Shown here piece by piece: positions 1-64,000 of a stretch of DNA of 64,000 nt; position 1 is the stretch's first letter; the number at the start of each line of letters is the position of its first letter. The position numbers were made by a program, and so were the translations under genes. Source of the stretch: Pararhizobium mangrovi (GTDB taxonomy: Bacteria; Pseudomonadota; Alphaproteobacteria; Rhizobiales; Rhizobiaceae); NCBI RefSeq assembly GCF_006516965.1, contig NZ_VHLH01000010.1, positions 1 through 64,000 on the forward strand, read 5' to 3'. The notes below the pieces were generated by a model, which saw nothing but the letters and a program-made list of their open reading frames with translations, ran no database searches and was not told the DNA's origin.

Positions 1-28
1 AAAGCAAACGAGCCAGTGACTCGTTTGC
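1..28 (-). terminator. Probable rho-independent terminator downstream of xthA
   Basis: A perfect 9-bp inverted repeat (GCAAACGAG at 4-12, CTCGTTTGC at 20-28) encloses a 7-base loop. Read on the minus strand it ends in TTT at the window edge, so the length of the U-tract cannot be judged. It lies about 60 bases past the xthA stop codon. Confidence 0.5.
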
Positions 29-48
29 CCGCCGAACGGGAGAGCGGC

Positions 49-90
49 ACAGGGTCGGCAGAGCGTTTCCGTATAAACCTGAAAGGCTCT
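49..90 (+). repeat. Intergenic repeat, copy abutting the xthA stop codon
   Basis: Bases 59-90 match the 32-bp sequence at 15140-15171 with two differences, and the inverse of 14906-14937. The similarity extends to about base 49 (ACAGGGTCGGCAGAGCG) when compared with the inverse of the 14906 copy. The repeat's terminal AGCTCT-type end supplies part of the TAG stop codon of xthA (complement at 89-91), the same placement as at the end of pcm. Confidence 0.75.
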
Positions 91-904
91 AGCTTTCGGC
101 GCCGAGGGTGAGCCGGCAGGGGACGTGGTCCGAAGGCTTTTCCCAGCTACGGACATGCTTGTCGATCTCGCAGCCGCGCAGCATTCGCGCGGCCTCCGGT
201 GAGAGCATCATGTGGTCGATGCGGATGCCGTTGTTCTTCTGCCAGGCGCCCGCCTGGTAGTCCCAGAACGTGTAGAGTTCGTCGGCGTCGTTCGTCGCGC
301 GGATCGCGTCGGTCAGACCCAGGGATTCGAAGAGGCGGAAGGCTTCGCGCGTTTCCGGGCGGAAGAGGGCGTCACCCTCCCACGCCTGCGGGTCGTGGCA
401 ATCCTCCGGCTGCGGGATGACGTTATAGTCGCCGACGAGCACGAAGGGTTCCTCGAGTTCCAGACGCTCACGGGCTAAGGCGCGAAGGCGTTTCATCCAG
501 TCGAGCTTGTAGGGAAACTTCTCCGTGTCGACCGGATTGCCGTTCGGCAGGTAGAGGCAGCCGACCCGGAGCACGCTGCCGGCGAACGGGAAGACGGCTT
601 CCATGAAGCGGGCCTGTTCGTCGCCGTCGTCGCCCGGCAGGCGTCGCGTCACTTCGTCGGGCGATACGCGCGAAAGGATGGCTACGCCGTTGAAACCCTT
701 CTGTCCGTGGGTCTCGACGTGATAGCCGGCTTCCTCGATCGCCGCGCGCGGAAAGGTCTCGTCCGTCGACTTGATCTCCTGCAGGCAGGCGATGTCCGGC
801 TGGCACTCGTTCAGCCACGCGACGAGGTTGTCGAGACGCGCCTTGATGCCGTTGATGTTCCAGGTCGCGATCGAAAGCGTGTTCGGCGTGGCGGACGATG
901 ACAA
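89..904 (-). CDS. xthA: Exodeoxyribonuclease III
   Basis: 271-residue enzyme of the ExoIII/AP-endonuclease family, which cuts DNA at abasic sites and removes nucleotides 3'-to-5' during base excision repair. Visible family motifs, in order: N-terminal WNINGI, the metal-binding glutamate in LQEIK, the LYLPNG strand, the catalytic GDYNV, and the C-terminal SDHVP containing the catalytic histidine. Length is normal for the family (about 260-270). No signal peptide or membrane segment is seen. It is followed on its strand by a hairpin near the window edge, and erpA lies just upstream on the same strand, 66 bases away, so the two may be co-transcribed. Confidence 0.95.
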   Translation of the reverse strand: MSSSATPNTLSIATWNINGIKARLDNLVAWLNECQPDIACLQEIKSTDETFPRAAIEEAGYHVETHGQKGFNGVAILSRVSPDEVTRRLPGDDGDEQARFMEAVFPFAGSVLRVGCLYLPNGNPVDTEKFPYKLDWMKRLRALARERLELEEPFVLVGDYNVIPQPEDCHDPQAWEGDALFRPETREAFRLFESLGLTDAIRATNDADELYTFWDYQAGAWQKNNGIRIDHMMLSPEAARMLRGCEIDKHVRSWEKPSDHVPCRLTLGAES

Positions 905-970
905 GGCGGTCTTCCCGTTTTCGTTCGTACGCCGTCTCGGAACTCGGCCTGAGCGAGCGTGCGAGCCCGT

Positions 971-1303
971 TCAGATGGAAAAGCTCGTGCCGCAACCGCA
1001 GGAAGCGACCGCGTTCGGATTGGTGATCTGGAAGGACTGGCCCATCAGATTGTCGACGAAGTCGATCTGCGAGCCTTCCATATAGACGAGCGAGATCTGG
1101 TCGATGAGCACGCGGGCATCGCCCTTTTCGAGGACGATGTCGTCCTCCTGCTGGTCCTCGACGAGATCGAACTTGTAAGAGAAGCCGGAGCAGCCTCCGC
1201 CTTCCACCGAAACGCGCAGTGCGGATTTGCCGGCTTCCTTGGAAAGGATGGTGGCGATGCGCTTCGCCGCGGAGTCGGAAAGCGAGATGGTCTGTTGTGT
1301 CAT
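971..1303 (-). CDS. erpA: Iron-sulfur cluster insertion protein, ErpA/HesB type
   Basis: 110-residue A-type carrier that delivers Fe-S clusters to apoproteins. The three conserved cysteines are present: one in [10 protein letters not shown] and two in the C-terminal ASCGCGTSF. An upstream in-frame ATG at 1402 would add 33 residues without similarity to the family, whereas the ATG at 1303 follows a purine-rich GAGGCAAGG and gives the usual length, so 1303 was chosen. Divergent from dgt, 149 bases away. ErpA is favoured over IscA/SufA because no isc or suf genes are nearby and because erpA beside dgt and xthA is the common arrangement in Hyphomicrobiales (recalled knowledge, not checked here). 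Confidence 0.88.
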
Positions 1304-1452
1304 GGCCTTGCCTCGTGGCGCGCCGCAGCCGGCGCGCGTTTCACGTCTGGGCAGTTTCATTGCGTTGCCACGATAGGTATGAAGGTCGAAAGACGGCGTC
1401 AAGCGGCCACGGGATACCGTGGCCTGTCATCCGGCCGGGCAGAGGACGTGCG

Positions 1453-2670
1453 ATGACGATCGACAGCGAGAGGCTCGGCTTCGGCGTGGGCGAGCGCGCG
1501 GCATATGCGTGCGATCCGTGGCGAAGCCGCGGGCGGTTCCTTCCCGAACCCTCCAGCGCCACCCGCTCCGAGTTCCAGCGCGACCGCGACCGCATCGTTC
1601 ATTCGACCGCCTTCCGCCGGTTGAAGCACAAGACGCAGGTCTTCATCGCCGACGACGGCGACCATTTCCGTACGCGTCTGACCCACACGATCGAGGTAGC
1701 GCAGATCGCCCGTTCGCTCGCCCGGGCGCTGAAACTGGACGAGGATCTGGCCGAAGGCATCGCGCTCGTCCACGATTTCGGCCACACGCCCTTCGGCCAT
1801 ACGGGCGAGGATGCGCTCGGCGAGATGCTCCAGAGCCATGGCGGTTTCGACCATAACGCGCAGGCGCTACGCGTGGTGACGCGCCTCGAGCACCGCTATG
1901 CCGAGTTCGACGGCCTCAATCTGACGTGGGAAACCCTCGAAGGGCTCGTCAAGCACAACGGGCCATTGACGGATGCCGACGGGAAGGGGATCGGCGGGCC
2001 GCTTCCCCACGCCGTTGCCGAATACAACGCCGAGCACGATCTTGATCTCGCGGGTTTTGCGAGCCTGGAAGCGCAGGCTGCCGCCATCGCGGACGATATC
2101 GCCTACAACACGCACGACATCGACGACGGCCTTCGCGCCGGTCTGCTGACGCACGACATGCTGAAGGACGTCCCGTTCCTCGCCGAACTGCTGGATGCGG
2201 TTTACGAGCGCTACCCGGACCTCGATGGCGAGCGAGTGACGCACGAGATCATGCGCCGGCAGATTACACGCATGGTGGAAGACGTCATCGGCTTCGCGCA
2301 GGCTCGGATCGAGGAGGAGAGGCCGCACAGCGTCGAGGCCGTTCGACGCAGCGATCGCAGCTTCGTTCGCTTCTCCGACCGCTTCCAGGCGATCGACCGC
2401 GAGATCAAGCGGTTCCTCTATGCCAATCTCTACCGCCATCCGGACGTCATGCGGGTTCGCGAGGCGGCAGCGACGATCGTGCGCGATCTTTTCGCCCGCT
2501 TCATGGAGCGTCCGGATCTGATGGAGACGCATTTCTGGGCGGAGGGAGCGAAGGCGATGGAAGAGGACGAGCGTGCGCGCCGCGTTGCGGACTACCTGGC
2601 GGGCATGACCGACACCTTCGCGATCGATACCCATCGACGCCTGTTTGACCGGACCCCCCAATTGCGTTAG
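1453..2670 (+). CDS. dgt: Deoxyguanosinetriphosphate triphosphohydrolase-like protein
   Basis: 405-residue HD-domain nucleotide hydrolase; the family splits dNTPs into deoxynucleoside and tripolyphosphate, controlling dNTP pools. The N-terminal segment [19 protein letters not shown], the RLTHTIEV histidine motif and the metal-binding [10 protein letters not shown] are typical of the dGTPase type 2 group. The open frame extends upstream, but ATG 1453 follows AGAGGACG at good spacing and starts at the conserved [12 protein letters not shown] region. It ends 56 bases before argS and probably shares its transcript, as is usual in alphaproteobacteria. Confidence 0.9.
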
Positions 2671-2726
2671 GCGCCGCTCACCGGGCTTTGCGCGACATCC
2701 GCGGCCCATCGTTTCCGGATCGTTCG

Positions 2727-4487
2727 ATGAATGTGTTCAAAGACTTCGAATCCCGTGTGATCGCGGCCGTTCAGTCGCTTGATTGCGCGCGGGAAAATGC
2801 AGGCGAAATCGACTTTTCACGCGTGACCGTGGAGCCGCCGCGCGACGCCGCGCACGGGGACCTTGCGACCAACGCGGCGATGGTTCTTTCAAAGCCGCTG
2901 AAGACCAATCCGCGCGCGCTCGCCGAACGCATCGCCGAGGAGTTGCGCAAGCAGGACGATCTCGCAGAGGTCTCCATCGCCGGCCCGGGCTTCATCAACA
3001 TGCGCCTTGCGTCCGGCGCTTGGCGACGCATGCTGGTCGACATCGTCCGCAAGGGGGCCGAGTTCGGTCGAAGCGATCTCGGTGCGGGCAAGGCGGTGAA
3101 CGTCGAATACGTCTCGGCCAATCCTACCGGGCCGATGCATGTCGGGCATTGCCGTGGTGCGGTCGTCGGCGACACGCTCGCGAACCTGCTCGCCTTCGCC
3201 GGCTTTTCGGTCACGAAAGAGTATTACGTCAACGATGCGGGCTCGCAGATCGACGTGCTCGCCCGCTCCGTCTTCCTGCGTTACCGGGAAGCGCTCGGTG
3301 CGTCGATCGGCGAAATTCCGGCCGGGCTCTACCCCGGAGACTATCTCGTTCCGCTCGGGCAGGCGCTTGCCGAAGAGTTCGACGACCGGCTTGTCGAAAT
3401 GCCGGAAGACGAGTGGATGCCGATCGTGCGCGATCGTTCGATCGACGCGATGATGGCGATGATCCGGGCGGATCTGGAACTCATCAACGTCAAGCACGAC
3501 GTCTTCTTTTCCGAACGCTCGTTGCATGCCGGCGACGGGGGCGCGATCCGCCAGGCGATCAACGACCTCACCTTCAAGGGGCACGTCTACAAGGGCACGC
3601 TACCGCCGCCGAAGGGCCAGAAGCCGGAGGATTGGGAGGACCGCGAGCAGACGCTCTTCCGCTCGACCGCCGTCGGCGACGACATCGACCGGCCGTTGAT
3701 GAAGTCGGACGGCGCGTTCACCTATTTCGCCGCCGACGTCGCCTATTTCGGCGACAAGTTCCGGCGCGCCTTCGACGAGATGATCTACGTGCTCGGCGCC
3801 GACCATGGGGGCTACGTCAAGCGGCTCGAGGCCGTCGCACGCGCGGTTTCCGGCGGCGAGGCCAAGCTGACCGTGCTCTTGTGCCAGCTCGTGAAGCTCT
3901 TCCGCGACGGCGAGCCCGTGCGCATGTCGAAGCGTTCCGGCGACTTCGTCACGCTGCGCGAGGTGGTCGAGGAGGTGGGTCGCGATCCGGTGCGCTTCAT
4001 GATGATCTATCGAAAGAGCACCGAGCCGCTGGACTTTGATTTCGCAAGGGTCACCGAGCAGTCGAAGGACAACCCGGTCTTCTACGTTCAGTACGCGCAC
4101 GCGCGTTGCCATTCGGTCTTTCGCCAGGCGAAGGCGGCCTTCCCGGACCTCGATACCGATCCGGCGCGGCTTGCCGCGGCAGTGGAGAGTGCCGACCTGC
4201 ACGAGAGCGAGGCTGCCGTCGTTGCCAAGCTTTCGGAATATCCGCGCGTCGTCGAGGCGGCGGCACTCGCGCACGAGCCGCATCGACTGGCGTTCTACCT
4301 CTACGATCTCGCGAGCATCTTCCACGTGCACTGGAACCGCGGGAAGGAGATGCCGCAATTACGCTTTGTTAACGATGAAGACGGAGACTTGACGCTTGCC
4401 AGGTTGGGTCTGGTGCACGCGGTCGCATCGGTCCTGCGCTCCGGCCTGACGATCATCGGGGCGGAGGCGCCGGCGGAGATGCGCTGA
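2727..4487 (+). CDS. argS: Arginine--tRNA ligase
   Basis: 586-residue class I aminoacyl-tRNA synthetase that charges tRNA-Arg. The N-terminal Add-1 domain is followed by the HIGH-type signature ([10 protein letters not shown], about residues 132-141) and the KMSKS-equivalent [10 protein letters not shown] near residue 395, then the DALR anticodon-binding domain with the [11 protein letters not shown] segment. The start ATG at 2727 (MNVFKDFES) was chosen over an upstream in-frame start, because family members begin with this sequence. Downstream, 62 bases away, is the SPOR-domain gene, a conserved neighbour in this order. Confidence 0.96.
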
Positions 4488-4549
4488 AGTCACTCTTTCC
4501 CCACAATACGCTGGCATTGACCTGCAATTCTGCCGAAGAGACGAAAGCC

Positions 4550-7114
4550 ATGGTCGATAAGCAGCACAATCTCGACGGATCGAACGGGCGCGACGGATCG
4601 AACGGGAAGCCCGAAATGGGCGACGACGATCCGCTCGCCGAACTCGCCCGGATCGTCGGCTACGAGCAGGATCCGGCGGCTCGGGGCAGGGCGGACGAGC
4701 CGGTCGATCTCGACGACGAACTGATGCGCGAACTCGATACGGGGGACCATGCACCCTCGCTCGACGCCCCCGACGATGCTCGTTCTTTCGGTGAGCGACG
4801 CGACGGAGATCGGTTCGAGGCTGCGAGCGTTCCGGCTGTCGAGCCATCCGCTTTCGAGCCGTCGACTGCCGATCCGCGCGCCAGCGCCGACGATCTCATG
4901 ACGCTTTCGCTCGAGGAAGACCTCGAGCGCGCCTTCGACGTATCGGACGAGCCCGAGAGCGAGCCGGTTGATCATGGATCGATTGACGCTTTCGCAGTGG
5001 AGGCCGCCCCGGAGCCGCTTGGCGCGGAGCCGTTAGACCTTCGCCACGACGAGGACGAACGGCCGTCCTCGATGGACGAGCCCGTCGCTGCCGAAGCCGG
5101 GTCCGAAGAAGGCTTCGTATTCCCCGGCGCCGGCGAACCTTCGGAACCGGCCGCGCATGAGATCTTCGACCATTCGCCGGTCGCCGAACCGACTGCGGCC
5201 ACGCACGAAACGGAAATGACCCACGACGAAGACGTGGCGGCGCCGAACGCGTCCGTCCCGATCTCCGACGAACCGGCAAGCGAGACGTTCGAAGAGCCGC
5301 GCGCTGCGCAGGCCGCCGATGCGGCACCTGCACGCGACGACGACGATGCGCGGATCGACGATGCGCTGCTTGCCGAGATCGCCGCGCTGCAGGTTTCGGC
5401 TTCAGGCAGGAGCAATGGCGCAACGAAGACCGACCGGAAGAGCGAAACCGCCAATCCTTCCGCGTTGCCTGTGGCTAGGGCTGCGGACGGCGCAGCGGGT
5501 CAGACCGAACCGAAGCCGGCCGAAACCGCGCAGGTCGATGACGATACGCGCACGGTGGCGATACCCGATGTCGGCCTCGTTCCGGTCGCCGGCACGGCGA
5601 AAGGCATCGACTTCGATCCAGCAGCGATCTGCGAGCCGGACGAGGCAGTGGAAGCTGCGCCGGATCTCGGCATTCCCCGCCTGGAAGACGACGATCCGCG
5701 CACCGCGTCCGTCGCCGACGACGATCTCGACTACGACATGGATACCGAGATCCTCGGCCTGATCAATCCGCGCGCCACGAAGGCCGCGGAGCCGGTCGAA
5801 GACGCCGAGCTTGCAGGCGAGCAGGCGCCGCGTGCCGCACCGCCGGCGGAGATCGCCTCGGCGCCTGCCATGGACGCCGACATCAGCGAGCGGGAGGCGA
5901 GCGATTTCGCCGACCTCGAGCGTGCGCTCGACGCACGGCGCTACGGACATCGCGAGGGAAATGGTGCAGCGTCGCAAGGCACGGTCGTCGACCATGCGCC
6001 GAACGGGGCACGGACGGCCGCCGGTGCGCCGAAGCGCTGGACCCGGCTTGCGGTGACGGCGGCGGGTCTCGTCATCGTGGCTGGTGCGGGTGCTGCATTC
6101 TGGATGGGTTCCACCCCCGTTGCGCAGAGCAGCGCCGGCGGTAATGCGCCGATCATCATGGCGGATGCGACGCCCGCCAAGCGCAAGCCCGAGAACCCGG
6201 GCGGCGAGCATGTTCCGAACCAGAACAAGATCGTCTACGACCGTGTCGACGGGTCCGATCCGGACAGCGACGGGAAGACCGCGCTCACCGATACCACCGA
6301 GAAGCCGCTCGACGTCGTCAAGCACAACCAGCCGATCGTCGCCGCCTCGATGGGCGGAGGCGACAACGGCCTGCCCGGCGTGCGCAGTGCTTCGGAGAAT
6401 CTGGTTGCCGACGCTTCCGACGGCCGCTCGTCGCGCCTCGGCAAGGAACAGGACCGGCTTCAGCCGCAGGAGAGCAAGCCTGCTCCGGAAGCGGCGACGC
6501 CTTCGGGCGTCGTGCCACACTACGTCAAGACCATGACCGTCACGGCCGATGGGCATCTCGTTCCCCTTAACGACGGGAAATCGGGTTCGAACGACGCTTC
6601 CGCCGACGCCGACGACAATTCGGCGCAAACGGCGAGCACACCCGATGCGGCAGCGATGGTCACGGGCACGGACGAACCCGCGCCGCTGCCGGATGCGCGC
6701 CCGGGCGGCCAGGCGCAGGACGCTTCGACGGACGATGGCGACGGCGCCTCGGAAGCCGCAGGCGCCGATGCCGACGCCGACGAAACGCAGACCACGACCG
6801 CGAGTGCGGCTTCCGCCGCCCGTACGTCGGACGATGCGAGCGGCGACGGCGACGAAGCACCGGCGAACCCGGGCGGCTACTACGTCCAGATCGCTTCCCA
6901 GCCGAGCGAGGATGCCGCCAAGCGTTCCTATCAGACATTGAAGAAGCGCTACGGCTCGGTTCTCGATGGCGAGGGCGTGGACATCCAGTCCGCGAAGGTC
7001 TCCGACGACAAGACCTATTACCGGATCCGCATTCCCGCGGGAACGAGCAGCGACGCGAGCGATCTCTGCGCCCGGTACAAGAAGGCCGGCGGCGACTGCT
7101 TCGTCACGCAGTAG
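4550..7114 (+). CDS. Large acidic SPOR-domain membrane protein
   Basis: 854 residues. A long N-terminal region (about residues 1-495) is very rich in Asp, Glu, Ala and Pro and is probably disordered and cytoplasmic. One transmembrane helix follows near residue 505 (LAVTAAGLVIVAGAGAAFWM), then a Ser/Asp/Ala-rich periplasmic linker and a C-terminal SPOR domain of about 75 residues (GGYYVQIASQPSEDAAKRSY onward). SPOR domains bind septal peptidoglycan lacking stem peptides, so a role in division or envelope maintenance is likely. ATG 4550 follows GAAGAG. Position between argS and nagZ is typical for alphaproteobacteria. The acidic part diverges quickly and carries no catalytic motif. Confidence 0.88.
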   Translation: MVDKQHNLDGSNGRDGSNGKPEMGDDDPLAELARIVGYEQDPAARGRADEPVDLDDELMRELDTGDHAPSLDAPDDARSFGERRDGDRFEAASVPAVEPSAFEPSTADPRASADDLMTLSLEEDLERAFDVSDEPESEPVDHGSIDAFAVEAAPEPLGAEPLDLRHDEDERPSSMDEPVAAEAGSEEGFVFPGAGEPSEPAAHEIFDHSPVAEPTAATHETEMTHDEDVAAPNASVPISDEPASETFEEPRAAQAADAAPARDDDDARIDDALLAEIAALQVSASGRSNGATKTDRKSETANPSALPVARAADGAAGQTEPKPAETAQVDDDTRTVAIPDVGLVPVAGTAKGIDFDPAAICEPDEAVEAAPDLGIPRLEDDDPRTASVADDDLDYDMDTEILGLINPRATKAAEPVEDAELAGEQAPRAAPPAEIASAPAMDADISEREASDFADLERALDARRYGHREGNGAASQGTVVDHAPNGARTAAGAPKRWTRLAVTAAGLVIVAGAGAAFWMGSTPVAQSSAGGNAPIIMADATPAKRKPENPGGEHVPNQNKIVYDRVDGSDPDSDGKTALTDTTEKPLDVVKHNQPIVAASMGGGDNGLPGVRSASENLVADASDGRSSRLGKEQDRLQPQESKPAPEAATPSGVVPHYVKTMTVTADGHLVPLNDGKSGSNDASADADDNSAQTASTPDAAAMVTGTDEPAPLPDARPGGQAQDASTDDGDGASEAAGADADADETQTTTASAASAARTSDDASGDGDEAPANPGGYYVQIASQPSEDAAKRSYQTLKKRYGSVLDGEGVDIQSAKVSDDKTYYRIRIPAGTSSDASDLCARYKKAGGDCFVTQ

Positions 7115-7183
7115 GCGAATTCTTCCTTCGACGAACCGGTCGGTGGGACTGCGTTTTTCCGATCGTATGGCTATGCTTTGCGC

Positions 7184-8215
7184 ATGAGCGAATCAAAGCC
7201 CGTCATTTTCGGCTGTTCCGGCCTGAAGCTCGATCCCGAAGAGATCGCCTTCTTCGCCGAGCATCGGCCGTGGGGTTTCATCCTCTTTGCGCGCAACGTC
7301 GAAAGCATCGCCCAGCTCCGGGAACTGACGGCCGCGCTTCGCGAAACCGTCGGCCGCGCGGATGCGCCGGTGCTGATCGATCAGGAGGGCGGCCGCGTTC
7401 AGCGGCTGCGCCCGCCGCTTGCGCCGCGTTATCCGTCGGGGGGCGAGCTCGGCGCGATCCATGCCGCTGACGAAGACCGGGGCGTGCGCGCGGCGTGGCT
7501 TCAGTCGCGCCTCCACGCCTTCGATCTGTCGCGGTGTGGCGTCTCGGTCGATTGCCTGCCCGTCCTCGACCTGCCGGCACCGGGGTCGAGCTCCGTCATC
7601 GGCGATCGCGCCTACGGCACGGATCCGCACACCATCATCGCGATGGGGCAGGCGTCCGCAGCCGGTCTCAAGGCCGGTGGTCTGCTGCCGGTCGTGAAGC
7701 ACGTGCCGGGGCACGGGCGCGCCCGGGTGGATACGCATCTCGAACTGGCTGTGGTGGACGCGTCCCTCGAAGCGCTCCGCGAACGGGATTTCGCGCCGTT
7801 CCGGGCCATGAACGGCGAAGCCATGGCGATGACGGCCCATGTCGTCTACGAAGCGATCGATCCCGAAAACCCGGCGACGCATTCCTCGCGCGTCGTGCAC
7901 GATATCATTCGCGCGGAGATCGGCTTCGACGGGCTTCTGATGTCCGACGACCTTTCGATGAAGGCGCTTTTGGGTGGTTTCGGCGAAAGGGCAAGTGCCG
8001 TGCTTTCGGCCGGATGTGACATGGTTCTCCATTGCAATGGCGACATGGGGGAAATGCGCGCCGTCGCCGATGCGATCTCCTCTCTTTCCGGCGAGGCGAA
8101 ACGGCGTGCGGATGCGGTCACGTCCGCCTTCGTGCCGGCCGACGACGCACGGGAAGAGGCGCTACGCGGCGAATTCGACGCACTGATCGGTGCGTCGGGG
8201 CGGGGCGAAGGATGA
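7184..8215 (+). CDS. nagZ: Beta-N-acetylhexosaminidase (NagZ, GH3 family)
   Basis: 343-residue cytoplasmic GH3 enzyme that removes N-acetylglucosamine from muropeptides during peptidoglycan recycling. Motifs: DQEGGRVQRL near residue 65, the NagZ signature KHVPGHGRARVDTHLEL with the catalytic Asp/His loop, and LLMSDDLSMKAL with the nucleophilic aspartate. ATG 7184 is preferred to the TTG two codons upstream. The stop overlaps the scpA start (ATGA), indicating coupling. No signal peptide, as expected. Confidence 0.93.
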   Translation: MSESKPVIFGCSGLKLDPEEIAFFAEHRPWGFILFARNVESIAQLRELTAALRETVGRADAPVLIDQEGGRVQRLRPPLAPRYPSGGELGAIHAADEDRGVRAAWLQSRLHAFDLSRCGVSVDCLPVLDLPAPGSSSVIGDRAYGTDPHTIIAMGQASAAGLKAGGLLPVVKHVPGHGRARVDTHLELAVVDASLEALRERDFAPFRAMNGEAMAMTAHVVYEAIDPENPATHSSRVVHDIIRAEIGFDGLLMSDDLSMKALLGGFGERASAVLSAGCDMVLHCNGDMGEMRAVADAISSLSGEAKRRADAVTSAFVPADDAREEALRGEFDALIGASGRGEG

Positions 8216-9069
8216 CCGGAGCGCGCAGCGGCGCCCGACAGATCGGCGAACCGGCCGACTGGCCGGCCAACGACGATGCCGGCCCCACCGCGAGCGAACC
8301 GGCGCTCGTCGTCGACGTCGACGGCTTCGAGGGGCCGCTCGATCTCCTCCTTCACCTGGCGCGACGCCAGAAGGTCGATCTTTCGCGCATCTCGATCCTC
8401 GCGCTCGCGCAGCAATACCTGACCTTCATCGAGGACGCGCGCCGCATCCGGCTCGAACTCGCGGCGGATTATCTCGTGATGGCGGCGTGGCTTGCCTATC
8501 TGAAGTCGCGCCTGCTCTTGCCGCAGCCGGATGCCGACGAGGAGGAAAGCGGCGAGGAACTGGCCGCGCGTCTGGCCTTTCGGCTGAAGCGTCTGGAAGC
8601 CATGCGCGACGTCGCCGCGCGCCTCGTCGGGCGCGACCGGCTGGGCCGCGACATCTTCGCGCGCGGGAACCCGGAAGCGACGGTGGTCGAACGCAGCGAA
8701 ACCTTCACGGCTTCTCTCTACGATCTCCTGACGGCCTATGCCGCGCAGCGCCGGCGGCAGACGGTGAGCCGGGTGCGCATCGCCCGGCGGCCCGTATGGT
8801 CGCTTGCCGACGCACGCTCGATCCTGGCTCGGATGATCGGCGAGGTGCCGGAGTGGACGCCGCTCGAACAGTTCCTCGCGCCCTATCTCGGCGCGACCGG
8901 CAACGTAGTGACGGCACGCGCCAGCACGTTTGCCGCCTGCCTCGAACTCGTGCGTGAAGGCCGGCTGGAGGTGCGCCAGGATGCCGCGTTCGCGCCGCTT
9001 CACCTGCGCGACGTCGATGGAAACACCGGCATGGCAGACGGCGAGAGGGCCACGGAGAACGGCTTGTGA
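8212..9069 (+). CDS. scpA: Segregation and condensation protein A
   Basis: 285-residue kleisin subunit of the Smc-ScpAB complex that organises and segregates the chromosome. The ScpA signature VDGFEGPLDLLLHLARRQKV appears near residue 40 after a variable N-terminus, followed by ISILALAQQYL and a C-terminal winged-helix segment. Start is the ATG overlapping the nagZ stop; stop overlaps the GTG of scpB. This gives a tightly coupled nagZ-scpA-scpB string. Confidence 0.93.
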   Translation: MTGARSGARQIGEPADWPANDDAGPTASEPALVVDVDGFEGPLDLLLHLARRQKVDLSRISILALAQQYLTFIEDARRIRLELAADYLVMAAWLAYLKSRLLLPQPDADEEESGEELAARLAFRLKRLEAMRDVAARLVGRDRLGRDIFARGNPEATVVERSETFTASLYDLLTAYAAQRRRQTVSRVRIARRPVWSLADARSILARMIGEVPEWTPLEQFLAPYLGATGNVVTARASTFAACLELVREGRLEVRQDAAFAPLHLRDVDGNTGMADGERATENGL

Positions 9070-9794
9070 CACGGAACGGAGAACCGTTCGACCCGCACGA
9101 GACCGGCGCGGAAGAAGCGGACGAAGCCGGGCAGGTGGGCGCGGAGGCCGAGCGCAAGGCGGAGCGTATCGCCGAGGCGATCGTCTTTGCCTCGGCCGGT
9201 CCCGTCGCCGCGCGCGCGATCGCCGAACGGCTGCCGGCGGGCACCGGCGTCGAGGCGACCATGGCCCGGCTCGCCAAGCGCTACGCCGATGGCGGGGTCA
9301 ACCTGGTGCGCGCCGGCGACGCCTACGCCTTCCGCACGGCGGCCGACCTCTCGTGGCTCCTCCGCCGGGAGGAGGTGGAGGTGAAGAAGCTTTCGCGCGC
9401 CGCACTCGAGGTGCTGGCGATCATCGCCTATCACCAGCCGACGACGCGGGCCGAGATCGAGGAGATCCGCGGCGTCTCGACGTCGAAGGGCACGCTCGAC
9501 GTCCTTCTCGAAACCGGCTGGGTACGCATCGGCGGTCGCCGGCAATCCCCGGGCCGGCCCGTCACCTATGCCACCACGCCGGGCTTCCTCGATCACTTCA
9601 GCTTGAGCGAGCTCGCGGACCTGCCCGGGATCGAGGAACTGAAGGGGGCGGGCCTGCTTTCGGCCAAGCTGCCGCCGGACTTTTCGGCCGATGCCGGTTT
9701 CGACGAGGATGCTTCGCACGACGATGGGTCGAGCACGGCATCCGGCGCATTGGAGGATCTCGGGCTCCTGCCGCCCGGCGGCGAAGAAGGCTGA
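9066..9794 (+). CDS. scpB: Segregation and condensation protein B
   Basis: 242-residue partner of ScpA. Two winged-helix domains are visible ([40 protein letters not shown] followed by [20 protein letters not shown]). It starts with GTG in a GTGA overlap with scpA. The C-terminal 40 residues are Ser/Asp/Gly-rich and poorly conserved. Followed by a 148-base gap before tatA. Confidence 0.93.
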
Positions 9795-9942
9795 AACCGC
9801 CGTCGTTTCGTCGCAAGCACGGCCCGAATCCCCGCTTTTCGTTGCACGCTATCGTGCTTTCCGTTACGAGCGAGAAGCGCTATTTGAATGGTGTCCTCGC
9901 AAGGCCTACATTGCGGCGAGCGGCCTTCAAGGGAGATGGATT

Positions 9943-10194
9943 ATGGGTAGTCTGAGTATCTGGCACTGGCTCATCGTGCTGGTGGTCGTTCTCCTTCTTT
10001 TCGGTCGCGGAAAGATTCCGGATCTGATGGGCGACGTCGCCAAGGGCATCAAGAGCTTCAAGCAGGGCATGGCCGACGACGACGAGGACGAGAACGCCGG
10101 CTCCACCGAGAAGGCGAAGACCGTCGAGCATCGCTCCGAGGAGAAGGGCGAGACGCCGGAATACAAGTCGGCACGCTACGACAAGGCCAAGTAG
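9943..10194 (+). CDS. tatA: Sec-independent protein translocase subunit TatA
   Basis: 83 residues: one N-terminal membrane helix ([15 protein letters not shown]), the [12 protein letters not shown] hinge, an amphipathic helix ([12 protein letters not shown]) and a charged tail, as in TatA/E. TatA multimers form the translocation pore for folded proteins. The open frame runs upstream, but ATG 9943 follows GGGAGAT and is the family start. First gene of tatABC. Confidence 0.95.
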
Positions 10195-10255
10195 CGCGAA
10201 GTTCGACGGAGCGGATCGCAGTCGCCGGTAGCGGCGACGCTAGGAGCTCATACGC

Positions 10256-11260
10256 ATGTTCGATATCGGCGCGCCGGAGCTGCTCGTCATCGCGGTCGTC
10301 CTGATCGTGGTGGTCGGGCCCAAGGACCTGCCGCGCATGCTGCGCGCCTTCGGCAAGACGACGGCGAAGCTGCGCTCGATGGCGAGCGAGTTTCGCACCC
10401 AATTCGACGAGGCGTTGAACGATTCCGAGTTCGACGAGGTCCGCAAGACGATCTCGGACGCGCAGAACCTTAACCCGTCCAAGAACCTACGCGACGTCAT
10501 GAACCCGCTGCGCAAGGTCGGCGAGGAGATCCGGTCCGGGCTCGACGAGGCGGTCCGACCGGCAAGCGTCTCCAAGACCACGCAAGCCGACCGCGACGCG
10601 CTTTCCGCCGTCACTGAAGGCGAGCCGATCGGCGAACCGCAGCCCAACGAACTGCACGAGCCGGACCGGGAAGGCCTCGACGAAGCGAAGCCGGCTGCGC
10701 CAGTCAAGAAGGCGGCGACCAGAAAGGGGTCGACGAAGAAGCCTGGTGCGAAGACGGCATCCGCATCGAAGAAGCCGGCGACGGCAAAAGGTGCTTCGAC
10801 CAACGGAAGCGCCGCTCCCGCGCGCAAGACCCGCGCGAAGACGGCCGCGAACGGTGCGGCCGCACCGAAGGCCGCCGCGTCCAGGACGGCATCGAAGGCG
10901 GGTGCCGGGAACGGGGCTTCCGAAGCGAATGGCCATGCCGGAACGGCGAACCCGTCGAACGGCGCAAAGGCTGCCCGCAGTGGTGCGCGTGCCAAGGCGG
11001 CCGCGACCGGTGGGACGAAGGCGAAGCCTGCGAGATCCACGTCGGCGAACGGTTCGGCTGCGGATACCGGTGAAGGGGGCGCTTCTCCCGGCGCCGGGAA
11101 AATCACGAACGGCGCGAAGCCCGCTTCCGCAACTACTGCCGTCGCAGAAAAAGCGCGAGGCAAGGGGCGGACCGTGTCGCGCCCCGTCAATGGCACGGCC
11201 GATGAACCCGGTGCGCCCGGCGAGACCGGCGCCAACCATACGGACGACAAGACGCCATGA
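10256..11260 (+). CDS. tatB: Sec-independent protein translocase subunit TatB with long Lys/Ala-rich tail
   Basis: 334 residues, about twice the length of Escherichia coli TatB. Residues 1-22 form the TatB membrane helix (MFDIGAPELLVIAVVLIVVV) followed by GPKDLPRML and an amphipathic helix, enough for the receptor role with TatC. From about residue 140 to the end the protein is a low-complexity stretch of Lys, Ala, Gly, Ser and Thr with repeats such as KKAATRKGSTKKPGAK, resembling histone H1 tails. The stop overlaps the tatC start (ATGA). The tail should face the cytoplasm. Its function is unknown. Confidence 0.9.
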   Translation: MFDIGAPELLVIAVVLIVVVGPKDLPRMLRAFGKTTAKLRSMASEFRTQFDEALNDSEFDEVRKTISDAQNLNPSKNLRDVMNPLRKVGEEIRSGLDEAVRPASVSKTTQADRDALSAVTEGEPIGEPQPNELHEPDREGLDEAKPAAPVKKAATRKGSTKKPGAKTASASKKPATAKGASTNGSAAPARKTRAKTAANGAAAPKAAASRTASKAGAGNGASEANGHAGTANPSNGAKAARSGARAKAAATGGTKAKPARSTSANGSAADTGEGGASPGAGKITNGAKPASATTAVAEKARGKGRTVSRPVNGTADEPGAPGETGANHTDDKTP

Positions 11261-12096
11261 GCAGCAACGACATCGATGAGAAGGCGCTTCCGCTCATGGA
11301 GCACCTCATCGAGCTCAGGCAGCGCCTGATCTGGTCGATCGGTGCGTTCTTCGTCGCCTTTCTCGTCTGCTTCTTTTTCGCGAAGGAACTGTTCAACCTG
11401 CTCGTGGTGCCGTTCACTTGGGCGGTGCATCTGGCGCATCTCGATACGAACCACATCGAGCTGATCTACACCGCCCCGCAGGAATTCTTCTTCACGCAGA
11501 TCAAGATCGCCATGTTCGGCGGAATGGTGATCGCCTTTCCGATCATCGCCTCGCAGATCTACAAGTTCGTCGCTCCCGGCCTCTACAAGAACGAGCGCGC
11601 TGCGTTCCTTCCCTTCCTCATCGCGTCTCCGCTTCTCTTCCTGATGGGCGCGTGTCTCGTCTATTTCTTCTTCACCCCGATGGTGATGTGGTTCTTCCTG
11701 CGCATGCAGCAGCCGGGCGGCGGCGGCGAGGCGGCGATCCAGCTTCTGCCGAAGGTCTCGGAATACCTCAGCCTCATCATGACGCTGATCTTCGCTTTCG
11801 GGCTCGTCTTCCAGTTGCCGGTGGTGACCACGCTGCTCGCGCGCGTCGGCATCATTTCGGCCGCGGGTCTCGCCGCGAAGCGCAAATACGCGATCGTGCT
11901 CGCATTCGTCGCCGCAGCCGTGCTGACGCCGCCCGATCCGGTCTCCCAGATCGGCCTTGCACTGCCGACCATCCTTCTCTACGAGGTTGCCATCTATGCC
12001 GCCCGGGTCGTCGAGCGCAAACGCGCAGAGGCGAGCGCGGAGGCGGAAGCGACCGCTTCCGGCGACGATCCGGATCGTTCCGACGACGAGGGTTGA
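11257..12096 (+). CDS. tatC: Sec-independent protein translocase subunit TatC
   Basis: 279 residues with six membrane helices; the polytopic core that recognises twin-arginine signal peptides together with TatB. Family features: LMEHLIELRQRLIWS at residues 8-22, the helix FFFAKELFNLLV, the FFTQIKIAMFGG segment with its conserved acidic neighbour, and FVAAAVLTPPDPVSQ. The C-terminus is acidic and short. Starts inside the tatB stop, so it is probably translationally coupled. Downstream serS begins 54 bases later. Confidence 0.96.
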   Translation: MSSNDIDEKALPLMEHLIELRQRLIWSIGAFFVAFLVCFFFAKELFNLLVVPFTWAVHLAHLDTNHIELIYTAPQEFFFTQIKIAMFGGMVIAFPIIASQIYKFVAPGLYKNERAAFLPFLIASPLLFLMGACLVYFFFTPMVMWFFLRMQQPGGGGEAAIQLLPKVSEYLSLIMTLIFAFGLVFQLPVVTTLLARVGIISAAGLAAKRKYAIVLAFVAAAVLTPPDPVSQIGLALPTILLYEVAIYAARVVERKRAEASAEAEATASGDDPDRSDDEG

Positions 12097-12150
12097 GCGT
12101 TCCCAACGTCGGGCCGGCACCCATGATCTGACCTGCGGCGGGACGCCATC

Positions 12151-13431
12151 ATGCTGGACATCAAGTGGATACGCGAAAACCCGCGGGCGCTGGACGAGGC
12201 GCTGCGGCGACGCGGCGCGCTGCCTTGCGCCGAGCGCCTGCTCGAACTCGACGAGCGCCGGCGTGAGCATCTTCAGACCGTTCAGGAGATGCAGACGCGG
12301 CGCAACGAGGTTTCGCGCGAAATCGGCCAGGCGCTGCGCGAGAAGGACTCCGAACGCGCCGAGCGCATGAAGGCGGAAGTCGCCGATATGAAGAGCGCCA
12401 TGGCGGCGGCCGAGGAAGAAAGCCGCGCCGTTGAGCGCCAGGTGGAAGGTCTGGTCGCTTCTCTGCCGAACCTGCCGCTTGCCGGCGTGCCGGCCGGTAC
12501 CGACGAAGCGGACAACCGCGAAGAGCGCCAGGTTGGAGAGAAGCCCGCATGGGACCATCCGGCACGCGAGCATTTCGAGATCGGCGAGGCGCTCGGGCTG
12601 ATGGATCCGGAGGTCGCCGCGCGCATCGCCGGATCGCGCTTCACGGTGACCAAGGGCGCGCTGGCGCGGCTCGAACGCGCGCTCGGGCAGTTCATGATCG
12701 ACCTGCACACGAGCGAGCACGGCTATCAGGAAGTCGCGCCGCCGCTGCTCGTGCGCGACGCCGCGATGTTCGGCGCCGGGCAGCTCCCGAAATTCGCCGA
12801 AGACGCGTTCCGGACGACCGACGATCGCTGGCTGGTTCCGACGGCAGAAGTGCCGCTTGCCAACCTCGTGCGCGAGGAGATCCTCGATCACGACGCGCTG
12901 CCGATGCGCGTCGTGGCGCTGACGCCATGCTTCCGCTCGGAAGCGGGGTCCGCCGGGCGCGATACGCGCGGCATGCTGCGCCAGCACCAATTCATGAAGT
13001 GCGAGCTGGTTTCGATCACCGATGCCGAAAGTTCGCTCGACGAGCACGAGCGCATGACGGCGTGTGCGGAAGAAGTGCTGAAGCGGCTCGGCCTGCATTA
13101 CCGGGTAATGACGCTTTGCACCGGGGACATGGGCTTTTCCGCACAGAAGACCTACGATCTGGAGGTCTGGCTGCCCGGCCAGAAGACCTATCGCGAGATC
13201 TCCTCCTGTTCGGTCTGCGGCGACTTCCAGGCACGGCGCATGAACGCGCGCTACCGTCCGCGCGAGGAAAAGGGCACGCGCTTCGTGCATACCCTCAACG
13301 GTTCGGGTGTGGCGACCGGCCGTGCGCTGATCGCGGTGATGGAAAACTACCTCGAAGCGGACGGCTCCATCACGGTGCCGGAAGTCCTGCGCGGCTACAT
13401 GGGCGGTCTCGAGCGCATCGTCGCGTCATGA
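12151..13431 (+). CDS. serS: Serine--tRNA ligase
   Basis: 426-residue class II synthetase. The N-terminal coiled-coil arm that grips the long variable arm of tRNA-Ser spans about residues 25-105; the catalytic core has motif 2 ([20 protein letters not shown]) and motif 3 ([19 protein letters not shown]). Length is normal. Placed between tatC and surE, a common alphaproteobacterial arrangement. Confidence 0.96.
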
Positions 13432-13480
13432 CGGCCGGCTTCGCTACCGTCGATCGCATGGACAGGGTAACGGAGCCGGC

Positions 13481-14254
13481 ATGCGCATCCTGCTGACCAA
13501 CGACGACAGCATCCACGCCGAAGGGCTCGCCGTGCTGGAACGCATCGCGCGCCAGCTCTCCGACGATGTGTGGGTGGTCGCGCCGGAGACCGATCAGAGT
13601 GGGCTCGCGCATTCGCTGACGCTTTCCGAGCCGCTGCGCCTGCGAAAGATCGAGGACAAGCGCTACGCGCTGCGCGGCACGCCGACCGACTGCGTCATCA
13701 TGGCGCTTCGCGGCGTCATGGACGAGGCGCCGGACCTCATTCTTTCGGGCGTCAACGCCGGGCAGAACCTTGCCGACGACGTCACCTATTCGGGCACCGT
13801 CGCCGGTGCGATGGAAGGCACGATCCTCGGCATCCGCTCCATCGCGCTCAGCCAGGTCTACGCCTTCGTCGACGGCGAACGGCGGATCCCCTTCGAGGTC
13901 GCGGAACGTCATGGTCCGGGTCTGATCGAACGCCTGACGAAGGCGGACCTGCCGGCCGGCACCTTCCTCAACGTCAATTTTCCGAACCGCGAGCCGGATG
14001 CCGTCCGCGAAACCGTGGTCACGACGCAAGGCCGATCGATGCACGGCCTGTCGATCGACCGGCGGACCGACGGGCGCGGATTTCCCTATTACTGGCTGTG
14101 CTTCTCGCGACGCCCGTCCGAGCCGGACGACGGCACGGACCTGCGCGCGGTGAGCGAGGGGGCGATCTCCGTCACGCCGCTGAAGCTCGACATCACGGAT
14201 CGAAGTGCTGCGGAGCGGGTCGCGGCAGTGCTCGGGGGCGAGACGACACGGTGA
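13481..14254 (+). CDS. surE: 5'/3'-nucleotidase SurE
   Basis: 257-residue metal-dependent nucleoside monophosphatase. The signature [16 protein letters not shown] at the N-terminus holds the catalytic Asp pair; [16 protein letters not shown] and [20 protein letters not shown] complete the active site. The stop codon overlaps the GTG of pcm. The surE-pcm-LysM/M23 order is the same as surE-pcm-nlpD in E. coli. Confidence 0.95.
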
Positions 14255-14907
14255 ACGACAGCGTGCAGAGCGAAATGGAAGGCTTCGCGGGTCTCGTGCT
14301 GCGCCTGCGCGGGGAGGGGCTGCAGGACACGCAGTTGCTCAAGGCCGTGGAAGCGACGCCGCGGACCCTCTTCGTGCCGTCGGCGGCGCGTTCGGCCGCC
14401 TACGATGCGGGCGTCGTACCGATCGAATGCGGTTCCTTCATGGAAGGGGCCGATCTCGCCGCGCAGATGCTCTATCTGCTCATGGTCCAGCCAGGACAGC
14501 GCGTGCTCGAAATCGGCACGGGCTCGGGCTTCACCGCCGCCGTCATCGCGCGCACGGCCGAGCGCGTCTTCACGCTCGATCGCTTCCGCACGCTGATCGC
14601 CAATGCGCAGGCCCGGTTCGAGCGGCTGGGCCTCACCAACATCGCCGCACGCCAGGCCGACGGAAGCCAGGGACTGAGGGGCGAGGGCACGTTCGACCGT
14701 ATCCTCGTTACCGCCGCCTACGACACGACGCCGCGTTTCTTCGTCGACCAGCTCGTGGCCGGCGGTGTGCTGCTGGCGCCGGTCCTCATGGAGGACGGCA
14801 CCTGCATGCTGATGCGCATGACCAAGATCGGCAGCCGGTTCGAGCGCGAGGAACTTTTCCCGGTTCCCTTCCAGCCCATCGCGACGGGCCGGGCGCGCGC
14901 GCTTTAG
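14251..14907 (+). CDS. pcm: Protein-L-isoaspartate O-methyltransferase
   Basis: 218-residue SAM-dependent repair enzyme acting on isoaspartyl residues of damaged proteins. Motif [17 protein letters not shown] (about residues 87-102) and the family segments [11 protein letters not shown] and [20 protein letters not shown] are present. GTG 14251 overlaps the surE stop; an ATG 8 codons later is the alternative start. The TAG stop is the first base pair of an inverted-repeat copy. An active-site detail differs from the E. coli enzyme, which has YGDG-type loops: here the loop reads QADGSQGL. Confidence 0.92.
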
Positions 14908-15171
14908 AGCCTTTCAGGTTCATACGGAAGCGCTCTGCCGACCCTGTTTGCGTCAGGACCGAGACGGATGGCGACGAGCGTACTGGTGGTACGGTCGAGC
15001 CATCCGTCGAAGCGTCACGGCGCAAACAGGGCCGGCCCGAAGGGTTCGACCGTGCCGCTCTCCCACTTTGTCGCCGATCTAGCCCGATGAACCACATCGC
15101 GCTGCGATCGCCTTCGCATGGGAAACCGGCACGATCGAACAGAGCGCTTCCGTATGAACCTGAAAGGCTCT
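14906..15171. repeat. 266-bp palindromic element with perfect 32-bp terminal inverted repeats
   Basis: Bases 14906-14937 and 15140-15171 are exact reverse complements over 32 bases. Inside are two further inverted pairs: CCTGTTTGCG (14942-14951) with CGCAAACAGG (15021-15030), and GACGGATGG with CCATCCGTC, so the whole element can fold into a long branched hairpin. No open reading frame of note lies inside. A diverged copy of the terminal repeat is at 59-90. This resembles a MITE-like or REP-like palindromic element; target duplications could not be seen. It fills most of the 380-base gap between pcm and the nlpD-like gene. Confidence 0.7.
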
Positions 15172-15287
15172 GGGTCGGGCCGCAACCGGCGGGTATCGTT
15201 CCGCCACAACTTCACCGTTTTTAACCGTGCAGTAACACTAACGCGATTTAATCGTCTGCAACTTCTTCTTAGGTGCGGGATGAGTTA

Positions 15288-16739
15288 ATGCGTAGTAGAA
15301 GACATTTCGTTTCTTCGCGGTCCCTCCTCGGTATTCTTGGTGCTACGCTTCTCGCGAGTGCTGCGGCCGGGTGTAGTTCGGACGTACTTCGGTTTCAGGA
15401 CGGTCATTACGGCGGGGATGGGATGACGACCTCGTCCATAGCGCCGAATGGGGGCACGGCCATGCGGCCTCCGGCACCGACCGGTTCGTACGCCCGCAAC
15501 GACGCCAACCCGCAATCCGCATCCGGAGGCACCTCGATGGCTCAGCCGCTTCCCGCCAACAACGACGACTATTCCTCTCCCGCCCGCACCGCCTCGGTGG
15601 CGCCCGGCGCCGTTCAGCGCGGCACGCTTCCGCCCCCGGGCAGTGCCAACGATTCGCGTCCGCAGACCGTGTCGTCCTCACAGGCCCGCGCCGCGACCGG
15701 CTGGTCGACGAACAGCGCCATGAGCGTGACGCTGCGTCCGGGCGAAGACGTCGATACGCTTTCGCGCCGCTACGGCGTGCCGGCCGATGCAATCATGCGC
15801 GCCAACCACCTTTCCAGCGCCTCGGCCGTCTCGGCCGGCCAGCAGATCGTCATCCCGACCTATAATCGCGGTGGCTCCGACACATCGAGCGCGGGTACGC
15901 AGTCCGCCTCGGCAACGCCGAGCCTTAGGCCTGGTGACGGCACCCGAACGCTGAAGGCGCCGGAAGCGGCCGAGCAGGTCGCAAGCACGCATGGCGGCAG
16001 CTATACGGTCCAGAGCGGCGATACGCTGACCCGTATCGCTTCGCGCACCGGCGTCTCGATCGATGCGCTGAAGCAGGCGAACGATCTTTCCGGCACCGCG
16101 ATCCGCATCGGCCAGCATCTGACGCTGCCCAGCGGCGCGACGGCGCCGGAAAAGACGCAGCAGGCCACCGAAGAGCCCGCCCCGAAGCCGCAGGCCGAAC
16201 CGGCGGTGAAGAGCGAAGCCGCCTCCAAGCCTGCCGCGAACGAAGACGAGCCGGCAGCCAAGACCGCCCGCAGCGCGCAGTCCGAGGCGCCCAAGCCCGG
16301 CACCGAAGCGAAGGTCGAGGAACCGGCCGAGACGAAGGTCGCGAGCCTGCCGAAGAGTTCGGGCGTCGGCAAGCTGCGCTGGCCGGCTCGTGGCCAGATC
16401 GTCAGCCGCTTCGGCTCGCGCGAGGATGGCCACCAGAACGACGGCATCGACATCTCGGTTCCTGAGGGAACGCCGGTCAAGGCCGCGGAGAACGGCGTCG
16501 TCATCTACGCCGGCGACGGCCTGAAGCAGTACGGCAACACCGTTCTCGTGCGTCACGACGACGGTCTGGTGACGGTCTACGGCTACGCCAAAGACATCAA
16601 GGTCAAGCGCGGCGCGAAGGTGACGCGCGGCGAAGTGATCGCCGACTCGGGCATGAGCGGAGCGGCCGACCGGCCGAAGCTGCACTTCGAGGTGCGCAAG
16701 GACGCGACCCCGGTCGATCCGACGAGCTATCTCGACTAG
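15288..16739 (+). CDS. nlpD: LysM/M23-like lipoprotein, degenerate LytM factor (NlpD type)
   Basis: 483 residues. A signal peptide ends in the lipobox ASAAAGC (Cys29), so it is a lipoprotein. A Ser/Pro-rich linker leads to two LysM peptidoglycan-binding domains (about 145-192 and 236-282), a charged linker, then a C-terminal M23 fold (about 360-483). Three of the four zinc/catalytic positions of active LytM peptidases are replaced: NDGID instead of HxGxD, YGYA instead of YGHx, and PKLHFE instead of HxHFE. E. coli NlpD, which activates cell-wall amidases rather than cutting peptidoglycan itself, is degenerate in the same places. Position after surE-pcm supports the assignment. ATG 15288 was chosen because the GTG 5 codons upstream adds nothing to the signal peptide. 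Confidence 0.85.
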   Translation: MRSRRHFVSSRSLLGILGATLLASAAAGCSSDVLRFQDGHYGGDGMTTSSIAPNGGTAMRPPAPTGSYARNDANPQSASGGTSMAQPLPANNDDYSSPARTASVAPGAVQRGTLPPPGSANDSRPQTVSSSQARAATGWSTNSAMSVTLRPGEDVDTLSRRYGVPADAIMRANHLSSASAVSAGQQIVIPTYNRGGSDTSSAGTQSASATPSLRPGDGTRTLKAPEAAEQVASTHGGSYTVQSGDTLTRIASRTGVSIDALKQANDLSGTAIRIGQHLTLPSGATAPEKTQQATEEPAPKPQAEPAVKSEAASKPAANEDEPAAKTARSAQSEAPKPGTEAKVEEPAETKVASLPKSSGVGKLRWPARGQIVSRFGSREDGHQNDGIDISVPEGTPVKAAENGVVIYAGDGLKQYGNTVLVRHDDGLVTVYGYAKDIKVKRGAKVTRGEVIADSGMSGAADRPKLHFEVRKDATPVDPTSYLD

Positions 16740-16754
16740 ACCGCTTTGCGACCG

Positions 16755-16815
16755 GATCGAATCAGGTCCGGCGCTCAATCCCTTGGTCCGGCGCATTGTT
16801 CGCGACGTCGGACCG
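16755..16815 (+). repeat. Intergenic repeat, family 2, copy after nlpD
   Basis: About 61 bases beginning GATCGAATCAGGTCCGGCG and ending near GCGACGTCGGACCGG resemble 27630-27690 at roughly three positions in four. It starts 16 bases after the nlpD stop codon. It has no coding potential. Confidence 0.5.
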
Positions 16816-16865
16816 GATCGGTCTGACCGGGAGATCCCCGGCAGACCACGCTTTCGACGGGTATC

Positions 16866-16895
16866 GCGGCGCACCGGCAACGGTGCGCCGCTTTT
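16866..16895 (+). terminator. Rho-independent terminator after nlpD
   Basis: A perfect 11-bp stem (GCGGCGCACCG / CGGTGCGCCGC) with the loop GCAA is followed by TTTT on the plus strand. It should end the surE-pcm-nlpD transcript and shield it from the convergent DUF815 gene. Confidence 0.85.
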
Positions 16896-16913
16896 CGTTC
16901 GACGCTTGCTACT

Positions 16914-17792
16914 TCAGCCTTCGAGCGTCTTGCCGAGGCGGCCCGCCAGGTCCTGGATGAACTGCCAGGCGACGCGGCCGGAGCGCGCGCCGCGCGTCAC
17001 GGACCATTCCAGCGCCTTTGCGTGAAGCGTCGCCGCGTCGACGCCGAGGTCGTAATGGCGGGCGTAGGCATCCACCATGGCGAGATAGTCGTCCTGGGTA
17101 CAATTGTAGAAGCCGAGCCAAAGGCCGAAGCGGTCCGAAAGCGAAACCTTCTCCTCCGTCGCCTCGGTGGGGCTGATCGCGGTCGCCCGCTCGTTTTCGG
17201 CCATCTCGCGGGGCAGAAGATGGCGCCGGTTGGATGTCGCGTAGAAGACGACGTTGTCCGGTCGGCCCTCGATGCCGCCTTCGAGCGCCGCCTTCAGCGA
17301 CTTGTAGGCGGTATCGTCGTGGTCGAAGGAAAGATCGTCGCAAAAGAGGATGAAGCGCGCAGCGCTCCTCGAGACGATCGTCATCAGCCGCGGCAGCGTC
17401 GCGATGTCCTCGCGGTGGATCTCGATCAGCTTGAGGCGAGGGGAGCCTTCGGCCCGACCATTCAGGACGCGGGCATGCGCGGCCTTGACGAGCGAGGACT
17501 TGCCCATCCCGCGCGCGCCCCACAGAAGCACGTTGTTGGCGGCGTAGCCGGATGCGAAGCGTTCGGTGTTGTCGAGCAGGATGTCGCGGACGCGCTCGAC
17601 GCCCTTGATGAGCTCGATGGCGACGCGGTTCGGCCGCGGCACGGGCTGCAGGCCACGCGTTTCCGGCACCCAGACGAAGCAGTCCGCCGCGTCGAGATCG
17701 ATCGTCGCCGGTGGCGGGCCGGAAAGGGCTTCCACCGCACCGCGCAGGCGGCGGACCTCATCGATCAGGGTCGTCATGGTCTCGTCGTTCAT
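16914..17792 (-). CDS. DUF815 AAA-type ATPase
   Basis: 292 residues. Walker A is GARGMGKSSL (about residues 95-104), Walker B is FILFCDDLSF, and a sensor-like YATSNRRHLLPR follows, typical of the uncharacterised DUF815 P-loop ATPases of proteobacteria. No membrane segment. An upstream in-frame ATG at 17909 would add 39 residues of Pro/Arg-rich sequence; ATG 17792 (MNDETM) fits the family. It lies between nlpD and yajC, which is common in Hyphomicrobiales. The cellular role is unknown; ATP hydrolysis is inferred from the motifs. Confidence 0.85.
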   Translation of the reverse strand: MNDETMTTLIDEVRRLRGAVEALSGPPPATIDLDAADCFVWVPETRGLQPVPRPNRVAIELIKGVERVRDILLDNTERFASGYAANNVLLWGARGMGKSSLVKAAHARVLNGRAEGSPRLKLIEIHREDIATLPRLMTIVSRSAARFILFCDDLSFDHDDTAYKSLKAALEGGIEGRPDNVVFYATSNRRHLLPREMAENERATAISPTEATEEKVSLSDRFGLWLGFYNCTQDDYLAMVDAYARHYDLGVDAATLHAKALEWSVTRGARSGRVAWQFIQDLAGRLGKTLEG

Positions 17793-17995
17793 CGCTGTCG
17801 GGCCTGCATGCGGTTGGTTGTGGCGGGGTGGATCGTTTCGCGGTAGCATGGCCTTTGCGGGACGAAAAGGCGCAGATGCCCGCGAAAGAGCCGTCCGCAG
17901 GCCGTGCACAGTTGCATTGGCCCCGATTGTTCCTGTATGCGCGAAGCGATTTTGGCGGCTTTCGTTCGCCGAGCCCCTTCACCAGGAGCCCATTC

Positions 17996-18322
17996 ATGTT
18001 CGTAACTCCGGCTCATGCACAGACCGTCGGTGGCGGTGGTGCCGAGATGGTCATGTCCATCCTGCCGTTCGTGCTGATCTTCGTCATCATGTACTTCCTC
18101 ATCATCCGGCCGCAGCGCCAGCAGATGAAGAAGCGCGAGGAGATGCTGAAGAACATCCGTCGTGGCGATCAGGTCGTGACCGGCGGCGGCATCGTCGGCA
18201 AGGTCACGAAGGTCGTCGACGACCGCGAGGTCGAAATCGAGATCGCCGACGGCATGCGCATCCGCGCGGTGCGCAGCCTGCTTTCGGAGGTCCGCGCCAA
18301 GGGCGAGCCCGTCAAGGAATAG
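17996..18322 (+). CDS. yajC: Preprotein translocase subunit YajC
   Basis: 108-residue inner-membrane protein of the SecDF-YajC accessory complex. One membrane helix (ILPFVLIFVIMYFLIIRP) is followed by QRQQMKKREEMLKNIRRGDQ and the beta-rich GGGIVGKVTKV domain, the family signature. The open frame extends upstream, but ATG 17996 follows CAGGAG and is the family start. It lies 76 bases upstream of secDF. Confidence 0.96.
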   Translation: MFVTPAHAQTVGGGGAEMVMSILPFVLIFVIMYFLIIRPQRQQMKKREEMLKNIRRGDQVVTGGGIVGKVTKVVDDREVEIEIADGMRIRAVRSLLSEVRAKGEPVKE

Positions 18323-18398
18323 GCGCCGCGGCGCCGCCTGAAGAGCGCCTGCCACGAAATAAGATGCAGCCTGGCTGCGAACGCGACCCGAGAGTCCG

Positions 18399-20969
18399 AT
18401 GCTTCATTTTCCCCGCTGGAAGACCGCACTGATCTGGCTTGTCGTCCTTGTGGCGATCGTGCTGGCCTTCCCGAACGTGCTCAGCAAGAAGGAGGTCGCC
18501 GCACTTCCTTCCTGGGTACCGCACACGCAGATGACGCTCGGCCTCGACCTTCAGGGCGGTTCGTACATCCTGCTGCAGGTCGACCGGCAGGACGTGATCA
18601 AGGACCGCACCACCGCCGTCGTCGAGGACGTACGGCGCATCCTGCGTGACAAGAACATCGGCTATACCGGGCTCGGCGGGAAAAACGGCGACATCCACGT
18701 CGCCATCCGCGACGATTCGAAGGTCGACGCGGCGAAGCAGGCGCTTCAGGACGTGACCAACCCGACCAATGCCGGCATGTTCTCGAGCGGCGGATCGGTG
18801 CGGGAAGTCGCGATGAGCCAGCCGCAGCCCGATACGCTGCATCTTTCGCTTACCTCCGACGGCATCGACTACCGCGTGCGCAACGCCGTGACGCAGTCGC
18901 TCGAGGTCGTGCGGCGGCGCATCGACGCGCTGGGGACGACGGAGCCGGTGATCCAGCGGCAGGGATCGAACCGCATCCTCGTCCAGGTGCCCGGCCTCGG
19001 CAATCCGCAGCGTCTGAAGAACCTCCTGAACCAGACCGCCAAGCTGACCTTCCGCATGGTCGACACGTCGATGCCGGTTCAGCAGGCCATGCAGGGCACT
19101 CCGCCGGCCGGGACCTCGGTCCTGCCCTCGCAGGACGACCCGAACCAGCACTACCTCGTCGAAAAGCGCGTCCTCGTCTCCGGCGAGGACCTGACGGATG
19201 CGCAGCCGGGCTTCGACCAGCGCAGCAACGAGCCGATCGTCACCTTCCGCTTTGATACGCAGGGTGCCCAGTCTTTCGGCCGGGCCACGCAGCAAAACGT
19301 CGGCAAGCCCTTCGCGATCGTCCTCGACAACAAGGTGATCTCGGCGCCGGTCATCCGCGAGCCGATCCTCGGCGGGTCCGGGCAGATCTCCGGCAACTTC
19401 ACGCCACAGAGTGCCAACGACCTGGCGATCCTGCTGCGCGCTGGCGCACTGCCCGCCACGCTCAACGTCGTGCAGGAGCGCACGGTCGGGCCGGGGCTCG
19501 GTGCCGATTCGATCGCGGCCGGCGAAACCGCCGCCGTCATCGGCGCGATCGCCGTCGTCGCCTTCATGCTGATCGCCTACGGCTTTCTCGGCGTGCTGGC
19601 GAACGTGGCGCTTCTCGCAAACCTCATCATGATCATCGCGCTCCTTTCGGTGCTCGGTGCGACGCTGACGCTGCCCGGCATCGCCGGCATCGTGCTGACG
19701 ATGGGCATGGCGGTCGATTCCAACGTGCTGATCTACGAACGCATACGCGAGGAGCGACGCAACGGCCGCTCGCTGATCCAGGCGGTGGACACTGGCTTCT
19801 CTCGCGCGCTCGCGACCATTCTCGACGCCAACATCACGACGCTGATCGCCGCGGTCATCCTCTTCTATCTGGGGTCCGGGCCGATCCGCGGCTTCGCCGT
19901 CACGCTGGCGATCGGCATCGTCACCAGCGTCTTCACGGCCTACACGCTGACGCGCTGGCTCGTGTCGCAGTGGATCCGGCGCCGCCGGCCGAAGGAAATG
20001 CCGAAAGCGCGCATTTCCGGCCTCGCGGACGGGGCGAAGATCCCGTTCATGGGCTTCCGCCGTATCACCTTCGCGATCTCGATCGTGCTGGCGCTCGCCA
20101 CGTTCACCGGCCTCGTGACCGTCAACATGAACTACGGCATCGACTTCACCGGCGGCACGCTGGTCGAGGTCCAGGCCAAGGACGGCTCGGCCGAGATCGG
20201 CGATATCCGATCGCGGCTCAGCGGTCTGGATGTCGGTTCGGTGCAGGTGCAGCGCTTCGGTTCGCCGGAGGAGGCGCTGATCCGCGTTCAGGCCGAAACG
20301 GGCTCGGATGCCGCGCAGCAACGCGTCATCAACGAGATCCGTGGCGAATTCTCGTCCGACTACACGATCCGTCGCGTCGAATCGGTCGGTCCGACCGTCT
20401 CCGATGAACTGGCGACGGCCGGCACCATCGCCGTCGGGGTCGCCCTGCTTGCGATCCTCGTCTACATCTGGTTCCGGTTCGAGTGGCAGTTCGCCCTCGG
20501 CGCCATCATCGCCACGATCCACGACGTGGTGCTGACGATCGGCATGTTCATCATCACCGGCATCGAGTTCGACCTGAGCAGTATCGCGGCGGTGTTGACC
20601 ATCGTCGGCTATTCGCTGAACGATACTGTGGTAGTCTACGACCGCGTGCGCGAGAACCTGCGACGGTACAAGAAGATGCCGTTGACGGACCTTCTCAACT
20701 TCTCGATCAACGAGACGCTTTCGCGGACGGTACTGACGGCGCTCACCACGCTGATCGCGCTGCTGGCGCTCTTCATCTTCGGTGGCGAGGTGATTCGATC
20801 GTTCACCTTCGCCATGATCTTCGGCGTGGTCGTCGGCACCTATTCCTCGATCTTCATCGCGGCGCCCGTCCTCATCTCCTTCAAGCTTCGCGGGCTCAGT
20901 GAAAAGCCGGGCGAGAAGTTCGACGGCGAGAGCAGGGTGGAAAAGGCTCCCGCAAAGGGTTCGGTCTAG
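18399..20969 (+). CDS. secDF: Fused protein translocase SecD-SecF
   Basis: 856-residue single-chain SecDF that uses the proton-motive force to pull exported proteins through SecYEG. The SecD half has an N-terminal helix, the LGLDLQGGSYILLQVD motif near residue 46, a large periplasmic domain, and helices with VLTMGMAVDSNVLIYERIREE. The SecF half starts near residue 550 (ITFAISIVLALATF, then MNYGIDFTGGTLVEVQ) and ends with YSLNDTVVVYDRVREN. Separate secD and secF are usual in E. coli; the fusion is common in Hyphomicrobiales. Three bases separate its stop from the GTG of the next gene. Confidence 0.96.
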   Translation: MLHFPRWKTALIWLVVLVAIVLAFPNVLSKKEVAALPSWVPHTQMTLGLDLQGGSYILLQVDRQDVIKDRTTAVVEDVRRILRDKNIGYTGLGGKNGDIHVAIRDDSKVDAAKQALQDVTNPTNAGMFSSGGSVREVAMSQPQPDTLHLSLTSDGIDYRVRNAVTQSLEVVRRRIDALGTTEPVIQRQGSNRILVQVPGLGNPQRLKNLLNQTAKLTFRMVDTSMPVQQAMQGTPPAGTSVLPSQDDPNQHYLVEKRVLVSGEDLTDAQPGFDQRSNEPIVTFRFDTQGAQSFGRATQQNVGKPFAIVLDNKVISAPVIREPILGGSGQISGNFTPQSANDLAILLRAGALPATLNVVQERTVGPGLGADSIAAGETAAVIGAIAVVAFMLIAYGFLGVLANVALLANLIMIIALLSVLGATLTLPGIAGIVLTMGMAVDSNVLIYERIREERRNGRSLIQAVDTGFSRALATILDANITTLIAAVILFYLGSGPIRGFAVTLAIGIVTSVFTAYTLTRWLVSQWIRRRRPKEMPKARISGLADGAKIPFMGFRRITFAISIVLALATFTGLVTVNMNYGIDFTGGTLVEVQAKDGSAEIGDIRSRLSGLDVGSVQVQRFGSPEEALIRVQAETGSDAAQQRVINEIRGEFSSDYTIRRVESVGPTVSDELATAGTIAVGVALLAILVYIWFRFEWQFALGAIIATIHDVVLTIGMFIITGIEFDLSSIAAVLTIVGYSLNDTVVVYDRVRENLRRYKKMPLTDLLNFSINETLSRTVLTALTTLIALLALFIFGGEVIRSFTFAMIFGVVVGTYSSIFIAAPVLISFKLRGLSEKPGEKFDGESRVEKAPAKGSV

Positions 20970-20972
20970 ATC

Positions 20973-21359
20973 GTGGCGCGCGGTATCGAGATACGCGACG
21001 CCCACTTTCCCGATCGCGCGCCGATCGACGCCTACGGCAATGGCGGCTTCCGCTTCGCGGACATGTCGCATCGCGGTTCGCTTCTGTGCCTGCCGTCCGG
21101 CATCTATGGCTGGGCGCCCGACGAAGCCGATCCCCTTGCGCCCGCCTCCTTCGAAAGGGTGCTGGCCGAAGCGGGCGACATCGAAGTGCTTCTGGTCGGG
21201 ACCGGCACCGACATTCGAATGCTGCCCGCGCCGTTGCGGCAGGTGCTCAAGGCGCACGCGATCATGGCCGACCCGATGAGCACGGGGGCGGCCGTGCGCA
21301 CCTACAACGTCATGCTGGCCGAAGCGCGCGCCGTGGCCGCCGCGTTGATCGCGGTCTGA
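20973..21359 (+). CDS. Mth938-like domain protein (DUF498 family)
   Basis: 128-residue small cytoplasmic protein with the Mth938/NDUFAF3-like fold: IDAYGNGGFRFADMSHRGSL, LPSGIYGW, LLVGTGTDIRMLP and the C-terminal MSTGAAVRTYNVMLAEARAV. The GTG start lies 3 bases after the secDF stop. The human homologue NDUFAF3 helps assemble respiratory complex I. The next gene resembles NDUFAF6, so an assembly role for the pair is plausible but inferred. Confidence 0.85.
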   Translation: MARGIEIRDAHFPDRAPIDAYGNGGFRFADMSHRGSLLCLPSGIYGWAPDEADPLAPASFERVLAEAGDIEVLLVGTGTDIRMLPAPLRQVLKAHAIMADPMSTGAAVRTYNVMLAEARAVAAALIAV

Positions 21360-21435
21360 GCACCGGCGCGCGGGAGGCAGGCGCTTCCCGTTTGCCGAAA
21401 GGGCAGGCCGCAGGGTCCGTGGTCGAAGGGGAAGC

Positions 21436-22290
21436 ATGGCCGAGGCGAATGAGACGTTCGAACACTGCCTGCGCAGCCTGCGCGACCTCGACCGGGACCG
21501 CTATCTCGCCTGCCTGCTGACGCCTGAAGCCCACCGCGGCCCCTTCGCCGCGCTCTACGCCTTCAACGGTGAGATCGCGCGCGTGCGCGACGTGATCCAC
21601 GAGCCGATGCCGGGCGAGGTCCGCCTGCAATGGTGGCGCGATCTCGTCGCAGGCAACGAGCACGGGCAGGCGGCGGCGAACCCGGTTGCCGCCGGCCTCA
21701 TGGAAACGATCCGCAGGCACGACCTGCCCCGCCAGACCTTCGACAACTACATCGAGGCGCGCATCTTCGACCTCTACGACGATGCTATGCCCGACCGTAC
21801 CGCCTTCGAAGGCTATGCGGGCGAAACCGTCTCGGCGATCATGCAGCTCTGCGCGATGACGATCTCGCCCGATGCCGCGCGCAAGTCCGCCGATCTGGCC
21901 GGTCATGCGGGCGTCGCGCTTGCCGTCGCCGGTTCCATCCTGCTTCTGCCGATCCACCGCGCGCGCGGCCAGGTCTACGTTCCGGGCGACATTCTGGCGG
22001 CGACCGGGCTCGATCGCCAAAGCTTCCTCGCCGCGACCGATCGCGAGGCCTGCAAGCGCGCCGTCGACGCGTTCGTCGCGCTCGGCAACGAGCACCTCGC
22101 CCGCGCACGTGAGGCGCTGCGCACGACGCCCGAGGACATCTTTCCGGCGTTTCTTCCGGCAGCGATCGCCGGTCCCGTGCTTCGTCGTGCCGGGAAGGCG
22201 AGCGCCGCACTCTTCGAGGAAGGGCTGACCCCCGCACAGTGGCGCCGGCAATGGTGGCTGTGGCGCGCGGCACGGCTTCGCCGGTTCTAG
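21436..22290 (+). CDS. Squalene/phytoene synthase-like protein, NDUFAF6 type
   Basis: 284 residues of the isoprenoid synthase fold family: FAALYAFNGEIARVRD, RLQWWRD, YVPGDILAATG. The Asp-rich substrate-binding motifs of true phytoene or squalene synthases (DxxxD twice) are not present: the first site reads RDVIHE and the second is IHRARGQVY. It therefore looks like the degenerate group that includes the complex I assembly factor NDUFAF6, not a carotenoid synthase. Location right after secDF and an Mth938-like gene supports that. It should not be named crtB even though carotenoid genes occur in the window. Confidence 0.75.
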   Translation: MAEANETFEHCLRSLRDLDRDRYLACLLTPEAHRGPFAALYAFNGEIARVRDVIHEPMPGEVRLQWWRDLVAGNEHGQAAANPVAAGLMETIRRHDLPRQTFDNYIEARIFDLYDDAMPDRTAFEGYAGETVSAIMQLCAMTISPDAARKSADLAGHAGVALAVAGSILLLPIHRARGQVYVPGDILAATGLDRQSFLAATDREACKRAVDAFVALGNEHLARAREALRTTPEDIFPAFLPAAIAGPVLRRAGKASAALFEEGLTPAQWRRQWWLWRAARLRRF

Positions 22291-22402
22291 AAGACACCCG
22301 AGGGAGCAAGTCGGCGCCCGTGATCGAGCCTCGCGATCCGGTCCTTTCGGCTTGTGACGGCCCTTCGTCGCTGTCAGACTTGCGGAAAGGGAGGATCGGC
22401 CG

Positions 22403-22864
22403 GTGACGTTCGACGGGCTCTTCTTTTTGGTCGTGATCGGCGCCGTCGCGGCTCTCTTCGTCTATCTGCGGTGGCAGCGACGGCGCGTGGATGCGTTCGA
22501 TCCGGGCGAGACAATGCTAATTTTCGCGCAGGCCTTTCCGGACGAGGCGGTGCGGGCCGTCGTCGCCACCCGTAATGGCCAGGCGGTGTTCCTGCGCCTT
22601 GCGGACGGGCGCACGGGGCTCGTCGAGACGCACGACCGCCGGCAGATCGTTCGAAGGCTCGAGCCGGGCGAAGCCTTCGTGACGCCCGCCGGTAAGGATG
22701 GCCGCGCCCTGACGTTCCGGTTTTCGGGCGGGAAGGGTCGTGCGGCAACCTTCGAATTTGGCCTTCCCGAAGAGGCGGCCGAGGTTTCGTTATGGCTCTG
22801 CGACACCCTTCTGCTCGGCAGCCGGCGAGAGGGTGCCGGCGTTCCGGCAGGGTCGCGCCGGTGA
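22403..22864 (+). CDS. Hypothetical membrane-anchored protein
   Basis: 153 residues, not recognised. An N-terminal membrane helix (LFFLVVIGAVAALFVYL) is followed by RWQRRR (positive-inside) and a soluble domain of about 110 residues with alternating hydrophobic and charged strands. GTG 22403 follows AAAGGGAGG, a good ribosome-binding site. No catalytic motif or cysteine cluster. It is the last gene before the ehu-like operon. Confidence 0.6.
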   Translation: MTFDGLFFLVVIGAVAALFVYLRWQRRRVDAFDPGETMLIFAQAFPDEAVRAVVATRNGQAVFLRLADGRTGLVETHDRRQIVRRLEPGEAFVTPAGKDGRALTFRFSGGKGRAATFEFGLPEEAAEVSLWLCDTLLLGSRREGAGVPAGSRR

Positions 22865-23138
22865 AGGGCGTCTGCCTTCGGGCCGCCGCCACACCGCGCG
22901 GAAACCCCAGGAAGACCGGGCTTTCGCGGTTCTTCGAGGACGTATGCGCCGCTGGATTTGACCTGCGTCGGGTGATCATGCAGAGTCTGCGGCGTCAATC
23001 GGTTGTCGGGCATCTGGCCCGGACAGCACGACCTTTAAAAATTATGGGGAACCGGCCGGCGAATTCCGCTCGGCTTTTGCGCCACGATGCGCGTATGATC
23101 GAAGCCGCCGGAGCCCGATCTCGTTAAGGGAGTACAGA

Positions 23139-24005
23139 ATGAAGAATGCCTTGAGCAAAACCGTGACCGCTGCAGCTGCCGTTGCGATGGCGCTGGTCGC
23201 AGGTTCCGCTTCCGCCGCGTCCTTGCAGGACATCAAGGACAAGGGCACGGTCCGCATCGCGATCGCCAATGAAATTCCGTACGGCTACATGGACATGAAC
23301 GGCGACGCGAAGGGCGCGGGGCCGGATGTCGCCAAGCACATCATGAACGAGCTCGGCATCAAGAACATCAAGTGGGTGACCACGAACTTCTCATCGCTCA
23401 TTCCCGGCCTTCAGGCCGACCGCTTCGACATGGTCGCCGCCGAAATGGCGGTCAATCCGGAGCGTTGCCAGAAGGTCATCTATTCCGAGCCGAACAGCTC
23501 GTACGGCGAAGGCCTGATGGTCGCCAAGGGCAACCCGAAGGACATCACCGCCTATTCCGACTTCAAGGACGGCGACAAGAAGGTCGCGATCATGGCCGGT
23601 GCCGACCAGCTCGACATGCTTCAGAAGCTCGGCGTGCCGCAGGACAACATGGTCACGCTGCAGTCGAACTCCGACGCGATCTCGACGGTCGCCAACGGCC
23701 GCGCCGACGCCTACGCCGCAACCGGCCTGACGGCAGCCCAGCTCGCCAAGAAGAGCGGCAAGGTGCAGATCGTCCAGAACTTCAAGGATCCGGTCGTGGA
23801 CGGCAGCGAAGTCCGTTCGTGGGGCGCCTTCGCGTTCAACGAGGACTCCAAGGATCTGCGTGACGCGGTCAACAAGGTGCTGACCAAGTACAAGAAGACC
23901 GACGCCTGGGCCAAGGACCTCGAGAGCTACGGCTTCACCGAGGCCGACGTGAAGGCTTCCTCGCAGAAGACGACCAAGGAGCTCTGCTCCGCCAAGCAGA
24001 GCTAA
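23139..24005 (+). CDS. ehuB: Ectoine/hydroxyectoine-type ABC transporter substrate-binding protein
   Basis: 288-residue periplasmic binding protein of the polar amino acid family. A signal peptide ends at SASA-A near residue 28. Family segments include TVRIAIANEIPYGYMDMNG, the LGI..I..V..FSSLIPGLQA loop and MAVNPERCQKVIYSEPNSSY, as in EhuB. AAGGGAG precedes the ATG. It heads a four-gene operon (binding protein, two permeases, ATPase) and is followed by a hairpin. Ectoine as the ligand is inferred from similarity of this protein and especially of the ATPase to Ehu; no ectoine catabolic genes (eut/doe) are in the window. Confidence 0.75.
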   Translation: MKNALSKTVTAAAAVAMALVAGSASAASLQDIKDKGTVRIAIANEIPYGYMDMNGDAKGAGPDVAKHIMNELGIKNIKWVTTNFSSLIPGLQADRFDMVAAEMAVNPERCQKVIYSEPNSSYGEGLMVAKGNPKDITAYSDFKDGDKKVAIMAGADQLDMLQKLGVPQDNMVTLQSNSDAISTVANGRADAYAATGLTAAQLAKKSGKVQIVQNFKDPVVDGSEVRSWGAFAFNEDSKDLRDAVNKVLTKYKKTDAWAKDLESYGFTEADVKASSQKTTKELCSAKQS

Positions 24006-24033
24006 GGCTCTTCGCAAGACGTGAACGATCGAG

Positions 24034-24063
24034 CGATCCGGGGGTCTACCTCCGGATCGTTTC
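24034..24063 (+). terminator. Intercistronic hairpin between ehuB and ehuC
   Basis: CGATCCGGGGG (24034-24044) pairs with CCTCCGGATCG (24049-24059), 11 bp with one G-U pair, a 4-base loop and then TTTC. Placed after the binding-protein gene, it may act as a partial terminator or 3'-end stabiliser so that ehuB is expressed above the permease genes. Confidence 0.6.
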
Positions 24064-24099
24064 ACGACAGACTTGCCCATCGTCGGAACGGTATCCTGC

Positions 24100-24771
24100 A
24101 TGGAATGGACAAGCTATCTGCCGCCCCTTCTGCAAGGGGCATGGGTCACCGTCCAGCTGACGGTCTACTCGACGATCCTCGGTGCCGTTCTTGCCTTCGC
24201 ATTCGGCATCGGTAAGCTTTCGAACAACTGGCTGATCAAGGGTGTCTCGATCGGCTACATCGAGATCTTCCGCGGCACCTCGCTGCTCGTGCAGCTCTTC
24301 TGGCTCTATTTCGCGCTTCCCATCGCGGGGCAGGCGATCGGTATCGATCTGCGCCTGCCGCCGGTCGTAGCCGGCGTGCTCGCGCTCGGCCTCAACATCG
24401 GCGCCTACGGTGCGGAGGTGGTGCGCGGTGCGATCCAGGCCGTGCCGAAGGACCAGTACGAGGCGGGCAGGGCGCTGAACTTTACACCCCGCCAGGCCAT
24501 GTGGCGCATCGCCCTTCCGCAGGCCGTTCCTGAGATGATGCCGACCTTCGGCAATCTCGCGGTGCAGAACCTGAAGGATACCGCGCTGGTCTCGCTGATC
24601 AGTCTCGGCGATCTCGCCTTCCGCGCAGAGAACATCCGCAATTTTACGCAGGACAGCACGACGGTCTATACGCTGGTGCTCTTCATGTATTTCGGCATGG
24701 CGCTGGTGCTGACCGCCTTCATGAAGATCGCCGAGCGCTCGGTCGGGCGCTGGAAGACGGCGGGGCGGTAG
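24100..24771 (+). CDS. ehuC: Ectoine-type ABC transporter permease EhuC
   Basis: 223-residue integral membrane permease of the HisMQ type with about five helices and the EAA loop [20 protein letters not shown]...[10 protein letters not shown] that contacts the ATPase. ATG 24100 was chosen; an upstream in-frame TTG at 24073 adds 9 residues. Three bases separate it from ehuD. Substrate assignment follows that of the operon. Confidence 0.75.
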
Positions 24772-24774
24772 GTC

Positions 24775-25467
24775 ATGCTTTTCGGCATCCATTGGGACAC
24801 GAGTTCCGATCTCGCCTTCGCCGCCTCGATCCTGCCGATCCTGCTTCGAGGCATGGTCATCACCATCGAGGCGACGGTGCTCGGCTTCTTCATCGCGCTG
24901 GTCCTCGGTCTCGTGCTCGCCGTCCTGAAAGCCGCGCCGACGCGGATCGTCTCGTGGCCGGCCCTCGTCGTCACCGAGTTCGTGCGCGACACGCCGCTGC
25001 TGGTGCAGCTTTTCTTCCTCTACTACGTGCTGCCGGAATACGGGATCGTCCTGCCGGCGTTCCTGACGGGCGCGCTGGCGCTCGGCGTGCAGTACTCCGC
25101 CTATACCTCGGAGGTCTATCGCGCCGGTCTCGAGGCGGTGAACCGCGGCCAGCACGAGGCTGCCCGCGCGCTGAACCTGACGACGACACGTACCTTCACG
25201 CACATCGTGCTGCCGCAGGCGGTGCCCCGCGTCATCCCCGCACTCGGCAACTACCTCGTCTCGATCATGAAGGACGTGCCGGTGCTTTCGGTCGTCACCG
25301 TGCTCGAGATGCTGAACGTCGCCAAGATCATCGGCGACCGGACCTTCAACTACATGATTCCGCTGTCCATGGTGGGCGGTCTCTACCTCATCCTGACCAT
25401 TCTGGCCTCGGCAGGCGTGCGTTATCTCGACCTCAAGCTGCCGAAGATAGGGATACCGCTGAAATGA
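24775..25467 (+). CDS. ehuD: Ectoine-type ABC transporter permease EhuD
   Basis: 230-residue second permease of the same family as its neighbour, with the EAA loop [20 protein letters not shown]...[15 protein letters not shown]. It probably pairs with EhuC as a heterodimer. The stop overlaps the ATG of ehuA (ATGA). Confidence 0.75.
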
Positions 25468-26276
25468 GCGAACCGATCATCAAGTTCGACAAGGTCGTCA
25501 AACGCTTCGGCTCGGTCACCGTGCTGAACGAGCTCGACTTCTCGGTCTCGCCCGGCGAGAAGGTGACGATCATCGGGCCGTCGGGCTCGGGCAAGTCGAC
25601 GGTGCTGCGCATCCTCATGACGCTGGAATCGATCAATGACGGCGTCGTGTGGGTCGATGGCGAGCCGCTATGGCACGAGGAACGCGGCGGCAAGCTGCAG
25701 GCCGCGAGCGAAAAGCACATGCATCGCATGCGCGAGAAGCTCGGCATGGTCTTCCAGCAGTTCAACCTGTTTCCGCACATGACGGTTCGCCGCAACCTGA
25801 CCGAAGCGCCGATCCGCGTGCTCAAGCTTTCCAAGAAGGAAGCGCGCGAGCGTGCCGATCGCCTGCTCGAAATGGTGGGCCTGCAGGACCAGGCCGACAA
25901 GTATCCCCATCAGCTCTCCGGCGGCCAGCAGCAGCGCGTCGGCATCGCGCGGGCCTGCGCCATGCGCCCGCGCATCATGTTGTTCGACGAGCCGACCTCC
26001 GCGCTCGACCCCGAACTCGTCGGCGAAGTGCTGAACGTCATCCGCAACCTCGCCGAAGAGCACGATCTGACGATGCTTCTCGTCACGCACGAGATGCAGT
26101 TCGCCCGGCAGATCTCCGATCGCGTGTGCTTCTTCGATCGCGGCCGCATCTGCGAGGAGGGTCCGCCGTCCGAACTTTTCTCAGAGCCGAAGGAAGCGCG
26201 CACGAAAGAGTTCCTGCGCGCCGTCGTCGATCCGGATTCGGCGAAGGGCGAGAAGCAGGCGTCCGCCGAAGGGTAA
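25464..26276 (+). CDS. ehuA: Ectoine-type ABC transporter ATP-binding protein EhuA
   Basis: 270-residue ABC ATPase. Walker [10 protein letters not shown] (about residues 37-45), Q-loop [11 protein letters not shown], signature [14 protein letters not shown], Walker [14 protein letters not shown] and the switch histidine in [11 protein letters not shown]. The insert [20 protein letters not shown]...[16 protein letters not shown] is characteristic of EhuA compared with other amino-acid transport ATPases. Starts inside the ehuD stop. Convergent with nadK, 21 bases apart. Confidence 0.8.
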
Positions 26277-26297
26277 ACGGCTCGTTCCCACTCACGA

Positions 26298-27071
26298 TCA
26301 ATACATGAACTGTTCGGCGAGGATCCTGTCGGCCCAAGTGTGGTTCGGATCGGAAAGGATCCGGGCGGTCGCCGTCGGCGATTCGGCGATGCGCACCGAG
26401 CGCACCGATTTCGTTTCCGTATGGTCGGCGACCGCGTTGACCGGGCGCTTGACGGGCTCCAGCACCTCGATCTCGACGATCGAACGGTTCGGCAGCAGCG
26501 CCCCGCGCCAGCGACGCGGCCGGAAGGCGCTGACGGGCGTGAGGGCGAGCAGCGGCGCATCGAGCGGCAGGATAGGCCCATGGGCGGAGAGATTGTAGGC
26601 GGTGGAGCCGGCAGGCGTCGCGACCATCACCCCGTCGCAGACCAGCTCCTCCATGCGCTGCTGGCCGTCGACGGTGATCCTGAGCTTGCATGCCTGATAG
26701 GACTGGCGAAACAGCGCCACCTCGTTGATCGCCAGCGATTCGGCGATCTCGCCTTCGCTGTCGACGACGTGCATTTCGAGCGGGCGGATGATGTTTTCCA
26801 CCGCGTCGGCGATGCGCTCGCGCAGGTTTTCCTCGGCATAATGGTTCATGAGGAAGCCGACCGAGCCCCGGTTCATGCCGTAGACGAGGCGGTTCGTGTT
26901 CATCGTCTCGTGCAGCATCTGCAGCATGAACCCGTCGCCGCCCAGCGCGACGATGACGTCGGCTTCGCTCGGCGCGGCGTTGCCGTAGAGCGAGGCGAGG
27001 TGGCGTGCGGCCTCGCGAGCGTCCCGTCCGCCCGAGGCGATGAACGACAGGGACTTGATCTCGCGTTTCAT
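26298..27071 (-). CDS. nadK: NAD kinase
   Basis: 257-residue enzyme that phosphorylates NAD to NADP. Diagnostic motifs: ALGGDGFMLQ (GGDG, about residue 40), YGMNRGSVGFLMN, the NE/D site AINEVALFRQ and TPAGSTAYNLSAHGPI. ATG 27071 follows GGAGGGG; an upstream frame extension to 27245 is ignored because it would run into the tRNA gene. No partner gene is obvious; nadC lies 640 bases away on the same strand but beyond a tRNA and a small gene. Confidence 0.95.
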   Translation of the reverse strand: MKREIKSLSFIASGGRDAREAARHLASLYGNAAPSEADVIVALGGDGFMLQMLHETMNTNRLVYGMNRGSVGFLMNHYAEENLRERIADAVENIIRPLEMHVVDSEGEIAESLAINEVALFRQSYQACKLRITVDGQQRMEELVCDGVMVATPAGSTAYNLSAHGPILPLDAPLLALTPVSAFRPRRWRGALLPNRSIVEIEVLEPVKRPVNAVADHTETKSVRSVRIAESPTATARILSDPNHTWADRILAEQFMY

Positions 27072-27218
27072 GCAGGGCTCCCCTCCGTAGCGCACGTCCT
27101 GCTTAGCCTCTCGCGTGCGCTCGAACAATCCCGCAACCGGCCGCGCTTTCGTGACCTTTCGTCTCCCGTGCGCGGAGCACTTTCGCCCCGGCCGGAAATG
27201 CTCTAGGAAACGGGACGG

Positions 27219-27294
27219 GCCCTTGTAGCTCAGCTGGTAGAGCAACCGCCTTGTAAGCGGTAGGTCGCGGGTTCAATTCCTGCCGGGGGCACCA
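27219..27294 (+). tRNA. tRNA-Thr (anticodon TGT)
   Basis: 76 bases including an encoded CCA. The acceptor stem GCCCTTG pairs with CGGGGGC (two G-U pairs), D-arm AGCTCAGCTGGTAGAGC, anticodon stem ACCGC/GCGGT around the loop CTTGTAA, and T-arm with GGTTCAATTCC. It reads ACA and ACG threonine codons. A GGAAATGCTCTA repeat end lies just upstream. Confidence 0.95.
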
Positions 27295-27330
27295 CTTCCG
27301 CTCGCCGAGCCGCCGGGATACGGCAGCGCT

Positions 27331-27444
27331 TCAGGTAAGCAGGCGCAGGCTCAGGATCACAAAGCCGATCACGGCCACGGCCCAGGCCGTCAGAAAGAAG
27401 CCCCAGACGATCTTTCGGCTTGTCGATTGGTGTTCATCGGCCAT
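27331..27444 (-). CDS. Small single-span membrane protein, 37 residues
   Basis: A 38-codon frame translating to a charged N-terminus (MADEHQSTSRKIVWG), one hydrophobic helix (FFLTAWAVAVIGFVILSL) and a short RLLT end. The topology is that of a bitopic membrane peptide. A G-rich segment (GGCGGGG) lies upstream at loose spacing. It sits alone between tRNA-Thr and the nadC side. No function can be assigned; support is the coherent amphipathic design and absence of any competing gene. Confidence 0.5.
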   Translation of the reverse strand: MADEHQSTSRKIVWGFFLTAWAVAVIGFVILSLRLLT

Positions 27445-27597
27445 GCGATGGAAGCCCCGCCGTTTCCCGCGTGATCTTTTGGTCAAGCCGCCTCATGCGC
27501 CATCCTTCCTTCCGGAATGTTCATCCGTCCGTCTATCGTTCGAGAGATTCGTAAACCCGTCACTTCAAGGTAGGGCCGTTGTCGCGACGGTCGAATC

Positions 27598-27717
27598 CGG
27601 GACCGTTCTTGCGAAGCGCTTGGCGGCCTGATCGATCAGGTCCAGCGCTCCATCTCCCTATTTCGTGCGTAGCTCGCGACGTCGGACGGGAACAATCCGG
27701 CTGGAAAATGCTCTACG
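27598..27717 (-). repeat. Intergenic repeat, family 2, copy abutting nadC stop
   Basis: Read on the minus strand it begins with the nadC stop as TAGAGCATTTTCCAGCC and continues through GTCCGACGTCGCGAGC to GACCTGATCGATCAGG. Bases 27630-27690 resemble 16755-16815. A short related end, GGCCGGAAATGCTCTA, is at 27190-27205 before tRNA-Thr. It fills about half of the 268-base gap between the small membrane gene and nadC; nothing else is evident in the gap. Confidence 0.55.
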
Positions 27718-28576
27718 CCACTTCGATATCGAAGCCGATGTCGACGGCGGGAGGGGCCATGGTGATCTTCGACGAGGAGATGTAGTCGACGCCGGTTTCG
27801 GCAACCGGAACAACGGTGTCGAAAGCAATACCGCCGGAAGCCTCGAGCTTTGCGCGCCCGGCCGTGCGCTCGACGGCACGGCGAAGATCCTGCGGCGTGA
27901 AATTGTCGAGGAGGATCGCCCCGGCGCCGGCGGCGAGCGCCTCGTCGAGCTGTTCGAGCGTGTCCACCTCGACCTCCAAGGCAAGGAGGTGGCCCGCATA
28001 GGCCTTCGCCTGTTCCACGGCGCTGCGCACCCCGCCGCACACGGCGATGTGGTTGTCCTTGATGAGGATCGCGTCGTCGAGACCGAAGCGGTGATTGATG
28101 CCACCGCCGATGCGCACGGCGTATTTCTGGAAGGCGCGCATGCCGGGCACGGTCTTGCGCGTACAGCAGATCGCCGCCGCGGTATGGGCGATCTTCGCGG
28201 CGAACGCACCGGTATAGGTGCTGATCGCGGAGAGGTGGCAGAGATAGTTCAGCGCCACGCGTTCGCCGGAAAGAACGTCGCGCGCCGGCCCCTCGACCGT
28301 CGCGATCGTCTCGCCGGCCTCGACGGTCCGGCCGTCATCGCATTCGGCGGCGAACCGGATGGCGGGGTTCATCTGGAAGAAAGCGCTGCGAACGAAATCG
28401 AGCCCGCAGACGACGAGCCGCTCGCGCGAGACGATGCGTCCGCGCGCCGTCGCCCGCGGCGTGATCGTCGCGATACTCGTGACGTCACCAGCGCGCCCGA
28501 GATCTTCGAGAAGTGCCGAGCGCACGGCGGCTTCGACGAGCGGGGCGGGTAGGGACGGAAGATGGGCCTGTGGCAT
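27713..28576 (-). CDS. nadC: Nicotinate-nucleotide diphosphorylase (quinolinate phosphoribosyltransferase)
   Basis: 287-residue enzyme converting quinolinate and PRPP to nicotinate mononucleotide in de novo NAD synthesis. Family motifs: LEDLGRAGDVTS, ERVALNYLCHLSAIST, CCTRKTVPGMRAFQKYAV, GGGINHRFGLDDAILIKDNH and the C-terminal SGGI...GVDYISSSKIT. ATG 28576 was chosen over an upstream frame extension of 31 residues. nadA and nadB are not adjacent. Its stop TAG is the first part of a palindromic repeat. Confidence 0.93.
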   Translation of the reverse strand: MPQAHLPSLPAPLVEAAVRSALLEDLGRAGDVTSIATITPRATARGRIVSRERLVVCGLDFVRSAFFQMNPAIRFAAECDDGRTVEAGETIATVEGPARDVLSGERVALNYLCHLSAISTYTGAFAAKIAHTAAAICCTRKTVPGMRAFQKYAVRIGGGINHRFGLDDAILIKDNHIAVCGGVRSAVEQAKAYAGHLLALEVEVDTLEQLDEALAAGAGAILLDNFTPQDLRRAVERTAGRAKLEASGGIAFDTVVPVAETGVDYISSSKITMAPPAVDIGFDIEVA

Positions 28577-28918
28577 GGATGGCTCTTTGCGGTGGGCTTG
28601 CCGGGATTGGGACTGGCGTTTTCGCGCGGAAGATGCCCGTTGCCTATCACATCGAACGATCGGGTTCACGCAGGCCGTGCCTTGAACCCGGAACGCGGAA
28701 TTCGTGCGAAAATTCGGCGGCTGCGTTGCCGCTTGCCTGCCGCACGGCCTTTCGCCTGCGGAATTGATCTTCTATTGGTATCTTCCACAACGACACGGAT
28801 CCTGGCTGACGGAGCCCGCCTGCGATCGCAGCGGTAAGAATATACAGCGACGTGCGGAGGCATTCGCGTTCGCCGCCGCCTTTGGGTTCTCGCAGGCATT
28901 CGGTGAGAAGGAATCGTC

Positions 28919-29953
28919 ATGACAGCATCGTCCCCGACCCATATGCGTCGCGAGATCGAGGAGATCCCGGCCGCCGTCACGCGCCTGCTGGAGCGCTCCG
29001 ACGCCGACCTGCGCGCAGCCGGTGCGCTGCTTGCCGAACGGGATCCGGCGGTGCTCGTCACCGTGGCACGCGGATCGTCGGACCATGCGGCGACGTTCCT
29101 GAAATATGCGTGCGAGATCACCGCCGGCGTGCCCGTCGCCTCGCTCGGCCCGTCGATCGCATCGATCTACCACGCGAAGCTCCGGCTCGAACGGGCTGGC
29201 TGCCTCGCGGTCTCGCAATCCGGCCAGAGCCCGGACATCGTCGCCATGGCGAAAAGCGTTCGCGAGGCCGGTGCTGCGACCGTCGCGCTGACGAACGTCG
29301 AAGGCTCGCCGCTTGCCGCCGCGTGCGACGGCAACGTCGCGCTTCAGGCGGGACCGGAAAAGAGCGTGGCGGCGACGAAGAGTTTCGTCACGGCCATCGT
29401 CGCGGGGCTCGCGATCCTCGGTCACTGGCGAGCGGACGATCGCCTTCTCGAGGCGCTTTCCGCGCTGCCGCAGCATTTCGAAGCGGCGATCGCATGCGAC
29501 TGGTCGGCCTTCGTCGAGGCGCTTTCGCATCGTGATTCCCTCTTCGTGCTTGGGCGAGGGCCAGCGGCGGCGATCGCTGCAGAGGCTGCGTTGAAGTTCA
29601 AGGAAACCTGCGGCATGCATGCCGAAGCCTACAGCGCTGCCGAAGTGCTCCACGGACCGGTCGCGATCGTCGGTAAAGGGTTTCCCGTGCTCGGCCTCGT
29701 CGCGCGCGATGCGGCGGAGGAGAGCGCGGTCGACACGCTCGCGCGGATCGAAAAGCAGGGCGGCTCGGTCTTCGCCACCACCGGACGGATCGCCTCGGGC
29801 ACCGGGCTGCCCTTCGTCGAAACGGGGCACGCGCTGACCGACGCGCTCGCGCTTTCCGTCTCGTTCTACGGTTTCGTCGAGGCGCTCGCCCGCTCGCGAG
29901 GGCTCGATCCGGATTCGCCGCCGCATCTTCGCAAGGTCACGGAAACGGTATGA
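28919..29953 (+). CDS. SIS-domain sugar isomerase/deaminase-like protein
   Basis: 344 residues with two SIS sugar-isomerase domains: TVARGSSDHAATFLKYACE near residue 43, SQSGQSPDIV near 100, and GRGPAAAIAAEAALKFKETC near 212. It resembles the isomerase half of GlmS without the glutaminase domain, as in NagB-II-type glucosamine-6-phosphate deaminases. Its stop overlaps the nagA start (ATGA), which supports deamination of the glucosamine-6-phosphate made by NagA. Ligand specificity cannot be read from the sequence, so no symbol is given. Confidence 0.85.
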   Translation: MTASSPTHMRREIEEIPAAVTRLLERSDADLRAAGALLAERDPAVLVTVARGSSDHAATFLKYACEITAGVPVASLGPSIASIYHAKLRLERAGCLAVSQSGQSPDIVAMAKSVREAGAATVALTNVEGSPLAAACDGNVALQAGPEKSVAATKSFVTAIVAGLAILGHWRADDRLLEALSALPQHFEAAIACDWSAFVEALSHRDSLFVLGRGPAAAIAAEAALKFKETCGMHAEAYSAAEVLHGPVAIVGKGFPVLGLVARDAAEESAVDTLARIEKQGGSVFATTGRIASGTGLPFVETGHALTDALALSVSFYGFVEALARSRGLDPDSPPHLRKVTETV

Positions 29954-31131
29954 CTTCGCCTCAAGACCTTACCGGGCGCAGCATTCGCGCACCGCGCATC
30001 TTCGACGGCGAGCGATGGCACGAGGACGCCACGCTCGACATCGAGCCTGGGGGCCGTGTCGGGGCGCTTCGAGGCGGCGACGCGCGAACGGTAGAAACAG
30101 ACGGCACGCTCACGCTCGAAGGCGGCATGCTCGTTCCGGGTTTCGTCGATCTCCAGGTCAATGGCGGCGGCGGCGTTCTCTTCAACGAGCGCACCGATGT
30201 CGAAGGCATCGCAACGATCTGCCGTGCCCATGCGCGGTACGGCACGACGGCGCTCCTGACGACCCTCGTGACCGACACGCCGGAAATCACCCGTAGCGCG
30301 CTCGAAGCCGGTGCGGCGGCCGCGCGCGAGGACGTTCCGGGTTTTCTCGGCCTCCACCTCGAAGGCCCGCACCTTTCCAAGGCTCGCAAGGGGGCCCACG
30401 ATCCCTCGTTGATCCGCTCGATGGACGAGGCGGACCTGCGTGCGCTCGAAACGGCTGCAGCGACGATGCCCCGGCTGATGACGACCGTCGCCGCCGAGAC
30501 CGTCGGGCCGCGCGAGATCGAACGCCTGACGGCGGCCGGCGTGCATGTCAGCCTCGGCCATTCGAATGCCTCGCGCGGTGAGGCGGCTACTGCCGCCGAT
30601 TCCGGCGCGAAGTTGGTCACGCATCTCTTCAACGCGATGAGCCCGCTCGCGCACCGGGAGCCCGGCATGGTCGGCCATGCGCTCGACCGCGGCGACGTCC
30701 ACACGGGGCTGATCGCCGACGGCGTCCATGTCGATCCCGTCGCGATCGGCATCGCGCTTCGGGCAAAGCGCGGGCCGGGGCGGATCTTCCTCGTCAGCGA
30801 TGCCATGGCACCGCTCGGCACCGACGCCGAAACCTTCGAGATCAACGGACGTACGGTCTATCGCCGCGACGGAAGGCTGACGCTTGCCGACGGCACGCTC
30901 GCCGGAGCGGATATCGACATGCTCTCCTCGGTGCTCTTCATGCACCGCCGCATCGGCATTCCGCTCGAAGAGGCGCTTCGCATGGCCTCGTCCCATCCGG
31001 CAGCGGCAATCGGCATGGAAGGCGAACTCGGTTGCCTGCGCGCAGGCGCCCGTGCGTCCTTCATTCATCTCGACGACGATCTTGCGATCCGGTCGGTCTG
31101 GATCGACGGGCACCGAAGCGGAAACGATTGA
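29950..31131 (+). CDS. nagA: N-acetylglucosamine-6-phosphate deacetylase
   Basis: 393-residue amidohydrolase that deacetylates GlcNAc-6-phosphate in amino-sugar and cell-wall recycling. Motifs: LVPGFVDLQVNGGGGVLFNE, the metal-binding GLHLEGPHLSKARKGAH, VSLGHSNA, THLFNAMSPLAHREPG and the catalytic aspartate in LVSDAMAPLG. Translationally coupled to the preceding SIS gene. A strong terminator follows 22 bases after the stop. Together with NagZ earlier in the window it belongs to peptidoglycan sugar recycling. Confidence 0.93.
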   Translation: MTSPQDLTGRSIRAPRIFDGERWHEDATLDIEPGGRVGALRGGDARTVETDGTLTLEGGMLVPGFVDLQVNGGGGVLFNERTDVEGIATICRAHARYGTTALLTTLVTDTPEITRSALEAGAAAAREDVPGFLGLHLEGPHLSKARKGAHDPSLIRSMDEADLRALETAAATMPRLMTTVAAETVGPREIERLTAAGVHVSLGHSNASRGEAATAADSGAKLVTHLFNAMSPLAHREPGMVGHALDRGDVHTGLIADGVHVDPVAIGIALRAKRGPGRIFLVSDAMAPLGTDAETFEINGRTVYRRDGRLTLADGTLAGADIDMLSSVLFMHRRIGIPLEEALRMASSHPAAAIGMEGELGCLRAGARASFIHLDDDLAIRSVWIDGHRSGND

Positions 31132-31153
31132 GCGCGATCGCCGGTTCGACGGG

Positions 31154-31185
31154 GACCGGCGGCATCGATGCCGCCGGTCTTTTTC
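31154..31185 (+). terminator. Rho-independent terminator of the SIS-nagA operon
   Basis: A 26-base perfect palindrome (half-site GACCGGCGGCATC) at 31154-31179 is followed by TTTTT. It lies between nagA and the convergent methyltransferase gene. Confidence 0.88.
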
Positions 31186-31194
31186 CATAGCAGC

Positions 31195-32238
31195 CTACTC
31201 GGTGTGCTTTATCACCTTGCCGTAGACGATGTTCCGGTTCGAGCCGTAGAACACGTCGATATCGACGTGGTTGCGGTCGACCGCGGCATTTATGATGTCG
31301 AGCATGTCGTCGGCCGAGCGCAGGATCAGCGGCCAGTCCATGAAGGTTTCCATGTAGCCATCGGTCGTGATCTCGTCGCTGAAATTGGCGAAGAGAAACT
31401 CGCCGCCCGGCTTCACGAACTCCAGCGCGCGCTGCAGAAGGCGAATGCCGATCGGCCGCGTGAGGTAGTCGTAGAGGCCGGAGGCGTAGACGAGATCGAA
31501 GGTGCCGAGATCGTAGGCACGCCGCAGGATGCCGCGCACGGAACCTTCGATCGGCGTGATGCCGCGGGCCGCATGATCCCGTTCCACGAGTGCGACCGAT
31601 TCGGGGTCCTGGTCGAGCGCGACCCAGCGCTTCACCGTGCCCTCGGTCACCGCTTCGCTCAGTTCGGCTTCGCGCAGATGCCCGCACGCGATCGCCAGAA
31701 CCTCGGCACCACCGGTGCGCGCGGCGGTCGCGTCGACGGTCTCCGCCAGGATCCTGCGTCGCTCCCGGCCAGCCTTCGAGCTCTCCGCATCGCTGGTATA
31801 GGCATAGATTTCGCGGCCGAGTTCGCTCGACCGCGCGATCACGTCGTTCGCGGCGGGATGCTTGTAGTAGATGTCGAGAAGGCTCGCGTCGCCCGAATAC
31901 CCGCGCGGCTTTTCGGCCGACCACCACGTGAACGGGTCCTGCTTCAGATATTCGCCGACCGGATGGTCCTGCGCGAGCGGGATGAGCGCGTGCCACATCG
32001 CCCCGTTGCAGGCATTGCGCAGGACATGCAGTTCCCAGGCCAGACGCTCCACGGTGGCAGCCGCCGGTGCTCCTTTCCGAAAGTCTTGTTGAGCGATCTC
32101 TAAGATTAGTGCCAGTTGTCCGACCTTTGCCTGAAAGGCATCGGCGTCGACGATACCCTCGCGGACCGCGCCGTACTCGTGAATTGATTCGGCGGTGATG
32201 AGACTATGGGCGTCCGATACGAATTTTGGTTCAGCCAT
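31195..32238 (-). CDS. Class I SAM-dependent methyltransferase-like protein
   Basis: 347 residues. An N-terminal helical region of about 150 residues is followed by a Rossmann methyltransferase core: motif I VLAIACGHLREAEL near residue 195, VALDQDPESVALV, and FDLVYASGLYDYLTRPIGIRLL. ATG 32238 follows AAGGGG. Substrate unknown; the N-terminal part resembles methyltransferases linked to fatty-acid methyl ester signals (recalled impression, weak). Divergent from a GGDEF-EAL gene across 257 bases, so a link to signalling is possible but only inferred. Confidence 0.7.
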   Translation of the reverse strand: MAEPKFVSDAHSLITAESIHEYGAVREGIVDADAFQAKVGQLALILEIAQQDFRKGAPAAATVERLAWELHVLRNACNGAMWHALIPLAQDHPVGEYLKQDPFTWWSAEKPRGYSGDASLLDIYYKHPAANDVIARSSELGREIYAYTSDAESSKAGRERRRILAETVDATAARTGGAEVLAIACGHLREAELSEAVTEGTVKRWVALDQDPESVALVERDHAARGITPIEGSVRGILRRAYDLGTFDLVYASGLYDYLTRPIGIRLLQRALEFVKPGGEFLFANFSDEITTDGYMETFMDWPLILRSADDMLDIINAAVDRNHVDIDVFYGSNRNIVYGKVIKHTE

Positions 32239-32495
32239 TACGATTACCCCTTGCTCACGCATGCTTGCGTGCCCGCATCAAGGTACATCAGGATTGGCCA
32301 ATTGGAAAAATTCGAGTAAAACTTTAGTTAATTGCTCCGTTTAGCAAAAGCTTACGCTGCCGGGATTCTTTGAACGGCCGCGTTTACTTCGGCTTAGGCG
32401 AGAACTGCTTTACTGCGTGTTCATACCTGTGGGTTCTACGGGTATCGGGCGTCGGCGCCGGGTTCCGGCGGGCCCGCGGTGGTGGAAACGACGCG
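32239..32495. promoter_or_regulatory. Divergent AT-rich promoter region with overlapping palindromes
   Basis: The 257-base gap between the divergent methyltransferase and GGDEF-EAL genes holds an unusually AT-rich stretch (about 32290-32370). ATTGGCCAAT (32293-32302) overlaps CCAATTGG (32298-32305), a compact palindromic pair that could be an operator. No known consensus was matched. Confidence 0.4.
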
Positions 32496-34484
32496 ATGGA
32501 CGTGAGCCAAGATACTGCGCGGCGGGTGCGAAACGCGCTGGACCGGTTCTGGTGGCAACCACCGGACCGCGAGTTGCTGGCCATGCTGCGCGAGCGCGAC
32601 ATGGAGCGCAACCGAAGCAACATTCGCTGGGGCCTTTGGGCGGCCGTCATCAGCTATATCGTCTACGGTATCCTCGACGGGCTGCTGCTGCCGGACGTCG
32701 CCGAACGCGTCATCGCGACCCGCCTCGTGCTCGGCGCGGGCTTCCTGATCGGCATCGAGCTTTGCATTCGTCTCGGCGTCCGCCAGATGTCGCTGCACAT
32801 CGTCGCCGCCTCGGCGATCGTGATCGGCGGCATCGGCTGGTTCTACCAGGCGATCGGCACCACCCATCAGGTGGCGCTGTCGTATTTCCTGGTTTTCGGA
32901 ACCCTGTTCGTCCTCGGTTCGAACCTGTTCTTCAACTTCAACGTCTGGCTGGCGCTCGTCGCCTCGACGACGATCACCGTCTTCTTCATCGCCGCCGCGC
33001 TCGTCTCGGTCGAGATGAGCCGGAGCGGCGAGATCACGCTGGTCGTCTTCTTCCTGAACTGCCTCGTCCTCTCGCTCTACCTTTCCATGCGTTTGAGGCT
33101 CGAGCGCTACCAGACCTTCGTGCAGTCTCTCCAGGCGCGGATTCAGGAGGAGGTCGCGATCGAGCAGGGGCGCATGCTCAACGAAATGGCGAACACGGAT
33201 CCGCTGACCGGGCTCAAGAACCGGCGCGCGATCATTCGCGACTTTCAGGCGATGTGGAAGACGCTCGCTCTCGGCGAGCAGCAGATCGGGATGGTCCTCG
33301 TCGACATCGACTTCTTCAAACGCTTCAACGATCACCTCGGCCATCAGGCAGGCGACGATTGCCTCCTGCGCATCGCCGGCGCCCTGACGAAGGCGGCCGC
33401 AGCGTTCGACGGCGTCGCCGGACGCCATGGCGGCGAGGAGTTCATCGTCATCTGCACCGCGAACGACGAAGGGGCGCTCGTCGATCTCGCACGGCACGTC
33501 TGCCAGTCCGTGGAGGCGCTGAAGATCGTCCATCCCGCGCGCGACGACGGGCGCGCCTTCGTCACGATCAGTGCCGGCGCCTCGATGAGCAAGCTCGGTG
33601 CGCGACCGGACTTCAACGGCCTGCTGCACGAGGCGGACCGGGCGCTCTACGCCGCGAAGTTCGCGGGCAGGGCGCAGTTCAGCGTCTTCGATGCGGAGTT
33701 CGCCGCCGACGACCGGTCGGCCCACAACCTGACCCATCTCCTCAAGGAAGCCCGTTCGAAGCAACTCGTCTCGGCGGTCTGCCAGCCGATCGAGGATCTG
33801 AGGACGGGAAAGCTGTTCGGCTACGAGACGCTGATGCGGCTCAGCGACTACGACGGCACGATGATCAGCCCGAACGTCTTCATCGCCGAGGCGGAGAAGA
33901 ACGGGACGATCATCGATCTCGGTCAGTGGATCATCGAATGCGCCTGCGAGGATCTGGCGGTGCTCGAGCGTGATGTGGTCATTTCGGTCAACGTCTCCGG
34001 CGTGCAACTCGCGACCACGGGCTTTCCGCTGCAGGTGGCCGATACGGTCGCGCGATACGACCTCGCGCCGAACCGGCTGGCGCTCGAGATCACCGAGGGC
34101 ATGGATATCTTCGCCGAGGCGCAGGCGCTCAAGAACGTCGAGGAGCTACGCCGTTTCGGCGTCCAGATATGGCTCGACGATTTCGGCACCGGCTTCGCCG
34201 GCCTCGCCTGGCTGCGCCAGTTCGAATTCGACGTCGTCAAGATCGACCGTGCCTTCCTTCAGGACTGCCACAGCGCCCACGGAGTGCGCATGCTGCAGGA
34301 TATGGTCCAGCTCCTGCGCAACCGGGGTATTCGCGTGCTTGTGGAAGGCGTCGAGACCAGCGAACAGAAGCAGCTTCTGAACCATATGGACGTCGATCTC
34401 GCCCAGGGTTTCGGCATCGGAGAACCGCGTCGGCGCCACAGCGAACGGTACGCCGCACGCCGGCGCGTTCCGGGAAAGGCCTGA
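32496..34484 (+). CDS. Membrane-bound diguanylate cyclase/phosphodiesterase (GGDEF-EAL)
   Basis: 662 residues. About six membrane helices fill residues 45-200, a short coiled linker follows, then a GGDEF domain with an intact-looking GGEEF (312-316) and an EAL domain. The RxxD inhibitory site that normally precedes GGDEF is missing (AAFD instead). In the EAL domain the signature is ETL (444-446), and the later catalytic signatures NVSGVQL, ITEGMD, LDDFGTGFAGL, and EGVET are retained, so both synthesis and breakdown of c-di-GMP are chemically possible. ATG 32496 was chosen; the frame continues 42 codons upstream without family features. The membrane sensor type was not identified. Confidence 0.9.
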   Translation: MDVSQDTARRVRNALDRFWWQPPDRELLAMLRERDMERNRSNIRWGLWAAVISYIVYGILDGLLLPDVAERVIATRLVLGAGFLIGIELCIRLGVRQMSLHIVAASAIVIGGIGWFYQAIGTTHQVALSYFLVFGTLFVLGSNLFFNFNVWLALVASTTITVFFIAAALVSVEMSRSGEITLVVFFLNCLVLSLYLSMRLRLERYQTFVQSLQARIQEEVAIEQGRMLNEMANTDPLTGLKNRRAIIRDFQAMWKTLALGEQQIGMVLVDIDFFKRFNDHLGHQAGDDCLLRIAGALTKAAAAFDGVAGRHGGEEFIVICTANDEGALVDLARHVCQSVEALKIVHPARDDGRAFVTISAGASMSKLGARPDFNGLLHEADRALYAAKFAGRAQFSVFDAEFAADDRSAHNLTHLLKEARSKQLVSAVCQPIEDLRTGKLFGYETLMRLSDYDGTMISPNVFIAEAEKNGTIIDLGQWIIECACEDLAVLERDVVISVNVSGVQLATTGFPLQVADTVARYDLAPNRLALEITEGMDIFAEAQALKNVEELRRFGVQIWLDDFGTGFAGLAWLRQFEFDVVKIDRAFLQDCHSAHGVRMLQDMVQLLRNRGIRVLVEGVETSEQKQLLNHMDVDLAQGFGIGEPRRRHSERYAARRRVPGKA

Positions 34485-34500
34485 GGGCAGGGGACGGCGT

Positions 34501-34962
34501 TCAGTCCTTCAGGATCGAAAGGATCGTCGGATCGGCGTCGTCCGTTCCGAGGTCGAGTTGCGCGAGCGTCGCGGGCAGCGAGAACCGGCGCGGACCGGCA
34601 CTGCCGGGATTGAGAAACAGGACGTCCCCGCGCCGTTCGTATCCCGGCTTGTGCGAATGCCCGTAGACGACGACGTCGATGCCCTCGGCTTCCGGATCGC
34701 GATCGAGATCGTCGATAGAGTGCAGGACATGGATCCGGCGTGATGCGAGTTCGATGTCGAGCGTTGCCGGAAAGGCGTCCGCCCACGGTGCGGTATCGAC
34801 GTTGCCGACGATGGCACTGACCGGGGCGATCGCGCGAAGACGCTCGATGATTTCGGGATCGCCGATGTCGCCGGCATGCACGATATGGTCACAGCCGGAC
34901 AGTGCGGCTTCGGCCTCGGGGCGAAGCAGGCCGTGGGTATCCGAGATGATGCCGAGCTTCAT
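34501..34962 (-). CDS. YfcE/MJ0936-family metallophosphoesterase
   Basis: 153-residue small calcineurin-like phosphoesterase. Metal-binding motifs in order: IISDTHG (residues 5-11), HAGDIGD, VGNVD, HS in the VLHS strand, and YGHSHKP, followed by NPGSAGPRR. This set is typical of the YfcE subfamily, which hydrolyses phosphodiesters in vitro; the natural substrate is unknown. Convergent with the GGDEF-EAL gene, 16 bases apart. Confidence 0.88.
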   Translation of the reverse strand: MKLGIISDTHGLLRPEAEAALSGCDHIVHAGDIGDPEIIERLRAIAPVSAIVGNVDTAPWADAFPATLDIELASRRIHVLHSIDDLDRDPEAEGIDVVVYGHSHKPGYERRGDVLFLNPGSAGPRRFSLPATLAQLDLGTDDADPTILSILKD

Positions 34963-35149
34963 CGTCCCTCCGCAAAGCGCGCTGGATCACCGAAAGCAAA
35001 CGCCGGGGAGCGCGAAAGCGTTGCATCGGCATCTGCCGACCGGATGGCGAGGAAAGCCCTTCCATGACGATGGCCCGGTCGCGTGTTCTCGAGGTGGGTC
35101 GCCACTCGTAGCCCGGCCGATCCTCAAGGTGTCTGTCGCTTCCGAGAGG

Positions 35150-35191
35150 GAAAAAACCATGGCCGGTCGAAGATCGGCCGGCCATGGTTTT
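35150..35191 (-). terminator. Rho-independent terminator of the puf operon
   Basis: A perfect 14-bp inverted repeat (AAAACCATGGCCGG at 35153-35166, CCGGCCATGGTTTT at 35178-35191) with an 11-base loop. On the minus strand it ends in a run of six T. It starts six bases after the pufC stop codon and should end the bchCXYZ-puf transcript. The rest of the 234-base gap to the YfcE gene shows nothing. Confidence 0.9.
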
Positions 35192-35196
35192 GTCGT

Positions 35197-36939
35197 TTAC
35201 TGAGCCTGTGGCTGCACTTGCGGGTTCGTCGTTCCGTTATCCGGCGTCGCCGGCGGGCTCGATGGTGCGTTGCCATTGCCGTTGTCGCCGCCGTTCGATT
35301 GCCCGCTGCCCTCGTTTCCGCCGGAAGACCCGTCCGGCGTATTGCTGCCGGGCTGTTGCGGGTTCGAAGCGCCGCCATCGGTCGCTGCGCCGCTGGAGGC
35401 GGCGTTCTTCGCTTTTGCCGGGGCCGGCTGTGGCTTCAGGCGCGGCGCCACGTTGCGTGGCGGAATGCGCCGGGTGCCGGCCTGCGGTGGCAGCATGGTG
35501 CCGCTGCGCGTACCCGTCTCGAGGTTCGGGTAGCCGCCTTCGTTTTCGATCTTGACCGACGGCGAAGGCATGGTGCCCGGCTGCCCGATCGCCGGCTGCG
35601 TCCTTTCCGGCCTGCCGTAGGCGGGCGTTCCGGCGCTCGTGCGGGCACGCGGCGAACCCTGCTGGAGGATGCCCGGTTGCGGTTCCGCACCCGTCGGCAG
35701 CATGTCTCCCGTCGGAGCCTGGCTCGCATCCTTGCCGGCGTTCGGCCCCGGACCGTTGAGGAGCGGCGGCGTGCTCATGTTCACGCCGGGCGTCTGCGAC
35801 GGGCGGAGCGCTTCGGGGCCACCCGGTCCATTGCGGGGGATCTGAAGCGTCGCCGGTGTCGTATCCTTGAAGGTCTTCTCGCCGGGAAGCGTCACGTCGG
35901 CCTCGACGACCGGCGATGCGTTGCCGTTGCCCTGCAACGCCGGATAGTCGGCGAGCATGTTCGCACCGTCGAGGGGGCGGGGCTTGCCGATGTGGCAGGT
36001 CGCGCAATCGATCTTCGCCGGGTCGCCGAGATGGCCGAGCTGGCTCTTCGGAATGACGGTGGCGAGCGGCTGCACGAACTTCGTGTTGAGCGCACGGGCG
36101 AGCTGCATTCCGTACCAGCCGATCAGGCGGAATGGCGTCGACTGGCTCCAGTCCGCGAAGGCGCGCGAGTTGTGGCAATAGGTACAGTTCACGCCGATGC
36201 CGTCCGCCATCTGCATCATCAGGATGTAGAGGTGCTCGGTATCGTGCAGCGACATGTGCGTGCCGTCGCCGGCCATCGGCGTCATCGACTGGGCGTTCGT
36301 GCTCTCGTCCTGAAGCAGCCACATCTCGTCAGGTGCGGTCGGGAAGAAATCCCGGATGGTCTGTGCGTTGTAGTGGAAGTTTTCCGCCGAGGGGATGCGC
36401 CCGAGCAGCCCGGTCGAATCGTCGTCGGCCTGCTCGTACCAGTGGTAGGGCGGCATGTTCTGTCCGCGATGGCACGTGTAGCAGGTGACGCCCGTCTGTC
36501 CGACATGGTTCTGCCAGTCGGCGTTGATGGTGCGCGTCATCGCCAGCATCTGGCGCGCGACGATCTTCGTGTAGACGTCGTCGGAGGCGTAGTTCGACGA
36601 CGAGACGTGGCAGAAATTGCAGCCCTTGTCGGGCGCGACCCAGGCTGTGATCGCCTTCATGGTGCGATCGAACTCGGCCTTGCTGACGTCGCCGAGCACC
36701 TTGACGTTCTGATAGGCTTCGCCAGCCGAAGGACCGCCGCTCGCGGCCGCGGGCAGAGATTTCGGAACGCTGCTATAGGGCAGGACGCGGCTCACATTGT
36801 CGAACTGCACCATTTCGCCGGCGGCCGGCCCCGTGGATGTCGAACGGATGTTCCAGGGCATCTGCCAGGGCGGAGCGATGATCAGGAAGACGGCGACGAG
36901 AACGCCGGCTCCAACCGCGGCATAAGGCGTGTATCTCAT
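35197..36939 (-). CDS. pufC: Photosynthetic reaction centre cytochrome c subunit, with long C-terminal tail
   Basis: 580 residues. The tetrahaem cytochrome that re-reduces the reaction-centre special pair in the periplasm. An uncleaved-type N-terminal anchor (residues 5-25) lacks a lipobox cysteine. Four haem c sites are present: CNFCH (107-111), CYTCH (153-157), CTYCH (252-256) and CATCH (312-316). The cytochrome proper ends near residue 345; the last 235 residues are a low-complexity Pro/Gly/Asn/Ser/Ala-rich tail not expected in PufC (usually about 330-380 residues). The ATG overlaps the pufM stop (ATGA). The open frame runs much further upstream within pufM, which is a shadow. Confidence 0.95.
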
Positions 36940-37919
36940 TTCACCATCCCCTGCGTGAGGTCGGCGGGGACCTGGAAGGACGGGTAGGTGTTCTCGTAAT
37001 GGGGTGCGATGCCGTGCTTGACGCCCCAAAGGTACCAGTTGTCGACGACCGTTCCCGTCAGGAGCACGCCGATGGCGCCGCTGAAGGTCGTCAGCACCGC
37101 GAACCACCACGCCCAGCGGTGGATCGATTCGTAGGTCGCGTTGAAGCCCATGGTCCAGCGCCAGAAGAGGGCTGAACGTTCCGCCGCCGTTCCGCGATCG
37201 ACGATCTCTTCCGCCTCGCGCTCGCCGCCGAACTTCGACACGGCGAGGATGACGCCGCCATGCATGGCGAAGAGCATCGTCGAGCCGTAGAGGAAGACGA
37301 TCGAGAGCATGTGGAAGGGATTGTAGTACCAGTTGCCGTAAAGCACCGAGATCGACGCCGTCCAGTTGAGGTGCGGCACGATGCCGAAGGGCGGCGCTTC
37401 GGAAAAGTTGCCCATGAGCACCGGCCGGATGAAGCCGAGCGAGAGGTAGAGGAAGATCGCCGAGGCGAACGCCCAGGAGGTGTGCGTGCCCATGCCGAGC
37501 GCACGGGCGCGTGTGTAGGAGCGCACCCACCACAGGAGGATCGAGGCGGTGAGGAACATGCCGGTGAGCAGCCACCAGCCGCCGTCGTTGAGCGGAACCA
37601 TCGGGTTCAGCCCGTATTTGGCCGCCGGCGGCTCGATCGCCAGGAACGGAAGGTTGCGCACGAAGGCGACCGGGTTCCAGTCCATCTGCGCGGCGAAGTT
37701 CAGCCCGATGATCTCGATCGCGATGAAGCCGCATATGATCGAGGCGAGGCCGGAATAGCCGAGATAGGTGGGGCCGAGCTGCGGATCGCCGATCTTGCCG
37801 AGCCAGTAGTTGAACGCCATCGGCCCGATGCGTCCGCCTTCGATCGCCTGTTCGGGCACCCCTTCGTCGTAGGGGCCGCGGACCTGCGTCTTGGTGAAGA
37901 TGGTGGAATAGCTTGCCAT
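36936..37919 (-). CDS. pufM: Photosynthetic reaction centre subunit M
   Basis: 327-residue core subunit carrying cofactors of the type II reaction centre, with five membrane helices. Family features: [13 protein letters not shown] near the N-terminus, [32 protein letters not shown] with the special-pair and iron-ligand histidines, and the C-terminal [23 protein letters not shown] 37919 (MASYSTIF) was chosen over a start 5 codons upstream. Four bases from the pufL stop. Confidence 0.97.
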
Positions 37920-37923
37920 GGCG

Positions 37924-38775
37924 TCAGCCCCCAAGCCCCTGGACGGAACTCATCCAGGGCGGCAGTTGCAGCAGGAAATTGTAGAAGTACGGCCAGCCGC
38001 CATCCCAGAAGGGCCCGGAGATGATGATGCAGATCGCGCTCCAGAAGCCGGCGTTGATCGCAAAGAAGGTGCCGAGCCGGTGGATGCCGTAGGGGCCGAC
38101 CGAGTAGTAGATGTAGTCCCGGAAATAGGCGTTCTCGTGCTCGCCGAACTTCACCGGCTCGTCCTTCTTGCCGGGGTTCACCGCGCCGAGGATGACGCCG
38201 GCGTGCAGGCCGAGGAACATCGTCGTGGTGAAGAAGAACGTCACCGCCAGCATGTGCGCCGGATTGTAGTGGAAGTGCAGGAACTGGTAGCCGACGTTCG
38301 AAACCCAGTCGAGATGGCTGAGGATGCCGTAGGGAAAGCCGTGGCCCCAGGCGCCGAGCAGAAGCGGGCGGATGACGTTCAGCGAGACGAAGGCGAAGAC
38401 CGCGAAGAGGTAGGCGATCGGCACGTGCCAGCCGATGCCGAGCTTGCGGCAGATCTCGATCTCGCGCAGCGCCCAGGAAAGGAACGCGCCGACGGCGCAG
38501 ATCGTCACGAGCTGCCATGTGCCGCCGTCCTTGAGCGGCGCCAGCGCCAGCCCGTATTGCAGCGGCGGCGGGTTCACGCTCATGGCGAAGATGTTCAGCG
38601 TGTCGCCCTGCGAGACGCCGTAGAAGAGAAGCAGCGAGCCGAGTGCGGCGAAGAAGAGCGCCGTCACGCCGAAGAAGCCGACGTAGAACGCTCCCACCCA
38701 GAAATCGAACAGCCTTCCGCCGACCAGGTTGCCGCCGGCGACCCGGTATTTGCGTTCGAAGGACAGCATGGCCAT
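37924..38775 (-). CDS. pufL: Photosynthetic reaction centre subunit L
   Basis: 283-residue partner of PufM, five membrane helices. Begins with the family hallmark [12 protein letters not shown]; further matches are [47 protein letters not shown] and [19 protein letters not shown], which contain the chlorophyll- and iron-ligating histidines. A GGGAGAAG site precedes the ATG. It follows a GC hairpin that separates it from pufA. Confidence 0.97.
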
Positions 38776-38841
38776 GGCGCACTTCTCCCGTCCCGGCATC
38801 ATGGGCCGGGGCCGCGTGACATTCGTGAATTCGTTCTCGTG

Positions 38842-38879
38842 CCGGGCGGCCCGCCGCTTAAAGCCTGCGGGCCGCCCGG
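38842..38879 (-). promoter_or_regulatory. pufA-pufL intercistronic mRNA hairpin
   Basis: A perfect 13-bp GC-rich stem (CCGGGCGGCCCGC / GCGGGCCGCCCGG) with a 12-base loop lies 10 bases after the pufA stop and 66 bases before pufL, with no T-run. In Rhodobacter such hairpins protect the pufBA segment from 3' decay, so LH1 is made in excess over reaction centre. The structure is seen directly; the role is by analogy. Confidence 0.85.
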
Positions 38880-38889
38880 ATGACGGCGC

Positions 38890-39105
38890 TTAAGCCGGCA
38901 GCACCATGCGCGGAGCGATCGGCGGCATGGCCATCGACTGCTTCTGCGATTGCTGCTGGTTCGCGACCGGCTGCGGGTTCTCGATCCAGTTGTACCGGCC
39001 GGTGCTCAGCAGGATGAAATGGATGAGAAGGGCCAGAACGAGAAGAAAGGTGAACAGCCCGATCAGCGCGCGGCGCGGATCGAACAGCATCCAGACTCGC
39101 CACAT
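38890..39105 (-). CDS. pufA: Light-harvesting 1 antenna alpha chain
   Basis: 71 residues. The short N-terminal segment [14 protein letters not shown], the membrane helix [15 protein letters not shown] with the bacteriochlorophyll-ligating histidine and GRYNWIE after it are typical of LH1 alpha. The last 25 residues are Gln/Met/Pro-rich and may be trimmed, as in other species. It follows pufB by 10 bases, with AGGAGA before the ATG. Confidence 0.95.
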
Positions 39106-39115
39106 GATCTTTCTC

Positions 39116-39346
39116 CTAGCTCAGCATGGTGAGGAGAGGGTGCAGGAGTTCGGAAACCTGTTGCGGGTTTACCGGTCCCTGACCCCAGGGCCGCCAGATC
39201 CACACGAGGATGTGCGCGACGATCGCGACGCCCGTGAAGATCAGGAAGCTCGTCACGAAGAGGCTGTTGAACTCCTTCGCTTCTCCTTCGGTAAGGCCCG
39301 ACAGCGAAATGTGCTCGCTTCCGGGCCGGTGGTGAATGTCTGGCAT
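39116..39346 (-). CDS. pufB: Light-harvesting 1 antenna beta chain
   Basis: 76 residues. The LH1 beta signature [18 protein letters not shown] leads into a membrane helix with the ligand histidine ([13 protein letters not shown]). The N-terminal 12 and C-terminal 18 residues make it longer than most beta chains (about 50-70). The ATG is preceded by AAGGAGAAGGAG, one of the strongest ribosome-binding sites in the window, which suits high antenna output. Confidence 0.95.
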
Positions 39347-39404
39347 GACTCCTTCTCCTTGGTTACTAACGGCGGTGAGCGTCAGCCCTGCGCCTTCGCG
39401 GTCA

Positions 39405-39701
39405 TCAGACCATGAAGGCGTAGGGCAGGACGGAGTGCGCGGCGTTGCGCGCGTCGGCGAGAACGGTCCAGAAATGACCGTTCTCGATCGCCATCGGCCG
39501 CAGATGCTCGGGCAGGATCCGCGACAGTGCCGCGGTCGCCGCGAAGAGCGGGAACGATATCGCGTAGAGGAGCCGATATTCGCGCCGTTCCTCGGCGAAA
39601 GCGGAGGATCGAAGCTTCATGCGAGCCATGCCATGTCTCCCGATGTTCGTACCTTCCAGAGCCGCCTTCGACGGGCGGCCGATGTGTCGCGTCGCGTTCA
39701 T
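39405..39701 (-). CDS. pufQ: PufQ-like protein
   Basis: 98 residues. A polar N-terminus is followed by [20 protein letters not shown], one membrane helix, and a C-terminal [14 protein letters not shown] pattern. Size, single helix and position exactly between bchZ and pufB agree with PufQ, which is thought to help bacteriochlorophyll assembly or delivery. The ATG overlaps the bchZ stop (ATGA). Sequence similarity to Rhodobacter PufQ is only moderate from memory. Confidence 0.78.
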
Positions 39702-41146
39702 GCCGTCACCTCTTCGAGGGTGGCCGGCAAATGCGGCTCGATATGCTTGCGCGTCACGCTCGCAGCGCCTTCGCCGCGTGCCGCATCCTCGGCGGCCTCG
39801 CGCAGCGCCTTCGCCGCGGAGATGCGCACGAGGACCGGCTGGCTTTCGATCGCACGGTCGAAGAGGGCCTGCGCTTCTGCTTCCCAGGGAAGCTGCGTAT
39901 TCCGGCGAGCCGGCGTCGCGGCGACCTTGTCGGCGCGCGTCGCAAGCGGCAGGATCTCGAAGAGCGCATCGAAGAGCGCGTTGCATACGAGCTGGACGAG
40001 GTGCGTGGCGCCGGAATAGCCCATGAAGGGCGTGCCGGTGTGCCGGCGGATGACCGCACCCGGGAACGATGCCGGAATGTAGATCGCGCGACCGCCGCTT
40101 TCGGCGAGATACATGCGCTCGTTGTAGCTGCCGAAGAGCACGAGCGGTGGCTTCTCCGCCACTGCCTTGCGCACGGCCGCATTGTCCGGCTTCACGCCGG
40201 CGGTGCGCGAGAAGGAGAAGGTACAGGGCAAGCCGAGTTCGCCTTCGAGGAAATTCCGCACGCCGCGCGTATAGGTCTCGTTCGCCGAGATCGCGAAGGT
40301 CGCGGTGCCGAAGAAGTCCTGCGTGACGGAGCGCCAGAGGTCCCAGAGCGGCTTGATCGTCGTGTGCTTCTCGCGCTCGATGAAGGGTTCGGGATCGACG
40401 TCGAGAAGGGAGCCTAGCGTCGTCAGGAACTTCGTCGTCGAATGAAGGCCGATCGGCGCCTGCAGGTAAGGCTTTTCGAGCGCCTCGCAGAGCGCGCGGC
40501 CGTATTCCCGGTAGAGGCAGACATTCACGTCGGCCTGCGCGAGCTTGGCGATGTCGGCAAGGTGGCTTCCGAGCGGGAAGACCATGTTCACCTCGGCACC
40601 GATGCCTTCCACCAGGCGGCGGATCTCCGCAAGGTCGGACGCCTGATTGAACATGCCGTAGGAGGCGCCGATGATGTTGACCTTCGGCTTGTCGCCCTCG
40701 GCGGGCTTGCGCGTCGGCATCTTCTTCGGGCCAAACTCCGTCCACAGCCACTTCATGGCGCGGTCGGCCGACTGCCACTGGTCCTCGTCGATCGTGCGCG
40801 GCAGGAAACGTTTGAGGTTCGTGCCTTCCGGCGTCACGCCTCCGCCGATCATCTCGGCGATCGAACCGGTGACGACGACGGAAGGAAGGTCCGGATCGAG
40901 CGTCGCATGGGCGCGTTTCATCGCGCCCTCGGTTCCCGTCTGGCCGAGGTTTTCTTCCGAAAGACCGGTCACGGTGATCGGCAGTTCGTGCGGCGGCAGG
41001 CCGTCCGTATAGTGCAGGACGGAGGTCACCGGCAGGTTCTCGCAGCCGACCGGGCCGTCGATGACGACCTGCAGGCCCTTGATTGCGGTAAAGGCGTAGA
41101 CCGCGCCCCAGTATCCGCCGGCTCTGTCGTGATCGAGGACGAGCAT
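39698..41146 (-). CDS. bchZ: Chlorophyllide a reductase subunit Z
   Basis: 482-residue nitrogenase-like subunit of chlorophyllide a reductase (BchXYZ), which reduces ring B on the path to bacteriochlorophyllide a. Features: [61 protein letters not shown] and the C-terminal segment with RKHIEPHLP. The open frame extends upstream into bchY in another frame; the correct start is ATG 41146, sharing one base with the bchY stop. The stop overlaps pufQ. Confidence 0.95.
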
Positions 41147-42708
41147 CAGTCGAAGTCCCCCGTCACGCTCTCGCCCTTGCCGGCCTTGGCGGCGAGCTGA
41201 CGCGCCTTGGCGGCGTGCTTCTTGCGGAAAGCCGGGCGGTCCTGCGGCACGTCTTCCCAAACGCCGGCCGCATGGCCGGAGCCGACACCCTCGAAGAAGG
41301 CCTTCATGGCATCGAAGCGCGGCTTGGAGCCGATCGCGGCGTTGATGACAGCGGCAAGCGAACCGGCACCGGCAGCACCCATCAGCGGGCGCGCCGAAAT
41401 GAGATTGGTGAAGTAGAGCGCCGGACGGCCCGCCTGCTTCGCCTTCTGGACGACGGGCGTCGTGCCGATGGCGAGGTCCGGATCGAACTCTTCCATCGCG
41501 GCCAGATCCTGCTCGAGCGACGCGCGGTAGGCGACGCGTACGCCGCGCGCTTCGAGCCATTCGCGATCGGCCTCGGACCAGCGCGTCTTCGGGCAGGCGG
41601 TGCCCACATAGCGAAGGTCCGCACCGCTTTCGACGAGAAGCCGGGCGACGATCAGTTCCGAGCCTTCGTAGCCGGAAAGCGTGATGCGGCCTTCGATCGG
41701 CGTTGCGGCTAGTGCACCGCGGATCGCGGGCAGGGCGGCATCCTTCGCCGCTTCGATCGCGTCCGGTGCCACACCGCAGGCTGCACCGATCGCTTCCAGC
41801 CATTTGGCCGTGCCGTCGACGCCGACGGGCGCGGAGCCGACGATCGGCCGGCCGGCAGCCTCGAATTCGCGGATGCTCGCCGTATAGAAGGGATGGATCG
41901 CCGCGACCGCCGCCCCGTCGAGCGCGGTATAGAGCTCGCGCCATTCGCGCGTCGGAACCGTCGGCCCGGCGGCAAGGCCCATCGGCTTCAAGAGCTGGTC
42001 GATGACCATTGGGTCGGCCGGGAACATTTCGCCGAGCAGCGTCACCGTCGGCCGTTCCTCGACGCCGCCGGCCGGCGCCGGCACCGGACCGGCCGCGACT
42101 TCTTCGCGCGCATAGGCGAGCATCGCGCCGGCGAGGATGTCCTTCGCCTCCGCATGGGTCGGCACGCCGAAGCCCGGCACGTCGATGCCGATGATGCGCA
42201 CGCCGTCGATCTCTTTCGGCAGCAGGCGAAGCGGCACACCGGAGGCGGTCGGCACGCAGAGATTGGTGACGACGACCGCGTCGTAATCCGCCGGCTTCGC
42301 CGTCTGATGTACGGCCTCGACGATGTCCTCGTAGAGTTTGCCGGTGACGAGCGATTCCGAATCGAACGGTACGTAGCCGACCGTGCGCCGCGCGCCGTAG
42401 AAATGCGAGGTGAAGGTCAGCCCGTAGACGCAGCATGCCGAGCCGGAAAGGATGGTCGCGACGCGCTTCATGCGAAGGCCGACGCGCAGCGAACCGAATG
42501 CCGGGCACATCGACTGCGGCTGGTCGTGCGGACCGACCGGATAATCCTTCGCGTACTGTTCGAGGATATCGCCCTTGCCGGCTTCCGCGGCCTTCGCACG
42601 GATATCGGCCTTCGGGCCATGGCAGCTGGCCGCTTCGGCGACGGCGCGCGGGTTCGCTGCCGTCTCGGCGGCCCCTTCGCGATCCTTCGGGTCGAAGTCG
42701 AAATCCAT
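41146..42708 (-). CDS. bchY: Chlorophyllide a reductase subunit Y
   Basis: 520-residue partner of BchZ, together forming the catalytic component. Cluster-ligand segments [22 protein letters not shown] and [10 protein letters not shown] are visible, then [16 protein letters not shown] and [18 protein letters not shown] 42708 follows GAGGCCGG directly after the bchX stop; a TTG at 42738 in the same frame would overlap bchX and is less likely. Confidence 0.94.
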
Positions 42709-42718
42709 CAGACCGGCC

Positions 42719-43681
42719 TCAAACGCTTTCGTAGACAACTTCGAGGGAAGGCTTCTCTTCGATCGGACGGCCCATCATGTCTTCGAGGCTCGCAGGCTGC
42801 AGCACGAAGTCGCGGCCGGTGTCCTTGCCCGCGAAGAGATCGAGCAGCCCGTCCTGCGTCAGCGATGCGGGCAGACGCGGACCGGACTCGGCGACGTTCT
42901 CCCCGAGTTCTTCGAAGAGGGGGCCCCATTCGCTGCCCGGAATGCCGATGATCTCGTAGTTGGCGCTCTTGCGGCGGATGTCGTCATGGGCGGGGATCGA
43001 GGCGAGGACCGGAATGCCGACCTTCTCGGCGAAGGCCGCGGCCTCGCCCGTGCCGTCGTCCTTGTTCACCACCATGCCGGCGACGCCGACATTGCCACCC
43101 ATCTTGCGGAAATATTCGACCGCCGAGCAGACATTGTTCGCGACGTAGAGAGACTGCAAATCGTTGGCGCCGACGACGATGACCTTCTGGCACATGTCGC
43201 GCGCGATCGGCAGGCCGAAGCCGCCGCAGACCACGTCGCCGAGGAAATCGAGCAGCACGTAGTCGAAGCCCCAATCGTGGAAACCGAGCTTTTCGAGCAG
43301 TTCGAAGCCGTGGATAATGCCGCGTCCGCCGCAGCCGCGGCCGACGTCCGGACCGCCGAGTTCCATGGCGAAAACGCCGTCGCGCTTGAAGCACACGTCA
43401 GAGATGGAAACTTCCTCGCCGGCGAGCTTCTTTTCCGACGAGGTCTGGATGATCGTCGGGCACGCCTTGCCGCCGAAGAGCAGGGAGGTCGTGTCGGACT
43501 TCGGATCGCAGCCAATCAGGAGCACGCGCTTGCCCTGCTGGGCCATCATGTAGGAGAGATTGGCGAGCGTGAACGACTTGCCGATCCCGCCCTTGCCGTA
43601 GATCGCGATGATCTGCGTTTCCTTCTTCGCGCCGTCTTCCGGCGTCGATTCGGGTTCGATGTTCTTCTGGATAGCGTTCAT
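42719..43681 (-). CDS. bchX: Chlorophyllide a reductase iron protein subunit X
   Basis: 320-residue NifH-like ATPase that donates electrons to BchYZ. P-loop YGKGGIGKSF (residues 28-37), switch segment LIGCDPKSDTTSLLFGG, and two [4Fe-4S] cysteines in GRGCGGRG and DVVCGGFGLP. The ATG overlaps the bchC stop. The acidic N-terminus (residues 1-20) is typical for BchX compared with BchL. Confidence 0.96.
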   Translation of the reverse strand: MNAIQKNIEPESTPEDGAKKETQIIAIYGKGGIGKSFTLANLSYMMAQQGKRVLLIGCDPKSDTTSLLFGGKACPTIIQTSSEKKLAGEEVSISDVCFKRDGVFAMELGGPDVGRGCGGRGIIHGFELLEKLGFHDWGFDYVLLDFLGDVVCGGFGLPIARDMCQKVIVVGANDLQSLYVANNVCSAVEYFRKMGGNVGVAGMVVNKDDGTGEAAAFAEKVGIPVLASIPAHDDIRRKSANYEIIGIPGSEWGPLFEELGENVAESGPRLPASLTQDGLLDLFAGKDTGRDFVLQPASLEDMMGRPIEEKPSLEVVYESV

Positions 43682-44616
43682 GCGTGCTCACTCCAGTCGA
43701 TCAGCATTTTGAGGCATCGGGGATCCTCGAAGGCCGTGCGGTAGGCGTTCGAGGCATCGGCGGCCGGCATGGTGCCGGTAACGAGGTTTGCGAGCGAAAG
43801 CCCGCCGGTGTCGACGAGGTCACGGACGGCGAGAAGGTCCGCCTCCTGCCATTCGGCGGCGACAGCAAGGCGCGCCTCGCGCATGAAGGCCGGCGGGAAG
43901 GAAAAGCCGAGCCGGTCCTTGTAGAAGCCGGCGAGTACGATTTCGCCACCGCGCGCGATCCGACCGATCAGCGTATCGAGCACGTTGGAATCACCGGAGA
44001 CGTCGAGGATGCGGGCGTAGTCGCGTCGGTCGTCGTCTTCCGGTGCTATAACGGAATAGTCGCCGCCGGTGCGCCGATCGGCATTCGCTTCCCAGACCGT
44101 GGGGGCAGGGTGGCCGAGTGCCGTCGCGATGCGCGCGGCGAGCCGTCCGAGCACGCCGTGGCCGACGACGAGTTCCGGCGCTTCGCCCTTGAAGGCGGCG
44201 ACCGCGTGGTAGGCCGTTGCCGCGAGTGCTATCAGCGTCGCATCGGCGCCGAGCGCTTCGTCGACGGCATAGGCGCGACGGGCCGGCACGACGAGACGGG
44301 ATGCGGAGGCGCCGAAGAGGCCGCGTACGTCCGCAAAGCCGGCGGAGCCTGGCACGAAGACGCGCTCGCCGGCGCGACGTCCGCTTGCGGGACCCGCTTC
44401 AACGATGCGGCCGACGGCTTCGTAGCCCGGCACCAGCGGGTAGCCCATGCCGGGAAAGGCGGGCATCTCGCCCGTGAAGAGGAGACGTTCCGTGCCGGTG
44501 CTGATCCCGGAGACCTCGACGGCAACCGTCACGTCCGCCTCGCCCGGCGCGGCGAGCGCGACCGACGAGAGCGCGATGCGCCCCGGTTCCTCGAAAAGGA
44601 TTGCTGTCGATTCCAT
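43678..44616 (-). CDS. bchC: 3-hydroxyethyl bacteriochlorophyllide a dehydrogenase
   Basis: 312-residue enzyme of the medium-chain dehydrogenase superfamily that oxidises the C3 hydroxyethyl to an acetyl group. Matches: VSGISTGTERLLFTGEMPAF, PGMGYPLVPGYEAVGRIVEA, VVGHGVLGRL and FVPGSAGFADVRGLFG. It heads the bchC-bchX-bchY-bchZ-pufQBALMC unit; two PpsR-type palindromes lie just upstream, between it and the end of crtF. Confidence 0.94.
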   Translation of the reverse strand: MESTAILFEEPGRIALSSVALAAPGEADVTVAVEVSGISTGTERLLFTGEMPAFPGMGYPLVPGYEAVGRIVEAGPASGRRAGERVFVPGSAGFADVRGLFGASASRLVVPARRAYAVDEALGADATLIALAATAYHAVAAFKGEAPELVVGHGVLGRLAARIATALGHPAPTVWEANADRRTGGDYSVIAPEDDDRRDYARILDVSGDSNVLDTLIGRIARGGEIVLAGFYKDRLGFSFPPAFMREARLAVAAEWQEADLLAVRDLVDTGGLSLANLVTGTMPAADASNAYRTAFEDPRCLKMLIDWSEHA

Positions 44617-44662
44617 GGTCCGTGTCCCCCGGACGGCGAAAACCCCGGCACTGGCCGATGAC

Positions 44663-44706
44663 TGTCATCCTACGCTGACAGTCATGGTTGTCAATTCGGC
44701 TTTACA
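44663..44706 (-). promoter_or_regulatory. Two PpsR/CrtJ-type operators upstream of bchC
   Basis: TGTCATCCTACGCTGACA (44663-44680) and TGTCAATTCGGCTTTACA (44689-44706) both fit TGT-N12-ACA exactly and are separated by 8 bases. This is the spacing at which CrtJ/PpsR dimers bind cooperatively at the bchC promoter of Rhodobacter. They lie 47-90 bases before the bchC start, just past the crtF stop, so bchC has its own redox/light-controlled promoter. Confidence 0.88.
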
Positions 44707-44712
44707 GTCGGA

Positions 44713-45834
44713 TCACCGCTGTGCGCTGATGACGCGGACGAGCGCCGGCAGGTTCGTCCGGTGCTCCCGAACGTGACGAAAGCCGGCCGCCTTCAGCATG
44801 TCCGCAAGCTCTTCCTTCCGGCGCGGGCGACCCTGGCCCATGGCGAGAAGGTAGAAGCCGAAATAGGCCGAAGCGACGCGCTCGGCGCCGCGCGTTCCAG
44901 CCATGGGCTCGGCGACGAGAATACGTCCGCCGGCGTCCAGCGCAGCGTGAACGCTGGCGAGAAGGGTACGCACGATCGCGTCGTCATGGTCGTGCAGGAT
45001 GCGAACGAGCGTGACGAGATCGGCACCTTTGGGCAGCGGATCGGTGGTGAAATTGCCACCAACCACGTGCGTTCGTCCGGCGATGTCGTCGGGAAGCACC
45101 GTTTTCGATGGTTCGGCGACGTTCGGCAGGTCGAACAGCGTGAAGGCAAGGCGCGGCGCCGCTTCGCCGACACGGGCGATGAACGTGCCGTCGCCGCCGC
45201 CGATGTCGAGCATGTGGCGGTGGCGCGCGAAAGGGTAGGCGGCGACAACCTCGCGGGCGATCATCGCCTGCGAGCGAGCCATGAGCGTGGTATAGGATCG
45301 CGTATCGGCCGTCACGTCCGGCCCTTCGCCGGCGGGGCGTCCGGCATAGGCCCAGTAGCTCGAAAGTGCGCCCGGCGGTTCCGGTTCGCGCAGCAGCGCG
45401 ACGGGGTCGGCAAGGTCGCGGTAGAGATGGACATGGTGTCGCACCATTGCTGCGATCCCGGGATCGGCAAGCATCGCAGCCCCGTGCGGGCCGAGCCGGA
45501 CGCTCTCCGATTCGCCCCGCTCGAGAATGCCGAGCGCGCTTGCCGCCTCGACCAGAACGGCCATGCGCTCCGGCGGCAGGTCGACGCGACGCGCCAGGTC
45601 CGTGAGTGCAAGCGGACCGTCTCGAAGTCGCTCCGGAAGGTCGAGTTCCACCACGGCGGCGAGCACCTGCGCGTAGACGAAACCGGCGGCGAGGTCGAAG
45701 AGCGAGAGCACGCGGCGGCGTACGATCGGCCGGAGAAAGGGCGAGCGTGCGGCGAAGGCGGAAAAGCGCGGATCGGCCAACCACCTGTCCCGGCGCGAAC
45801 GCAGCCGTTCTCGCAGTTTGCCCGATATGCCCAT
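44713..45834 (-). CDS. crtF: Demethylspheroidene/hydroxycarotenoid O-methyltransferase
   Basis: 373-residue SAM-dependent O-methyltransferase that methylates the C1-hydroxyl of acyclic carotenoids. An N-terminal winged-helix dimerisation domain (LTDLARRVDLPPERMAVLVE) precedes the catalytic core with motif I HMLDIGGGDGTFIARV, FDLPNVAE and the catalytic histidine in LVRILHDHDD. The position beside bchC is the classical crtF-bchCXYZ-puf superoperon layout. Divergent from crtD. Confidence 0.92.
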   Translation of the reverse strand: MGISGKLRERLRSRRDRWLADPRFSAFAARSPFLRPIVRRRVLSLFDLAAGFVYAQVLAAVVELDLPERLRDGPLALTDLARRVDLPPERMAVLVEAASALGILERGESESVRLGPHGAAMLADPGIAAMVRHHVHLYRDLADPVALLREPEPPGALSSYWAYAGRPAGEGPDVTADTRSYTTLMARSQAMIAREVVAAYPFARHRHMLDIGGGDGTFIARVGEAAPRLAFTLFDLPNVAEPSKTVLPDDIAGRTHVVGGNFTTDPLPKGADLVTLVRILHDHDDAIVRTLLASVHAALDAGGRILVAEPMAGTRGAERVASAYFGFYLLAMGQGRPRRKEELADMLKAAGFRHVREHRTNLPALVRVISAQR

Positions 45835-45893
45835 TGCTGCCCCTCGTCACGGTCGGCCCTTGCCACGGTCGGGCGCGCTTGTCAGCCCGCCGG

Positions 45894-45911
45894 TGTCCTG
45901 TAAGCTTGACA
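45894..45911. promoter_or_regulatory. PpsR/CrtJ-type operator at the crtF/crtD divergent promoter
   Basis: TGTCCTGTAAGCTTGACA fits TGT-N12-ACA exactly. It is 32 bases before the crtD GTG and 60 bases before the crtF start, so one site could control both. A second, half-matching copy (TGTCAGCC, from 45880) lies just to the left. Confidence 0.78.
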
Positions 45912-45942
45912 CTTGTCGAAGTGGCAGAGCAAGGAGCGCGGC

Positions 45943-47493
45943 GTGCCGGACGGAACGGACGAGATCGTCGTCATCGGCGCCGGCGTCGGTGGCCTGATCG
46001 CCGCACTGCGGCTCGCCGCTGCCGGTCGCTCCGTCACCGTCGTCGAAAAGGACGGCGGTCCCGGCGGCAAGATGGCGACCGTCGAACTCGCTGGCATGAC
46101 CGTCGACACCGGCCCGACCGTTTTCACCATGAAGCCGCTCTTCGAAGCCATCTTCGCCGAGGCCGGTCTGTCCTTCACCGACTACGTGACCGCCGTGTCG
46201 GCCGAGACCTTGGCTCGCCATCGCTGGCCGGACGGCTCGACATTGGATCTCTTCCGCGATCCCGAGCGCTCGGCCGAGGCGATAGGCGATTTCGCCGGCG
46301 CGAAGGCCGCGAAGGAATATCGTGGCTTCGTCGCGCGGGCAGGCGAGGTCTACCGTCTGCTCGAAAAGCCCTTCCTGTTCGCCGAACGGCCCGCCAATCC
46401 GATGGCGCTCGTCATGCGTGGCGGCTTCTCGTCGATGCCCGCCTTCGCCGGCCTCGACGCCTATTCGACGCTTGCCGACACGGTGGCACGGCATTTCACC
46501 GACCCGCGCCTGCGTCAGCTTTTCGGCCGATACGCCACCTATTGCGGTTCCTCGCCCTACGCCGCGCCGTCGACACTGGTGCTGATCGCCCATGTCGAGC
46601 AGGCGGGCGTCTTCCTCGTCGAAGGCGGCATGGCGGCACTTGCGAGCGGCCTGGCGCGCGCCTGCCGCGACGCCGGCGTTCGCCTGCGCTTCGACGCGCC
46701 GGTCGAGGAGATCGCAGTGGCGAAAGGACGCGTCGAGGGCGTGCGACTAGCCGGTGGGGAGATGCTTTCGGCCGATGCGGTCGTGTGCAACGCGGATCCG
46801 GCCGGGCTTTCCGGCGGACACCTCGGCGACCGGGCCGCGCGCGCCGTCACCGCACCCGGCGAGCGTTCGCTTTCGGCAGTGACGGTGTCCCTCGTCGGCA
46901 AATGCAACAACGACTGGCTGGGGCGCCACAACGTCGTGTTCTCAAGCGACTACCGGCGTGAGTTCGATCAGATGCTGAACGAAGGCCGGTTGGCGGACGA
47001 GCCGACGGCCTATTTGTGCGCGCAGGCACGCGGTGATGCGGGCGGACGACCGAAGGGGAACGAACCCGGTCCCGAACCCTTCCTGCTCGTACTCAATGCG
47101 CCGGCGAACGGTGATACGGTGAATTACGACGGTGCGGAGATCGAGCCATGGCTGGAGAAGGTCTTCGAGCGGATCGGGCAGACGGGCGGGACGCCGGACT
47201 GGACGAGCGCCCGGCGGATCGCAACGCCGACGGGCTACGCGCGCCGGTTTCCGGGCACGGGCGGGGCACTCTACGGTCCGGCCTCGCATGGGCCGATGGC
47301 CTCGTTCCGCCGGCCGGCGACGACGACACGGCTGCCGGGGCTCTATCTGGCGGGCGGCAGCACGCATCCGGGAGCGGGGGTGCCGATGGCGGCCCTTTCC
47401 GGCCGGCTGGCGGCGGAGCGCATCCTTTCGGACCGCGCTTCGACGCGCCGGTTCCGCCCGGCGGCTATGCCTGGTGGTATGTCGACGCGCTGA
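45943..47493 (+). CDS. crtD: 1-hydroxycarotenoid 3,4-desaturase
   Basis: 516-residue FAD-dependent desaturase that introduces the 3,4 double bond in hydroxylated or methoxylated acyclic carotenoids. The N-terminal dinucleotide site is IVVIGAGVGGLIAALRLAAAG, with VEKDGGPGGKMATVE after it; GRYATYCGSSPYAAPSTL and the C-terminal LYLAGGSTHPGAGVPMAALSG match CrtI/CrtD enzymes. GTG 45943 was chosen because AAGGAG lies six bases upstream; a TTG at 45913 in frame has no such site. The last 20 codons overlap the conserved beginning of crtC in another frame. Confidence 0.92.
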   Translation: MPDGTDEIVVIGAGVGGLIAALRLAAAGRSVTVVEKDGGPGGKMATVELAGMTVDTGPTVFTMKPLFEAIFAEAGLSFTDYVTAVSAETLARHRWPDGSTLDLFRDPERSAEAIGDFAGAKAAKEYRGFVARAGEVYRLLEKPFLFAERPANPMALVMRGGFSSMPAFAGLDAYSTLADTVARHFTDPRLRQLFGRYATYCGSSPYAAPSTLVLIAHVEQAGVFLVEGGMAALASGLARACRDAGVRLRFDAPVEEIAVAKGRVEGVRLAGGEMLSADAVVCNADPAGLSGGHLGDRAARAVTAPGERSLSAVTVSLVGKCNNDWLGRHNVVFSSDYRREFDQMLNEGRLADEPTAYLCAQARGDAGGRPKGNEPGPEPFLLVLNAPANGDTVNYDGAEIEPWLEKVFERIGQTGGTPDWTSARRIATPTGYARRFPGTGGALYGPASHGPMASFRRPATTTRLPGLYLAGGSTHPGAGVPMAALSGRLAAERILSDRASTRRFRPAAMPGGMSTR

Positions 47494-48353
47494 GTGACAA
47501 CGGCGAAAACGCGTTGACGATCATCGGCTTCGTCGGCAGCGTTTTCTCGCCGTATTACGTTTGGTCGGGTTTCAGGCGGCCGGAGAATCACTGCGCGATC
47601 AACGTCGCCCTCTACGGACGCCAGGGGCGGCGCTGGACGATGACCGAGCGCGGTGCACGTCACGTCGAGCGTAGTGCCGAAAGCCTGCGCGTCGGTCCGA
47701 GCCGGATGGACTGGGACGGCGAAGCGCTGACGGTTTCGCTGGACGAAATGAGCGCGCCGATCCCGAAACGCGTTCGTGGCCGGGTGGTGCTCAAGCCCGA
47801 GCGGCTCGTCGGGCCGGGCATCGCGCTCGATCCGGCAGGCTGTCATGTCTGGCGGCCGATCGCCCCGCGGGCACAGGTTTCCGTGGAGCTCGAAGCGCCG
47901 CATGCGTCTTGGCACGGCACGGCCTATTGGGATTCAAATGCCGGGTCCGAACCGCTCTCTCGTGGCTTCGATCGGTGGACATGGTGCCGTGCAGACCTCG
48001 GCGAGCGGACCGTCGTCTTCTACGATCACGAGCCGAAGGGCGGGTTGCCGCAATCGCTCGCCTTCCTGTTCGATCCTTCGAAAGCGATCTCGGAGATGAT
48101 ACCGCAACCGTCCTCGTCGCTCCGGGCCTCGCCGGTCTGGCGCATGCCACGGACGGTACGGTGTGACGAGAAAGCCGCGCCGCGCGTGGTCAAGACGTTG
48201 GAAGACGCGCCGTTCTACGCGCGATCGCTGATCGAGACGGAGGTTCTGGGCACGAAGGCGTACGCGGTCCATGAAAGCCTGTCGCTGACGCGTCTCGATT
48301 CGCCGATCACCCGACAGATGCTGCCCTGGCGCATGCCTCGGCGCTTCTTTTGA
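47148..48353 (+). CDS. crtC: Acyclic carotenoid 1,2-hydratase, overlapping crtD, start uncertain
   Basis: CrtC adds water across the C1-C2 double bond of lycopene or neurosporene. The recognisable protein begins at FDAPVPPGGYAWWYVDALSD (about base 47443) and runs 300 residues to the stop, with TIIGFVGSVFSPYYVWSG, WHGTAYWDSNAGSEPL and RGFDRWTWCRADL. Within this frame no ATG, GTG or TTG occurs between the ATG at 47148, deep inside crtD, and the conserved N-terminus; one CTG is present early. The coordinates use the 47148 ATG, which gives about 100 extra residues of unlikely Gly/Asp/Arg-rich sequence. The true product may instead arise from an unusual start, frameshifting from crtD, or a sequence error. 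Confidence 0.8.
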   Translation: MAGEGLRADRADGRDAGLDERPADRNADGLRAPVSGHGRGTLRSGLAWADGLVPPAGDDDTAAGALSGGRQHASGSGGADGGPFRPAGGGAHPFGPRFDAPVPPGGYAWWYVDALSDNGENALTIIGFVGSVFSPYYVWSGFRRPENHCAINVALYGRQGRRWTMTERGARHVERSAESLRVGPSRMDWDGEALTVSLDEMSAPIPKRVRGRVVLKPERLVGPGIALDPAGCHVWRPIAPRAQVSVELEAPHASWHGTAYWDSNAGSEPLSRGFDRWTWCRADLGERTVVFYDHEPKGGLPQSLAFLFDPSKAISEMIPQPSSSLRASPVWRMPRTVRCDEKAAPRVVKTLEDAPFYARSLIETEVLGTKAYAVHESLSLTRLDSPITRQMLPWRMPRRFF

Positions 48354-48486
48354 AAACGCATATGAAGCGGACGGGCCGTCGGATATTTTTTCGACGTGAT
48401 TCGAAGGGTGAGACGCCCTATCTTCGGGCTGGAAACGCGGTTCGATATCGCCCGGTCTCCGGCCGATCTGTAGTGAAAGCAAACCC

Positions 48487-48966
48487 ATGACCCTCACATC
48501 GATCCTCGTGCTGATCGGCTTCCTTGTCCTCGTCTTCCTCGTCGCAAGCGGCGGAGCGGTCTTCCGGCCCGGCCCCTGGTACGAGCGCATCGACAAGCCG
48601 GACTGGACGCCGCCCAAATGGGTCTTCCCGACGGTCTGGACACCGCTCTACCTGCTCATCGCGATCAGCGGCTGGCTCGCCTGGCGCGAAGCCGGCTTCT
48701 CGTTCGGCCTATTCACGGCCTACGTGGTGCAGCTCGTCCTGAACTATGCGTGGTCGGCGCTCTTCTTCGGCCTCGGCCGGGCGGACTACGCCTTCGCCGA
48801 CGTCGTCGCGCTCTGGATCGCCATCGCGGCGACGATCGCGAGCTTTGCCGCCGTCAGCGCGCTCGCCGCCTGGCTGCTCGTGCCGTATCTGGTCTGGGTG
48901 ACGATCGCGTCCGTGCTCAACCTCTCCGTCTGGCGGCGAAACCAGGCCATGCTCGCGCAGGTCTGA
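48487..48966 (+). CDS. tspO: TspO/MBR family tryptophan-rich sensory protein
   Basis: 159-residue five-helix membrane protein that binds porphyrins. Family features: RPGPWYERIDKPDWTPPKWVFPTVWTPLYLL near residue 27, LVLNYAWSALFFGL and LVPYLVWVTIASVLNLSVWRRN. In Rhodobacter TspO modulates photosynthesis-gene expression through the PpsR pathway in response to oxygen, which fits its place behind crtD-crtC. Convergent with bchO, 7 bases apart. Confidence 0.94.
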   Translation: MTLTSILVLIGFLVLVFLVASGGAVFRPGPWYERIDKPDWTPPKWVFPTVWTPLYLLIAISGWLAWREAGFSFGLFTAYVVQLVLNYAWSALFFGLGRADYAFADVVALWIAIAATIASFAAVSALAAWLLVPYLVWVTIASVLNLSVWRRNQAMLAQV

Positions 48967-48973
48967 GCGGTTC

Positions 48974-49846
48974 TCAAACGGTTTCGCGCCATGCCGATCG
49001 GATCGTGCCGGCGATCCGCTCGGGGTCTTCCTCGTGCATGAGGTGGCCGAGGCCGGCGAAGGTGAAGTGCGTCGCATCCATCACCCGTTCGGCGACCTGA
49101 CGGGCGACCCGCGGCGAGACCGCCTTGTCGTTTCCGGCATCGAAGAGCGACAGCGGGCACGCGAGACGCGGCAGGTCTCGCGCCAGCGTGTCCAGATCCC
49201 AGTTCGCCATCATGCTGAGCGTCGCCTCGACGTGAACCTGCGAACGAAAGAGGCGCTGGTAGAGCGTGATGCCGCGCTCGTCGATCGTCGAGCCGGTGCT
49301 TTCGATCAGTCGGACGACGGCGCGACGGTCACGTGCGCGCCAGGCGAAGAAGCGGGGCGCGACCGGGTTCAGAAAGAGGACTTTCGCCAGCGCGGGAAAC
49401 AGCGAGCCGGCAGCACCGGGAAAGGGCAGGAGCGCGCCGTTGAGGCTCGCAAGGCGCTTCGGCGCAAGCCGGCCGTCGAGCGCCATGCGCGTCAGGATCG
49501 CCGCGCCGGCGGAATGGCCGCACGCATATCGCGGCGTGAGGTCGAGCGCATGGAGGAGGGCGGCGAGCCGCTCGCCCATGGCGAGGATGGTCGGGCGTCG
49601 GCGCCGACGCTGGCGGGAAAAGCCGTTGTCCGGCATATCCGGTGCGACGACGGTGAAGTCGCGCGCGAGAACCGGCGCCAGATCCCGCCATGTGTGGGTG
49701 GAGGCGCCGGCACCGTGGACGAGCAGGAGGACGGGACCTTCGCCCATGATCTGGACGTGCCAGTCGACCCCGCCGGCTTCGACGAAGCGGCTGTGCGCGC
49801 GGTTCGGCCAGTCGCGACCTTCCTCCTGCCAATCGAGCGTGCTCAT
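48974..49846 (-). CDS. bchO: Alpha/beta hydrolase BchO (magnesium chelatase accessory)
   Basis: 290-residue alpha/beta hydrolase. Oxyanion region VHGAGASTHTWRDL, nucleophile elbow CGHSAGAAI and the C-terminal histidine in FTFAGLGHLMHEEDPE are present. BchO always accompanies bchID; its reaction is not known. The start overlaps the bchD stop (ATGA), making bchI-bchD-bchO a coupled string. Confidence 0.92.
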   Translation of the reverse strand: MSTLDWQEEGRDWPNRAHSRFVEAGGVDWHVQIMGEGPVLLLVHGAGASTHTWRDLAPVLARDFTVVAPDMPDNGFSRQRRRRRPTILAMGERLAALLHALDLTPRYACGHSAGAAILTRMALDGRLAPKRLASLNGALLPFPGAAGSLFPALAKVLFLNPVAPRFFAWRARDRRAVVRLIESTGSTIDERGITLYQRLFRSQVHVEATLSMMANWDLDTLARDLPRLACPLSLFDAGNDKAVSPRVARQVAERVMDATHFTFAGLGHLMHEEDPERIAGTIRSAWRETV

Positions 49847-51678
49847 GCCGTTTCGCTCTCGCCGGTGCGCAGTGTTTCGACCGCGCGGGAAATCGCCCGC
49901 GCGCCGGCATGTGGCAGGGGCAGGTAGCGTGCACCCATGGCCGCGGCGATCGAGCGGCCCTCCGGGCGCGGCCTTGCCGAGATGTCGACGAGCGCGGCGG
50001 TGATGCCACCGCTCCGGATGACGCGGGCAACGGTCTCCGCGTCGGCAACGGCACGCTTCCGGCCGGTGGTCCCGTCGCGTGCGATGTTGGCGCGGCCGTC
50101 CGTCAGAAGCACGATGGAAGGCGTCTCATCCTCGCGTTCGATGCGGCGCGCGAGGTCGTAGGCGGCTTCGAGTGCGGCGGCAAGCGGCGTTCCGCCGCCG
50201 CCGGGAAGGCCGGCGAGCATGCGTCGTGCGCTTGCGAGCGAGCGCGTCGGCGACAGCGCGAGCTCCGCACGTTCGCCCCGAAAGGTCACGAGGGCCACGC
50301 GGTCGCGCCGGCGATAGCTGCCGGCCAGCAGGTGCTCCACCGCGCCCTTGGCCTCGGCGAGCCGTTCGAGTGCGGCCGATCCGGAGGCATCGACGACGAA
50401 GATAATCGTCGAGCGCGGCGTGGCGCGGAAGCGGCGAACGCGAAAATCCGACGGGCGGACGAGGATCCGATCGCGCGCTTCCTCTTTTGCCCGCTCACGT
50501 CGGCGGATCGTCTGCCACGGTGCTGCGGCGCGCAACGTCGCGATAAGATCGAGCCTTGCATCGCTGCCGGGCCGGCCCTGGCGTGCAGGCAGGGGACGAC
50601 CATGTCGGGGTGTGCGCTGCGGCTTTCTTCGAGCATCGATCGTACCGTGGCTGCGGCCGCCGGACCCGAGCTTCGGCACGGCTTCGGCAAGCGCGTCCGG
50701 CAGGGCCGAGCGCGCCGCCTCGACGAGGATTTCGGTAAGCTGCGACATCTGGTTGTGCGCGCGAGCCGCGTCGTTTTCCTCGCGCCGGTCGGCGAAAGAT
50801 GCTCCGTCCGGTTCCCGATCGGATTCGGTGCGGGGCTCCGTTCTGCCGTCCTCGGCGTCGTTCCCGTTGGGGCGCTCGGCGTCGTCGCGTTCGCCAGAGT
50901 GTGGCATGCGCGATGCGCGGGGGCCGAGAACCAGACGCACGGCCATGGCGACGTCGTCCTCCTCGATGCTTGGGTGGCCGCGACGGACAGCGGAAAGACG
51001 GGCGACTGCAAGCGCTTGCAGCAGGCGCCGGGGATCGGCGATACCGAAACCGTCCGCGAGATCGGCAATCTCGCGAATTGTCCGGTCGTCGACGGCGATG
51101 GCGTTCGCAGCCGATGCCGAGACCGGAGCGGGGTCGAAGGACGGCGCCTTGCCGTTTTCTGGAAGGTCAAGCCGGATGGCACAACGAACGGTCAGCGCAT
51201 CCGGTGGTGCTTCTTCGGCGTCGGCCCCTTCGTCGAGGAGCACGAGCGCAAAGCGCGCCGGTCGTGTTTCGGAGAGGCCGTCGCGTTCGATCGCGATCGT
51301 CCCGGCATCGATCGCGGCTGCGATATGGCCCGCGGCGACCGGTGTCATCCGCTCGGCGCTGGCGACGACGAGAACTCCGCCATCGGCCCTGGCAAGCAGC
51401 CCCTGCGTGAAGACGGCCCGATCGGTGGCAAGCGTCGCGGCGGTGTCGAGCCCGCCGAGGAGAGCGCTTTCCGATGCTGCAGCGGGCACGCGAACGATCG
51501 GCCTGCCGTTCTGCGTCCCCCATGCCGAAAGGGCGGCGAGAAAGGCGGCGCGCGTCGGTCCGTGCCGCGCGCGCAGGTGCAGGCCGGTGCGCGGCGGATC
51601 GGCAAGGAAGATGGCGAGTGCGTCTCCGGCGACCGGCGGTGGTCCGTCATGCGCGTTGTCGTCGGTCGTCGCGCTCAC
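49843..51678 (-). CDS. bchD: Magnesium chelatase subunit D
   Basis: 611-residue AAA+ subunit of Mg-protoporphyrin chelatase. The N-terminal AAA+ domain lacks a working Walker A (SALLGGLDTAAT in its place), as is usual for BchD; a middle Asp/Glu/Arg-rich linker leads to a C-terminal von Willebrand A domain with the MIDAS motif FVVDASGSAAL and LLTDGRAN. The start GTG 51678 overlaps the bchI stop; the frame extends another 72 codons upstream inside bchI, which is a shadow. Confidence 0.94.
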   Translation of the reverse strand: MSATTDDNAHDGPPPVAGDALAIFLADPPRTGLHLRARHGPTRAAFLAALSAWGTQNGRPIVRVPAAASESALLGGLDTAATLATDRAVFTQGLLARADGGVLVVASAERMTPVAAGHIAAAIDAGTIAIERDGLSETRPARFALVLLDEGADAEEAPPDALTVRCAIRLDLPENGKAPSFDPAPVSASAANAIAVDDRTIREIADLADGFGIADPRRLLQALAVARLSAVRRGHPSIEEDDVAMAVRLVLGPRASRMPHSGERDDAERPNGNDAEDGRTEPRTESDREPDGASFADRREENDAARAHNQMSQLTEILVEAARSALPDALAEAVPKLGSGGRSHGTIDARRKPQRTPRHGRPLPARQGRPGSDARLDLIATLRAAAPWQTIRRRERAKEEARDRILVRPSDFRVRRFRATPRSTIIFVVDASGSAALERLAEAKGAVEHLLAGSYRRRDRVALVTFRGERAELALSPTRSLASARRMLAGLPGGGGTPLAAALEAAYDLARRIEREDETPSIVLLTDGRANIARDGTTGRKRAVADAETVARVIRSGGITAALVDISARPRPEGRSIAAAMGARYLPLPHAGARAISRAVETLRTGESETA

Positions 51679-52613
51679 GAAAGGTCGAGCTCCGCGAGCG
51701 CGCGTTCGATCCGTGCGTTCGATCCCGTCTCGTCGAGGGGGTCGCGGCGAAGGCGATGGCGAAGGACGGCGGGCGCGACCCGGCCGATATGGTGCGCGGT
51801 CAGCATGGTTTCGCCATCGAGCGCGGCGACCGCACGCGCGGCGCGGATCAGCGTCAGCTCGCCGCGCAATCCGTCCGTGCCGAGCGAGGCGCACAGGCGG
51901 GCGGCGGCGGTCAGTGCGCTATCCGGGGTTTCGATGGCGGCGAGCTCGCTGCGCGCCCGGGCGATGCGGCTGGTGAGCGCCTGTTCGTCGGCCGTCCATT
52001 CTTCGACGAAGGCGTCCGGGTCCCGGTCGAACCGGTCGCGACGGCGAACGATTTCCACGCGCGTCTCGATGGAGTCCGGCGTCTTCGTGTCGACGGACAG
52101 CGCGAAGCGGTCGAGGAGCTGGGGGCGCAACTCGCCTTCCTCCGGATTGCCGCTGCCGACCAGAACGAACTTCGCGGAGTGGCGCACGCTCAGCCCCTCG
52201 CGCTCGACGATGTTCTCGCCGGATGCCGCGACATCGAGAAGCAGGTCGACGAGGTAATCCTCGAGTAGGTTGATCTCGTCGATGTAGAGAAAGCCGCCGT
52301 CGGCCTTGGCGAGCAGGCCGGGCTGAAAGCTTTTCTCCCCGCTCGTCAGTGCTTTTTCTATGTCGAGCGCGCCGACGAGCCGATCCTCGGTGACGCCGAG
52401 CGGCATGTCCACCACGGGAACGACGCCGCCATCGGCAGTGTCTTCATCCTCCGGCAGGACGCGGGCGAGTGCGCGCACGGCCGTCGACTTGCCGGTTCCG
52501 CGTTCGCCGAAGACGAGGACGCCGCCGATGCCCCGATCCACGGCGGCGATCAGCAGGGCCTGCTTCATCTCCGGCTGATCGACGATGGCGCTGAACGGAT
52601 AGCTTTGCGACAT
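51675..52613 (-). CDS. bchI: Magnesium chelatase subunit I (ATPase)
   Basis: 312-residue AAA+ ATPase that drives insertion of Mg2+ into protoporphyrin IX. Walker A GERGTGKS (36-43), PLGVTEDRLVGALDIEKAL, Walker B FLYIDEINLL (108-117), SGNPEEGELRPQLLDRF with the arginine finger. Somewhat shorter than many BchI proteins (about 335-350). ATG 52613 lies 8 bases from a PpsR-type palindrome. Confidence 0.96.
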   Translation of the reverse strand: MSQSYPFSAIVDQPEMKQALLIAAVDRGIGGVLVFGERGTGKSTAVRALARVLPEDEDTADGGVVPVVDMPLGVTEDRLVGALDIEKALTSGEKSFQPGLLAKADGGFLYIDEINLLEDYLVDLLLDVAASGENIVEREGLSVRHSAKFVLVGSGNPEEGELRPQLLDRFALSVDTKTPDSIETRVEIVRRRDRFDRDPDAFVEEWTADEQALTSRIARARSELAAIETPDSALTAAARLCASLGTDGLRGELTLIRAARAVAALDGETMLTAHHIGRVAPAVLRHRLRRDPLDETGSNARIERALAELDLS

Positions 52614-52620
52614 TGCGAAT

Positions 52621-52638
52621 TGTCTATCTTGCTTTACA
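52621..52638. promoter_or_regulatory. PpsR/CrtJ-type operator at the bchI/crtE divergent promoter
   Basis: TGTCTATCTTGCTTTACA fits TGT-N12-ACA exactly, 8 bases upstream of bchI and 127 bases from the crtE start. A half-site follows (TTGACA near 52656). It probably controls both bchIDO and crtE. Confidence 0.78.
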
Positions 52639-52764
52639 GTAGGGCGCAAACGGATTTGACACCCGGCGGTGCCCGCGATTGGCGGGCAGTGGCCGTTTCG
52701 ACGGGCAGGGGACAGCGTCGCGGACTTCGAGACCGCGCGAGGGACCCGGCGAAAGGAGCCGATC

Positions 52765-53754
52765 TTGAACGAACATGTCGCCAAGGATGGCATGAAAGCC
52801 GGTGCCGGATCGAGAGGCGATCTTGCCGCCGCGAAGGCGCTCGTCGAGGCGAGGCTCGCCGCACTCGTGCCGGCGGCGCCGGCAGCCCAGCCCGAACTCG
52901 GCGAAGCGATGCGCGACGCCCTTCTTTCGGGTGGGAAACGCCTTCGTCCGCTGATGTGCATGGCTGCGACCGCCGATCTCGGAGCCGACCCGGCGAGCGC
53001 CGTCGATGCGGGCAGCGCCATCGAGTTCGTCCACGCCGCCTCGCTGGTGCTCGACGATCTGCCCTGCATGGACGATGCCGCGATGCGCCGGGGCCGCCCG
53101 ACGATCCACCTCGCGCATGGCGAGGATCTCGCGGTGTTGACGGCCGTTTCGCTTCTCACCGGCGCGAGCGAAGTGCTTGCCGACATCGAGGTGCTGCCGT
53201 GCCAGACCCGGCTTGCCTGCGTGCGCATGTTGGCTTCGGCGACCGGCGCGCAAGGGTTGTGCGCGGGCCAGTTCGCGGATCTGCGCGGCGGCCGCGGCCC
53301 GCGCGACGGCGCCTCGATCGCAGCCGCGAACGACTTGAAGACGGGATCGCTCTTTCGCGTGTCGGTAGGCTTTGCCGGTCTCATCGCCCAGGCCGATGCC
53401 GCCACGCGCGAGCGCCTCGATGGCTTTGCGCGCTCGCTCGGCCTCGCCTTCCAGCTCATGGACGACCTTCTCGACCAGAGCGGACGGCCTTCCCTTTCGG
53501 GCAAGGATTGCGGGCAGGATGCCGGCAAGTCGACGATGGTTACCGTCTTCCGGCGCGGGGCTGCGGAAGACCAGATCCGCGGGCATATTGGCGAAGCGAA
53601 GCAGTGCCTCGAAACGCTTTTCGGTCCGAAAAGCCGGCTCGGCGACCTCGTCGACATGATCGTGGCACACGGCGAAGCGCTTCGCGGGCCGGGCATGGGT
53701 CGCCGTACGACGGTCGCCAACGACCTTCCGGACATTCAAGCCGCGGCACGATAA
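52765..53754 (+). CDS. crtE: Geranylgeranyl diphosphate synthase
   Basis: 329-residue trans-prenyltransferase. First Asp-rich motif LVLDDLPCMDDAAMRRGRPT, second Asp-rich motif FQLMDDLLDQSG, and LLSGGKRLRPLM for diphosphate binding. It supplies the C20 precursor for carotenoids and the bacteriochlorophyll tail. TTG 52765 was chosen because AAAGGAG lies upstream at good spacing; ATG 52792 is an alternative giving 320 residues. No crtB or crtI follows. Confidence 0.9.
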   Translation: MNEHVAKDGMKAGAGSRGDLAAAKALVEARLAALVPAAPAAQPELGEAMRDALLSGGKRLRPLMCMAATADLGADPASAVDAGSAIEFVHAASLVLDDLPCMDDAAMRRGRPTIHLAHGEDLAVLTAVSLLTGASEVLADIEVLPCQTRLACVRMLASATGAQGLCAGQFADLRGGRGPRDGASIAAANDLKTGSLFRVSVGFAGLIAQADAATRERLDGFARSLGLAFQLMDDLLDQSGRPSLSGKDCGQDAGKSTMVTVFRRGAAEDQIRGHIGEAKQCLETLFGPKSRLGDLVDMIVAHGEALRGPGMGRRTTVANDLPDIQAAAR

Positions 53755-53821
53755 ACCGCCAGATTCGCGCGCAATCGATACTGCGCTCGTCGATCGAATT
53801 CGGCTGAAGACGGGGAAGGAA

Positions 53822-53897
<76 letters not shown>

Positions 53898-54013
53898 ACA
53901 CGCAACCGCATCGCGGTCACAGGCGCGGATATAACCGGCGTGCCGGCACCTGTCCAGAGCGGCCGGCGATTTTTCGCCATGGCGTATCGCTCGTCCGCAT
54001 GACACCGAAAGGT

Positions 54014-54475
54014 TCAGTGCATGCGTGCGGCGAGATCCGTCAGGATCCACGTCGTTCCCCCGGCCATGGCGATCAGGATGAGGCTCGTGAAGAGGATCAG
54101 CATCAGGTCGTCGGTGTGCTGGTTCGGCGGATCGATATGCAGGAAGAAGCGAAAATGCACGACGACCTGCACGAGGGCGAGCACGCCGATCGCAACGAGC
54201 AGCCAGCCATGGGAAAGCATCGACCAGTGCACGAGGGCGAAGGGGATCGCCGTCAGCACGAATGCGAGCGAGACGCCACGGACGTAGGAGCCCAGTTCGC
54301 GGCGGTATTCGGCCTGTTCGTCTTCCGGTCGGCCGTGCGATCCCGTGCTGCCTGCAAGGCTCCGAGTGCCGGTGCGCCGACGTGCGAACATCGCCGGAAG
54401 CAACGCCGCCACGACGAGGATGGCAAGGCGACGGACGAGGGTACCGGCGCCGACGGCCTTCTTCCCGCCGCTCAT
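54014..54475 (-). CDS. cyoD: Cytochrome o ubiquinol oxidase subunit IV
   Basis: 153-residue small membrane subunit. The conserved part (from about residue 60) has three helices with GYVRGVSLAFVLT-type, ALVHWSMLSHGWLLVAIGVLALVQVVVHFRFFLHI and MLILFTSLILIAMAGGTTWIL. The N-terminus is about 40 residues longer than usual; an internal ATG at 54391 would give 126 residues, near normal size, but 54475 overlaps the cyoC stop (ATGA) and was kept. Last gene of the operon. Confidence 0.85.
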   Translation of the reverse strand: MSGGKKAVGAGTLVRRLAILVVAALLPAMFARRRTGTRSLAGSTGSHGRPEDEQAEYRRELGSYVRGVSLAFVLTAIPFALVHWSMLSHGWLLVAIGVLALVQVVVHFRFFLHIDPPNQHTDDLMLILFTSLILIAMAGGTTWILTDLAARMH

Positions 54476-55098
54476 GCGAGGCCTCCGAGATAGACGACGG
54501 TGAAGATCACCACCCAGACGATGTCGAGGAAGTGCCAGAAGAGGCCGAGCCGCTGCACGCCGAGCTTGACCTCCTTGTCGATGCCGTGGATCGCGATCTG
54601 TGCCATCAACGCGATGGCCCACACGCAGCCGGCGAGCACGTGCAGCCCGTGAAGGGGAACGAGAGCGAAGAAGGCCGAGGCGAAGCCGCTCCGGCTAGGC
54701 CCGGCGCCCATCGCGATCATGTGCGCGAAGTCGTGCAGTTCGAAGCCGAGAAAGACGGCCGCGAGAAGCAGGGTGACGCACAGCCATTTGACGAGCGGGC
54801 GAGGGCTGCGCGCATATTTCAGTGCCAGCGAGGCCATGCCGAAGGTGAAGCTGCTGGCAAGCAGCGCCGCCGTCTCGATGGTGATGCTCTTCAGATCGAA
54901 CAGCGCTTCGGGTCCCAGTCCGCCTGCCACCGACGAGACCATCCGGGCATAGGTGGCGAAGAGCAGGGCGAAGACGATCGCGTCGCTCATTAGGAAGACC
55001 CAGAAGCCGAAGTTCATCTCCTCGGCGTCCGCGGCGACGTCGGGGTGTCCCTCTCCCAGGCGAAGGCCTGGATGGCGTACGTCCTTCGCGCGGCTCAT
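54472..55098 (-). CDS. cyoC: Cytochrome o ubiquinol oxidase subunit III
   Basis: 208 residues, five membrane helices. Family features: FGFWVFLMSDAIVFALLFATY, SFTFGMASLAL, FFALVPLHGLHVLAGCVWAIALM and the C-terminal RLGLFWHFLDIVWVVIFTVV. ATG 55098 (MSRAKD) overlaps the cyoB stop; the frame continues upstream as a shadow. Confidence 0.95.
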   Translation of the reverse strand: MSRAKDVRHPGLRLGEGHPDVAADAEEMNFGFWVFLMSDAIVFALLFATYARMVSSVAGGLGPEALFDLKSITIETAALLASSFTFGMASLALKYARSPRPLVKWLCVTLLLAAVFLGFELHDFAHMIAMGAGPSRSGFASAFFALVPLHGLHVLAGCVWAIALMAQIAIHGIDKEVKLGVQRLGLFWHFLDIVWVVIFTVVYLGGLA

Positions 55099-57200
55099 TC
55101 GGCGGCCTGCGAGAAACGATCGCGGGCGGCGAGCCCGGTGTTGGCGGGCTCGCCCTCCAGGTCGCGCGGTACGGCGCGGGATGCGGCGACGGTACGCAGC
55201 CATGCCTCGTGCTGCCGGCGGACCTCGGCCGCCGGGATGACTTTCTCGCAATCACGCGCGAAGCCCTGGCCGACGATCGCTACGAGCACGCCGAGGCAGG
55301 AGAGCGCGACGAGCCACCAGATGTGCCAGACGAGGCCGAAGGCGAGCGCGCCGCCGGCAACGGCAAGGGCCATGCCGAGCGGGCTGTTCTTCGGCATCGT
55401 GATGTCCTGGAATTCGGCCGGCGTCTGATAGGCGTCGCCCTTCTGCTTGGCGATCATGAAGGGGTTCCGGTCGCTGACGTCGGGAATGACGGAGAAATTG
55501 TATTCCGGTGCCGGGGCGGCGATCGCCCATTCGAGGTTGCTGCCGTCCCATGGGTCGCCGGCCGGCACGGCCAGCGCCTCGCGCCGGCGGATCGAGACGA
55601 AGAGCTGGACGAAGAGGCTCGCGAGCGCCACGAGAACCACTGCGGCGCCGGCAAGCGCGATCAGCATCCACGGGCGGTAGACCGGATCGAAATAGGCGAC
55701 GGTGCGCCGGGGAAAGCCCATCGCGCCGATCACGTAGAGCGGGAAGAAGGCGAGCATGAAGCCGACGATCCACGAGACGGCGGAGATCATGCCCCAGCGC
55801 TCGTCGAGGCGGAAGCCGAAGGCCTTCGGGAACCAGTAGTGATAGGCGGCGAGCATGCCGAAGAGCAGGCCGGGAATCAGCATGTTGTGGAAGTGCGCGA
55901 CGAGAAAGAGCGTGTTGTGCACCTGATAGTCGAGCGTCGGGTTGGCGAGGAGGATGCCGGAAAGACCACCGAGCACGAAGAGCATCATGAAGCCGAGTCC
56001 GTAGACGATCGGTACGGTGAAGCGCACACGCCCGCGGAACATGGTCAGGATCCAGTCGTAGATCTTCACGCCGGTCGGAATGCCGACGAGCATCGTCGCG
56101 ATGCCGAAGGCTGCGTTGACGGACGCGTTCTGGCCCATGGTGAAGAAGTGGTGCAGCCACACGGCGAAGGAGATGACGGCGATCGCCATCGTCGCGAGCA
56201 CAAGCGAGGTGTAGCCGTAGAGGAGCTTGCCGGAAAAGGTCGAGAAGATTTCCGAATAGACGCCGAAGGCCGGCAGGATGAGGATGTAGACCTCCGGATG
56301 GCCGAACAGCCAGAAGAGGTTGGCGTAGTTCATCATGTTGCCGCCCGACCCGTTCGTGAAGAAGTGGAAGTCGAGGTAGCGGTCGAGCGCCAGCATGGCG
56401 GTGGCGACGGTCAGCGGGGGCATGGCGAAGATCATCAGGATCGCCGTGCACAGCGCGGTCCAGGTGAAAAGCGGCATGCGCATGAAGGTCATGCCCGGCG
56501 CCCTTCGCTTGTAGATCGTCACCGCGAAGTTGATGCCGGACATCATCGTGCCGAGCGAGGAGAGCGTCACCGCCCAGATCCAGTAGTCCGGCCCGACGCC
56601 GGCGTTGAAGGCGGCCTCGGTGAAAGGTGGGTAGCCGCTCCAGCCGCCGGTCGAGAACTTGCCGAGGGCGAGCGAGATGACGATCATCATCGCCCCGGCC
56701 GTCGTCAGCCCGAGGCTGACGGAGTTCATGACGGGAAAGGAGACGTCGCGCGTGCCGATCTGAAGCGGCATGGCGAAGTTGATCACACCGGTGAGGAACG
56801 GCATCGCCATGAAGAAGATCATGATCGTGCCGTGGGTGGAGAAGAGTTCGCCGAAATGCTCCGGCGAGAGGAAACCACCGCCGAGCCCGAAGGCCTGCTG
56901 CGTGCGCATCAGCGCGGCCTCGATCAGCGCACGCGACATCATGACGAAGGAAAGCGCGATATACATGATGCCGATGCGCTTGTGATCGACGCTCGTCAGC
57001 CATTCGCTCCAGAGATAGCGCCATTTTCCCGCGCGGGTGACGAGCGCGATGACGACGATGGCCGCCAGCACCTCGAGACCGGCCGCGGCAGTCGTGATCG
57101 TGCCGTTGACGATGGTCTCGTGCGTCGGATGCTCGATCATCGTCCAGAAGGGCAGGGCGTGCAGGTCGAGGCGGCCTAAGAGGAGATGGTGCAGCGTCAC
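55095..57200 (-). CDS. cyoB: Cytochrome o ubiquinol oxidase subunit I
   Basis: 701-residue catalytic haem-copper subunit that reduces O2 and pumps protons. Haem and copper ligands are visible: FSTHGTIMIFFMAMPF, the cross-linked His-Tyr site WLFGHPEVYILILPAFG, VWLHHFFTMG and LVAHFHNML. GTG 57200 follows GAGAGGAATGAG and starts 4 bases after cyoA. Ubiquinol type is inferred from the CyoA sequence, which has no CuA site. Confidence 0.96.
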   Translation of the reverse strand: MTLHHLLLGRLDLHALPFWTMIEHPTHETIVNGTITTAAAGLEVLAAIVVIALVTRAGKWRYLWSEWLTSVDHKRIGIMYIALSFVMMSRALIEAALMRTQQAFGLGGGFLSPEHFGELFSTHGTIMIFFMAMPFLTGVINFAMPLQIGTRDVSFPVMNSVSLGLTTAGAMMIVISLALGKFSTGGWSGYPPFTEAAFNAGVGPDYWIWAVTLSSLGTMMSGINFAVTIYKRRAPGMTFMRMPLFTWTALCTAILMIFAMPPLTVATAMLALDRYLDFHFFTNGSGGNMMNYANLFWLFGHPEVYILILPAFGVYSEIFSTFSGKLLYGYTSLVLATMAIAVISFAVWLHHFFTMGQNASVNAAFGIATMLVGIPTGVKIYDWILTMFRGRVRFTVPIVYGLGFMMLFVLGGLSGILLANPTLDYQVHNTLFLVAHFHNMLIPGLLFGMLAAYHYWFPKAFGFRLDERWGMISAVSWIVGFMLAFFPLYVIGAMGFPRRTVAYFDPVYRPWMLIALAGAAVVLVALASLFVQLFVSIRRREALAVPAGDPWDGSNLEWAIAAPAPEYNFSVIPDVSDRNPFMIAKQKGDAYQTPAEFQDITMPKNSPLGMALAVAGGALAFGLVWHIWWLVALSCLGVLVAIVGQGFARDCEKVIPAAEVRRQHEAWLRTVAASRAVPRDLEGEPANTGLAARDRFSQAAE

Positions 57201-57204
57201 GTGC

Positions 57205-58239
57205 TCATTCCTCTCGTGCGGGTGGCTCGCCCGTCGCGGATGCGGCGTGCCCGGCGTCGGATCGCAGGGCGGTATCGTTCGCCGGCGATCGTTCGGAGAC
57301 GATCACCTCGCTTGACGAGGCGCCGCCGTTGAACTGGTGCATGACGTTTGCCAGCAGATCGGCGGATACGTCGGTAAAGTAGACGGTTCCAGGCGGCATG
57401 GATCCACCGGCGACAGCCCGGCGAACGTCCGTCAGGCCTCCCTTGGCGCGAACGACGTCGTAGGCCTTCGCATCGAGCGGCACGCCTTTCGCCCGCACCT
57501 GCTTCACCCAGTCCGTGAAACCGCGAGCCGTCATGGCGCGGGCGCGGAACTTCTGATCATGGAAGCCCTTGCCGTTGTACTGGGTATTCTCACCGAGAAA
57601 GGTGCCGGGACGGTTCGCTTTCAAATGCAATTTCGTGCGCATGCCTGCCATGGCGTAGATCTGGCTTCCGAGAGCGGGAATGAAGAAGGATTGCATGACG
57701 CTCGCCGAAGTCAGGCGGATGTCGAGCGAGCGATCCGACGGGAAGCCGAGCACGCCCATCGTCGCGATATGCAGGTCGGGATAGACGAAGAGCCATTTCC
57801 AGTCGTAGCCGATGACCTCGACCCGCAGGGACTTGTCGGCGGCAAGCGGCGCGTACGGGTCGAGATCGTGCGTTTCCTGCCATATCCAGACCGACAGCAC
57901 CACGACCACGGCCACCGGCACGCCCCAGATCAGCGCTTCGAGCGGCCAGGAAAATTTCCAGTCCGGCGCATAGCGCGCCCCGTGGTTGCGGTAGCGATAC
58001 CGCCAGGCCACGAGCGGCGTGAAGATGAGCACCGGAACGACGACCACGAGCATGAGAAGGATGACGGCGTAGAAATGGTCGCGCTGCGCGGCCGCCACCG
58101 GTCCCTGGGGATCGAGAAAGCTCAGGCCTTCTGCCGCGGCGGGCCCGGAGCCTGCCGAAAGGGCAAGGGCTGCGAGCAGGCCGGTGCCGATCGCGCGCCG
58201 CCCGATGTGCGGCCTCCTGCGGAAGGTCGGCATGCTCAC
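57205..58239 (-). CDS. cyoA: Cytochrome o ubiquinol oxidase subunit II
   Basis: 344 residues. A signal/anchor region, two membrane helices (residues 50-110), then a periplasmic cupredoxin domain (VEVIGYDWKWLFVYPD, SVMQSFFIPALGSQIYAMAGM, GENTQYNGKGFHDQKF). The CuA cysteine motif of cytochrome c oxidases is absent, indicating a quinol oxidase. The lipobox cysteine of E. coli CyoA is not seen. GTG 58239 overlaps the SDR gene stop; ATG 58233 is two codons further in. Confidence 0.93.
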   Translation of the reverse strand: MSMPTFRRRPHIGRRAIGTGLLAALALSAGSGPAAAEGLSFLDPQGPVAAAQRDHFYAVILLMLVVVVPVLIFTPLVAWRYRYRNHGARYAPDWKFSWPLEALIWGVPVAVVVVLSVWIWQETHDLDPYAPLAADKSLRVEVIGYDWKWLFVYPDLHIATMGVLGFPSDRSLDIRLTSASVMQSFFIPALGSQIYAMAGMRTKLHLKANRPGTFLGENTQYNGKGFHDQKFRARAMTARGFTDWVKQVRAKGVPLDAKAYDVVRAKGGLTDVRRAVAGGSMPPGTVYFTDVSADLLANVMHQFNGGASSSEVIVSERSPANDTALRSDAGHAASATGEPPAREE

Positions 58240-59252
58240 CGGCGCAGTCCGCGCACGAGCACGCGAAGGCCGGCCGACGCGACGAAGGCGGCGGCGCACA
58301 CGCCGATGCCGGTCGCGACCGGATGCTTCACGAACTTCAGCTCGCTGCTGTAGGAAAGGGCCTCGCCGTCGAAACGGCCATGGCTGCCGTAATCGCCCTT
58401 CACGGTCTGGTCGAGATTGCCGGGACGCTGCGGCGCGTCCTCGCCGGTCATCTGGCCTTCATAGGCCGTCTTGGCGAGGTAATGATCGAGAAATTCCGCA
58501 GCGAACATCTGGCCGAGCATCACCTTCCAGGTCGACCATGTCAGCCAGATCTCGCGGCGCGGGCGAAGCGCCATGGTGTAGATCGCTTCCGCCGGCACTT
58601 CCGGCTGGTAGATCGGCGGCACCGGCTTCGGCTGCTTGCCGAGCTTGTTGCGGCCCCACGAAAACTGCGGCGTGTTCACTCCCGGCAGATGCACGACGCC
58701 GACCTTCACGCGGCTGCGGTCGTGGATGAGTTCCGAACGCAGCGAATCGGTGAAGCCGATGATGGCGTGCTTGGCGCCGCAATAGGGCGATTGCAGCGGC
58801 ACCGAACGATAGGCGAGCCCCGAACCGACCTGGACGATGGTGCCGTGGTCGCGCGGCTTCATGCGCTTCAGCGCGCTCATCGTGCCGTAGACGAAGCCGA
58901 GATAGCTCACCTCGGTCGCACGCTTGAACTCGGCCGGCGTCAGATCGGCCACCGGGGCGAAGATCGTCGCCATCGCGACGTTGACCCAAACGTCGATCGG
59001 CCCGAAAGCCGCCTCGATCCTGTCGGCCGCCGCTTCGATCGCGTCGGCGTCGGCGACGTCGGCAGGGCAGGCGAGCGCCGTGCCGCCGCACGAGGCGACG
59101 AAGTCCGCGAGCGAGGCGAGGCGTTCCTCGTCGCGCGCGATCATGCCGATCTGCCACCCTTCTCGGGCGAAACGCTCCACGGTCGCACGGCCGACCCCTG
59201 CCGAGGCGCCGGTGACGACGACGGTCTTCCGCGTACGGGCTAGGTTCGGCAT
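58236..59252 (-). CDS. Short-chain dehydrogenase/reductase with C-terminal membrane helix
   Basis: 338 residues. Classical SDR core: cofactor motif TGASAGVGRATVERF (residues 13-27), VWVNVAMA, and the Tyr-x3-Lys catalytic pair in YCGAKHAIIGF with the upstream serine in VGSGLAYRS. A C-terminal hydrophobic segment (VATGIGVCAAAFVASAGLRVLV) is unusual for cytosolic SDRs and suggests membrane attachment. ATG 59252 follows AGGAG; a start at 59300 would overlap the GH15 gene. The stop overlaps cyoA. Substrate unknown; the co-location with a quinol oxidase hints at electron flow, which is inference. Confidence 0.85.
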   Translation of the reverse strand: MPNLARTRKTVVVTGASAGVGRATVERFAREGWQIGMIARDEERLASLADFVASCGGTALACPADVADADAIEAAADRIEAAFGPIDVWVNVAMATIFAPVADLTPAEFKRATEVSYLGFVYGTMSALKRMKPRDHGTIVQVGSGLAYRSVPLQSPYCGAKHAIIGFTDSLRSELIHDRSRVKVGVVHLPGVNTPQFSWGRNKLGKQPKPVPPIYQPEVPAEAIYTMALRPRREIWLTWSTWKVMLGQMFAAEFLDHYLAKTAYEGQMTGEDAPQRPGNLDQTVKGDYGSHGRFDGEALSYSSELKFVKHPVATGIGVCAAAFVASAGLRVLVRGLRR

Positions 59253-59286
59253 TTTCGTTCGCTCCTGTTTCGTTCCGCGTGCCCGT

Positions 59287-61044
59287 TCATCGCCGGTCAT
59301 GGGCGTCGAGCGCCAGCACCGCGCTGATGAGCGCCAGATGGCTCAGTGCCTGTGGAAAATTGCCGTTGAGCCGCTTGCAGGCAGGATCGTACTCTTCCGA
59401 CAGCAGCCCGAGCGGGCTCGCGACGGCGATGGTCCGCTCGATCATGCGCGCGGCGTCTTCGCGACGGTCGTCCATGAGCTGGCATTCGGCGAGCCAGAAG
59501 CCGCAGGCAAGAAAGGCGCCTTCCGGTGAGACCGATTCGCTCTCGTGCCGGCGCACCAGCCCGTCGACCAGAAGGCGGTTCTCGATTCTCGCGACGGTAC
59601 CCGCCATGCGCTCGTCGCTCATCGGCAGGAAGCCCATCATCGGCAGCAGAAGCAGCGAGGCGTCGATGGTCTGGCCGCCGAAATAGGAGGTGAAGCTGTT
59701 CAGCCCGGAACTGTAGCCTTCGATGCAGATCACCTCGTGCAGCCGGTCGCGCACCGCCGTCAGCCGCGCGTGTTCCTTCCGCGAGAGCTGCTCGCAGCCG
59801 CTTCCCTTGAGGAACCGGTCGAAGGCGACCCAGGCCATGACCTTGGAGGCGACATAGTGGCGAGGCTTGCCGCGATCCTCCCAGATGCCGTGATCGGGCT
59901 CCTTCCAGGCGCTTTCGAGCTGGTCGATGATCGATCGTTCCAGCCGCAGCCCCTGTTCGGTGCGTTCCATGCCCGCCTGCTCGGAGGTGTGGAGCATGTT
60001 CAGCATCTCGCCGAAGACATCGAGCTGGAACTGGCCGGCGGCCGCGTTGCCGATGCGCACCGGCTTGGAGAAGCGATAGCCCGGCAGCCAATCGAGCACC
60101 GCTTCGTCGAGCCGGCGCGAGCCGTCGACGCGGTACATGATCTGCATCTTGTCTTCCGCGCCGCCGACGGCACGCAGGATCCAGTCTCGCCAGGCTGTCG
60201 CCTCCTCGAGATAACCGCAGGCGATCAAGGCATGGAGCGTGAAGGCCGCATCGCGAAGCCAGCAATAGCGGTAGTCCCAGTTCAGTTCGCCGCCCGGACG
60301 TTCCGGCAGCGAGGTGGTGGCCGCCGCGACGAGGCCGCCGGTCGGCCGGTGGATCAACGCCTTGAGGATGAGCAGCGATCGGCGCACTTCGCGCTCGTAG
60401 GGGACCGGCCGATCGAAGCGCGAGATCCACTCCTCCCAGTATTGGCGCGTTTCCTTCAACGCCTTGTCGGCGTCCGGCGGTTCGGGCGCCTCCTCGTGGG
60501 CGGCGGAGTAGCCGAGCGTGAAGACGTGGCGTTCGCCCTTCTTCACCTCGAAGCGGCTCGTCAGCGTTCCGTCGACGTGCTCGACCTCGCCGAGCCCGCA
60601 CAGGACGAGCTTGTCCGGGCCAACATGCATGGTCGCCGATTTATCGCCGAGCGTGATCCATGGCGGCATGCGGCCATAGTCGAACCGAAACTTGCCGGTC
60701 AGCACGGTCGGGACCGTTCCATCGAGACCCTCGACGATGCGTACGATGAGCGGGCAATGGTCGCGCACCGGCATGAAGTCCGTCACGCGGATCGCGCCGT
60801 CCGCGCAGTGCATATCGGTCTCGAGGATGAGGGTGTCGTCCTGATAGCGCTGTTCGCAGCCGCTGATCTCGGCCTCGGGCCCGATCGTCCAGTGGCCGTG
60901 GTCGGTGTTGCCGACCAGTCGCGCGCAGCACGCCGCGGAATCGAAGCGGGGAAGGCACAGCCATTCGATCGAGCCAGCGGAAGAGATGAGGGCGACGGTC
61001 TCGCCGTCGCCGATCATGGCGAGGTTTTCAAGCGGTGTCGTCAT
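59287..61044 (-). CDS. Glycoside hydrolase family 15 protein (glucoamylase/trehalase-like)
   Basis: 585 residues. An N-terminal beta-sandwich (IGDGETVALISSAGSIEWLCLPRFDS) leads to an (alpha/alpha)6 catalytic barrel. The general acid region reads HGIWEDRGKPRHYVASKVMAWVAFDR and the base region LLSEEYDP, both typical of GH15; NWDYRYCWLRDAAFTLHALI is the substrate-binding segment. ATG 61044 (MTTPLEN) was chosen; the upstream extension is not family-like. Trehalose or maltooligosaccharide hydrolysis is likely but not decidable. It is the first gene of the SDR-cyoABCD string. Confidence 0.92.
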   Translation of the reverse strand: MTTPLENLAMIGDGETVALISSAGSIEWLCLPRFDSAACCARLVGNTDHGHWTIGPEAEISGCEQRYQDDTLILETDMHCADGAIRVTDFMPVRDHCPLIVRIVEGLDGTVPTVLTGKFRFDYGRMPPWITLGDKSATMHVGPDKLVLCGLGEVEHVDGTLTSRFEVKKGERHVFTLGYSAAHEEAPEPPDADKALKETRQYWEEWISRFDRPVPYEREVRRSLLILKALIHRPTGGLVAAATTSLPERPGGELNWDYRYCWLRDAAFTLHALIACGYLEEATAWRDWILRAVGGAEDKMQIMYRVDGSRRLDEAVLDWLPGYRFSKPVRIGNAAAGQFQLDVFGEMLNMLHTSEQAGMERTEQGLRLERSIIDQLESAWKEPDHGIWEDRGKPRHYVASKVMAWVAFDRFLKGSGCEQLSRKEHARLTAVRDRLHEVICIEGYSSGLNSFTSYFGGQTIDASLLLLPMMGFLPMSDERMAGTVARIENRLLVDGLVRRHESESVSPEGAFLACGFWLAECQLMDDRREDAARMIERTIAVASPLGLLSEEYDPACKRLNGNFPQALSHLALISAVLALDAHDRR

Positions 61045-61396
61045 GCGGCGCGTCGATCCTTTATCGCGTCGGTCGGGCTGCCTCGCCATCCCCGTGTGGT
61101 GCAACGGTACGATCGGCGACGCACGGTGAAGCGGCAACGATCGGCATTGCGAAGACGAGACCACCTGCCGTTGAAGATAGGAAGGCGTTGCAAACGAAAA
61201 GACCGTTCCAGCTCTGAAGACGCGATCGGTTTCATGACACCCGTTCTGTAAGCGTCGACGGAACGCCCCGGTTCTGCGCGAAGTTCACCAGGTCCGACGC
61301 TTCAAAACGCCGCGTCGCCGGTGGGCGGGTCGAGATCGAAACTGCCTTGCACATGGCCGCTTTCGCATCGGCTCAAGCCGAATGCTGCGGCCCCGA
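61045..61396. other. 352-base gap with no gene recognised
   Basis: Only short overlapping frames occur. A weak resemblance to repeat family 2 (ACCAGGTCCGACGCTTC near 61287) is the only feature. It must hold the promoter of the GH15-SDR-cyo string, but no -35/-10 pair stands out. Confidence 0.4.
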
Positions 61397-62257
61397 TCAG
61401 GAGCGCGGCCGGATGAAGTGGCCCGAAAGGTAGAAGAACGTATCGCCGAGCACGGTAACGATGCGCGAGAGCAGCACCGCGACGACGATGCTCGCCTCGG
61501 TGCCGAAGTCGGGTAGCAGAAAGATGAGGACCGCTTCGCGAACCCCGAGCCCCGCAGGCGCGCCGGGCGTCACCAGTCCGATCATCCAGGCCGCCACGTA
61601 AGCGCTGACCGCAACGAGAAACGGCGAGAACGAGGCGATATCGAGCCCCGTGAAACCGGCGACCAGCGCGAAGAGCGCGCCCGAGACGAACAGGAAGCCG
61701 AGATAGAGCAGGAATGCCCGCGCGGCGAACGGGCTCAGGACCCGGGCGATCGCCGTCGCGCTGATCGCGGCGAGGGCGATGAAAACCGCGATCGCCGGAC
61801 TGATACCGAGCGCGGGGAGGAACAGCGGCGCGATCAGGGGGGCGAAATGGCAGGCCGCAAAGCACAGCAGCGCCAGTTCGTAGAGGATGGACTTGCCGAG
61901 AGGCCGGTTCGGCAGCCCGGCGCCGACACCGATCACCTGGCGCCCGGCGAACTGGAAGACGTTGCCCGGCACGTATTTTGCGAGCTGCGACGTCGCGTAG
62001 GCCCAGAACGACCAGCGCACGCCGACCGTGAGATCGAGATGGCGAAGGAGGTTTAGCCATGCGGCCGCGAGCAGCGTGTCTGCAAGCGCATAGACGATGG
62101 CGAGCACGGCGATCGCGACATAGGTGCCCGGTCGCAGATGCTCGGTCTGGATGTGGCTCGAATAGGCGTAGAGCTTGAAGCCGACGAAGACGATGCCGGC
62201 GAGCCCGATCAGCGTGCCGAGCCGAACGAGCCAGACTTTGGATACCGGAAGGTTCAC
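61397..62257 (-). CDS. Flippase-like membrane protein, lysylphosphatidylglycerol synthase TM-domain family
   Basis: 286 residues with about eight membrane helices. The RxAKYVPGN-type motif SQLAKYVPGNVFQFAGRQVIG and GAPAGLGVREAVLIFLL are hallmarks of the UPF0104/LPG-synthase TM domain, which transports lipids or lipid-linked sugars. The synthase C-terminal domain is absent. GTG 62257 overlaps the stop of the methyltransferase; no other start lies near. Together with the GT2 and methyltransferase genes it suggests a surface glycolipid pathway. Confidence 0.82.
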   Translation of the reverse strand: MNLPVSKVWLVRLGTLIGLAGIVFVGFKLYAYSSHIQTEHLRPGTYVAIAVLAIVYALADTLLAAAWLNLLRHLDLTVGVRWSFWAYATSQLAKYVPGNVFQFAGRQVIGVGAGLPNRPLGKSILYELALLCFAACHFAPLIAPLFLPALGISPAIAVFIALAAISATAIARVLSPFAARAFLLYLGFLFVSGALFALVAGFTGLDIASFSPFLVAVSAYVAAWMIGLVTPGAPAGLGVREAVLIFLLPDFGTEASIVVAVLLSRIVTVLGDTFFYLSGHFIRPRS

Positions 62258-62901
62258 GCAGCCGGCGTCGCCTTCTTCGTGCAGCGAAGCATCGTCCATG
62301 GAAGCGGCGAGGCAACCTCGACGACATCGAAATACCGGCCGACGAGCGAGACGATCTTTGCCCTGGACCAATGCTGGATGTGACCGGGCGTATTGCCGAG
62401 GTTCGCGACATAGCGCCCACGTGCGAGGTTCAGCGCACGCCACAACGGCTCGCGTGGAACGCTGAGGATGAGGTCGCGTCCGACGATCCGCTGCAAGGCT
62501 TTTAGGGCCGCTTCCGGGTCCTCGATATGTTCGAACACTTCACAGCATACGACGAGTTCTGCCTCGTCGCGTCCGGATGCGACGTCGTAGATGCTGCGGA
62601 CTTCGAACAGGTCAGGGGAGAGGCCGTTCCTGACGGCGTTGTCACGCGCCATCCGGATGACCTGCGAGGAGAAATCGCTGCCACGGGCGGCAATGCCCCG
62701 GCCGGCCCATTGAACGACCCAGTATCCTTCCCCGCATCCCACCTCGTGAATGCTTTCGGGTGAAAGCGCGTCGACCCAACCGTTCAGGGTGCGGGTGAAA
62801 CCATCCACCATATGGCGCACGATCCGGTTGGAAGAGCCGTACTTGTCGAACGTATTGCCAATGATAACGCCGTTTTCCGCCAAGCCGCCGGCAACCTTCA
62901 T
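62254..62901 (-). CDS. Class I SAM-dependent methyltransferase
   Basis: 215 residues. Motif I IHEVGCGEGYWVVQWAGRG, then GSDFSSQVI and CCEVFEHIEDPEAALKAL, as in small methyltransferases of glycan or ubiquinone-type pathways. GTG overlap with the downstream flippase gene implies a common pathway. Likely acts on a sugar or lipid made by the adjacent GT2; the acceptor is unknown. Confidence 0.85.
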   Translation of the reverse strand: MKVAGGLAENGVIIGNTFDKYGSSNRIVRHMVDGFTRTLNGWVDALSPESIHEVGCGEGYWVVQWAGRGIAARGSDFSSQVIRMARDNAVRNGLSPDLFEVRSIYDVASGRDEAELVVCCEVFEHIEDPEAALKALQRIVGRDLILSVPREPLWRALNLARGRYVANLGNTPGHIQHWSRAKIVSLVGRYFDVVEVASPLPWTMLRCTKKATPAA

Positions 62902-62961
62902 GTCATCTCGCTTTCACTCTGACCGACGCACGAGAAACGGCGCCGTACTCTACTCGCGAGG

Positions 62962-63945
62962 CTAATGAACGGAGCGACGATCACGGCCTTCGAGTTCCGC
63001 AGCATCTGCACGCAAGATGTGGCTTTTCTGCGAGAATCGAATGTCTTCAAGAAGTCTTCGGTTGGCGGCGACGACATCGGCGAGGAAACACACGAGAACG
63101 GTCTGGAAACCGATCGTCAGGAGTGCGCCGGCAAGGATGAGGGACTGGATATGGCCTTGCCCGTCGCCGACCGCGTAGAAATAGACGAACCGGAGACCGA
63201 TCAGGAGCGCGATCAGCAGGAAGAAGGCGGCGATGGCGCCGAAGAAGCGTGCGGGCCGATAGATGACGAAGATACGGATGATCGTCAGGATCGACCGGTT
63301 GATATAGGAGGGAATGCTTTTAACGAGGCGAGAGGGGCGCAGATCCGCATTGACGCCGACCGGTACCGAGACCACGCCCAGATTGTGCTGGCCCGCCTGG
63401 ATGATCGTCTCGAGCGTGTAGGTATAGTTGTTGAAGAGCACGAAACGGCGTGCCGCCGTGCTGGACATGGCGCGAAAACCGCTCGGCGCGTCGGCGACGT
63501 CGGTCTTGCTGGTAATCCGCACGACCCAGCTGCCGAGCCGCTGAAGCACCTTCTTGACTGGAGAAAAATGCTCGATCTCGCGGATCGGCCGTGCGCCGAT
63601 GGCAAGATCCGCGGCGCCGGAGACGATCGGGGCCGTCAGCGCGGGGATATCGGCGGCATCGTACTGGTTGTCGGCATCGGTATTCACGATGACGTCGGCG
63701 CCGAGCTTCAGGCAGGCGTCGATGCCGGTCATGAACGCATAGGCGAGCCCCCGGTTGCGCGTATGGCGCACGACGTGGTCGACGCCGTTCGCCCGTGCGA
63801 CGGCGACCGTATCGTCGGCACTCCCGTCGTCGATGATCAGCCACTCGACCGTATCGAACCCTTCGACCTTTCGCGGCAGATCGTTGAGTGCGATGGCAAG
63901 CGTGCCGGCTTCGTTGTAGCAGGGAATCTGGATAATGAGCTTCAT
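62962..63945 (-). CDS. Glycosyltransferase family 2 protein
   Basis: 327 residues. A GT-A fold at the N-terminus: IQIPCYNEAGTL, LIIDDGSADDT, NRGLAYAFMTGIDACLKLGAD and the DxD metal site NTDADNQYD. Two C-terminal membrane helices (FFGAIAAFFLLIALLIGLRF; LILAGALLTIGFQTVLVCFLA) place it among membrane-bound DPM1/ArnC-like enzymes that transfer sugars to polyprenyl phosphate. ATG near the window edge; upstream neighbours are not visible. Confidence 0.9.
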   Translation of the reverse strand: MKLIIQIPCYNEAGTLAIALNDLPRKVEGFDTVEWLIIDDGSADDTVAVARANGVDHVVRHTRNRGLAYAFMTGIDACLKLGADVIVNTDADNQYDAADIPALTAPIVSGAADLAIGARPIREIEHFSPVKKVLQRLGSWVVRITSKTDVADAPSGFRAMSSTAARRFVLFNNYTYTLETIIQAGQHNLGVVSVPVGVNADLRPSRLVKSIPSYINRSILTIIRIFVIYRPARFFGAIAAFFLLIALLIGLRFVYFYAVGDGQGHIQSLILAGALLTIGFQTVLVCFLADVVAANRRLLEDIRFSQKSHILRADAAELEGRDRRSVH

Positions 63946-64000
63946 GCCGGAACTGCATCTCCACGGGTCGAGCGCGTCATGACCGCCTGATCCTTTCGCC

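Follow-up and report, generated by a model that had tools for sequence, protein, structure and literature searches.

The reaction-centre cytochrome PufC of Pararhizobium mangrovi, encoded in the 64,000-nucleotide stretch of DNA analysed here (hereafter the window), carries behind its four haem motifs a low-complexity C-terminal tail of about 235 residues, and with 264 residues after the last haem it is the longest-tailed among the 94 homologues surveyed. Such long tails occur in a minority of PufC proteins but are known, and all members of the clade to which this protein belongs possess one. The reading that we put first, at slightly less than an even chance, is that the tail is an inherited, disordered bristle, whose length is kept while its sequence drifts, and which works as a flexible polymer with no specific binding domain. 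Such a bristle would probably have been gained before the split from the PufC of Aurantimonas, Jiella and Fulvimarina; its length would have been held at about 190-260 residues while the sequence turned over; and it would most likely act on the periplasmic face, as a hydrophilic and flexible polymer that sets the space and the traffic around the donor side. This reading is drawn from the coding frame, the length of the tail, its presence in the whole clade, the purifying selection on relatives' tails and the lack of a Pfam domain, all of which were observed; the disorder (from composition and a low pLDDT), the length as the kept property and the role in spacing or crowding are what we infer.

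The pufC gene and its product

The gene is the last of a puf cluster (Table 1), in which it directly follows pufM and is preceded by pufL and by two open reading frames (ORFs) that we take, from their sequences, to be pufA and pufB, encoding LH1 alpha and LH1 beta respectively. Its ATG start at position 36939 overlaps the pufM stop codon in the form of ATGA, and it ends in TAA (35197-35199). The predicted product is identified as PufC by its position after pufM, by a match to PF02276 (E 2.1e-101; 339.8 bits against a curated cut-off of 22.4) and by four CXXCH motifs at residues 107, 153, 252 and 312, the last of which ends at residue 316, just as the initial annotation had stated. No Rfam match above the gathering score, which would have pointed to a structured RNA in or near pufC, was found in 34400-37800. 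Reaction-centre cytochromes sit on the periplasmic side of the membrane, which gives the tail its periplasmic position. On inspection of the sequence, the predicted N-terminal helix has no visible lipobox Cys, so it is presumably an uncleaved membrane anchor; Cys-lacking PufC with an N-terminal anchor of such a kind is described in a part of PMC9640540.

Table 1. Features of the puf cluster and of the PufC tail, in window positions
Feature	Position	Strand	Basis
pufC, reaction-centre cytochrome subunit with four haems, 580 aa	35197..36939 (stop codon included)	minus	
Predicted N-terminal helix, residues 4-21	36877..36930	minus	AlphaFold2
PF02276 cytochrome core, residues 36-335	35935..36834	minus	Pfam profile match
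Haem motif 1, CNFCH	36607..36621	minus	
Haem motif 2, CYTCH	36469..36483	minus	
Haem motif 3, CTYCH	36172..36186	minus	
Haem motif 4, CATCH	35992..36006	minus	
Low-complexity C-terminal tail, residues 346-580	35200..35904	minus	composition, codon use, AlphaFold2, Pfam scan
Terminator-like hairpin just 3' of the pufC stop	35150..35194	minus	folding energy
pufM ORF	36936..37934	minus	
pufL ORF	37924..38802	minus	
pufA-like ORF (LH1 alpha)	38890..39105	minus	name from sequence
pufB-like ORF (LH1 beta)	39116..39346	minus	name from sequence

Coding status and composition of the tail

The low-complexity tail of about 235 residues claimed in the initial annotation is real and occupies residues 346-580; the interval given for it there (35197-36240) does contain the tail but also takes in part of the cytochrome. 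The tail contains 17% P, 15% G, 10% A, 9% T, 8% S, 7% Q and 7% N, has an entropy of 3.66 bits versus 4.19 bits for residues 1-345, and includes the run quoted earlier, [20 protein letters not shown], at residues 542-561. Among 339 ORFs in a 464-kb sample of the genome, made up of the window and twenty further stretches of 20 kb each, it holds the 100-residue stretch richest in P, A, G, S, T, Q and N, with a fraction of 0.82; eight other ORFs of the sample, some of them probably not genes, reach 0.68. Stretches of 100 residues with at least 72% of these amino acids are also present in two ORFs of the window, 4550-7114 (+) and 15288-16739 (+).

An open frame is in itself weak evidence of coding here, because of the G+C of this DNA and because antisense ORFs also span pufC. 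Synonymous codon choice, scored with a model whose training set was nine coding stretches from the window (the pufC core among them), gave +43.8 bits for the frame of pufC; of the other five frames, the best two scored +15.1 and +8.4 and the rest were negative; in sliding windows the score stays positive to the end of the tail but is weaker there. Three bases past the TAA lies a strong hairpin with a folding energy of -32.3 kcal/mol (z -6.4), at the place where a strong terminator had been described. A strict terminator scan listed no terminator after pufC, probably because the stem takes up most of the T run in its base pairs. Codon use, the stop codon with its hairpin, and the length of and selection on relatives' tails (see below) led us to reject a readthrough or wrong-frame artefact, in agreement with the earlier judgement. 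An origin by repeat slippage was likewise rejected, as a search for tandem arrays returned none, and one weak, two-copy direct repeat of 29 nt with 72% identity was seen.

Predicted structure and charge of the tail

AlphaFold2 modelled residues 339-580 without structure, at a pLDDT of about 30; since the input held 21 sequences and the mean pLDDT of the model was 48.3, this prediction, together with the composition, weakly suggests that the tail is intrinsically disordered. At an E-value of 0.01 no Pfam family matched residues 346-580, which argues against a hidden domain, a possibility that we rejected. By the scaling law for a coil, a chain of 235 residues would have an end-to-end distance of about 11 nm.

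With 18 basic and 17 acidic residues the tail is near neutral. All 14 sister-clade tails examined, in contrast, are net negative (-3 to -43), and the PufC tails L003 and L004 (-26 each) and L066 (-74) are acidic as well. These values fit the view that the tail acts as an electrostatic lure, which draws basic soluble or anchored cytochromes and speeds electron capture; for the protein of the window, however, its balanced charge makes such a lure improbable, and the tail of a candidate donor from the same genome is itself acidic (see below). The earlier suggestion that the tail tethers donors or extends electron capture thus suits its acidic relatives and not the protein for which it was made.

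Tail length among PufC homologues

PF02276 was searched in overlapping sets of genomes. A match was obtained in 15 of 199 genomes from the family of the window, in 55 of 397 from its order, in 18 of 385 from its class and in 21 of 398 from its phylum; one of the last 21 was below the cut-off. After one locus (L071, below the family cut-off and with fewer than two haem motifs) was removed from the 95 found, 94 were left for the tail survey, including two cut by contig ends (L033 and L094); L069, L070 and L094 have three haem motifs each. Fewer than 45 residues follow the last haem in 44 of the 94, 45-119 in 33 and at least 120 in 17, with a median of 48.5. The comparison of homologue lengths proposed in the initial annotation, when run, put the PufC of the window at the top; its statement that such a domain is missing from typical PufC is true for most of the 94 but not for the 17 with at least 120 residues, nor for the protein's own clade. 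In the family of the window, 10 of the 15 PufC proteins have at least 140 residues after the last haem. Among the best 80 named loci by likeness to this PufC, 15 have at least 120, namely five of Aurantimonadaceae type (Fulvimarina, Jiella and Aurantimonas; 187-258 residues) and ten with OmpA tails.

Long tails of other kinds were seen as well. The L066 PufC has an extremely acidic tail of 221 residues, in which the net charge of -74 falls within the last 191 residues; its final stretch contains two Cys and shows little low complexity, and its one profile match is a weak one to the edge of PF02276. The tails of L072, L074, L075 and L085 are rich in Gln and Met, and those of L074 and L085 finish with QQM-type repeats, which may make up a coiled coil.

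OmpA-family domains at the C-terminus of other PufC proteins

PF00691, a domain of the OmpA family, forms the C-terminus of 11 of the 169 distinct PufC sequences (L062, L107, L121, L126, L131, L132, L143, L149, L154, L168 and L171), with E-values from 5e-12 to 6e-15. Seven are labelled as Burkholderiales, including Methylibium, Azohydromonas and bins that bear the names Rubrivivax and Rhizobacter, two more are labelled as betaproteobacteria, and two are unplaced; strain AAP99 and bins named only Burkholderiales or betaproteobacteria also belong to the set. They look like real proteins, because omega over the OmpA tail is 0.05 and 0.16 in two close pairs; in more distant pairs, which are near saturation, it ranges from 0.20 to 1.16. 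The Asp of the motif that we presume to bind peptidoglycan is kept in six of the 11 domains and missing from five. Fusions of PufM and PufC with OmpA-like domains are mentioned in part of PMC12650329 as relatively rare and possibly due to inaccurate gene models; as far as PufC is concerned, the present set of 11 sequences argues against the latter.

These domains lend some colour to the idea, also raised in the initial annotation, that the tail ties the reaction centre to the peptidoglycan of the cell wall. PF00691 is absent from the C-terminus of the protein in question (Pfam scan of residues 346-580), no Pfam match was obtained at E 0.01 in 11 sister tails or in seven other long PufC tails, and nearly half of the OmpA domains themselves lack the Asp just mentioned, so that we regard attachment to the wall as most improbable here. 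For the PufC of the relatives, judging from their sequences, capture of donors and anchoring to the wall are plausible; neither is supported for the protein of the window.

Evolution of the tail and selection on it

A tree was built from 169 distinct PufC cores, with the tails excluded. The PufC of the window falls in a 12-row clade with those of Aurantimonas, Jiella and Fulvimarina-type genomes and of genomes of its own family, and in each of the 12 rows the part behind the last haem measures 187-264 residues (mean 230.5, coefficient of variation 11%). The support of this clade is 92, below the mark of 95, and the fully supported set (100) comprises 16 rows, as it also includes the four nearest outgroup rows (three Erythrobacteraceae and L095), with 58-62 residues after the last haem; both facts count against an inherited bristle of kept length. 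On the same tree, six changes are needed to account for the long tails without OmpA and eight for the OmpA tails; well-supported branches force at least five of the former and at least three of the latter. The C-terminus of PufC has been extended more than once, by different kinds of arm.

The L095 locus, whose long branch places it close to the Fulvimarina-type clade, is a second copy in genome G296, where it accompanies a pufC of a different clade (L044). PMC3338782 reports for Citromicrobium that the pufC located in an incomplete gene cluster is closest to that of F. pelagi, which agrees with a clade that moves between hosts. The pufC of the window may itself have been transferred, a hint of which is that its genome falls outside the Aurantimonas-like group on the CycM tree.

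Compared with 14 sister tails, that of the window scored no better than its own shuffles in 13 cases; the exception, L014 (p 0.010), was lost after correction for 14 tests, and a likeness of the form PTGD..P.GAEP also failed to beat shuffles, so that homology of the tails at the sequence level was rejected. What they have in common is a like length and, in part, a like composition. Tails of the Jiella group, on the other hand, keep motifs among themselves, e.g. GPAQGTTTR[FY][DN] at the extreme C-terminus.

Among relatives, omega over the tail was 0.03-0.44 in all 60 non-identical pairs (62 pairs in total, from the genus groups g20, which contains Jiella and Aurantimonas, g22, g24 and g136), which shows purifying selection; many of the pairs share sequences, hence they are not 60 independent tests, and they concern the relatives' tails only. 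No close relative of the window's own tail was found for such pairing. As omega is mostly higher in the tail than in the core, the constraint is loose. L239 and a partial PufC (L240) were left out of this set, and a frame problem before the first haem inflates the core dN of L105.

Taken together, the long tails in every row of the clade against 58-62 residues in the four nearest outgroup rows, the low omega of the relatives, a tail that has a like length and yet cannot be aligned, the lack of a Pfam domain and the low pLDDT are the observations that lead us to the inherited bristle. The conserved motifs of the Jiella group speak against a pure bristle, which would not need motifs. They also bear, as does the selection on relatives' tails, against a propeptide, i.e. 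a tail that is cut off to leave an ordinary mature subunit: a motif is kept at the very end of the supposedly discarded part. Disordered tails are in general easily cut; the sequence gives nothing in favour of such processing, which we hold to be very unlikely.

Donor-side cytochromes

No match to HiPIP (PF01355) was found in the genome of the window. Among the proteins that match PF00034 are a small c-type cytochrome in a 138-residue frame, and a second protein (L176/L204; G000:C46:2663-3214 and downstream) that we presume to be a CycM, the profile evidence for it being PF00034 alone. This CycM-like cytochrome has a C-terminal tail of 190 residues rich in G, S, A, D and N, with eight Pro, and with 13 basic and 28 acidic residues giving a net charge of -15.

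CycM homologues with two to three CXXCH motifs and long low-complexity linkers (L209, L213, L214, L219, L221, L222, L223, L228, L229 and L231; also L253, L254, L255, L257, L258 and L259) were seen in 10 of the family's 15 phototrophs and, among the matches listed, in 6 of 35 measured non-phototrophs, of which 19 had been chosen for long frames among those matches. Single-haem CycM with long low-complexity tails occurs in non-phototrophs of the family as well. The multi-haem trait could not be linked to PufC or to its tail, as it follows phylogeny: four changes were counted on the CycM tree, with only three independent pairs on well-supported branches and a median p of 0.5. Nor was there a contrast within a genus among 100 relatives of G019, since all ten members of its genus have PufC.

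Low-complexity extension is thus a common feature of CycM in the family and makes any special claim about the tail of PufC weaker; since it occurs in phototrophs and non-phototrophs alike, tail extension may be a general habit of the family. The main rival to the inherited bristle follows from this, namely tolerated growth without function, in which the free C-terminus of PufC simply accepts low-complexity extension. The extended CycM of this genome and of the family's non-phototrophs, the similar stretches in other ORFs of the genome and the lack of conservation of the window's tail are all as this view would have it; the purifying selection on relatives' tails and the persistence of long tails throughout the clade are not, and we consider it possible, though rather unlikely.

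Discussion

Our search of literature titles and abstracts found none on a disordered PufC tail, and the print record may still hold one. A wider reading, in our opinion an unlikely one, is that the C-terminus of PufC is a reused plug-in point for periplasmic arms (bristles, acidic lures and OmpA domains) with which phototrophs position the reaction centre and its donors, and that in this genome the arms of PufC and of its likely donor CycM would form a pair. If tails and OmpA domains do shape donor access or a tie to the wall, the electron supply of aerobic anoxygenic phototrophs would partly depend on a structurally uncovered region: the PufC proteins of known structure (25 distinct matched PDB sequences) are alike in the core, and at 311-414 residues none comes near 580, so that the periplasmic face of a complex with so long a tail is unseen.

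Compared with the PufC of the window, the CycM-like L176 is also a haem protein with a low-complexity C-terminal tail, presumably membrane-anchored and periplasmic, but has one haem and an acidic tail instead of four haems and a near-neutral one. OmpA-tailed PufC carries its extension at the same place, with 136-146 residues after the last haem, in the form of a folded PF00691 domain and not of a low-complexity tail. The closest counterparts are the PufC of Fulvimarina pelagi, Jiella and Aurantimonas (L172, L096, L099, L101 and L105; L172 is identical to L014, the sequence put through the Pfam scan), which belong to the same family and clade, have 48-51% core identity, and are also tetrahaem proteins with tails of 187-258 residues without a Pfam domain; their tails are acidic, with motifs common to the Jiella group, whereas the tail of the PufC studied here is close to neutral and does not align with them.
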